From IMG/VR virus record IMGVR_UViG_3300042356_000641, positions 1-30,422 of that record: a DNA stretch of 30,422 nt; one strand, given 5' to 3'. The notes under the pieces were generated by a model. The model was not told the origin of the DNA and did not search any database. It saw only the letters and a list, made by a program, of their open reading frames with translations. The position numbers and the translations under genes are program-made. Positions 1 through 30,422 of the stretch are shown here, in pieces (position 1 is the stretch's first letter; each line of letters starts with the position of its first letter). This DNA is from a virus.

Positions 1-1
1 T

Positions 2-331
2 TTGGCAACACAAACATTGTACGAAAAGTATGAGGCTTTGTTGCAACCGAACCTTCGTTACACAGACACCAAGACTGCAGATGCTGGTTTCCAGAACCTG
101 TTGTTCAAGGCTAGTCCTGTAATGTACGATGTGGCTGCGCCTGCAGGCACAATGTTCTTCTTGAACACCAAGTACCTCACACTTGTCGGTCACTCGGCTA
201 AGTGGTTCCAACAGACAGAGTTTGTTCGTCCAGAAGATTTGGATGCACGCTACGCTTTGATTATGTGCTACGGTAACCTCACGGTCCGTAACCGTAAGAA
301 GCAAGGCAAACTTACCGCTAAGACCGCTTAA
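2..331 (+). CDS. Major capsid protein, C-terminal part (partial)
   Basis: The open frame enters from the left edge and ends at TAA 329-331, so only the last 109 or so residues are present and the TTG at position 2 is probably not the start. The visible part has a run of hydrophobic beta-strand-like segments (MYDVAAPAGTMFFLNTKYL, then WFQQTEFVRPEDLDARYALI) and a basic tail. This arrangement, with an aromatic-rich strand followed by a 'DARYALIMCYGNL'-like strand, is what I recognise from the C-terminal half of phage major capsid proteins of the HK97-type fold. The next gene being decoration-like supports this. Which coat family it belongs to cannot be decided from this fragment. Confidence 0.72.
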   Translation: MATQTLYEKYEALLQPNLRYTDTKTADAGFQNLLFKASPVMYDVAAPAGTMFFLNTKYLTLVGHSAKWFQQTEFVRPEDLDARYALIMCYGNLTVRNRKKQGKLTAKTA

Positions 332-360
332 TTAACCACTAACAAAACTAGGAGAATATA

Positions 361-786
361 ATGCCATTAAAAGGTAACGACACAGACGGTGCGGTAACAC
401 GCAAGCGTCTTGAAAACTATATTACAGCAGACGAGAAGGTTACAGCAGTAGCCATCACCGATGCAGCAACACCAACAGCAGCACAACTACTTACTAGTAA
501 GTTGTTTGTTGCGACACCAACACAAGACACAACCTTCACCCTGCCAACAGCCGCACTTGTGCTCGCTGCTTTGACAGATGAAGCAGTTGGAACTTCGTTT
601 GAGTTCACAATCGTGAACCTTGCAAGTTCTTTTGAGATTGTTGTTACAACCGCAACTGGTTGGACAATCACTGGTGGTGGACTGATGACAGTATTTGATG
701 GTACTTCAGCAACATTCCTTGCTGTTGTAACTTCAGCATCAGCAGTACAGTTGTACCGCAAAAACTCTGGTGGTGCAGTTAAGTAA
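361..786 (+). CDS. Putative capsid decoration/stabilisation protein
   Basis: A 141-residue protein with a good ribosome-binding site (AGGAG about 6 bases before ATG 361). After a charged N-terminus, residues 28-45 carry the Thr/Ala-rich motif TDAATPTAAQLLTSKLFVA. A predicted beta-rich body then alternates hydrophobic and Thr/Gly residues (SFEFTIVNLAS, TGWTITGGG, SATFLAVVTSASAVQLYRK). This pattern occurs in small phage virion proteins encoded just after the coat gene, where they decorate or cement the capsid. It could also be a small head fibre protein. There is no catalytic motif. The role rests on composition and position. Confidence 0.55.
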   Translation: MPLKGNDTDGAVTRKRLENYITADEKVTAVAITDAATPTAAQLLTSKLFVATPTQDTTFTLPTAALVLAALTDEAVGTSFEFTIVNLASSFEIVVTTATGWTITGGGLMTVFDGTSATFLAVVTSASAVQLYRKNSGGAVK

Positions 787-795
787 TTAATTTGT

Positions 796-826
796 TTGGG
801 TGGGGGGATAAAAGCCCCTCACCCAA
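796..826 (+). terminator. Strong stem-loop after the capsid genes (attenuator-like)
   Basis: Bases 796-807 pair with 815-826 as a 12-bp stem with one G-U wobble, around a 7-base loop. It sits between the stop of the decoration gene (786) and the ATG at 848. No T-run follows, so it is not a standard intrinsic terminator. It may partly stop transcription or set an mRNA 3' end so that capsid messages outnumber downstream ones. The structure is seen directly; the role is inferred. Confidence 0.5.
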
Positions 827-847
827 CATAATCAATATAGGAGAACC

Positions 848-970
848 ATGCCAGTTAAGTACCGTATTTTGTCCTCGCATGCTGATGCCAAGCCGAAGGC
901 TGGCACCAAAACATCTAACTATCCTAAGGGCAAGAAGTCCAAAGGTAAGTCTGTTAAAAAAGGTTACTAA
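848..970 (+). CDS. Small basic protein (40 aa)
   Basis: A 40-residue reading frame starting at ATG 848, with AGGAG 5 bases upstream, ending in TAA 968-970. It starts MPVKYRILSSHADAKPKAG and continues into a lysine/glycine/serine tail with ten or more lysines and no aromatic core. The stop overlaps the next start as TAATG, so the two are translationally coupled. It is the first of a run of small, strongly basic proteins between the capsid and tail genes. Function is unknown; DNA or capsid-interior binding is a guess from charge only. Confidence 0.6.
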   Translation: MPVKYRILSSHADAKPKAGTKTSNYPKGKKSKGKSVKKGY

Positions 971-1242
971 TGCCTAAGATTCCAAATCCGTTTGATAGAC
1001 CAGACGGTAAAAGAATATATCCATCAAAGCGTAAGGGTCCTAAGAGTGGTGTTGATACTCGCCCAAATGAGCGTGAACCTAAGCGTGTTGCTCCAAGACA
1101 GCGTATGCCTAAAGAATTGGCACCAATGCCACCAAAGCGTGGTATTCGTCCTATGATGCCAAAGCCAAAGACAATGCCAAAAGATATGCCAAAGCGTTCA
1201 CCAAAATATTTGTTGCCTAAGAAGCCAAAAAGAAAAGCATAA
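970..1242 (+). CDS. Lys/Pro-rich basic protein (90 aa)
   Basis: 90 residues dominated by Lys, Pro, Arg and Met, with repeated PK-containing units (for example MPKELAPMPPKRG, MMPKPKTMPKDMPKRS, LLPKKPKRKA). There is hardly any hydrophobic core, so it is probably disordered. The start overlaps the preceding stop (TAATG at 968-972). The repeated M-P-K spacing suggests internal duplication of a short unit. It lies in a cassette of basic proteins after the coat genes. Such proteins may neutralise packaged DNA or act as a scaffold or minor virion component. I do not recognise a named family. Confidence 0.6.
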   Translation: MPKIPNPFDRPDGKRIYPSKRKGPKSGVDTRPNEREPKRVAPRQRMPKELAPMPPKRGIRPMMPKPKTMPKDMPKRSPKYLLPKKPKRKA

Positions 1243-1244
1243 TC

Positions 1245-1445
1245 ATGTCTGGTAAACCACGCAAAGCATTTGATGGCATTGCCCGTCCAAAAGGCATTAT
1301 AGATGACATTGTGGGACCGCTTGCTAAAGCGGCTTCAAAGAAGGCTATGTCTCCTAAGGTTCAACAACAGGTTGCTCGTAGCATGACGAAGCGCCGTGCT
1401 ATGGCTAAGACAGAAAGTATGGCTAAAAAGTATTATGGCAAGTAA
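1245..1445 (+). CDS. Small basic protein, paralogue A (66 aa)
   Basis: 66 residues from ATG 1245. The N-terminal half, GKPRKAFDGIARPKGIIDD followed by IVGPLAKAA, closely matches the N-terminus of the next gene (SKPRKAFDGVGRPQGFIDD), so the two genes are tandem paralogues. The C-terminal half is Lys/Arg/Met-rich (VARSMTKRRAMAK...). It overlaps the following gene by 11 bases. No enzymatic motif is visible. The PRKAFDG box is probably a short functional or binding motif, since it is conserved while the rest diverged. Confidence 0.6.
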   Translation: MSGKPRKAFDGIARPKGIIDDIVGPLAKAASKKAMSPKVQQQVARSMTKRRAMAKTESMAKKYYGK

Positions 1446-1722
1446 GCCTCGTAAAGCATTTGATGGCGTAGGTCGCCCACAGGGTTTTATTGATGATGCT
1501 GCTAAGGCAGCATTAAAAGCAGTTAAAAATGTGAGTCGTAAAACGGAAAACAAAATTTATCGTAAAGTAGAAAATGCTGCCATAAACCGTCAAGTCCGTA
1601 AACAAATTCCTCGCAAAATGGTTTCTGCCAAAGACGATAGAGCGTTTTATCGTGCAGAACGACGACGAGATATTATGAACGAAGGTGGACCGTTCTTCAA
1701 TAAAAGAAAAGGCAAAAAGTAA
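1435..1722 (+). CDS. Small basic protein, paralogue B (95 aa)
   Basis: A longer frame exists, but the likely start is ATG 1435, inside the end of the preceding gene. From there the product begins MASKPRKAFDGVGRPQGFI, aligned end to end with the start of the preceding paralogue. Codons upstream of 1435 only extend into that gene. The rest is Lys/Arg-rich with helical stretches (VSRKTENKIYRKVENAAI) and a basic tail ending FFNKRKGKK. The TAA at 1720-1722 overlaps the next ATG. Function is unknown; it is a virion-module protein by position. Confidence 0.6.
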   Translation: MASKPRKAFDGVGRPQGFIDDAAKAALKAVKNVSRKTENKIYRKVENAAINRQVRKQIPRKMVSAKDDRAFYRAERRRDIMNEGGPFFNKRKGKK

Positions 1723-2318
1723 TGGCTAGTAAAAAGAAACCAAACATCAAAATCCCGTTGGATGATATTGTTCGGAACGCTATTCGTGCCGCAGGTAAGA
1801 AAAGCCGAAAGATTGGTCAAGCGGTCAAGAAGGCTGATTCTGCTGCTGAAGCAAAAAGATATGCAGAGTTTAAGAAAGGTCGCCCAAGCGCTGCTGACCG
1901 TGCAGCAAAGCGTGCTACACAACTAGATGCCGAAACTAGACGCTCGGGTGTTGCTCGCATGGTGAGAGATTATGACAGAATGATTAAAAGTGAGCAAGTA
2001 AATAACCGTATTGCTACGGGTGGCGATGACACTATTTTTGGTATCCGTGAAAGCAAAGGTAAACCGATTACTCCTAGGCAGATTAATCAGGCACGCAAAA
2101 AATCTAAGGGCATGAAAGACAATATTCCTAAGTTTGTTCAAAAACAGCAGGGAAAATCGGAAAACGAAATTCTTGCTCAGGCTGCTAAGAAGCAGAAGCG
2201 TATGGATGAAGCCAAGGCTGCTGGTGGTGTTAATGCTCCTAAGAAAATTGCGAAGCGTCAAAGTGACCGTGCTGCTAAGGCTAAAGAAGCGATTAAGAAT
2301 CGTAAAAAGAAGAAGTAG
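1722..2318 (+). CDS. Highly basic helical protein (198 aa)
   Basis: 198 residues, very rich in Lys, Arg and Ala, with helix-favouring composition throughout and a tail ending KNRKKKK. It begins MASKKKPNIKIPLDDIVRN, echoing the 'basic start then IDD' layout of the two preceding paralogues, so it may be a longer, more diverged relative. The middle part (RMVRDYDRMIKSEQVNN) looks like amphipathic helix. Translation is coupled to the preceding gene by TAATG. The position among head genes and the high charge suggest an internal capsid or DNA-associated protein; this is inference. Confidence 0.6.
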   Translation: MASKKKPNIKIPLDDIVRNAIRAAGKKSRKIGQAVKKADSAAEAKRYAEFKKGRPSAADRAAKRATQLDAETRRSGVARMVRDYDRMIKSEQVNNRIATGGDDTIFGIRESKGKPITPRQINQARKKSKGMKDNIPKFVQKQQGKSENEILAQAAKKQKRMDEAKAAGGVNAPKKIAKRQSDRAAKAKEAIKNRKKKK

Positions 2319-2320
2319 TT

Positions 2321-2734
2321 GTGGCTAGGAAGCCTGCTAAGAAGTCTCAGGGTTTTGATTTGGATGCTTTGTTGAAGTATCTTGGCATGGCTTCAGGTAA
2401 CCTTCCAAAAGGTACTCAACCTAATATGGCAAACCAATTTGGTGCTTCTGCTAATGCTGCTGTTTCACAGGGTATTGTCAAAAATACTGGTAAGGCTGCA
2501 AAAGGGTTGGATTTATTAACTACTGGTGGTGTTGGTCAGTTGGGTTACGATTTGGCTACTGGTAAAAAAATGTCCAAGAAACAGTTGGCGCTTCAGGCGG
2601 CATACATTGGTTCAAACTTTGCGCCGTTAGGTAAAATTGCTAAGTTGGGTGGTCCTAGTGTAAAAACTGGTCGCCGTGTTGTGGATTCCGCTAAACAGTT
2701 ACGGATGTTGCAGATGCTATTGGGTGGCGAATAA
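2321..2734 (+). CDS. Hypothetical virion-module protein (137 aa)
   Basis: 137 residues from GTG 2321, two bases after the preceding stop. The basic start (MARKPAKKSQGFDLDALLKYLG) is followed by Gly/Ala-rich segments (NTGKAAKGLDLLTTGGVGQLGYDLATGKK) and a moderately hydrophobic helix (KQLALQAAYIGSNFAPLGKIA). The composition resembles small head or internal virion proteins that associate with membranes or the portal. I do not recognise a family. Translation probably continues from the preceding gene rather than from a strong ribosome-binding site. Confidence 0.55.
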   Translation: MARKPAKKSQGFDLDALLKYLGMASGNLPKGTQPNMANQFGASANAAVSQGIVKNTGKAAKGLDLLTTGGVGQLGYDLATGKKMSKKQLALQAAYIGSNFAPLGKIAKLGGPSVKTGRRVVDSAKQLRMLQMLLGGE

Positions 2735-2740
2735 CCCTAT

Positions 2741-3004
2741 TTGGGAACAGATACAGCATTTGTGATGACTACAGATGCCCCTCCTACAGCAGTTCAAGCC
2801 CAAGCGTATTATGGTACAAAAGTTACTGGATACCGTTTAGCCCACACCGATGGCGCCCGTCAGGCGCCCCCTAGTGGACCTTATTTGGGTCGTGAGGGCA
2901 AGTGTTCCGCTAACGAGGACAGTTGTGAGGGGTTTGCCATTAAGGGTTCCGAGTTTTGTGTTGGGCATACCCGTAAGGCTGTTAAAACTAAAAAGGTTTC
3001 ATAA
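2741..3004 (+). CDS. Small Cys/His zinc-binding protein
   Basis: 87 residues if TTG 2741 is used; GTG 2762 or ATG 2765 are in-frame alternatives that remove seven or eight residues. The C-terminal half carries C-x6-C-x10-C-x2-H (GKCSANEDSCEGFAIKGSEFCVGH), a compact Cys3His metal site followed by a lysine-rich tail. The spacing resembles the small 'C...C...G...C..H' knuckles found in several phage proteins. The N-terminal half is Pro/Ala-rich with a YRLAH segment. It may be a structural zinc knuckle in a minor virion protein or a nucleic-acid contact. Its TAA overlaps the adaptor start. Confidence 0.5.
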   Translation: MGTDTAFVMTTDAPPTAVQAQAYYGTKVTGYRLAHTDGARQAPPSGPYLGREGKCSANEDSCEGFAIKGSEFCVGHTRKAVKTKKVS

Positions 3005-3714
3005 TGGGTTATGTAGCCCAGACTGCTGCCACGATTCGTGGGTTTGTCCGTGATATAACGGATTTAGATACGGCTGATTTGCCAGACAGTTTGTTGAATA
3101 TGTATATTCGTGACGGCTATTATCGCATATTAGATTTAGAGAAGCGTTGGAAGTTTCTGGAGGAAACTTTTACTTTTAACACAGTTGTAAACCAGCGTGC
3201 TTATACGGTTGCCAATTTTACTGCTGACCCTATTCGTGAGGTTATTTCCATTGTGGATAACACCGATATTGGTACCCGTTTGGACATGGTTGGTCATGAC
3301 ATGGCTGAGGAAACCTATGTTGGTACTTACGACATTTCTGGTAATCCGTTGTTTTATTCGGTGTGGGATAGTCAAATACATTTGTATCCCAAGCCGAACA
3401 GTGTTCGGACTTTAACTTGTCGTGGTTATCGTGAGCCTACGGATTGGTTTACAACATTAGGTAATGTTGATGCGTCTAAGAATTTGCATTTGCCTTTGGT
3501 GTATTATGCTTGCAGTCGTATTTATCAGCGTCTTGAGGACACTGGTATGTCTGCCGAATATAAGCGTGCGTTTGATGAGGGCGTTGCGTTAGCACGAAAC
3601 GCCGAAATGAAACCAGTTAGTCACGCCCATTTGATATTGGCGCATGGACAAACTCGTGGCAGACCAACCTTCAAGGGTTGGATGCAACAACTTGGAAGAA
3701 CTTTAGGTAACTAA
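3004..3714 (+). CDS. Head-tail adaptor (SU10-type adaptor-like)
   Basis: 236 residues from ATG 3004, coupled to the preceding stop by TAATG. The N-terminal helical part contains LPDSLLNMYIRDGYYRILDLEKRW, a pattern I recognise from the adaptor proteins of short-tailed phages (SU10-type), which sit under the portal and join head to tail. A beta-rich middle (FTFNTVVNQRAYTVAN, PIREVISIVD, SQIHLYPKP) is followed by a C-terminal helix pair (LPLVYYACSRIYQRLEDTGMS). The length fits the family. The next gene being a nozzle-like protein matches the usual order adaptor, then nozzle. Some relatives are annotated only as connector or gp4-like proteins. Confidence 0.65.
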   Translation: MGYVAQTAATIRGFVRDITDLDTADLPDSLLNMYIRDGYYRILDLEKRWKFLEETFTFNTVVNQRAYTVANFTADPIREVISIVDNTDIGTRLDMVGHDMAEETYVGTYDISGNPLFYSVWDSQIHLYPKPNSVRTLTCRGYREPTDWFTTLGNVDASKNLHLPLVYYACSRIYQRLEDTGMSAEYKRAFDEGVALARNAEMKPVSHAHLILAHGQTRGRPTFKGWMQQLGRTLGN

Positions 3715-5315
3715 TGACTGTCGGCATTTTTGAGCAACAGGACTTTACTGGTGGGTTGAATCTTCGTGCTGACCAGTTTCAGTTGGCTGAGAATGAGTCT
3801 CCTAAGATGTTGAATGTTGATGTGGACCCTAGAGGTGGGGTGTTTACTCGTGGCGGCTATACAGCGATTAATAGCAGTGTTATTGCTAGTTGGAATCCTC
3901 ATCGGTTGTTTCGGTTTGATGGTGATACACCACAAATAATGTTGTCTAACAGCACTAAGGTTTATCGTTCTACTGGAAGCAATTTTTCTACTTTGCAGTA
4001 TTCGTCTGGTAACGATATTGCTGTTGGTTCTAATTTTGGTGCAGGGTTTGCTCAGTGGGGTAAAACTTTATATATTTCTACTGGCACTAGCGGTAACGGT
4101 GGCTATAAGTGGCAGACTGCTAATACTTATGCTACTGCTTTGACGGCGAGCGGTCCTACTTTTCAACCGTATGTTACCCCAACTGCTGGTTTTATGCCGT
4201 GCGCCAAACATCTTGCTGTCCATGCTAATAAAATGTTTGCTGCTAATACTATTGAGAACTCTGTTGAGTTTCCGAATCGTGTGCGTTGGTCGCACGATTC
4301 TTTACCTGAGGATTGGATGACTGATGACTATATTGATGTGGAGGGTGGCGGGAATGGTGTTACTGGTTTGGCTGTGGTTTCTGGTCAGTTGGTAATTTTT
4401 AAACCTAGAGCCATTTTTGTTTTGTTTGGTTACGATTCAGCAAGTTTCACTATTGTTGAGTTATCTAACCATCTTGGTATTAACACTCCTCGTAGTTTTG
4501 CGCAGTCTGATGTGGGTGTATATTTTTTTTCGTATCCTGAGGGGTTTCATTACTATAATGGTTCTAGTGTAAAAAACATTTTTAACCAGTTGCAACCGAT
4601 TATAGATTTAAACTATTTGGATGTGACGACTAAACCTGTTGATGTTTCTTGGGTTAATAGCCGTGTGTGGTTTGGTGTGCCGTATTCTACAACTGGTTCT
4701 GCCGCCACTAAGGTGACGGTCAATTTTGTTTATGACCCTTCTATTAATGCTGCTGGGACATACACAATGTTTCAGTCATCTGATTCGTATGGGCTTGTTG
4801 GTGGTATTAACTGGGAAAACTCTAGTGGTGTGTCTTTTGGTTTGATGTGTCATGCAAATATTGGGCGTGTTGTTTCTGTAGATAATTATGAGGAGCAGCA
4901 AGACAACTTGGATGGTACTGCAAGTAGTTTTGTTACCCGTTATCGCACTAAATGGTTTGATGCTGGTTCTTATATTCAAAAGAAAATGTTTCGCAGACCT
5001 GATTTTGTTTTGAAGGAACCTAATGCAAGTACCACTATTACGGTTGATGTGTACCACAATTTTGATGAGGCTGAAGGTAATCAGCGTAGGACTTTTAATT
5101 TGACTTTGACTCCTGATACAACTGCGATGGCTTGGGGTTCTGGTTTGTGGGGTACTGGGTTGTGGGGTGCTGGTGCTGCTAGCGCTGTTGTTGTCACTGG
5201 TTCTAATCTTGGTTTGGCTAGGTGTGTTCAGTTGGAGTTTTCTGGCGAACTGGGTAAAAGATGGGGTATTAACAGTATTGGTTACAAATTTCAATCACGA
5301 AGGGTTAAGGGTTAA
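3714..5315 (+). CDS. Tail nozzle / tail tube-like protein
   Basis: 533 residues, starting by TAATG overlap with the adaptor. The opening FTGGLNLRADQFQLAENES, then PKMLNVDVDPRGGVFTRGGY, is characteristic of a large family of tail proteins from short-tailed phages that form the nozzle below the adaptor. The rest is beta-strand-rich, with repeating strands rich in Gly, Ser and aromatic residues (VFLFGYDSASFTIVEL-type segments) and a WGSGLWGTGLWGAG repeat near residue 480. A beta-propeller-like fold is likely. No enzymatic motif is visible. The role is the DNA exit channel and possibly a receptor-proximal platform. Confidence 0.62.
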   Translation: MTVGIFEQQDFTGGLNLRADQFQLAENESPKMLNVDVDPRGGVFTRGGYTAINSSVIASWNPHRLFRFDGDTPQIMLSNSTKVYRSTGSNFSTLQYSSGNDIAVGSNFGAGFAQWGKTLYISTGTSGNGGYKWQTANTYATALTASGPTFQPYVTPTAGFMPCAKHLAVHANKMFAANTIENSVEFPNRVRWSHDSLPEDWMTDDYIDVEGGGNGVTGLAVVSGQLVIFKPRAIFVLFGYDSASFTIVELSNHLGINTPRSFAQSDVGVYFFSYPEGFHYYNGSSVKNIFNQLQPIIDLNYLDVTTKPVDVSWVNSRVWFGVPYSTTGSAATKVTVNFVYDPSINAAGTYTMFQSSDSYGLVGGINWENSSGVSFGLMCHANIGRVVSVDNYEEQQDNLDGTASSFVTRYRTKWFDAGSYIQKKMFRRPDFVLKEPNASTTITVDVYHNFDEAEGNQRRTFNLTLTPDTTAMAWGSGLWGTGLWGAGAASAVVVTGSNLGLARCVQLEFSGELGKRWGINSIGYKFQSRRVKG

Positions 5316-5611
5316 TGGCTACACTTTCTATTCCTTATAGTTTTGTTAATGGTACTACTGCTGTCGCAGCAGAAGTTAATGGAAACTTTACTGCTGTCAA
5401 AACTTTTGTTGAGGCTCTTGCGGCGGGGACAAATATTGATGCTGGTGCTATCACTAGCGGTTCGTTGTCTGCGACTGGTGTTGTTGCTGGCGCATATACG
5501 ACAGCGAACATTACGGTTGATTCGCAAGGTCGTTTAACAGCAGCGGCATCAGGTACCAGCGCTACTGGTGATAGTGACCAAGTTGTGTTGGGTTCGCAGG
5601 TGTTTGGATAA
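5315..5611 (+). CDS. Short tail-fibre-like protein
   Basis: 98 residues from ATG 5315 (TAATG with the nozzle gene). The N-terminal motif SIPYSFVNGTTAVAAEVNGNF followed by TAVKTFVEAL is a common start of phage appendage proteins. The C-terminal AGAYTTANITVDSQGRLTAA is a repeated fibre element seen in many phage tail fibres. It ends shortly afterwards, so it is either a small trimeric fibre or knob adaptor or a fibre split from its tip. Recognition is by motif; partner and receptor are unknown. Confidence 0.6.
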   Translation: MATLSIPYSFVNGTTAVAAEVNGNFTAVKTFVEALAAGTNIDAGAITSGSLSATGVVAGAYTTANITVDSQGRLTAAASGTSATGDSDQVVLGSQVFG

Positions 5612-5748
5612 TGGCAGAAAATTTGAATCTTCCTCTGATTAACATTCTTACTAGTGTTGATGCGGATGTGTTGCGCCAAATTTTTACCGATATCAGTAAG
5701 AAAGTAAATGAAATGAATGACGAGTTAAAAACATTGAAGCAGGGCTAA
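5611..5748 (+). CDS. Small hypothetical protein (45 aa)
   Basis: A 45-residue frame starting by TAATG overlap with the fibre gene (TAA 5609-5611, ATG 5611) and ending at TAA 5746-5748. It reads MAENLNLPLINILTSVDADVL and then a charged, heptad-like helix (ISKKVNEMNDELKTLKQ), so a short coiled coil is likely. Coupling to neighbours and clean spacing to the next ATG support it as a real gene. It may be a tail chaperone, an oligomerising minor virion part or an assembly factor; nothing more can be said. Confidence 0.5.
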   Translation: MAENLNLPLINILTSVDADVLRQIFTDISKKVNEMNDELKTLKQG

Positions 5749-5755
5749 AAGCATT

Positions 5756-6190
5756 ATGAGCATGATGGAAAATTATGGTGATTATGGGTTGGCTGAGGCG
5801 TCTGCTTTGCGCCGCCGTCAGCGTGGTTCGTTGGCTAATCAGGCTGCAGCGTTTCAGGGGCAGAAGCGTGGTAAGCGCCGTCTTGAGGATGTTAGCCGTG
5901 TTTACACTGAGGGTTATCAGCCGTTGGCGTCTAGTTTTGGTCAGCGTGGTTTGGGTGGTGCAAATGTTAAGTCGGGTATTCGCCGTTCTAGTCTTAGTCG
6001 TTATGCGGAGAAGTTTCAACGGGATTTGGGTGCTGAGACACAGAACATTCAGGATGATTTAAATAATGTTGCGATGCAGGAGGCTGATGAGCAGGCGGAA
6101 CTTGAGGATTATATTGCTCAGTTGCGTTTGCAGAAGGCTCAACAGATTATGGCTACGGCTGCTAGTTTGCAGCAGTATGCCTCTTATTAG
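5756..6190 (+). CDS. Arg/Gln-rich helical virion-module protein
   Basis: 144 residues from ATG 5756 (ATG 5762 or 5765 also possible). An Arg-rich N-terminal third (ALRRRQRGSLANQAAAFQGQK, then RGKRRLEDVSRVY) is followed by a long acidic/Gln-rich helix (IQDDLNNVAMQEADEQAELEDY) and a final Gln/Ala helix. Similar helical proteins encoded just upstream of the giant internal protein of short-tailed phages are often internal virion (ejection) proteins. No family is recognised with confidence. The assignment is by position and composition. Confidence 0.5.
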   Translation: MSMMENYGDYGLAEASALRRRQRGSLANQAAAFQGQKRGKRRLEDVSRVYTEGYQPLASSFGQRGLGGANVKSGIRRSSLSRYAEKFQRDLGAETQNIQDDLNNVAMQEADEQAELEDYIAQLRLQKAQQIMATAASLQQYASY

Positions 6191-6209
6191 GAACATGTAG
6201 GAGATTATT

Positions 6210-7406
6210 GTGGCTAAAGATAAAGACAAAGGTAAAGCACCTAAAAGTACTCAGTCTCAGGCTGACCGTCTTGCTGCTCGGGCTCGGGCTTACGGTCTGA
6301 GTTCTTCGGGTAAAAATATTACCAATGTTGGTGGTGATGTAACTGGTGGTGGATATATTTCTTCTTCTGAAGCCAGACAGCGTGCTTTAGATGCGGCATC
6401 TGACCGTGCTAAGGCTCAAGCAGATTTTATTAAAAAGCAACAAAAATCTGAAGAAAAGTTTGGTCCTAAAACTGGTGGAACTGGTGGTGGAAGTAGTGCT
6501 TTGACTGAGGCTCAGCGTTTGGCTAATGAACTTGCTCGTCTTAAAATTCAAGCGGAATACGATAAGGCTGACCGTGAAGCACAAGAAGTGTTGGATGACC
6601 GTGCGGCGTCAGCACAAGAGAAAGCAGATGCAACTGCTGAACGACAACGCAAATTTGCTGCGTTGTCTGAGGTTGCAAACATTTATGGTCGTCAAGGTGC
6701 GGAAACAGATGCGTTGTATGGTGGACAGTTAGAAGATTTGCCATCACGCAGACAAGCAGATTTGGATGCTTTGCTTCAGGCTGTTAGCGCTGGTAAGGAA
6801 ACTATTACTGGTGCCGAAAACCAGTTCTTGTCCTCGCTTGTTGCGCCACAAGCGTACTCTAATGTTCCGTTAGTAGATTTTTCTACAGCCCAACCCGTCA
6901 ATCCTTTGATGGGTGCGTTAGGTGCTGAAGGTGCTGGTACTGCTGGAGTTACTGGTCAGTCTGCAATGGATGCGCAGTTGGCTGCGCAATATGCACAGTT
7001 GGCTAAAAGTTCTGCTCAACAGTTAAATACTGGTTCACAAAACTATTTGGCAGCGTTGCGTAATGCGGGGACAGGTGCTGCTGCGGCTGGTCGCCAACAA
7101 TTAGGTATGGGTCAAAACATTTATCAGAATCAAATTAACACTAAGTATTCGGATTTGACTAACCAGTTGGCTATGCAGCGTTTGCAGGCGCAGCAAGAGG
7201 CTGCTGCTAGAACTGCTGAGGCTCAGGCTAATGCGGCTCAATATGGTGAAACTCCTGCTGTGATGCCTGTGGTACCACCGTTACCGCCAACAGAACCTCC
7301 TGCGGGTGATGGTGGCGCTGCCGCCGCCGCCGAGGCAGAGCGTAAACGCCGTGAACGAGAAGCCGCCATTGCCGCCCTTAATGCGGCACGCCGTAATCAG
7401 TTTTAA
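6210..7406 (+). CDS. Ala/Gln-rich internal virion protein candidate (398 aa)
   Basis: 398 residues from GTG 6210, with AGGAG (in GTAGGAGATTATT) 9 bases upstream. It has a Lys-rich start, a Gly-rich linker (GGTGGGSS), a long coiled-coil helix at about residues 95-165 rich in Ala/Glu/Arg, Gln/Ala-rich repeats (MDAQLAAQYAQLAKSSAQQLN), a proline-rich segment (VMPVVPPLPPTEPPAGD) and a final basic helix (AERKRREREAAIAALNAARR). Such low-complexity helical proteins beside a giant ORF are typical of ejection proteins that leave the capsid with the DNA. No lytic domain is visible. The Pro-rich hinge could separate a channel part from a DNA- or portal-contact part. Confidence 0.5.
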   Translation: MAKDKDKGKAPKSTQSQADRLAARARAYGLSSSGKNITNVGGDVTGGGYISSSEARQRALDAASDRAKAQADFIKKQQKSEEKFGPKTGGTGGGSSALTEAQRLANELARLKIQAEYDKADREAQEVLDDRAASAQEKADATAERQRKFAALSEVANIYGRQGAETDALYGGQLEDLPSRRQADLDALLQAVSAGKETITGAENQFLSSLVAPQAYSNVPLVDFSTAQPVNPLMGALGAEGAGTAGVTGQSAMDAQLAAQYAQLAKSSAQQLNTGSQNYLAALRNAGTGAAAAGRQQLGMGQNIYQNQINTKYSDLTNQLAMQRLQAQQEAAARTAEAQANAAQYGETPAVMPVVPPLPPTEPPAGDGGAAAAAEAERKRREREAAIAALNAARRNQF

Positions 7407-7407
7407 T

Positions 7408-7424
7408 CCATAATCCCATTATGG
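7408..7424 (+). terminator. Perfect 7-bp hairpin between internal-protein genes
   Basis: CCATAAT (7408-7414) pairs with ATTATGG (7418-7424) around a CCC loop, one base after the stop of the preceding gene. There is no T-run, so it is more likely an mRNA stability or processing element than an intrinsic terminator. It separates the 398-residue gene from the giant one. Confidence 0.35.
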
Positions 7425-7444
7425 GAACAACTAGAGCATAATTG

Positions 7445-10400
7445 ATGGCGATTACACCGAATCCAGTAACTGCTTTTCGTAAGAGCGGTAAAACACCGCC
7501 TAAACCGCCAAAGTTAGAAGATTACTATAAAACGCTGTATGGGGAAAATGCGCCGACAACACCATCTCCTGTTGTTCAAGAATCAACAAAACCTGTTGTT
7601 TTTAAAGAAGAAAAATCAACCACATCGGAAGAACAGCAAAAGTTACTTACTGGTGCACGAACTGTTCAAGAAAGAATCCGTCTTTCAGAAAGTTTAACTG
7701 CTAAACAGAAACAGGAACTTATTGCGGATGCCGAGCGTATTGCAGCGGGTCAAAAACGAGAAGTTTCTACTGGTGGTCCAACACCATCGTTTATCAAAAA
7801 ACTACAAAATGTTGCTGTTTCTAAAGTGTTATCCCCGTTTAAATCTAGTTACAAGTCGGTTACTACTGCTGGTGGAGATTTTTCGTTGCAGTCTCAAGGT
7901 GAGGCTGTTGCTGGGTTGTTTGGGAAAGTTCTTAACCCAATTAATCGTGTTGGTCAATCTGCTAGCAAAGAGTTGTCTGATTTGCAACTTAGTATAAAAA
8001 ACCCCATATTGAGAGGGGTTGCTAAATCGGCTGGTTCCTTACTGGCAACACCTCTTGCTCAAATTGGTGCTGACATTATAAGTATGGGCAACACAAAAGA
8101 AGAATTGTTAAAACGCCCAGATATCGGTGAAGATAAAATTACACCTAGTTTTACAGATTTTATTAATCAGGCTAAGGACCCTGATTGGGGTTTAAAGAAA
8201 ACTGTTATTGCTAAACGCAATGTTGAGCGTAACAAATATATTGGCACTGTTCAAAACCTTATTTCTGAAGAAATTACTAAACCGTTAAATTATGTTACTG
8301 GTGTTGGTCAAGTTCAATATGTTGGCAAGGCTGGGCGTGCGACCTTGGCAGCAAAGTTTATGACAACAGAAATGTTGGAAAAGTATCCTACGCTGGTTGG
8401 TAAGGCTAATGAAATTAATCGCATCGGCATGTGGGCTATCCCTAGAGAGATTCGTTTGGCTGAAGGTATTAATACTGGTTTGCGTTTGGCTGGTAAACCT
8501 GTGCAATGGACTGAACCCATTGCTGATGTTATTGGTCAAGGTTGGGCTTTGACCCGTGCACAGATTGGTGATATTGCTCGTTCAGTCGTCACTTTGCCTC
8601 TTAGGGCAAAAGGTTTAGGTGATGTGGTTGTCCCCGTGTTCACACCTGCTAGCAGAATAAGTTTGGCTGGTGCTGGAAGAAAAACTTTAGGCGGCGAATA
8701 TATTTTAAACAACACAACAGTTATTCGTGGCTTGGCTGGATGGTCTGCTGCTAACGCTGGTAAGGGTGAAACAGGTCATGCGTACGCATTGTTTACAAGT
8801 GGCGTTAAAGAAATTATTGATGAAGCCCGTGACGCTGGAGTTGCCAGCAAACTAATTAGTCTTATTGAGGACCCCGAGTTACCAAGAACCGCTATTGAAG
8901 ATGGATTAATTAAACGCTATAAGGCTTGGCAAGATAGTGCCTATAAGTCTGTTGAACAAAAATATAAACAGTTTGGTTTTGATTTTGATACTGACATCCC
9001 TGATTTTAGTTTTATTGATAACTATGTTCATCACACAATTACCAAAGATGCTAAAAGTTTTTTGCGTTCCATAGATGCTTTTGGTGCTAAACCGATTCCG
9101 TTCAAAGATAAAAAGACTGGTAAAAAGGTTGTTTTTAATACAAATAATCTTAGTTATAACGAAATTGTTACTGTTGGTGCACCGTTAAAGTTTCGCAGCC
9201 TGAAGGCTGGCGAAGAATTTATGGGTCGCATATTAGAAAAAGGTGGCATTGATGAAATTAACAAAATTTTTAAAGAAGTTTCAGGCACTGATATAAACTT
9301 TTTTGATACCGATATCGGTAATGTTGCTGATTCGTATTCGTTTTCTTTGGCTAAACAGCAAAGCCGTGAAGTGTTTACTAGGCGGTTGATGGCGTATGGT
9401 GAGGACGCTGCGCAAAAATTGATAGATGTTGAAATCCCAAACAAAGCGCTTGCTTCTGAACTAATTAAATCACACAAAGGTTTGGTGGCTGTTCGTAATT
9501 CGTTGCGTAAAGGTGCTGCCAACCAGCGACAAACCTTGGGCGAGATTGTTAATCGTGGCATGAAATATGCTGACGATTTAGTTAAAGAAAATTTGAAACA
9601 ACGCAAACTTACTGAGCGTGAGATTAAAACAACTGTAACAAAACTGCGGGCGTTAGAGTTTGACTTGTCTCGTGCCCGCACTATGGCAAGTACCGTTGAA
9701 GTGTCTATGCGTGAAAACTTTGATGCAACACATTCTGTGTTGTTGGCACAAGTTAAAGAGTTGCGTCAAGCGGTTGAGATTGGTGATGGCGGTTTGGCTG
9801 AGGTGCGCACAACTTTGCAGCAAACATATATGGCGATGTTTCCAAACTCCAAACGGATTCCTGATGATATAAACATTTTGGCTGACCGCATTATGGCGGC
9901 TCGTGGCGCTCCTGTTTCTCGTGAAGCACGAGCCGTTACAGCCGAGTTGCGCAAGATTAATGCACAACTAGATTTGGTGGACCCGAACAGCCCTGAATAT
10001 GCTGCATTGGTGCAGCAAGAAGGCTATTATAAAGATTTGCAAAACGGGTATCGCATTATGGGTGAGGTGCGTTCTGCACAAACTTATGCTCCTGACAACG
10101 GGTTTCTATACACTAGTCAAACCGATTTAGGTTCGCCTGACGCACCGTTTCAGTTGCTTCATAGCGAACCAACAATATTTCAAGGTGCTTCTGATGTGAT
10201 TGGTGTCCATGCTTTTCCTGATAACAAGGTTGTTGATTCACGGACATCGGATGGTATTCAAGAAATATTTGGGTCAGACAACTTTGTTAAAAGCATTGAT
10301 ACACAACTGCAAGATGCTGGGTTGGATGCTGACAGGGTGTTTATCAAAACCTATTATGACTTGAAACAGGGTTTGCCGTTGGACCCAGAAATTGAGCGTG

Positions 10401-13400
10401 GCTATCCAGATTTAGTTAATTTGATTGATGACATATTGGATAATGCTGGTCGTGAGATGCCTGCGGGCGGTGACTCTGATGTTGTTAAAAACATTTATGA
10501 TGATTTTGTTGCATCTATGGTTGGTATTGCGCACATATCGGGTGACCCTGCTGCGGAACAAACTGGCAGAATGATTATAGATTCGGCTTTGGGTGATGTG
10601 GCTTTGGCTGCCGACCTAGAAAGGCAGATGGACGGGTTGTTGTTGCCTGCGAAATTGTTTGATGACACTGCCGAGGATACTGCGATTGTTGTTGTTAAAC
10701 CACAGGACTATATGGTTACACCGTCTAATTCAACTACGGCACCTGTTCAGGGTGCCGACAACCCTGTGTTGGGTTCTATATTGCGTTCTGATTATACGAC
10801 TGCTAGCGAGGCTGCTGCGGGTCGTTTGGCTGCGGCTGCTGGGGCACGCCAAGAAGTTGATGTTGCTCGTAGTTCTATTGCTAGTCGTATTAACGAATTG
10901 ACCGCTCAAAAAGAAATGTTGGCTAAGCAAAAGATACAACGACAGCAAGTTGTTGCTGGTGCACGAGCACAAGTTGCGCAGATTACAGGCACAAAGCAAA
11001 CGGTCAATATTGCTGGGCAGAAAGTTGTGTTGGACCGTGCTGGCATTACAAAAGCATTACAGGCAGCGACAAAAGAAGAAGCAAAGTTGCGCAGAAATTT
11101 AGAGCGTTCTATTGCTCAGTCTGTTAGCAACATTCGTGTTGGTGGACGAGCAAAACAAATTGCTGTTCCTAAACCAAAAGAACTTGAATCCATTATAGAA
11201 AAAGTTGCAGCCAACGAAGGTTTGTCTGTGCGTATGCTGACAGGCAAAGAGCCAAATGTTGGTTATATGGTTGCAAGAAAAGAATTTTCTAGTATTGTTC
11301 CTGCATCGGATTTCTTTGAGAAATCAACTGGTGTAAACATATTGGAATCATATTTCAACAGTAAGAAAGAACAGTTGGGTGGCAAAAACTATCTTGGTGT
11401 TTGGCACGATAAAAAGAACAACGAAGTTGTTTTGGATGTTGTGGACAATATACTTAAAGAAGATGAAGCAATTAGAACTGGTGTTGAAAGAAATCAGCAG
11501 TCAATTTGGGATGTAAAAAATCAAACAGAAATACCGACAGGAGGAACTGGTGGTAGAGAAGAAACAACAGGAGTTCGTGGAATTGATACAGCCACCCAAG
11601 CCGTTAGCAGAAATGTCCCAGCAGGAAATCAGGGCGTTCTCGGAACAGGTGTGGGAACTTCTAGCGCAACAACGCAAACAATCGTAGGTGCGGAAAGAAA
11701 ATTATTAGAGTATCAAGACCGTTTAACGGTTTTGTTTGAACAAGCCAAAACATTAAAACAGTGGAGCGACAGCACAGGTAACGCTTTGCGTAATGAACTT
11801 GCTGCTGTTGGGCAATCTATGCTAGATATGCCTGCAAGGGGTGAGGCTGGTGTTGCTGCCCGTGAGTGGGTACGCAGTGTTCAACGCAGTGTTGAATCCA
11901 CGAAGTTCATTAAAGACAAAACAGTTAAGACGGCATACGAGCGTGTAACACAGTTGTTGCATGTCGGTGAGGTCGGTATGGCTCAAGCAGAGGACGCTGT
12001 TACCGCTAACCGTGAACTACTAGACATTGTTAAGGCTGGCAGGTTTGGTGAAGTTATGGCACCAGTAGAACAAAGGGTGCTTGAAGGATGGGAAGCAATC
12101 CTAGGTTTGGGTGTGCAAGCACCTGAGCAGTTGTTATCTGTGTGGAAACCTAATTTGCAGAAACTTCTTAGCACAGCGAACGCTGGTATGGTTAGACAGT
12201 TTTTGTCCGCTGCAAATAGTTTGTTTAAAACTTATGCGGTAACCAGTGTTGGTTTTGTTGTTCGTAACTCGTATTCGTCTATGTTTATGAACGCTGTCGC
12301 TGGTGTTGATGGCATGACTGCGGTTAAGGGTGTTCAGGCTATGAACGCATACAACAAGCATGGTGCAGCAAAGTGGTTGGATGAACTTGGCATTACGGAC
12401 ACTGTGGTGCGTGGGCAATATGAGCAGGCATTGAAGGCGGCGATTGCAACAGGATTACAGGGGTCGTTTACAGATTTGCGTGAACCTGTTATTGCTGGCA
12501 CGCTCGGTGAGCGTGTAATCAATTTGTTGAATAAAACTGGTTTGGATTCTTTTAGTTTGGGTACACGCATGCAGCCTGCTGCAGAGAACGCAGCGGAGTT
12601 TGTTCGCAAACAAGGATTCTCTACCAACTCGTACACTAGGACTGTTCGCCGTGCGAACACCCGTGTTGAAGCAGCGGTACGATTCCCGATGGCATTAGAC
12701 ACCATATTGAAGGGTGGTAGTTACGATGATGCGGTTGCAAAAGTAACCCGCTACCATTTTGATTATACCGATTTGTCCAAGTTGGATGAGGCTGCGTTGC
12801 AGTTGGTGCCGTTTTGGATTTGGACAACACGAAACATTCCGAATCAAATAACAAACCAGTTTATGCGTCCAAACGCATACAACATTTACGAGAAGGTGCA
12901 ACAGTCGTTGCCTGTTGATAGCAGAGAAATTATCCCTGAATGGCAAGAATCCCGTGAGCCGTTGGGTGTTGGTCGTGGTGATGTGCCGTTGCTGGGTGAG
13001 GGCTATTATACGATTCAACCTGATTTGCCTCAACAAAGATTGCAGGAAAGTTTGCTCTCAATTTTAGACCCACGCAGAATAATTGGTCAGGCGTATCCAG
13101 TTTATAAACTGCCTTTTGAGTTTGTTGCTGGTAGGCAACTTGGGCTTAATGTTGGTCCGTTCCCTGAAAAAACACCTGCTCGTGGGTTGGAGTTAGCCGC
13201 TGTTAATGTTTTGGAAGCAATCGGGTTTGACCCTGTTTATGACAAAGAGGGCAACAAAACAATTAGGGGTTTTACTCAATATGCTTTGGGTAACGCTATT
13301 CCGTTGATTTCCAGATTGCAAAGATTGTCTGGCGGTACTTTGGGTGGTAAAGAAAATTATGCTACCCGAACTGGTCAATCATGGTTGAATGAGTTGGGTA

Positions 13401-13519
13401 TTCCGATTACAATTATTAAAGACGATAATGTTCGTAGTGAGTTGATTAATCGTCAGTTTACTTTGAAAGATTTTACTAAAGAAATGATTAGCCGTAATTT
13501 GATTCCAGCAGAGGATTAA
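7445..13519 (+). CDS. Giant internal virion / DNA-ejection protein (2024 aa)
   Basis: The frame opens with TTG 7442, but ATG 7445 is the natural start. Features in order: a Pro/Thr-rich start; Ala/Gly-rich helices with weakly hydrophobic segments (about 170-215); a 'NYVHHTITKDAKSFL' region near residue 530; coiled coil about 690-790; a mixed alpha/beta region about 900-1090; coiled coil about 1135-1230; a hydrophobic helix near 1590-1610; and a C-terminal part with YHFDYTDL (about 1771) and VPFWIWTTRNIPNQI (about 1789). That last pair is a hallmark I recognise from large polyvalent phage proteins injected with DNA. It probably forms or feeds the trans-envelope channel. No peptidoglycan hydrolase motif was found by eye. 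Confidence 0.62.
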   Translation: MAITPNPVTAFRKSGKTPPKPPKLEDYYKTLYGENAPTTPSPVVQESTKPVVFKEEKSTTSEEQQKLLTGARTVQERIRLSESLTAKQKQELIADAERIAAGQKREVSTGGPTPSFIKKLQNVAVSKVLSPFKSSYKSVTTAGGDFSLQSQGEAVAGLFGKVLNPINRVGQSASKELSDLQLSIKNPILRGVAKSAGSLLATPLAQIGADIISMGNTKEELLKRPDIGEDKITPSFTDFINQAKDPDWGLKKTVIAKRNVERNKYIGTVQNLISEEITKPLNYVTGVGQVQYVGKAGRATLAAKFMTTEMLEKYPTLVGKANEINRIGMWAIPREIRLAEGINTGLRLAGKPVQWTEPIADVIGQGWALTRAQIGDIARSVVTLPLRAKGLGDVVVPVFTPASRISLAGAGRKTLGGEYILNNTTVIRGLAGWSAANAGKGETGHAYALFTSGVKEIIDEARDAGVASKLISLIEDPELPRTAIEDGLIKRYKAWQDSAYKSVEQKYKQFGFDFDTDIPDFSFIDNYVHHTITKDAKSFLRSIDAFGAKPIPFKDKKTGKKVVFNTNNLSYNEIVTVGAPLKFRSLKAGEEFMGRILEKGGIDEINKIFKEVSGTDINFFDTDIGNVADSYSFSLAKQQSREVFTRRLMAYGEDAAQKLIDVEIPNKALASELIKSHKGLVAVRNSLRKGAANQRQTLGEIVNRGMKYADDLVKENLKQRKLTEREIKTTVTKLRALEFDLSRARTMASTVEVSMRENFDATHSVLLAQVKELRQAVEIGDGGLAEVRTTLQQTYMAMFPNSKRIPDDINILADRIMAARGAPVSREARAVTAELRKINAQLDLVDPNSPEYAALVQQEGYYKDLQNGYRIMGEVRSAQTYAPDNGFLYTSQTDLGSPDAPFQLLHSEPTIFQGASDVIGVHAFPDNKVVDSRTSDGIQEIFGSDNFVKSIDTQLQDAGLDADRVFIKTYYDLKQGLPLDPEIERGYPDLVNLIDDILDNAGREMPAGGDSDVVKNIYDDFVASMVGIAHISGDPAAEQTGRMIIDSALGDVALAADLERQMDGLLLPAKLFDDTAEDTAIVVVKPQDYMVTPSNSTTAPVQGADNPVLGSILRSDYTTASEAAAGRLAAAAGARQEVDVARSSIASRINELTAQKEMLAKQKIQRQQVVAGARAQVAQITGTKQTVNIAGQKVVLDRAGITKALQAATKEEAKLRRNLERSIAQSVSNIRVGGRAKQIAVPKPKELESIIEKVAANEGLSVRMLTGKEPNVGYMVARKEFSSIVPASDFFEKSTGVNILESYFNSKKEQLGGKNYLGVWHDKKNNEVVLDVVDNILKEDEAIRTGVERNQQSIWDVKNQTEIPTGGTGGREETTGVRGIDTATQAVSRNVPAGNQGVLGTGVGTSSATTQTIVGAERKLLEYQDRLTVLFEQAKTLKQWSDSTGNALRNELAAVGQSMLDMPARGEAGVAAREWVRSVQRSVESTKFIKDKTVKTAYERVTQLLHVGEVGMAQAEDAVTANRELLDIVKAGRFGEVMAPVEQRVLEGWEAILGLGVQAPEQLLSVWKPNLQKLLSTANAGMVRQFLSAANSLFKTYAVTSVGFVVRNSYSSMFMNAVAGVDGMTAVKGVQAMNAYNKHGAAKWLDELGITDTVVRGQYEQALKAAIATGLQGSFTDLREPVIAGTLGERVINLLNKTGLDSFSLGTRMQPAAENAAEFVRKQGFSTNSYTRTVRRANTRVEAAVRFPMALDTILKGGSYDDAVAKVTRYHFDYTDLSKLDEAALQLVPFWIWTTRNIPNQITNQFMRPNAYNIYEKVQQSLPVDSREIIPEWQESREPLGVGRGDVPLLGEGYYTIQPDLPQQRLQESLLSILDPRRIIGQAYPVYKLPFEFVAGRQLGLNVGPFPEKTPARGLELAAVNVLEAIGFDPVYDKEGNKTIRGFTQYALGNAIPLISRLQRLSGGTLGGKENYATRTGQSWLNELGIPITIIKDDNVRSELINRQFTLKDFTKEMISRNLIPAED

Positions 13520-13617
13520 TGTTTAAAGCAAAAGTGTGTGCATGTGCGGAACGGCAAAAGCCGTTACCACAGAACCCTGTGTGCGGAGACAAACTTGATG
13601 ACAGCGAAGAAGATTAG
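13519..13617 (+). CDS. Tiny Cys-containing protein (32 aa)
   Basis: A 32-residue frame coupled to the giant gene by TAATG (TAA 13517-13519, ATG 13519), ending at TAG 13615-13617. It reads MFKAKVCACAERQKPLPQNP, then a third Cys and an acidic end (DDSEED). C-x-C plus a later Cys could bind metal, but the set is incomplete for a classic knuckle. Its end overlaps the convergent minus-strand gene by four bases. The coupling supports translation; the function is unknown. Confidence 0.4.
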   Translation: MFKAKVCACAERQKPLPQNPVCGDKLDDSEED

Positions 13618-13853
13618 GCTCGTTCATCGTTAGATAAAGCGTATTGCAGTTCTAACATAATTTTTCCGTATTCAATTAAACAATCCGCTATCGCTTCGTG
13701 GCTACCAAGGCATGCTTTTGTCCACATCTGCATCAGGTCTTTGGCTTGTAGTCGGCTGATAGAGAACTCTAAGGTGTATCCTTTGTCGCTGTCAAACATT
13801 AATCGGGCAAACTTTTCTGACATTTCATCCATGTCGTCAGGGTTAAAGTCCAT
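13614..13853 (-). CDS. Hypothetical protein, end of early operon (79 aa)
   Basis: 79 residues, acidic, starting MDFNPDDMDEMSEKFARLMF. A short beta-like strand (GYTLEFSISRLQAKDL) is followed by a long helix (GSHEAIADCLIEYGKIMLEL). It is the last gene of the leftward early operon and overlaps the preceding one by 11 bases. No family is recognised. The composition fits a small soluble regulatory or accessory protein. Confidence 0.5.
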   Translation of the reverse strand: MDFNPDDMDEMSEKFARLMFDSDKGYTLEFSISRLQAKDLMQMWTKACLGSHEAIADCLIEYGKIMLELQYALSNDERA

Positions 13854-14016
13854 AATGGTTTTCTCTTGATTTTCTAATCTGTTTGATAACCACTTTGGTT
13901 TCTTGTAAGTCTCGTATGCGGGCGTGAGGTAACCCCAACTTTTTTGCTTCCGCTATAAGTTGGCGTGTCATTTCTTCAAACATGTCTAAGTTAATTGGCT
14001 TTTGTGATTTCGTCAT
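13843..14016 (-). CDS. Small helical protein (57 aa)
   Basis: The likely product starts at ATG 14016 (MTKSQKPINLDMFEEM); an alternative is ATG 13983 at MFEEMTRQLIAEAKK, which would avoid overlapping the upstream gene. A longer frame to 14103 would overlap much more and is less likely. The protein is a basic, mostly helical chain (QLIAEAKKLGLPHARIRDL, then ETKVVIKQIRKSRENH). The LGLPHARIRDL part loosely resembles a DNA-binding helix-turn-helix but is too short to assign. It belongs to the leftward operon. Confidence 0.42.
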   Translation of the reverse strand: MTKSQKPINLDMFEEMTRQLIAEAKKLGLPHARIRDLQETKVVIKQIRKSRENHYGL

Positions 14017-14194
14017 AAATTCTTTGACCCACTTCCGAGATTTTTTCATCCAACGAGGGATACATGGCGTTAAGAACAGAGATGACTGCGAGCAGTGTCG
14101 CAATCATAAACTCGTCATCTATGTTGATTGTTGTTCCACCGATGTCAAACAGTTTCCCTTTGGAACCATATTGGCTGATTTGTTCCTCGCTCAT
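13991..14194 (-). CDS. Small acidic protein (67 aa)
   Basis: The frame extends upstream, but ATG 14194 overlaps the preceding TGA as ATGA, the usual arrangement in this operon, giving 67 residues. It begins MSEEQISQYGSKGKLFDIGG. Then come a Thr/Ile strand and a helix (EFMIATLLAVISVLNAMYPS) hydrophobic enough to pack as a core helix or touch a membrane, followed by an amphipathic end. Function is unknown. Confidence 0.5.
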   Translation of the reverse strand: MSEEQISQYGSKGKLFDIGGTTINIDDEFMIATLLAVISVLNAMYPSLDEKISEVGQRIYDEITKAN

Positions 14195-14742
14195 ATATCT
14201 AACTCCAGTCTCAATGGCATATATTTGTCTTGCGCAATCTTGTCGGAATCTAAAGGCAACATGAAGGTGTCTCGGTACAGCATGACAGAGATAACGGCGT
14301 AGCCGATTATGTCCTCGTATGCGTCTTTCAACGGTTCTGTTACCTGTGCTGATACACCGCCACGCTTCGTCAGATTTTCTGCTCGGGCAATCTTGTCGCA
14401 CATACGAACAGCAACACCAACCAAACCAAACTTGCTGATGTTCCCATGCCCGTAATCGTGCTGTTTACGGCACAACAACTTGTGCATCTCCGTTTTGTCC
14501 ATGCCCAATGTCAAAGGCACCAACGAGTGCATAGCCATACACCCAGCATCCACCATTACAGAAACCGCAGTGGCGTCACTGGCGGCATCATGCCAAGTAA
14601 CAAAAGACGCAAGACTATCTAAGATGGCGTTATATTTTTTCCAAATCGGTTCCTCAAACCTGACTGTGGAAACAATGTCGGTGATGTATTCCAGCGCTTG
14701 TAGCGAGGCTTCATCCCAAGTTTTTGGTGTAGGTTGTGGCAT
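14191..14742 (-). CDS. Nmad1/DUF1599-like helical protein
   Basis: 183 residues from ATG 14742, with AGGAG 6 bases upstream. The C-terminal half contains RKQHDYGHGNISKFGLVGV, then AVRMCDKIARAENL, and EPLKDAYEDIIGYAVISVML. This HDYG / R..DK / DxxxDxxxYA order is what I recognise from the nucleotide-modification-associated domain 1 family (also called DUF1599), an all-helical domain of phages related in layout to MazG/dUTPase-like helical bundles. The family is thought to act on nucleotides or modified-base pathways, but this is not proved here. The N-terminal 80 residues do not match anything I know. The ATGA overlap with the next gene shows it is in the operon. Confidence 0.6.
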   Translation of the reverse strand: MPQPTPKTWDEASLQALEYITDIVSTVRFEEPIWKKYNAILDSLASFVTWHDAASDATAVSVMVDAGCMAMHSLVPLTLGMDKTEMHKLLCRKQHDYGHGNISKFGLVGVAVRMCDKIARAENLTKRGGVSAQVTEPLKDAYEDIIGYAVISVMLYRDTFMLPLDSDKIAQDKYMPLRLELDI

Positions 14743-15049
14743 ATTTACTCCTGAATGTTTCGTTTTCTAGTAAGGCTTTTTTGAGATTTTCCAGCGCACG
14801 GCGGGTTTTCCGCCATGCGTGAGATTTCGCTTTGATTCCAATGTTGTCTTTTGCTGTTTCGTAAGTGTTTTGCTGAAAAAATATTTCATTTAAAATCTCT
14901 TTATCTGTTTTGCTAAGTGTATCAAACACTGTTTGAACGAGGTCAATGAGTTCCCAATCTGTTGGCGCAGACATGTCATTATCCATGAACGGTTGCATAA
15001 GTATTTCATAAAACGAGGCTCCCTGTCGTGCTGTTGGTTCATACTTCAT
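14711..15049 (-). CDS. Sigma-region-4-like HTH protein
   Basis: 112 residues from ATG 15049, which overlaps the preceding stop by 11 bases; GTG 15076 is an in-frame alternative adding nine residues. Residues 44-92 (TLSKTDKEILNEIFFQQ, then YETAKDNIGIKAKSHAWRKTR, then ALENLKKAL) follow the pattern of sigma-70 region 4: 'L...E..IL......S..E.A..LGI....V......AL..L'. There is no region 2, so this is not a full sigma factor. It may redirect host RNA polymerase or act as a small transcription regulator for late genes. This type is common in actinophages. A plain DNA-binding HTH role is the alternative. Confidence 0.5.
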   Translation of the reverse strand: MKYEPTARQGASFYEILMQPFMDNDMSAPTDWELIDLVQTVFDTLSKTDKEILNEIFFQQNTYETAKDNIGIKAKSHAWRKTRRALENLKKALLENETFRSKYATTYTKNLG

Positions 15050-15212
15050 TGAGATTACGGCGATGTTCTTTCTCACGATAATTCGCTACACGCCTGCGCT
15101 TACCGCCTTCAACTGGTGTTTCACTGAGGGCGGACACCATAATCTTTTTACCAGTTTTCGGGTCGGTGGATTCTATGTTGTATTCCCACATCCACATCAT
15201 TACACGCTTCAT
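15039..15212 (-). CDS. Small basic protein (57 aa)
   Basis: 57 residues from ATG 15212, overlapping the resolvase stop as ATGA, and ending at TGA 15039-15041. It starts MKRVMMWMWEYNIESTD. A Lys/Gly segment (KTGKKIMVSAL) and a strongly basic C-terminal helix (GGKRRRVANYREKEHRRNL) suggest nucleic-acid contact. The aromatic, Met-rich N-terminus is likely a beta strand. Function is unknown. The tight overlaps on both sides support it as a real gene. Confidence 0.5.
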   Translation of the reverse strand: MKRVMMWMWEYNIESTDPKTGKKIMVSALSETPVEGGKRRRVANYREKEHRRNLNEV

Positions 15213-15580
15213 TGTTTCTCCGCCACAACATGATGAACCTGTTTGTCGTCATCCCAAGCAGCACCATTAAGACCATCCATTATGGTTTTAATATAATTAT
15301 CTATGTCGCCACGCAGTTTAGAATCGCTGCCATAGTAAGGGCAAACCACAATCAATGTGCCATCGGGGGCAAAGTTGATGACCAGCGACACTGGACCTGT
15401 GAACTTCGGTCTGTCTCCCCACGCTGTGCGTACCAATGTCTCCGCATCTATGGTGCGTTGGGGCGTGAATACACGCCCACGCCTAGTCATACGAGGGCGT
15501 CCCTTCGGGACTGGTTTTACGGGGACAAAAACGGATATAGATTCGTTAGTGAAAGATTCAGAGTTCCGTTCGGTTGTCAT
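15209..15580 (-). CDS. rusA: RusA-like Holliday junction resolvase
   Basis: 123 residues from ATG 15580. The N-terminus carries KPVPKGRPRMTRRGRVFTP, the RusA-type strand with the PKGRPR motif. The active-site region is RGDIDNYIKTIMDGLNGAAW followed by DDDKQV (about residues 90-115). In the family, the paired Asp (here D92, D94), a Lys and a later Asp coordinate metal and cut four-way DNA junctions. The length is normal for RusA. In phages it resolves recombination or replication intermediates before packaging. It lies immediately downstream of another nuclease-like gene and a primase. Family membership is fairly clear; metal-site residues match by position only. Confidence 0.75.
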   Translation of the reverse strand: MTTERNSESFTNESISVFVPVKPVPKGRPRMTRRGRVFTPQRTIDAETLVRTAWGDRPKFTGPVSLVINFAPDGTLIVVCPYYGSDSKLRGDIDNYIKTIMDGLNGAAWDDDKQVHHVVAEKQ

Positions 15581-16016
15581 CTTGCTCGCCTTTGTTTATA
15601 TGAATTATGTTTATCGTACATTCGGCAAGCGGAACTTCAATAAATTGTTCATTATCTGTGTATATGGTATCTTTGGTTACGATTATAGCCGACTCCAAAG
15701 ACTTTTTCCCTACTGTTAGGGCATGTGTTCTTTCGTGGTTTAACATTACGAACACAACTTCGGCTGTGGTTTTAAGAAACTTCAGTTTTCGGGCTGAGAA
15801 ATGTACGGTATTAAACGGAAACTGGTCACCTTTCCAGTTGTGTTTGATTTCTACTTCAATGCCGTATGGGACTCCGCCGTAATCGCCAACCAAATCTATG
15901 CCATATTGGTCAGGGTTTATGTCCCCGTAAAAGCCTTGCGACATCAACCAGTCCAACACCAAATGTTTTGCTGGGTCATCCGAATCGTACATGGATTGGT
16001 CAAACGGTTTTCTCAC
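15558..16016 (-). CDS. PD-(D/E)XK nuclease-like protein
   Basis: I choose GTG 16016 because it overlaps the primase stop as GTGA; ATG 16085 would overlap by 73 bases and ATG 15992 is also possible. The product is 152 residues. About residues 36-60 read DQYGIDLVGDYGGVPYGIE followed by VEIKHNWKG, giving D (41) ... E-x-E-x-K (54-58), the metal-binding core of restriction-like PD-(D/E)XK nucleases. Another possibility is a small NACHT-less DNA-repair or packaging-related nuclease. The C-terminal half has strands (VVFVMLNHERTHAL, ESAIIVTKDTIYT) and a 'TVGKKSLESA' segment. It could process replicating DNA together with the RusA-like and Cas4-like proteins. Confidence 0.52.
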   Translation of the reverse strand: MRKPFDQSMYDSDDPAKHLVLDWLMSQGFYGDINPDQYGIDLVGDYGGVPYGIEVEIKHNWKGDQFPFNTVHFSARKLKFLKTTAEVVFVMLNHERTHALTVGKKSLESAIIVTKDTIYTDNEQFIEVPLAECTINIIHINKGEQDDNRTEL

Positions 16017-16915
16017 GAGAACACTCGGACTACCAGTTTGTCTATTTCTAGTTCTCCGTTGGGGCGCAAATGGTATTTGCCCCATCTGCGGTCAGCGTCT
16101 TGTAAAACAACTTTTGTTTCGCTTGGGGACATACATGAACGGACACATTCGTGTCCAAGTTTTGCGAGTGTTGTTGAGCGGTCTTTGTTGGGCAGAGGAC
16201 CATCACGCCATATAACTTTCCCCAAAGGGGAGAGTTGTGTCAAAGCATCCGCTACCGCAACTGACTGGTTCATGTTGATGACTGTGTGTGATGCGACTGG
16301 TTCTTTCCATAATGATGCAAGATGATTTATGGTTTCTATTGGGGTTCGCCCTTTGATGGCAAGCGAAATGAATTCGTCTAATGGTAGTGCGGTGCCTGTG
16401 TCATCCAATATGCGTCTATGCGAATCAGACATGTCTAACGCTTTGTAGTACGGTAAACGCACATAGTTGCCGTACTGTCCACTGGCTAATGTTTCTTGCT
16501 TCGGGTTCACTTCTCGTGCAGGGTACTCTGCGACTTGATGAGCGCACAGAAACATTCTGCGCATCGCTGACGCTGGTACTGGTCGGTCAGCGAACACCCA
16601 AACATGGTAGCCCTTGGAGCGTGACCGCTCTATAAACGATGGCACATTCACTGCCTGTAACGCTGATTGAATCTTTTTGGCGCCAGCATAATCCTCAATG
16701 TCAATGTCTGAACAGCCCCACGCAACATGATAGATGTTGTTTATGGGCACCATCGGGTACACACCGATGGCTTCAACACCATCCAAGTGTCGTTGGAACA
16801 CCTCGTGTGTTAGCGGTTCTTTGACGCAACGACCTTCTTCGTGTCCGTACACATCGCCACGACCACGAAACAGGTTTGCGAACAGTCCAGTTACTTGTGG
16901 TTCTATGTTTATCAT
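16013..16915 (-). CDS. Archaeo-eukaryotic-type primase (AEP)
   Basis: 300 residues from ATG 16915 (TAATG overlap with the helicase; an upstream TTG is less likely). Key parts: HVAWGCSDIDIEDYAGAKK (about 64-82) holds the D-x-D metal pair (D70, D72); ERSRSKGYHVWVFAD (about 96-110) holds the family's S/G-H region; AREVNPKQ and GNYVRLPYYK follow. This order matches AEP primases of the type found in phages and conflict systems. It makes primers for leading and lagging strands and, being next to the helicase, forms the replication primase-helicase pair. The C-terminal 120 residues are helical and may contact the helicase. No zinc finger is visible. Confidence 0.72.
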   Translation of the reverse strand: MINIEPQVTGLFANLFRGRGDVYGHEEGRCVKEPLTHEVFQRHLDGVEAIGVYPMVPINNIYHVAWGCSDIDIEDYAGAKKIQSALQAVNVPSFIERSRSKGYHVWVFADRPVPASAMRRMFLCAHQVAEYPAREVNPKQETLASGQYGNYVRLPYYKALDMSDSHRRILDDTGTALPLDEFISLAIKGRTPIETINHLASLWKEPVASHTVINMNQSVAVADALTQLSPLGKVIWRDGPLPNKDRSTTLAKLGHECVRSCMSPSETKVVLQDADRRWGKYHLRPNGELEIDKLVVRVFS

Positions 16916-17991
16916 TACCAATCACCAAAGTCTGCGAGTTCTAGTTGCTGAACTACGGGGACATCATCGGGTTTGTGGAGCATGTTTGATGGCAGATTGT
17001 GGTTCGTTAGCCGTGTCAGTCTGCCTGTGCCTTGTTCAATTTCGTAATCCATGTCATCCAACAGCGATGACGCTGGGCGTTTACACTTCACAAGGTTGAT
17101 GGTCACGGTATTCATGTGGATACGGCGTTCGTATCGCAACGAATCCAACCGCTCCAACAGCCGTTCTGTTGAATTAGATTTATCTAACTTTTCTTCTATC
17201 TCACGAATCTGTGCTTCAATCTCAAATCGTTTACGGCGAACACCAATCACATGCGCTGATTGTTGCTCACCACCGTATGCACCTGAAGATATAGTCATTT
17301 TTCGCCCATCCGCACCTGCGGAACGGGACGATTGATGCAATACCAATAATGGAACATTATGTCGTTTGCCGAAACCTTTGAGCGTGTTCGCTTTGGATGG
17401 AACATCCTCACCACCGCCTGTCAGCAGTTCCAAGTAGTCAAAAACGATTAGCGATGGCTGTCCCCACATCTCCCGTACTTCGTTCAAAGCCCGTTCCATG
17501 TCTGCGAGGGACAACATTTGGTCAAAGACCGCTAGGTTCGGGAACTCCTCGGTTGATGTTTTGCGTAACAGTTCAATCGCTTCGGGGTTGCCTTGCGAGA
17601 TGTCTTGTTCCAATATGTTGGCATCAATCCCGTGTGTCAGGCACGCCAACTTTATCAAAGTTAGTGTGCGAGGTTCGTCAGGGCAAAAGTAGATTACTGG
17701 TTTGTCTTTGTTTGCGAGCAAAATTTGTAGCAGAAACAAAGTTTTTCCGCTGTGGCTGTAGCCGTTTATTAAACACATCTCTGATGGTGCGATGCCACGC
17801 ATTTGCCCATCTATGTCGGGGAACCCTAGGTAGATTCGTTCGTCAGGGTTTTGTGCCCAATGCACATATTCATCTGCGGCGAGTGCCAGCGGTTTAAAAA
17901 ACTGTGTAGGTGTCTTAGATGCGTCAAAGACGGGGAGTTGTTCTCCCCGTCCTAACGCAGTCCATCGCCCCTTAAAATCGGGGTCTTGCAT
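16915..17991 (-). CDS. Replicative DnaB/RecA-type helicase
   Basis: 358 residues from ATG 17991 (TAATG with the upstream gene). The RecA-like core shows Walker A GYSHSGKT (77-84), Walker B SLIVFDYLELL (180-190), and a later strand LLVLHQSSRSAGADG (215-229), where the catalytic or sensor Gln-Ser-Ser lies, with VRRKRFEI (251-258) as a likely Arg-finger region. An N-terminal domain typical of full DnaB is absent, so this is a short phage-type helicase, paired with the adjacent primase gene. The coiled part IREIEEKLDKSNSTERLLER (about 262-282) may be a linker. It loads on single strands and unwinds the phage fork. Confidence 0.72.
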   Translation of the reverse strand: MQDPDFKGRWTALGRGEQLPVFDASKTPTQFFKPLALAADEYVHWAQNPDERIYLGFPDIDGQMRGIAPSEMCLINGYSHSGKTLFLLQILLANKDKPVIYFCPDEPRTLTLIKLACLTHGIDANILEQDISQGNPEAIELLRKTSTEEFPNLAVFDQMLSLADMERALNEVREMWGQPSLIVFDYLELLTGGGEDVPSKANTLKGFGKRHNVPLLVLHQSSRSAGADGRKMTISSGAYGGEQQSAHVIGVRRKRFEIEAQIREIEEKLDKSNSTERLLERLDSLRYERRIHMNTVTINLVKCKRPASSLLDDMDYEIEQGTGRLTRLTNHNLPSNMLHKPDDVPVVQQLELADFGDW

Positions 17992-18437
17992 TATGACCTA
18001 GGCTTCGGTGCCCAAAACGCATCATTGCTGGTGGTTGATTTGAACCAAGGACGCTTCGGGTTTACGGTCAAACCATCACGGTTGTCCCATACTTCCGTCA
18101 CACCTTTTTTCGCACATTCAGCAGACAACCATGCTGGGATATCTCCGTGTTGTTTGCCTTTGACACGCACTTGAAACCCTGAGGTTTGTTGTGGTGTTGA
18201 TTGTGTTTGTGTTACGACAACAGAGTTCGGGAACACTTGTTGAGCGACCTCAACAACTTGTTCGTCCGTGAGTCCTGTCATGCCGTGCTTCTCAAGCAGT
18301 GCTTCCAATGTTACATCAAATGCCACTACCCAATTTCCGACATTTGTTTGTAGGTCATCCGTTTTCGGCGTCAAGTCAGCGGCAATTTTCGCCGCAACTT
18401 GCGTAATTATTGATTGGTCTTTACTGATGGTATTCAT
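17991..18437 (-). CDS. Unknown protein coupled to helicase (148 aa)
   Basis: 148 residues starting ATG 18437 with a strong GGAGGT 6 bases upstream. The N-terminal half is helical (SIITQVAAKIAADLTPKTDD, DVTLEALLEKHGMTG). The C-terminal third (VRVKGKQHGDIPAWLSAECAK, then VTEVWDNRDGLTVNPKRPWFK) has an 'N-P-K-R-P-x-F-K' box that I have seen at the end of actinophage proteins next to replication genes. In some relatives it carries zinc-binding Cys; here it lacks the full set. The helicase starts in its stop codon. A single-strand-binding or helicase-loader role is possible, but this is not shown. Confidence 0.5.
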   Translation of the reverse strand: MNTISKDQSIITQVAAKIAADLTPKTDDLQTNVGNWVVAFDVTLEALLEKHGMTGLTDEQVVEVAQQVFPNSVVVTQTQSTPQQTSGFQVRVKGKQHGDIPAWLSAECAKKGVTEVWDNRDGLTVNPKRPWFKSTTSNDAFWAPKPRS

Positions 18438-18495
18438 GTTTACACCTCCAAGGTGTTGTTTGTTGTTATTGCTGTATTCGTATTACTTACAAGTC

Positions 18496-18545
18496 GGCTG
18501 GCAAAGGGGAGGTTGTCACACTTGCCATGTGGCACTTCACCAGCC
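18496..18545 (-). promoter_or_regulatory. Structured 5' leader before the helicase operon part
   Basis: GGCTGG (18496-18501) and CCAGCC (18540-18545) form the outer arms. Inside is a perfect TGCCA-TG-TGGCA hairpin (18523-18534). On the minus strand this lies just downstream of a -10-like TACAAT (18558-18563) and upstream of the GGAGGT of the gene at 18437. It may be a leader hairpin that stabilises the mRNA or a regulatory RNA element. It does not match a riboswitch class that I can recognise. Confidence 0.3.
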
Positions 18546-18557
18546 TTAATAAAAAAT

Positions 18558-18563
18558 ATTGTA
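18558..18563 (-). promoter_or_regulatory. Candidate -10 element (TACAAT)
   Basis: TACAAT on the minus strand lies about 120 bases before the ATG at 18437, in the only gap (18438-18563) between this gene and the previous one. No good -35 lies at normal spacing; the nearest, ATGACA, is 20 bases away. A transcript starting here would open almost directly into the GGCTGG...CCAGCC stem. The call is weak. Confidence 0.25.
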
Positions 18564-18881
18564 TCATTCTGATAGTGTTGGATTGTCATTGCGAATCAAG
18601 TAACGAATGTTCACAACCATACCTTTAGGTATCACCAACGAATGTCCAACTGTGCCAACATCGTTCAGCAACATAATCAAAGTTACATGTGTGCGGGATT
18701 CCTGCCACAAGTATCCGATAGCGAAACTTTTGGATGGCATTATGGAATCAACATTCTCAGGTGTGTCCCACCTGTCGCCTGAACCAACCGCATCAATCCA
18801 TTGCACCTCAACCATAGGCATGGACAACGGTTGTTGCGTAGCGACAGCGGTAGCGACCACCAGTTCTATCGGTTCACGCAT
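18564..18881 (-). CDS. Hypothetical small beta-rich protein (105 aa)
   Basis: 105 residues from ATG 18881, three bases after the nuclease stop. It contains VEVQWIDAVGSGDRWDTPENV, then FAIGYLWQESRTHVTLIMLL, and LVIPKGMVVNIRYLI. The short barrel-like order (V-x-W-x-D, later G-x-x-IPKG-x-x) resembles small phage proteins with an SH3-like fold of unknown role. It is the last gene before the gap at 18438-18563. Nothing indicates an enzyme. Confidence 0.5.
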   Translation of the reverse strand: MREPIELVVATAVATQQPLSMPMVEVQWIDAVGSGDRWDTPENVDSIMPSKSFAIGYLWQESRTHVTLIMLLNDVGTVGHSLVIPKGMVVNIRYLIRNDNPTLSE

Positions 18882-18883
18882 GG

Positions 18884-19726
18884 CTATTTGAGAATCAGTG
18901 ATGCGTCAGACACTGTTGCGCCTTTGCACATTGACCAAAAATCGCACCACTTTGATGAACACAAATGTCCTTGGTCGTTCAACATCCACTCTCGGTCAAA
19001 ACCAACTGACACACCCATAGAGCATGCCGAAACAATTTGGTGACCAATCCAACGGATGTGTTCTTGATTGCGATGTATTGAAACAACTTGTGCTTTCGGG
19101 GTTTCTTGACGAATCATCACACCATATTTGAACTCAATGTTGTCAGGGTCAGGCACCATGCCTTCAATACATGCAGCCCAAGCATACATGGATGCTTGTA
19201 CAGCGTTCTTTTGTTTCTCGGCACCCGAGTATGAGCGTCCCGCAGTTTTCCAATCCCAGATAACACCAGATGGAGAAATATAATCCATAGTGCCTTCAAT
19301 ATAGATGTCGTAACCGTTTATGTTCGTCCCCGTAGGTAACACGAAACGGTGCTCAGTACGCCCACCCATCTCTACGAATGGCATAATGTTTGTGTACCAT
19401 GCGGTGCACATGGACTCTATGTACGACAATATTTTTGTTTCATCAACACCTGTTCGCTTGTAAGGCAATGTCAGTAATCGCTGATACTCGGCTACAGAAA
19501 CTTTCACCATCTCATCCAACTCGGCTTCCGCAAACGCCACATCTTCGGAGGTGTTGATAAAGTTTTCAATGCCATGATGGACGGCGGTACCAATCATTGT
19601 GGCATCGCTGTTCATTCGCATCTGCGGATTTTTCATAGCCAACCGAGCACGCTCAGGGCACATCAACACATCGTTCAACCATGACTGACGCACAAAGATG
19701 CGTTTCGCTGTTGTATCTACTTTCAT
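18884..19726 (-). CDS. Cas4/RecB-like PD-(D/E)XK nuclease with Fe-S cysteines
   Basis: 280 residues from ATG 19726, with GGAGGT 5 bases upstream. It has Cys23 in LMCPERARLA, H50 in IGTAVHHGIEN, the catalytic YIEGTMDYISPSGVIWDWK (about 142-160; D148, D158, K160), a QASMYAWA helix and a C-terminal C256, C261, C267 in HLCSSKWCDFWSMCKG. One Cys near the N-terminus and three near the C-terminus is the layout of a 4Fe-4S cluster clamp in Cas4/AddB-type exonucleases. Phages carry such proteins for DNA end processing and recombination. No CRISPR array or cas1 is visible here, so it is not part of a CRISPR system. Confidence 0.72.
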   Translation of the reverse strand: MKVDTTAKRIFVRQSWLNDVLMCPERARLAMKNPQMRMNSDATMIGTAVHHGIENFINTSEDVAFAEAELDEMVKVSVAEYQRLLTLPYKRTGVDETKILSYIESMCTAWYTNIMPFVEMGGRTEHRFVLPTGTNINGYDIYIEGTMDYISPSGVIWDWKTAGRSYSGAEKQKNAVQASMYAWAACIEGMVPDPDNIEFKYGVMIRQETPKAQVVSIHRNQEHIRWIGHQIVSACSMGVSVGFDREWMLNDQGHLCSSKWCDFWSMCKGATVSDASLILK

Positions 19727-19762
19727 TAGACCTCCATAATCGGATTTTGAATTAACATCATA

Positions 19763-19924
19763 TCACACGATTTCGTAACGAGCGCACCAATAACAAACAA
19801 TGTCATCAAACGCATCTGACCACACAGGTTTGCACGGAAACTCGGTGGCAGAAAACTTGTCGTTGCAACTTGGGCAACGCCCAGTTGTGTTCGGGTCAAT
19901 ATGTATCTGTGTTTTACCAGTCAT
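19763..19924 (-). CDS. Small zinc-ribbon protein (53 aa)
   Basis: 53 residues from ATG 19924, overlapping the preceding stop as TGATG, with AAGGAGG 6 bases before. Two pairs of cysteines (GRCPSCNDKF near residue 17 and CYWCARYEI near 44) make a C-x2-C...C-x2-C zinc ribbon, with an extra Cys at residue 31. It ends at TGA 19763-19765. Such ribbons in early phage operons often bind host polymerase or DNA. The strong ribosome-binding site suggests it is made in quantity. Confidence 0.6.
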   Translation of the reverse strand: MTGKTQIHIDPNTTGRCPSCNDKFSATEFPCKPVWSDAFDDIVCYWCARYEIV

Positions 19925-20655
19925 CACTTACCTCCTTGTTTAGAACGGGCACGAATTTTCGTAACCGCAGAAATATGAAACTCCACACCAGTACGGTCAA
20001 ACACCTCTTTGGCAACATGTGTAGGTGTCTCATCCGTACACAACGCCAAATCGTTTAACAGTTCTCGGGCAGATTTACGCTGACCCATTAAGTCACCGTA
20101 CTTCGCTTTATGTCTAGCGAAAAACACTCTAGATAGATTGCTGACAATATGGGCGCTAAGACCGAAATGTTTACCCATCTCAACCCACACCACCTTGTCC
20201 CTAGACATGTAATAGTGCTCCAGTTCATCAATGAAATCATCTGACGCCTTGAAACATTTGGGGATGCCACCTGTGGTGCAAGCCTGTATCCACAATGTGG
20301 GAGTCACACCAAGTATGCCCAATATGGACAACAGAGATTTGTCCCCGTACTTTGTGTATGCGCTTTCCACATAGGTGCGAATCAGTTTCCATTTAGAAAA
20401 AGTTTCGTTATCTAAATTCAACGCCTGTAATTCGGATGCCATGTCAGGCAACAGAACCGCAGTGATGGACTCGCACCACGCATCATGGAACTTCACCAAA
20501 TCCTCAAAATAGTTCAGGATGGTTTCGTTTGTCCAAGGCACACCATAATTGCGTAACTCGGCAAGTTCCTTGCCCATCCACATACCATGCACACCATCAG
20601 ATATCTCTATGCGAACACCCAACGGTTTCACATCCGCTAAATCATCATGTTCCAT
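19924..20655 (-). CDS. Unknown protein with HTH-like segments (243 aa)
   Basis: A longer frame exists to 20712, but ATG 20655 overlaps the upstream stop (TAATG) and is the likely start, giving MEHDDLADVKPLGVRIEIS. The body is mostly helical. KVVWVEMGKHFGLSAHIVSNL and PTHVAKEVFDRTGVEF both have the spacing of helix-turn-helix elements (A/G in the turn, hydrophobic at regular positions), and the tail is basic (SAVTKIRARSKQGGK). It may be a DNA-binding regulator or replication-initiation factor for the phage. I do not recognise a family. It sits in the early operon between two small proteins. Confidence 0.45.
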   Translation of the reverse strand: MEHDDLADVKPLGVRIEISDGVHGMWMGKELAELRNYGVPWTNETILNYFEDLVKFHDAWCESITAVLLPDMASELQALNLDNETFSKWKLIRTYVESAYTKYGDKSLLSILGILGVTPTLWIQACTTGGIPKCFKASDDFIDELEHYYMSRDKVVWVEMGKHFGLSAHIVSNLSRVFFARHKAKYGDLMGQRKSARELLNDLALCTDETPTHVAKEVFDRTGVEFHISAVTKIRARSKQGGK

Positions 20656-20828
20656 TATGACCTTTCCGTAGCCTGAATAACGGCTTCCAACGCATCGCTG
20701 ATACCTGACCAATACGACCCAAGTATCGCATCATCACGATACTTCAGTTCCTGTTGCTGTGCATACTGTTGCATCGCATAAAACCCTTTCAGGACTGTTG
20801 ATTTTTTATGTTTAATGTAATCCACCAT
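20655..20828 (-). CDS. Small hypothetical protein (57 aa)
   Basis: 57 residues from ATG 20828, overlapping the preceding TGA (TGATG), with AGGAGGTTAAGTG upstream. It ends at TAA, which overlaps the next ATG. It begins MVDYIKHKKSTVLKGFYAM and contains a Gln/Tyr-rich middle (QQYAQQQELKYRDDAI) followed by an amphipathic helix (ISDALEAVIQATERS). The double overlap makes it convincing as a gene. Function is unknown. Confidence 0.55.
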   Translation of the reverse strand: MVDYIKHKKSTVLKGFYAMQQYAQQQELKYRDDAILGSYWSGISDALEAVIQATERS

Positions 20829-21049
20829 CACTTAACCTCCTCCATAGATACAGCGCCACCACTGGCAACTGAATGATTAATACACAACGGCAAAGCCGAC
20901 ATGCGAACAAACACAATTATTTCGTTATCACACTTCGGACACCTGTAGGTGCCAGCAGGTGACAACACTCGCTTCTTGCTTGGCTTGCTCGGCGTAGAGG
21001 GCTTGCGCCCCCCACCATCCGAACACACAACTGGTGCGTCAGTTTCCAA
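20828..21049 (-). CDS. Small zinc-finger protein
   Basis: The frame is open from TTG 21067, but TTG 21049 is better placed after GGGGGAG; GTG 21028 is a third option. The C-terminal part has YRCPKCDNEIIVFVRMSAL followed by PLCINH, that is C-x2-C ... C-x2-H, a compact zinc-binding beta hairpin. Before it lies a Pro/Ser/Lys-rich linker (STPSKPSKKRVLS). Similar small proteins with an N-terminal disordered tail and one C-terminal zinc hairpin are common in actinophages, where they may bind nucleic acid. The start codon is uncertain. Confidence 0.5.
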   Translation of the reverse strand: METDAPVVCSDGGGRKPSTPSKPSKKRVLSPAGTYRCPKCDNEIIVFVRMSALPLCINHSVASGGAVSMEEVK

Positions 21050-21050
21050 A

Positions 21051-21647
21051 TCACTCCCCCTGTTCAAATACTTTATTGACCATGTACTTCATGGCTTTTT
21101 CCATAATGGCTTTAACCTCATCAGGTAACCCATCCATTGCGCCACCCACCGCAGTCTCACTCAACCCATTAACTGTGTCAATCGTAAGTTGAAACTCGGC
21201 TTCGGTGATGGCATCATCTCTACGAGCCATCCCCACAGCAGTGGCGAGCATCTGAGTAAACGCAACAGACTTCTCAACCTCTTTCGTGAACGACTCACAG
21301 AGATAATCATAAAATGCCGAAGGCAAATCATAATTCTCGCCGTCATACTCGTTCGTTGCAGGATTCGTACCGCTCAAGATGACACAGTTGCCACGCAACT
21401 CTTGATTGAAAATCATTGATGCCACAAGATTGATGTCTAGTGGCGGTTCCATGATTCGTCCCTCATCGTGAACATAACCAACCAGTGTGAACACGGTTCC
21501 GTCCTCGGAATTGCCACACTCAATGCGAACACAATCAAAGTGTCCACCTACTTTTTCTTGGATGTCAGCGATATCGCCAACAACCACTGGCTCGGGCTTG
21601 TGCCCTACTTCTGTGCCAATCACGGCACCCATAGTTATGCCTAACAT
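21051..21647 (-). CDS. DUF3846-type protein (198 aa)
   Basis: 198 residues from ATG 21647 with a strong AGGAGGT 5 bases upstream. Residues 23-100 follow the DUF3846 pattern: ADIQEKVGGHFDCVRIECG, then VFTLVGYVHDEGRIMEPPLD, then INLVASMIFNQELRGNCVIL. This domain is widespread in phage and plasmid early regions, is small and beta-rich, and has no known biochemical role. The C-terminal 95 residues are helical and form a separate part (MLATAVGMARRDDAITEAEF...). It follows a leader with a perfect hairpin (21704-21721), so it may begin its own transcript. Confidence 0.62.
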   Translation of the reverse strand: MLGITMGAVIGTEVGHKPEPVVVGDIADIQEKVGGHFDCVRIECGNSEDGTVFTLVGYVHDEGRIMEPPLDINLVASMIFNQELRGNCVILSGTNPATNEYDGENYDLPSAFYDYLCESFTKEVEKSVAFTQMLATAVGMARRDDAITEAEFQLTIDTVNGLSETAVGGAMDGLPDEVKAIMEKAMKYMVNKVFEQGE

Positions 21648-21703
21648 TACAACCTCCTAAGTTGCATATTGCTTATTAGCATGGACAAATCATCCATACT
21701 AGA

Positions 21704-21721
21704 TGCCATCGTCAGATGGCA
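21704..21721 (-). promoter_or_regulatory. Perfect 7-bp leader hairpin
   Basis: TGCCATC (21704-21710) and GATGGCA (21715-21721) pair around GTCA. A second, 5-bp hairpin lies nearer the start codon. It lies in the leader of the DUF3846 gene, about 57 bases before its ATG, and about 20 bases downstream of the weak TTGACA-N20-TATAGT promoter candidate. No T-run follows, so it is not a terminator. Confidence 0.4.
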
Positions 21722-21742
21722 AATCATTAAACGATTACTATT

Positions 21743-21774
21743 ACTATATCCAACCACTAGTGTGCGGTTGTCAA
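21743..21774 (-). promoter_or_regulatory. Weak promoter candidate TTGACA-N20-TATAGT
   Basis: On the minus strand, TTGACA (21769-21774) and TATAGT (21743-21748) are both good hexamers, but the 20-base spacer is longer than the normal 16-18. It overlaps the end of the membrane-protein gene and precedes the hairpin of the DUF3846 leader. The spacing is a weakness; it might work with an activator. Confidence 0.25.
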
Positions 21775-21923
21775 TCATCCCAATCTAAATCTTGGTCATA
21801 CGGATAATCACGCCCATGCTTATAGCGCTGTGAACCCGATTCCCGAGGGATGATATATAAACCAATCATGAACATCAACCAAATGATGCCCCAACATCCG
21901 ATAAAAACTTCCCAAATACTCAT
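21771..21923 (-). CDS. Small membrane protein (50 aa)
   Basis: 50 residues from ATG 21923, overlapping the preceding stop (ATGA), with GAGGAGGACTCAGA upstream. The N-terminal MSIWEVFIGCWGIIWLMFMIG, then LYIIP, is a single membrane segment; the C-terminal half is charged and Tyr/Asp-rich (YKHGRDYPYDQDLDWDD). It ends at TGA 21771-21773. The orientation is likely N-out or N-in with a short cytoplasmic tail. Phage early small membrane proteins often affect host envelope functions or superinfection, but no specific role can be seen. Confidence 0.55.
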   Translation of the reverse strand: MSIWEVFIGCWGIIWLMFMIGLYIIPRESGSQRYKHGRDYPYDQDLDWDD

Positions 21924-22132
21924 TCTGAGTCCTCCTCACAATAATGTTCTTCGCTCTCATCAATCCATTCGGACAACAATTCTTCAAGAACTTCGTTGCC
22001 GAACTCAACTACACGACATGACAATTCGTTAGAAATTTCGTCTAACACGAACTCGCATTTGTTCTCATGCCAAGTGGGCTGATGCCCTTGTATGTCCTCG
22101 GGTATCCATTTCACTATTACTTCGTAACCCAT
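21920..22132 (-). CDS. Small acidic protein after the ribozyme (70 aa)
   Basis: The frame extends to 22150, but GGAGGT followed by ATG 22132 is the proper start: MGYEVIVKWIPEDIQGHQPT. It is strongly acidic, with an Asp/Glu-rich end (EWIDESEEHYCEEDSE). It is the first gene downstream of the hammerhead ribozyme at 22159-22225, so after cleavage its mRNA would begin just upstream of it. Composition is like small DNA-mimic or inhibitor proteins, which is only a possibility. Confidence 0.55.
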   Translation of the reverse strand: MGYEVIVKWIPEDIQGHQPTWHENKCEFVLDEISNELSCRVVEFGNEVLEELLSEWIDESEEHYCEEDSE

Positions 22133-22158
22133 AATTACCTCCATAATCAAGTCATGCT

Positions 22159-22225
22159 GGACTCATCAGCAACCGCAACACGGTTAGACACCCACAACAC
22201 ACAACACGCTGTGGGCGTTTCGTCC
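22159..22225 (-). ncRNA. Type II hammerhead self-cleaving ribozyme
   Basis: On the minus strand, 5' to 3': GGAC (22225-22222), GAAA (22221-22218), CGCCCACA (22217-22210), a 13-base loop, TGTGGGTG (22196-22189), then TC (22188-22187; cleavage expected after 22187). Next come TAACCG (22186-22181), loop TGTTG, CGGTTG (22175-22170), CTGATGA (22169-22163) and GTCC (22162-22159). Stem III is 8 bp, stem I 6 bp with one wobble, stem II 4 bp (GTCC with GGAC), open-ended: the type II topology. Every core base of the hammerhead (CUGAUGA, GAAA, the A-U pair, C17) is present. It sits between the VWA-like gene (stop 22236) and the next start (22132). Confidence 0.88.
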
Positions 22226-22235
22226 TAAAGGTTTG

Positions 22236-23051
22236 TTATATCAACTCCATTCCCTTGATTGTGGACACAACCCATTCCACAGGGTTCTCCATCATCGTGC
22301 TGAACCGCTCCTTGAGGCGTTCAATGCGAATGTCTGCACCATAATCAGCCGCATACTCTGTATGTGTTGTCGCACCATACGAATGTCTAGAACCGCACCC
22401 AGCGAGTTCACGAACCGAGAATGTGATACGCCTCAGCATTGACGGGTTCGCCAAAGCGAACATCAACTCATCAATGTCCATCTGAGCCGTAGCGTCATGC
22501 AACTTGACAACCGTAGAGTGAACCCGATTACCGAAGGTAACCGCAGTCTCGCCCCACACTTCACAAGCGACACGCATCTTCTGCAAAGTGTCCACCAAAG
22601 CACACAGCACAATGCCACGCTGACGAATGAACTCGGCACTGAATGATGCAGATGCACCGTAGTCAATGAATATTTTGACCACACGACCCATACGCTCATT
22701 CGGCATCGGAACGAAACTGTACATGCATTCAGGTTCGCCAGTTAGCCAACGACCCACATCAACAGCACCACCTGAGGTCGCATATTCCAACTCCGAAACC
22801 ATATCCAAACGGTTATCAATCTGCTCAGACAATTGCGACATGATTCGCTCAACCTCGGGACGAACCGCATGCCAGCCCTCAACAGCCAACTTGTGAGCCT
22901 CCGCATAGTTCGCAGTTTCACAAAATGTGGTATCGCCTTTATCTGATTGCTGTTTGTTCGGGTTCGCATTGGCATAAGCCAACATGTCACCAAACGAATC
23001 AAACTTATCTAGCAGAATGTTCTTACCATTAACCCAAGTTAATGTACCCAT
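22236..23051 (-). CDS. Partner of MoxR ATPase with VWA-like segment (271 aa)
   Basis: 271 residues from ATG 23051, with GGGAGGT 8 bases before. N-terminal half: YAEAHKLAVEGWHAVRPEVER (about 49-69) and GAVDVGRWLTGEPECMYSF (about 95-113), patterns I have seen in phage proteins of unknown function next to MoxR-like ATPases. Residues 123-170 (RVVKIFIDYGASASFSAEF, GIVLCALVDTLQKM, ACEVWGE) look like the first strand, a degraded metal-site loop (D130, S134, S136) and the first helix of a VWA domain. MoxR ATPases and VWA proteins work as pairs in bacteria. The direct neighbour is the MoxR-like gene. Confidence 0.5.
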   Translation of the reverse strand: MGTLTWVNGKNILLDKFDSFGDMLAYANANPNKQQSDKGDTTFCETANYAEAHKLAVEGWHAVRPEVERIMSQLSEQIDNRLDMVSELEYATSGGAVDVGRWLTGEPECMYSFVPMPNERMGRVVKIFIDYGASASFSAEFIRQRGIVLCALVDTLQKMRVACEVWGETAVTFGNRVHSTVVKLHDATAQMDIDELMFALANPSMLRRITFSVRELAGCGSRHSYGATTHTEYAADYGADIRIERLKERFSTMMENPVEWVVSTIKGMELI

Positions 23052-23102
23052 AATGAAACCTCCCAGTTTCGTAGAAACGATATTGAATGATAACCGATGC
23101 CA

Positions 23103-24353
23103 CTAGATAGTGACACCAGCCATCACCTTGTCCAACTGCTCAGGCTTGAGTCCAGCGGTTATCTGTGTCGCAAACGCCTTCGCAGGAGCCATTCCAGCAC
23201 CAATCTGTTTGGCACCATTCAGTGTGTTGCGTGGGGTAACCAACACTCGCAACCCAGCACTGAACACATTGGCTCGTGCTTTGCGAATCGCTGTTATCCA
23301 CAGACGGGACACATCCAACGACAAGCCAACCGAATTAAGCATCGCATCTTCAACATTCTCATCAATGTCAATGTCAATCGTTGCAAAACGATTCAGAAAC
23401 GCCTTGTCAATCGGGTTACGCCCCACATACTCGGCAGTAGCACCGTTACCGTAGGTATTCGCTGTGGCAATCGCAACGAAATTCGGATGCCGTGAAACCA
23501 TGCCATCGGCAAACGCCATAGCATCGTTCGCAAGGGCACTGTTTAACACATTGAGCACATTCGGGTTGCCGTTGTCCACTTCGTCCAGCAAGAACACACC
23601 GCCATGCTCAAAGATACGGCGAAACTCGGTACCAACATAGTTGCCACCGCCAGCCATATAGCCCACCAACGCCGATTCAGGAGTCTGCCCCGAAACCGAC
23701 TTGGATGCAAACGGCACATTCAAAGAATCAGCAACCTGCTTACCAATCGTAGATTTACCTGTACCAGCAGAACCCACAAGGTAAGCATGGACACCAGCAC
23801 CAACAGTGTGCAAAATATCGGTAAACCGATTATGCAAAACACCTTGAATCTGAACCGTAGGTTTATTGGCAACCGTGATATTCATGACCTGAGGACGAAG
23901 CGAATCAATCTGCTTGGTAACCTCATGCTTGAAGCCATTAAACAGTGGGTCAATCGCATCGGCAACTAGTTGCTGAACTTGTGTTTCATCAACCCCAGCC
24001 TTGAACTTGTCCAATGCAACTTGCACCGCATTATGCACCACAAGTTGAATCGCACCATCCAACGAACCAGCCGAAACCGTAGGTTGAGGAACCACTACGG
24101 GCTCATAAGGCACTGAATGTACAGGAGGCGAATAAACAATAAATGGCTTGCCATTCACAATGGCATCATTAATCGCAACCAGCGAATGATACTGAGCAGG
24201 TTTACCCTTGAAATAGATACCGAGAAAATTGCATAAAGCAATCTTCTCGTTTTTCACACAATCACTAAAGTGTTTAGTGCTGTTGTCCTCAAAAGTGACA
24301 ACATAATTACTTGAGTCATATCCTATGACTTTTAACGATTTAACTGCACTCAT
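23103..24353 (-). CDS. MoxR/CbbQ-type AAA+ ATPase
   Basis: 416 residues from ATG 24353, with GGGAGGT 8 bases upstream. The N-terminal 165 residues are family-specific (SLKVIGYDSSNYVVTFED and a helical region); the AAA+ core follows: Walker A GSAGTGKS (194-201), Walker B VFLLDEVD (253-260), sensor 1 IATANT (295-300), Arg finger region FLNRF (319-323). The order and spacing match MoxR/CbbQ ATPases, chaperones that remodel partner proteins, usually with VWA-domain partners. It may mature or disassemble a phage or host complex. Its leader has two perfect hairpins and a clear promoter, so it may be expressed early. Confidence 0.7.
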   Translation of the reverse strand: MSAVKSLKVIGYDSSNYVVTFEDNSTKHFSDCVKNEKIALCNFLGIYFKGKPAQYHSLVAINDAIVNGKPFIVYSPPVHSVPYEPVVVPQPTVSAGSLDGAIQLVVHNAVQVALDKFKAGVDETQVQQLVADAIDPLFNGFKHEVTKQIDSLRPQVMNITVANKPTVQIQGVLHNRFTDILHTVGAGVHAYLVGSAGTGKSTIGKQVADSLNVPFASKSVSGQTPESALVGYMAGGGNYVGTEFRRIFEHGGVFLLDEVDNGNPNVLNVLNSALANDAMAFADGMVSRHPNFVAIATANTYGNGATAEYVGRNPIDKAFLNRFATIDIDIDENVEDAMLNSVGLSLDVSRLWITAIRKARANVFSAGLRVLVTPRNTLNGAKQIGAGMAPAKAFATQITAGLKPEQLDKVMAGVTI

Positions 24354-24385
24354 GAAATGACCTCCCAGTCAAGTTGTGTAATGGC

Positions 24386-24426
24386 TGTCCGTTCACGGAC
24401 ATCTAATGACGAGCACCATGCTCGTC
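24386..24426 (-). promoter_or_regulatory. Two tandem perfect hairpins in the 5' leader of the MoxR gene
   Basis: TGTCCGT (24386-24392) pairs with ACGGACA (24395-24401), and GACGAGCA (24408-24415) pairs with TGCTCGTC (24419-24426). If transcription starts about 7 bases after the TATACT at 24445, the second hairpin lies some ten bases from the 5' end. Hairpins at mRNA 5' ends are known to slow decay. A regulator-binding role is an alternative. Confidence 0.5.
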
Positions 24427-24444
24427 CACCATCGTATTCAATTA

Positions 24445-24474
24445 AGTATAGCAAAACTATCTATAACATTTCAA
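24445..24474 (-). promoter_or_regulatory. Sigma-70-type promoter for the MoxR operon
   Basis: Minus strand: TTGAAA (24469-24474), an 18-base spacer, TATACT (24445-24450), with TG one base before the -10 (TGC-TATACT), an extended -10. It overlaps the end of the gene at 24461 and points to the MoxR start at 24353. It is the best promoter found in the window. Expected start near 24438. Confidence 0.6.
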
Positions 24475-24781
24475 TTCCGTTATATTCATAGCGTGGCTTG
24501 CCACCATTACGGCGAAATTTCCATCCCGAAGGCATAATTTTGTTCATGCCCTGCTGGTCGGAAGCACTGCCCCAACCAGTAGAAATCGGAAAAAATTGCC
24601 AAACATTTTTATAACCACTATCCGTAAAAGCACCCATGACCGTACCATGATGCTTAACATAACGGCGTTTACGACCAGCGCTATCCAATATGTCTTGATA
24701 AGACCACTGACCACACTTACGCTCAGAACCCTCACGGAACCATTGACCCGATTCGTTCGGGTTAATATGTGCCAATTTCAT
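24461..24781 (-). CDS. Hypothetical protein at the head of the early operon (106 aa)
   Basis: A longer frame exists, but ATG 24781 is preceded by GGGGGGT and shares its leader with the genes at 24353 and 23051. It begins MKLAHINPNESGQWFREGSE, with SYQDILDSAGRKRRYVKHHG and WQFFPISTGWGSASDQQGM further on. The many Gly, Trp and basic residues suggest a small beta-rich protein. I do not recognise it. Sharing the leader suggests co-control with the MoxR pair. Confidence 0.5.
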   Translation of the reverse strand: MKLAHINPNESGQWFREGSERKCGQWSYQDILDSAGRKRRYVKHHGTVMGAFTDSGYKNVWQFFPISTGWGSASDQQGMNKIMPSGWKFRRNGGKPRYEYNGIEML

Positions 24782-25148
24782 AAATGAACCCCCCAGTCCA
24801 TGTTCGTAATCGCTACTTAATCTGCATAATTGCATCGTAGATGGTAACAGAATCGCACTGCTACAAGGACACTAGCCCCACCTATTCGTGATTCACTCGT
24901 AAAGGCATAATGATGCCACACCATGAATCGCTCCGCAAATTCATTCGCCATGTCCCCGAACCGCAACACCCTCAAAGTGTGCCGATGACTACGCAAATGA
25001 ACTTGCCTCAGTCTGTGAATACCGAACCGCTCACGATTCCATAATGCCGATGCACAATTACCGCATCCCGTATTCACTGCCCAACCTCTAGACAAAGGGC
25101 ACTTGTAGTTGAGGGCAAGCCACAGAACCACACAGCGACAACCTATGA

Positions 25149-25190
25149 GCCATCAGATTACCCGATGGAGTTGCCTATCGTCTGATATGC
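25149..25190. repeat. Inverted repeat, bulged 10-bp hairpin
   Basis: ATCAGA (25152-25157) plus CGAT (25163-25166) pair with ATCG (25177-25180) plus TCTGAT (25181-25186), with a 5-base bulge on one side. It is part of the structured region. Confidence 0.4.
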
Positions 25191-25274
25191 CTCGTCATTG
25201 GGTCGCAATGAGTCATCAACAATTCAGAACCGATGCCAAACACTATTACACATCCCAAAACAAAAAGCAAACAT

Positions 25275-25350
25275 CAAACCGCACGCCTTTTACACGCCTG
25301 TTTCCCTACGCATAATGCGCACCGAAATCACACACTAAACAGGCGGTTTG
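25275..25350. repeat. Nested inverted repeat with perfect 9-bp arms
   Basis: CGCCTGTTT (25295-25303) is the exact complement of AAACAGGCG (25337-25345). CAAAC (25275-25279) and GTTTG (25346-25350) extend it with a one-sided bulge. Between the arms is a small perfect CGC-ATAAT-GCG hairpin (25309-25319). A direct repeat ACGCCT occurs twice on the left side. Confidence 0.5.
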
Positions 25351-25415
25351 CCAAAACGCCATACCCCCACCAAAAATCAAAGGTTCGTTTAGCAGTCCGT
25401 TTCGCACCCGAATGA

Positions 25416-25471
25416 CGCCTAAATGATGTGCATTATGTACCCATGACTGGTACATGTGCCCACATCAGGCG
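25416..25471. repeat. Stepped inverted repeat, 18 bp paired in three blocks
   Basis: CGCCT (25416-25420), GATGTG (25425-25430) and ATGTACC (25435-25441) pair in order with AGGCG (25467-25471), CACATC (25461-25466) and GGTACAT (25449-25455) around a 7-base loop. It starts and ends with the same CGCCT/AGGCG as the repeat at 25295-25345. Confidence 0.5.
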
Positions 25472-25524
25472 ACCTCTGATTTGCCTGTAATCATTATGGT
25501 CTGATATATCACCGAAATATCAAC

Positions 25525-25533
25525 TTATCCACA
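25525..25533 (+). promoter_or_regulatory. DnaA-box consensus match
   Basis: TTATCCACA is an exact match to the nine-base DnaA box. Two other exact matches occur inside genes (about 3253-3261 reverse and 23293), so the match alone is not proof; here it lies in the gene-free structured region. Confidence 0.3.
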
Positions 25534-25550
25534 CTGTCACATCCACGCAT

Positions 25551-25571
25551 GGGGGCATGGGGGGGTACGGG
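25551..25571 (+). other. Potential G-quadruplex tract
   Basis: GGGGG-CAT-GGGGGGG-TAC-GGG can supply four G-tracts of three with loops of 3, 1 and 3 bases. It could form on the plus strand DNA or its RNA. Confidence 0.35.
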
Positions 25572-25636
25572 CATGCACTCTGTGTATGATTCTTATAGCC
25601 TAGGGTTGGAGCAAACTTTTTTTAGGTTCGGATACC

Positions 25637-25655
25637 CCCACACCATGTTTGTGGG
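25637..25655. repeat. 6-bp hairpin before the AT-rich segment
   Basis: CCCACA (25637-25642) and TGTGGG (25650-25655) pair with a 7-base loop, about 30 bases downstream (in minus sense) of the stop of the DUF6321 gene. No U-run follows in either direction that would make it a clear terminator. Confidence 0.35.
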
Positions 25656-25686
25656 TCCCCCTACAAAAATATAATATATAAAATTT

Positions 25687-25950
25687 TTAACAATCCCATT
25701 TACGCAGCGCTAGGGCTTTGCGTGTTGGTCGTCCTTTGGAGTCTTTTAGTGGTCCTTTGGAGCCGCCCATTCGTGCGCAGAACGATTTGCGGCGTGCAGC
25801 CGCTTTCGGTGATTTGGCTGCTTGTTTTGCTGAGACAGGTGGTTTCAGTGTTCCTCCTGTTTGTGCTTTGTATGAGGCTCGTCCTTTGGCGTTGAGTCCA
25901 CCTTTAGGGTTTTTGCCTTCTTTTCTTGTCCATGCAGCAGTTTTTGGCAT
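25687..25950 (-). CDS. DUF6321-family protein (87 aa)
   Basis: 87 residues from ATG 25950, sharing TAATG with the preceding DUF5872 gene. AWTRKEGKNPKGGLNAKGR, then ARRKSFCARMGGSKGP and a final ALALRKWDC are the landmarks I recognise for DUF6321, small basic proteins in phages and some large DNA viruses. It is rich in Lys, Arg and Gly and has two Cys (one in SFCARM, one as the last residue). Its function is unknown; DNA binding is plausible from charge. An AT-rich tail with a hairpin follows the stop. Confidence 0.72.
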   Translation of the reverse strand: MPKTAAWTRKEGKNPKGGLNAKGRASYKAQTGGTLKPPVSAKQAAKSPKAAARRKSFCARMGGSKGPLKDSKGRPTRKALALRKWDC

Positions 25951-26345
25951 TATTGGTAACTCCTTGTTTTTTTTGCTATGGACTTGGGTTGTTTAACAAA
26001 CTGTTTACCAGCCTTGGTGCCTTTACGCTTTGCGGCAGTAGTCTTAGCGTACTCTTTGGCAGATAATGCTTTAATGGCTTTAGATGGTAGGTACCGTTCA
26101 CCAGTAGCCTTAGGTCCCACTGTAGATGGTTTACCTGACTTAGTACGCCACTTCTCTCCAGACCATTTACTGAGCGATGATTGTGCAGAGGTCTTAGGTC
26201 CTGAGTATCCGCCTCCAGCCTTCTTGTAGCGTTGCGCTACTATTTGTGCTTTGCGTGCTGACCATTGCCCTGCTTTGCCACCATCGGTACCAGATTTAAC
26301 AGCAGACAATATGCGCTGTCGTAATTCAGGTTTAGTGTATGCCAT
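25950..26345 (-). CDS. DUF5872-family protein (131 aa)
   Basis: 131 residues from ATG 26345. AYTKPELRQRILSAVKSGTD, GGKAGQWSARKAQIVAQRY, SLSKWSGEKWRTKSGKPST, ERYLPSKAIKALSAKEYAKTT and QFVKQPKSIAKKTR reproduce the DUF5872 layout nearly end to end. The family is found in phages and giant viruses with no known function. It is strongly basic, probably binding nucleic acid. It lies directly upstream of the DUF6321 gene and divergently from the terminase-like gene, so a shared control region separates the two transcripts. Confidence 0.75.
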   Translation of the reverse strand: MAYTKPELRQRILSAVKSGTDGGKAGQWSARKAQIVAQRYKKAGGGYSGPKTSAQSSLSKWSGEKWRTKSGKPSTVGPKATGERYLPSKAIKALSAKEYAKTTAAKRKGTKAGKQFVKQPKSIAKKTRSYQ

Positions 26346-26370
26346 TGTTGTCCACGCCTATTGTGATTGT

Positions 26371-26388
26371 GAACAGCACAAACTGTTC
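26371..26388. repeat. 6-bp inverted repeat in the divergent gap
   Basis: GAACAG (26371-26376) and CTGTTC (26383-26388) with a 6-base spacer. It lies 26 bases upstream of the DUF5872 start, in the region where both divergent genes must be controlled. It may be an operator. The spacing is not that of the usual actinobacterial LexA box. Confidence 0.3.
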
Positions 26389-26446
26389 TATTGTGTCGCT
26401 TCGTGTTACTCAGCGACCTACACTATCCAGTATCCCTTACCCCCCC

Positions 26447-26477
26447 TATAATCCCCCCCGTTGTTCCCTACGGAACA
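26447..26477 (+). promoter_or_regulatory. TATAAT between two C7 runs, followed by a 6-bp hairpin
   Basis: TATAAT (26447-26452), a perfect -10 hexamer, lies between CCCCCCC (26440-26446) and CCCCCCC (26453-26459). A TGTTCC / GGAACA hairpin (26462-26467 / 26472-26477) follows where the transcript would start. No -35 is visible at 16-18 bases. Promoter for the terminase-like gene at 26495. The reverse strand of the C-runs can form a G-quadruplex. Confidence 0.45.
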
Positions 26478-26494
26478 GAAAGAACATTAATAGC

Positions 26495-26944
26495 ATGGAC
26501 AAAGAAAACATCCTAGACCCGAGACAAGAAAAATATTTGAACTGGCTATGCACGCCAGCGTCTGGTCGGATTCCTAGTTCGCAAGAGAAGTATGCTCAGC
26601 AGGAAAGTATTGACCCGACAACTCTTAGACGCTGGCAAAAAAAACCGTCCTTCAAGGCGGAGTGGGCTAAACGGGTTGAGGACTTGCAGGGTTCTCCTGA
26701 GCGGTCACAGAAGTTGTTGGATTCATTATATACGAAAGCGTTGGATGGCGATAACAAGGCTGCACAGTTATATCTTCAGGCAACTAACAGGTTGGCTCCT
26801 ACACAAATTAAGGTTGAGCACTCGCAGAAGTTGGAGGACATTTCTGATGCAGAGTTGGATGCGTTGATTGCTAGGGCTGCTTTGGGTGAGAAACATATTC
26901 GTCAGGAAACAGAGTCTTTTGCTAGGGAACTAGAGGAACTATAA
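26495..26944 (+). CDS. Terminase small subunit-like protein
   Basis: Start at ATG 26495 (MDKENILDPRQEKYLNWLCT); the frame is open from 26339 but the upstream residues look random. 149 residues. SIDPTTLRRWQKKPSFKAEW is a helix-turn-helix-like DNA-recognition segment, followed by KLLDSLYTKALDGDNKAAQ and LYLQATNRLAPTQIKVEHS, a combination I recognise from the HTH-type small terminase subunits of phages, which pick the packaging site. The large subunit does not follow; fibre-type genes do. This may be normal for this phage lineage or the large subunit may lie across the window edge. Confidence 0.6.
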   Translation: MDKENILDPRQEKYLNWLCTPASGRIPSSQEKYAQQESIDPTTLRRWQKKPSFKAEWAKRVEDLQGSPERSQKLLDSLYTKALDGDNKAAQLYLQATNRLAPTQIKVEHSQKLEDISDAELDALIARAALGEKHIRQETESFARELEEL

Positions 26945-26946
26945 GT

Positions 26947-27240
26947 ATGGCTACAACTAACGATGCAATGTTTGTGTCTTTGCAGGCACAGTATCCTAGT
27001 TTGTCCACTTTGGGTGACATGATGTATGCCTTTGCTCAAGATAACGGTTACAACTTTAGTAACACTTTGGGTTACGAGTTTTATGCTGCTACTGGCGCTA
27101 CGGGGACAACTCGTGGCGATTTGGCTAATTCGTATTGGAATGACCCAGATTTTGCGGTTTCCAACTTAGAACAGGAAGATGGAACAGATTTGTTACTAGA
27201 GGATGGTTCATTCGTTTTAATGGAGGCTGGTAATGGCTGA
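26947..27240 (+). CDS. Small virion or fibre-associated protein (97 aa)
   Basis: 97 residues from ATG 26947 with GAGGA 8 bases before. It has NDAMFVSLQAQYPSLSTLGD, an aromatic middle, and GATGTTRGDLANSYWNDPDF; the end is acidic (GTDLLLEDGSFVLMEAG). The LEDGSFVLMEAG-like end is typical of small phage appendage proteins. It overlaps the next gene by 8 bases. The function is unknown; it belongs to the appendage block. Confidence 0.5.
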   Translation: MATTNDAMFVSLQAQYPSLSTLGDMMYAFAQDNGYNFSNTLGYEFYAATGATGTTRGDLANSYWNDPDFAVSNLEQEDGTDLLLEDGSFVLMEAGNG

Positions 27241-27646
27241 TAAGAAGATAACTGCTTTAACGGCGCTAACTGGCGCTAACACGGCTAGCACAGATGTGTT
27301 CCCTATTGTGGATGTGTCGGCTACGGAAACTAAAAAGATTACGGCAGCAGAGTTGGCTGCCGCTATTGCTGTTATTGGTTTGGATGCTGGTGGTGGTGTT
27401 CCAACAAAGATTCATGGTATTGAACTACCTGCTACACATATGATTCGTTTTGAGGGTTCTACCGATAACGATTTTGAAACCTTTTTGACGGTTGTGGACC
27501 CGACTGCTGACCGTACTCTTACTTTCCCTAATGAGACTGGTACTGTTGCTACTCAGGCTTATGTTGATACTCAGGTTGCTGGGGTGTCGGTAACGGTTGA
27601 TTTTGCTGATGCCGATAATGTTTTATGTAACGCAGTATTTAACTAG
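27233..27646 (+). CDS. Fibre-type virion protein (137 aa)
   Basis: 137 residues from ATG 27233 with GGAGG 7 bases upstream. The start ADKKITALTALTGANTAST followed by DVFPIVDVSATETKKITAAE is a well known opening of phage tail-fibre proteins. FEGSTDNDFETFLTVVDPTAD and RTLTFPNETGTVATQAYV are the fibre-repeat strands that follow it. It probably forms a trimer that attaches a larger receptor-binding part, encoded next. Recognition is by motif. Confidence 0.6.
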   Translation: MADKKITALTALTGANTASTDVFPIVDVSATETKKITAAELAAAIAVIGLDAGGGVPTKIHGIELPATHMIRFEGSTDNDFETFLTVVDPTADRTLTFPNETGTVATQAYVDTQVAGVSVTVDFADADNVLCNAVFN

Positions 27647-27679
27647 GGAACGATTTAACCACTTATTAGGAGATAACAC

Positions 27680-28039
27680 ATGGCAACATTTACAAAAAAC
27701 CACCTTAGCGGTTCAACTGACGGTAAAGGCATCAAGGTTGTTCAGACTGCTACGGCTGGTACAACGATTCATACTGGTCCTACGAACACAGCACATTTCC
27801 ATGAGGTGTGGTTGTATGTGGTAAATACTTCTGCTTCTGCTGTTAAATTGACGATTGAGTGGGGCGAGGCTACTGCACCTGATGGCAACATTGAACTAAC
27901 AGTTCAGCCTGAGACTGGTTTAACTTTAATTGTTCCTGGTTTGCCGTTGCAAGGTAACGCTACTGCTCTTGTTGTTAAAGCGTTTGCTGCGACTGCGAAT
28001 GTTCTTGTTATTCACGGATATGTAAACGAAATCGCTTAA
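27680..28039 (+). CDS. Conserved beta-rich virion protein (119 aa)
   Basis: 119 residues from ATG 27680 with TAGGAG 8 bases before. MATFTKNHLSGSTDGKGIKV, GTTIHTGPTNTAHFHEVWLY, VKLTIEWGEATAPDGNIEL and LIVPGLPLQGNATALVVKAF show a jelly-roll-like pattern that I have seen in many environmental phages at this place among fibre genes. It lacks an enzyme motif. It is likely a head or tail surface protein; the exact place in the particle is unknown. Confidence 0.6.
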   Translation: MATFTKNHLSGSTDGKGIKVVQTATAGTTIHTGPTNTAHFHEVWLYVVNTSASAVKLTIEWGEATAPDGNIELTVQPETGLTLIVPGLPLQGNATALVVKAFAATANVLVIHGYVNEIA

Positions 28040-28048
28040 GGTTTAGCG

Positions 28049-28942
28049 ATGTCTAGATACGGTCAGCGCACACGGGTTTCAACTTCTGTTAGCGATTGGT
28101 TGCCTTCTAATCCAGCATTAAGAATAAGTGGCGGTCAAGAAACTGTTACTGTTGGTGGATTTACATATGTTGTATTTACTTCTTCGGGAAGTCTTACTAC
28201 AACGGGTAAAGGTAGTTTAGATTGTCTTGCTATTGGCGGTGGTGGTTCTGGTGGATTCGGTCAAGCAGGCGGTGGTGGTGCTGGTGAACTTGATTTGTTT
28301 ACTTCTACCACTATTGCAACTAACGGCACAACGGTATCTGTCATTATTGGTGCTAATGGTGTTGGTACAAGTGATGATACTACGAATACAAACGGCGGAA
28401 CTACAACTATAGAAATTAATGCTGTAAATATTCTTACTGCATTGGGTGGCGGTGCAGGCAGACAAGGCACTGGAAATACTGGTGGTAGCGGTGGCGGCGG
28501 CGACCCAACTGGTGGAAGTGCATCTGGTTCTAACACATTTGCTGGTGGTGCAGATGGTGGATTCGCTTATGTTACTGGTGGTGGCGGTGGTGCTACGGCT
28601 GTTGGTGGTAACGGTAGTTCTACTAAGTCTGGTAATGGTGGCGCAGGATACACAATGACAAGTATTGATGCCAATTTGACTGCTGCTAATTTTCCAACTT
28701 CATTTACAGGAATGACGGTGCTTGCTTCTGGCGGTGGTGGCGGTGCATACAACTTTCTTGGTCGTGGCGTTGGTGGAACTGGCGGTGGTCAAGGTGGAGA
28801 TGGAATTAGCGGCGGTTCGACTGCTGGAGTCTCTTATGGTTCTGGTGGTGGCGGTGGTGGTCGCAACGGTTCTGCGCCATATACCCAAAACGCAGGGAAA
28901 AATGGTAAATCGGGGGTTGTTATTTTTAGGGTTGCATCATGA
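28049..28942 (+). CDS. Gly-rich tail fibre (receptor-binding candidate)
   Basis: 297 residues from ATG 28049. After a short strand-rich start (TVGGFTYVVFTSSGSLTT, then LDCLAIGGGGSGGFGQAGG) come repeated glycine-rich loops (GGGGGATAVGG, GSGGGGGGRNGS) and the ending KNGKSGVVIFRVA. Gly-rich domain fibres of this kind form polyglycine-II-like bundles with variable tips that contact host glycans. The DNA of the repeats (GGTGGTGG) makes spurious long frames on the other strand. It overlaps the next gene as ATGA. Confidence 0.65.
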   Translation: MSRYGQRTRVSTSVSDWLPSNPALRISGGQETVTVGGFTYVVFTSSGSLTTTGKGSLDCLAIGGGGSGGFGQAGGGGAGELDLFTSTTIATNGTTVSVIIGANGVGTSDDTTNTNGGTTTIEINAVNILTALGGGAGRQGTGNTGGSGGGGDPTGGSASGSNTFAGGADGGFAYVTGGGGGATAVGGNGSSTKSGNGGAGYTMTSIDANLTAANFPTSFTGMTVLASGGGGGAYNFLGRGVGGTGGGQGGDGISGGSTAGVSYGSGGGGGGRNGSAPYTQNAGKNGKSGVVIFRVAS

Positions 28943-29211
28943 TTAACAATTATGCACAAATAGAGAACAACACAGTTGTCAATGTAATCGTTGCTGATGA
29001 AAATTTTATTGCAACACAAACAACCAAAACCTATGTTCTTTGTAGTCGTGGTGGTATTGGTTGGACTTTTGATGGAACAAATTTTATTCCACCGAAACCA
29101 TATCCATCTTGGATTCTTGACAGCAATTATAATTGGCAGCCGCCAACACCAAAACCTGATGACATTCTTGTTTGGGTTTGGAATGAAACAAGTCTGTCTT
29201 GGGAACATTAA
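28939..29211 (+). CDS. Tail-fibre-associated protein (90 aa)
   Basis: 90 residues, starting by ATGA overlap with the fibre gene. YAQIENNTVVNVIVADENFI, then IGWTFDGTNFIPPKPYPSW and LDSNYNWQPPTPKPDDIL are repeated features of small proteins encoded downstream of phage fibres, sometimes described as fibre assembly or tip-like. Aromatic and Pro residues recur with W-x-x-P spacing. It could be a chaperone for the preceding fibre or a tip. Its last codons overlap the sulfotransferase-like start. Confidence 0.6.
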   Translation: MINNYAQIENNTVVNVIVADENFIATQTTKTYVLCSRGGIGWTFDGTNFIPPKPYPSWILDSNYNWQPPTPKPDDILVWVWNETSLSWEH

Positions 29212-29714
29212 ATTACGACACTTTTCCTAGAAGCGGAACTCATACACTTGGATTGATTCTTGATTTGGCTTTCCCAAATTATAAAAAGTTTTGGGGGCAA
29301 CACAATCCTAAAACTTTAAACAACGATAATGCTATTACTGTTGTTAGACATTATAAAGATGCAATTAGTTCATTGTGTTGTTTAGATACAAAACTTAATA
29401 TTCAAAAAACGATAGATACATATTGTTATTTTTACGAAACAATAAGTCAATTTAATGTTTATTATTGTTCGCTTGTTGATTTAAGCGCAGAACCAAACAA
29501 AGTTATGTTTAACTATGCTCAAAAATATAATTTGGATAAACCTTCTTTTGTTAATGTTCAAGAATATCAAGACCAAATGTTGCACAAATTTCCAGACTGT
29601 TATCCACGACAAATATCAAACACTAAAGCAACAATTTTAGGCTGTATTGAAAATGCTGATTTGTCAAAAATTGAATTGTTGTGGCAAGGATTGAACAAAA
29701 AATGCGCAATTTAA
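29199..29714 (+). CDS. Sulfotransferase-like protein (171 aa)
   Basis: 171 residues from TTG 29199, overlapping the preceding gene's end by 13 bases; no better start exists, as the first strand would be lost. LNYDTFPRSGTHTLGLIL holds the 5'-phosphosulfate-binding loop (FPRSGTHT) of PAPS-dependent sulfotransferases, and AITVVRHYKDAISSLCC matches the next conserved strand/helix (V-R-x-x-x-D-A-x-S). The C-terminal acceptor part is short, so the protein is smaller than typical. The gene is very AT-rich (14 G+C in the 60 bases at 29341-29400) against its neighbours, suggesting a recent foreign origin. The target may be a host or phage surface glycan. Confidence 0.55.
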   Translation: MGTLNYDTFPRSGTHTLGLILDLAFPNYKKFWGQHNPKTLNNDNAITVVRHYKDAISSLCCLDTKLNIQKTIDTYCYFYETISQFNVYYCSLVDLSAEPNKVMFNYAQKYNLDKPSFVNVQEYQDQMLHKFPDCYPRQISNTKATILGCIENADLSKIELLWQGLNKKCAI

Positions 29715-30422
29715 CTAGGTGGCTTATACCGCTACCAGCAATCCTGTTTGCGGTTATACCGCAAAATGCTAACGCAGAACCAGTTGCGGGTTTAGCAACC
29801 ACCTATTATACGATTGATGTAATCCCGCCAGTTCAATCAACTGACGAATACCCTGTCTGCGGAACTGAGACAGAAAACAATATAAACCGTTCCTATGATG
29901 GTGAACCATACGAGGATTGCACAGGCGACCTGTTCATGGTTCACATGACAGGGTACATAAACATCCCTGAACACAACACGATTGAGTTCATGCTCGCTCA
30001 CGATGATGGTGGTGAGATAACTATTGACGGCAACACATTCGGTGTTTGGAATGACCAAGGTTGTTCGTGGAGTATGTCGGACGAACTAGAACTTGACGCT
30101 GGGAGTTTGCCGCTTCAGTTGTTTATGTATGAGAACGGCGGTGCGTCCTGCCTGATGCTCGCATGGAACATTGATGATGAAGGCTGGGCGATAGTCCCAG
30201 ACTCGGCGTTCACTACTAGTAGTAGCCCAACCACCACAACAACAACCACGACCACGACAACCACAAGCACGCTGCCAGAGACAACAACAACAACTTCAAC
30301 CACGACTTCATCTACGACAACCCTTCCCATACAAACGACCACAACGACTTCAACAACTCTTGCACCAACAACCACGCAAACGACAACAACAACGACAGTG
30401 CCTGCCACCACAACGACAACAA
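29702..30422 (+). CDS. Exported PA14-like protein with Thr-rich linker (partial)
   Basis: Open from ATG 29702 to the right edge with no stop, overlapping the preceding gene by 13 bases. MRNLTRWLIPLPAILFAVIP, then QNANAEPVAG is a secretion signal with two Arg, a hydrophobic core and an A-N-A cleavage site. Residues about 35-165 look like a PA14 domain: EFMLAHDDGGEITIDGNTF and LQLFMYENGGASCLMLAW are its typical strands. From about residue 175 a Thr-rich linker (SSSPTTTTT..., TTTLP, TTTVPATTT) runs out of the window. PA14 domains bind carbohydrates. In phages a signal peptide is rare, so it may act outside the host cell. Confidence 0.65.
   Translation, partial: MRNLTRWLIPLPAILFAVIPQNANAEPVAGLATTYYTIDVIPPVQSTDEYPVCGTETENNINRSYDGEPYEDCTGDLFMVHMTGYINIPEHNTIEFMLAHDDGGEITIDGNTFGVWNDQGCSWSMSDELELDAGSLPLQLFMYENGGASCLMLAWNIDDEGWAIVPDSAFTTSSSPTTTTTTTTTTTTSTLPETTTTTSTTTSSTTTLPIQTTTTTSTTLAPTTTQTTTTTTVPATTTTT

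Follow-up and report, generated by a model that had tools for sequence, protein, structure and literature searches.

The gap at 22235–22133 on the minus strand of an uncultivated phage genome raises the question of whether an early-gene transcript carries its own self-cutting site and, if so, what cleavage would do to that transcript. The window (the whole stretch of DNA analyzed, 30,422 bases) is an IMG/VR virus record with the gene content of a tailed phage. The gap is 103 nt long and separates the stop codon of a DUF7192 gene (22238–22236) from the ATG of a small gene for an acidic protein (22132). An earlier note had placed in it a complete type II hammerhead ribozyme (HHR) with all core residues in order, lying between a VWA-like gene and a small acidic gene of an early operon. 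The location is verified, and the coordinates and helix lengths (stem III, 8 bp; stem I, 6 bp; stem II, 4 bp) are exact to the base.

Anatomy of the element and its proposed role

The features of the locus, in the direction of transcription, are:

23103–24353 (−): AAA ATPase gene, MoxR/CobS-like, first of the upstream pair (PF07728, E = 8.8e-16; phrog_249)
22236–23051 (−): upstream gene, DUF7192, tentatively VWA-like (PF23822, E = 2.7e-36; weak Foldseek match to NorD VWA domain)
22226 (−): A immediately 5′ of stem II, almost invariant in the subclass (present in 123 of the 124 members listed)
22159–22225 (−): type II HHR, stem II to stem II (54.5 bits with the hold-out model described below; 23.2 bits with RF02276)
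22222–22225 (−): stem II 5′ arm GGAC, the open stem, pairing with 22162–22159
22218–22221 (−): core GAAA, invariant in both HHR alignments made (A1, A2)
22189–22217 (−): stem III hairpin in the predicted fold, 8 bp and more; substitutions in relatives keep the pairing
22217–22210 (−): stem III 5′ arm, CGCCCACA
22196–22189 (−): stem III 3′ arm, UGUGGGUG, including the G of GUC
22187–22189 (−): GUC cleavage triplet; cut predicted after C22187, the hammerhead consensus cleavage position
22170–22186 (−): stem I hairpin UAACCG-UGUUG-CGGUUG, 17 nt, 6 bp with pentaloop UGUUG
22163–22169 (−): core CUGAUGA
22159–22162 (−): stem II 3′ arm GUCC
21920–22132 (−): downstream gene, 70 aa, acidic; open reading frame with a GGAGG ribosome-binding site

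Read on the minus strand, 22225–22159 is GGAC-GAAA-CGCCCACA...UGUGGGUG-UC-UAACCG-UGUUG-CGGUUG-CUGAUGA-GUCC. CUGANGA, GAAA, and a UH cleavage site stand in the hammerhead order around three helices, and stem II is open while loops close stems I and III, which is the type II arrangement. The element begins 10 nt after the upstream stop codon and ends 26 nt before the downstream ATG. In the minimum-energy fold, stem III grows to 12 pairs, including the A15.1–U16.1 core pair, and the fold energy has a z value of −2.5 against shuffles. At the HHR site no other RNA family reaches its Rfam cut-off, and a scan of the gap lists neither an intrinsic terminator nor a promoter.

The genes around the gap lie on the same strand in the order MoxR/CobS-like AAA, DUF7192, small genes, DUF3846, PD-(D/E)XK nuclease, DnaB-like helicase, and primase. 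The cluster is a putative early operon, a designation that fits the presence on a single strand of primase, DnaB-like helicase, PD-(D/E)XK nuclease, and MoxR-type AAA genes. The designation of the DUF7192 gene as VWA-like is weakly supported: its Pfam family is DUF7192, and its AlphaFold model (mean pLDDT 70, medium confidence) has as top PDB matches NorD VWA domains complexed with MoxR-type NorQ, the best at E = 0.011 and all at or above that value, with a TM-score of 0.30; this structural search yields no match below E 0.001. Because the AAA gene adjoins the DUF7192 gene, a MoxR–VWA pair is plausible. No near DNA match to the window was found among named phage relatives. DUF7192 relatives occur in mycobacteriophages such as LeBron at 29–30% identity, and no HHR of the subclass described below was found near them. 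Ahead of the AAA gene, in the intergenic gap, 24474–24445 (−) resembles an extended −10 promoter (TTGAAA, 18 nt, TATACT, with TG before it); sites of this kind are as numerous as expected by chance. Elsewhere in the window, an open frame of 2025 aa on the opposite strand (7442–13519, +), for which 50,697 phage records yield only two matches, both weak and partial, probably encodes a virion protein, and a threonine-rich simple repeat occupies 30115–30421 at the contig end, within an open frame truncated there.

The element is very probably a cis-acting, short-loop type II HHR that splits the early-gene transcript by cotranscriptional self-cleavage, as predicted from its anatomy and setting. The RNA would fold during transcription of the operon and then cut itself after C22187. 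The upstream product, carrying the AAA and DUF7192 genes, would have the stem III hairpin and a 2′,3′-cyclic phosphate at its 3′ end, and the downstream product, carrying the small acidic gene, DUF3846, and the replication genes, would start 54 nt before its start codon with a 5′-OH and the stem I hairpin; these hairpin-capped ends are predicted from the type II order of parts. The MoxR/VWA-like pair would be separated in this way from the genes downstream, and one long early mRNA would become units whose decay and translation could be set separately, without a host nuclease. Cleavage in the cell and the effect of the capped ends, including any on stability, are what we infer from these features.

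It is improbable, though the least so of the alternatives, that an active HHR serves mainly to make the downstream gene accessible for translation, with ACCUUUA in the uncut leader pairing with the ribosome-binding site UGGAGGU and the cut leaving the two on separate molecules. When the whole gap is folded, the minimum-energy structure does pair ACCUUUA, which lies just 5′ of stem II, with UGGAGGU; however, ACCUUUA is missing from the related phages L135 and L136, which retain the HHR, and short GGAGG pairings easily arise by chance.

The same gap in related phages

In contigs that are nearly identical to the window, the HHR is identical as well. L135 and L136 have an HHR at the same gap that is 97% identical to that of the window over 67 bases; amino-acid identity to the window is 52% for the AAA protein and 38% for DUF7192, and DNA identity is about 61% in the upstream coding region and 67–83% in the downstream genes. 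The acidic 70-aa gene is conserved in these two phages and in a third, L133. L135 and L136 each have two substitutions in the HHR, all in the stem III 5′ arm (CGCCCACA in the window, CACUCACA in L135, and CACCUACA in L136, all facing the 3′ arm UGUGGGUG), and each leaves a standard pair. Stem III is thus the only helix that varies at the window's own site, its pairing is always kept, and all core bases are intact in both relatives as in the window. Loop III and the stem I bases match more closely between the window and L135/L136 than cleavage by itself would demand, so that this conservation may reflect either recent cassette transfer or selection.

The closest relative of the window, L133 (81–84% nucleotide identity in the two upstream genes), has no HHR at this gap according to the hold-out model, and the HHR is therefore dispensable there. 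Its absence from L133 and presence in L135 and L136 reflect either loss in L133 or cassette transfer. The L133 gap (6127–6210, equivalent to about 4817–4900 in contig L003) has a possible H-type pseudoknot, CGGC-UCGUUGC-GCCG with a downstream GCAACG, followed by a 12-bp GC hairpin, and resembles a leader able to form a pseudoknot, with a long hairpin behind it. A different ribozyme in this gap was considered and rejected: for the 401-bp stretch, the best Rfam result is a match to a microRNA model at E = 4.

A decayed or inactive hammerhead, whose hairpins are kept for stabilizing mRNA ends or spacing genes, is a shade less probable still than translational release. Such a reading draws on L133, L137–L139, and L141–L143, in which the gap after DUF7192 has no HHR and is occupied by a strong, plain GC-rich hairpin without a U tract, long in all of them except L133 by description of the gap itself. 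Yet the core bases are intact in the window, L135, and L136, the substitutions preserve pairing, and a plain hairpin would not keep GAAA, GUC, and CUGAUGA. In five of these relatives (L137, L139, L141, L142, and L143), CCUCC occurs in or near the loop of the hairpin and could pair with the GGAGG of the next gene.

Transcript splitting by an active HHR has a parallel in the early mRNAs of T7-like phages, where RNase III processing divides a polycistronic mRNA at intergenic hairpins. As at those sites, the split proposed here is intergenic and in an early mRNA, and relatives bear plain hairpins at the same gap. Unlike the T7-like hairpins, which require host RNase III, the HHR would cut alone.

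Chance, covariance models, and covariation

A loosely defined type II anatomy has a single match in the window, and 300 dinucleotide-shuffled versions of the window together give one more (about 0.003 per window by chance). Scanned for the structure, 1.18 Mb of loci, most of which had been selected for the core motif, give 103 matches on the forward sequence and none on the reversed sequence. The Rfam type II model (RF02276, Rfam 15) aligns over all its 66 positions to the window HHR but scores 23.2 bits where the cut-off is 37, so that the Infernal check proposed in the earlier note fails the curated threshold; the accompanying remark that the circularly permuted form is easy to miss is fair, since this cut-off overlooks the element.

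Because of the low Rfam score, a hold-out covariance model was trained on 45 phage type II HHRs that also have a 17-nt stem I but lie outside this family. It scores the window HHR at 54.5 bits (E = 1.3e-12 over 184 kb); within the window alone, the HHR has E = 2.1e-13 and the runner-up E = 0.39, leaving one copy only, and all these E-values are rough because model calibration was short. The training rows had been picked for intact stems, so that their own pairing is no test, and the informative part is the window score. A search of the relatives with RF02276 overlooks the HHRs of L135 and L136, both of which the hold-out model recovers.

Several independent sequence tests thus confirm the element as a genuine type II HHR. 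Chance resemblance to a hammerhead, for which one may cite the Rfam score under the gathering cut-off and the sub-threshold RF02276 matches in 5 of 14 control genomes, is ruled out for practical purposes by the shuffles, the hold-out E of about 1e-12, and the conservation at the same gap in the diverged L135 and L136.

In more distant phages the operon order gp124–AAA–DUF7192–…–DUF3846 is maintained, and the hold-out model finds HHRs at other gaps, directly upstream of the AAA gene (L137, L140, L141) and directly upstream of DUF3846 (L137, L139, L141). Compensatory changes in related phages, which the earlier note had proposed to look for, are present: among 12 clade HHRs, a set to which some genomes contribute more than one gap and whose structure was known in advance, 100% of cells are paired and 12 of the 18 pairs have changed on both sides. 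This covariation exceeds all 500 shuffles (0/500) and all slid controls. All six stem I pairs covary, and stem II is 100% paired, with only one of its four pairs variable.

An identical stem III hairpin in L139 (2973–3049) and L141 (6704–6780), at different gaps in two phages, suggests that HHRs may be copied between sites. This observation, together with the part HHRs play in plant retrozymes, would also suit an HHR for RNA circularization or for a mobile, retrozyme-like RNA rather than for mRNA processing, but a single copy in the window and the stereotyped between-gene position in the subclass make that use most improbable.

A short-loop subclass without the loop I–tail pseudoknot

Phage HHRs have been known since 2011, when type II HHRs were reported in prophages and a role in mRNA processing was proposed (Perreault et al., 2011, PMC3088659). 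Clustered HHRs of three bacteria self-cleave during in vitro transcription, the Agrobacterium tumefaciens set also when expressed in Escherichia coli, and phage transcripts were proposed to be processed by HHRs into operon- or gene-length mRNAs (PMC3088659). A 2017 review regards the role of prokaryotic HHRs as open and notes their persistent link to phages (PMC6155905). The window HHR is one more member of this known type, whose processing role was proposed in 2011. It shares with Hammerhead_II (RF02276, PMC3088659) the GAAA/GUC/CUGAUGA core, the open stem II, the closed stems I and III, and the intergenic position among phage or prophage genes, where such HHRs are often clustered. Unlike Hammerhead_II, it has a 17-nt stem I hairpin with a pentaloop and a 4-bp stem II, and it lacks the pseudoknot of at least four pairs between loop I and the 3′ tail that belongs to the type II consensus as published; HHRs without this pseudoknot are also noted in PMC3088659. 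In the window, loop I and the tail 3′ of stem II can form two Watson–Crick pairs in a row, or four counting G–U, and these tail bases are altered in L135 and L136.

The type III hammerhead of sTRSV has the same 4-bp stem II, GUCC/GGAC; unlike it, the window HHR has stem II open and stem III closed. A loop U of the window HHR and an A close by could form a reverse-Hoogsteen contact of the kind reported for type I and III hammerheads (PMC6155905), and the role of loop II in the sTRSV type would then presumably pass to flanking A bases.

The subclass is defined here by a stem I of 17–18 nt with 6 bp, a 4-bp stem II, a U-N-A-N-G loop, an A before stem II, and a position between a stop codon and a ribosome-binding site. 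The window HHR fits it (17 nt, 6 bp, 4 bp, A22226), with a loop, UGUUG, whose third base is not the usual A. At least 119 stretches of viral contigs match a search pattern in which stem II must read GUCC/GGAC and the 17 bases separating GUC from CUGAUGA are left free; across bacterial and archaeal genomes, 257 billion bases in all, the identical pattern matches only 12. The 17 free bases form six stem I pairs in 98–100% of the 124 unique matches listed, against 39–65% in a shuffled-partner control, and among these listed matches loop I is mostly U-N-A-N-G. The loop I–tail pseudoknot is absent from the subclass: four or more Watson–Crick pairs occur in 7 of 239 members, against 12.6 in shuffles, whereas the long-loop HHRs of the same loci, serving as a positive control, have the pseudoknot in 55 of 67, against 18.

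Placement between genes is consistent. An upstream stop codon lies within 200 nt of 181 of the 198 subclass HHRs (median, 2 nt), a ribosome-binding site and start codon lie within 150 nt downstream of 181 (median, 25 nt), and 166 have both the stop upstream and the ribosome-binding site downstream. By crude open-reading-frame calls, 48 of the 198 overlap a same-strand frame of at least 100 aa, compared with 372 of 600 random positions.

It is quite possible, though still tentative, that short-loop, pseudoknot-free type II HHRs constitute a large, largely unannotated, phage-biased subclass of self-contained intergenic cutters, which change gaps and alternate with plain hairpins within the early operon of one phage lineage, and that they would thereby provide mRNA processing independent of host nucleases. 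A single HHR confirms a known idea; the added value lies in the subclass, which is an annotation gap, and in a natural comparison set within one lineage, where the same gaps of a conserved early operon hold an HHR, a plain hairpin, or neither. This bears on the question, standing since 2011, of what HHRs do in phages.

Many self-cutting sites in phage genomes probably go unlabelled, a prediction based on 14 phage loci in which the hold-out model finds 68 candidates, a count that is not fully independent because about one third of the training rows come from those loci, and in which 3 of the 68 reach the Rfam 15 cut-off. No locus has two or more HHRs on both strands, and the median spacing over all arrays is 583 nt. 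Arrays of 7–11 type II HHRs, each on one strand, occur in L205, L203, L054, L248, L110, and L195.
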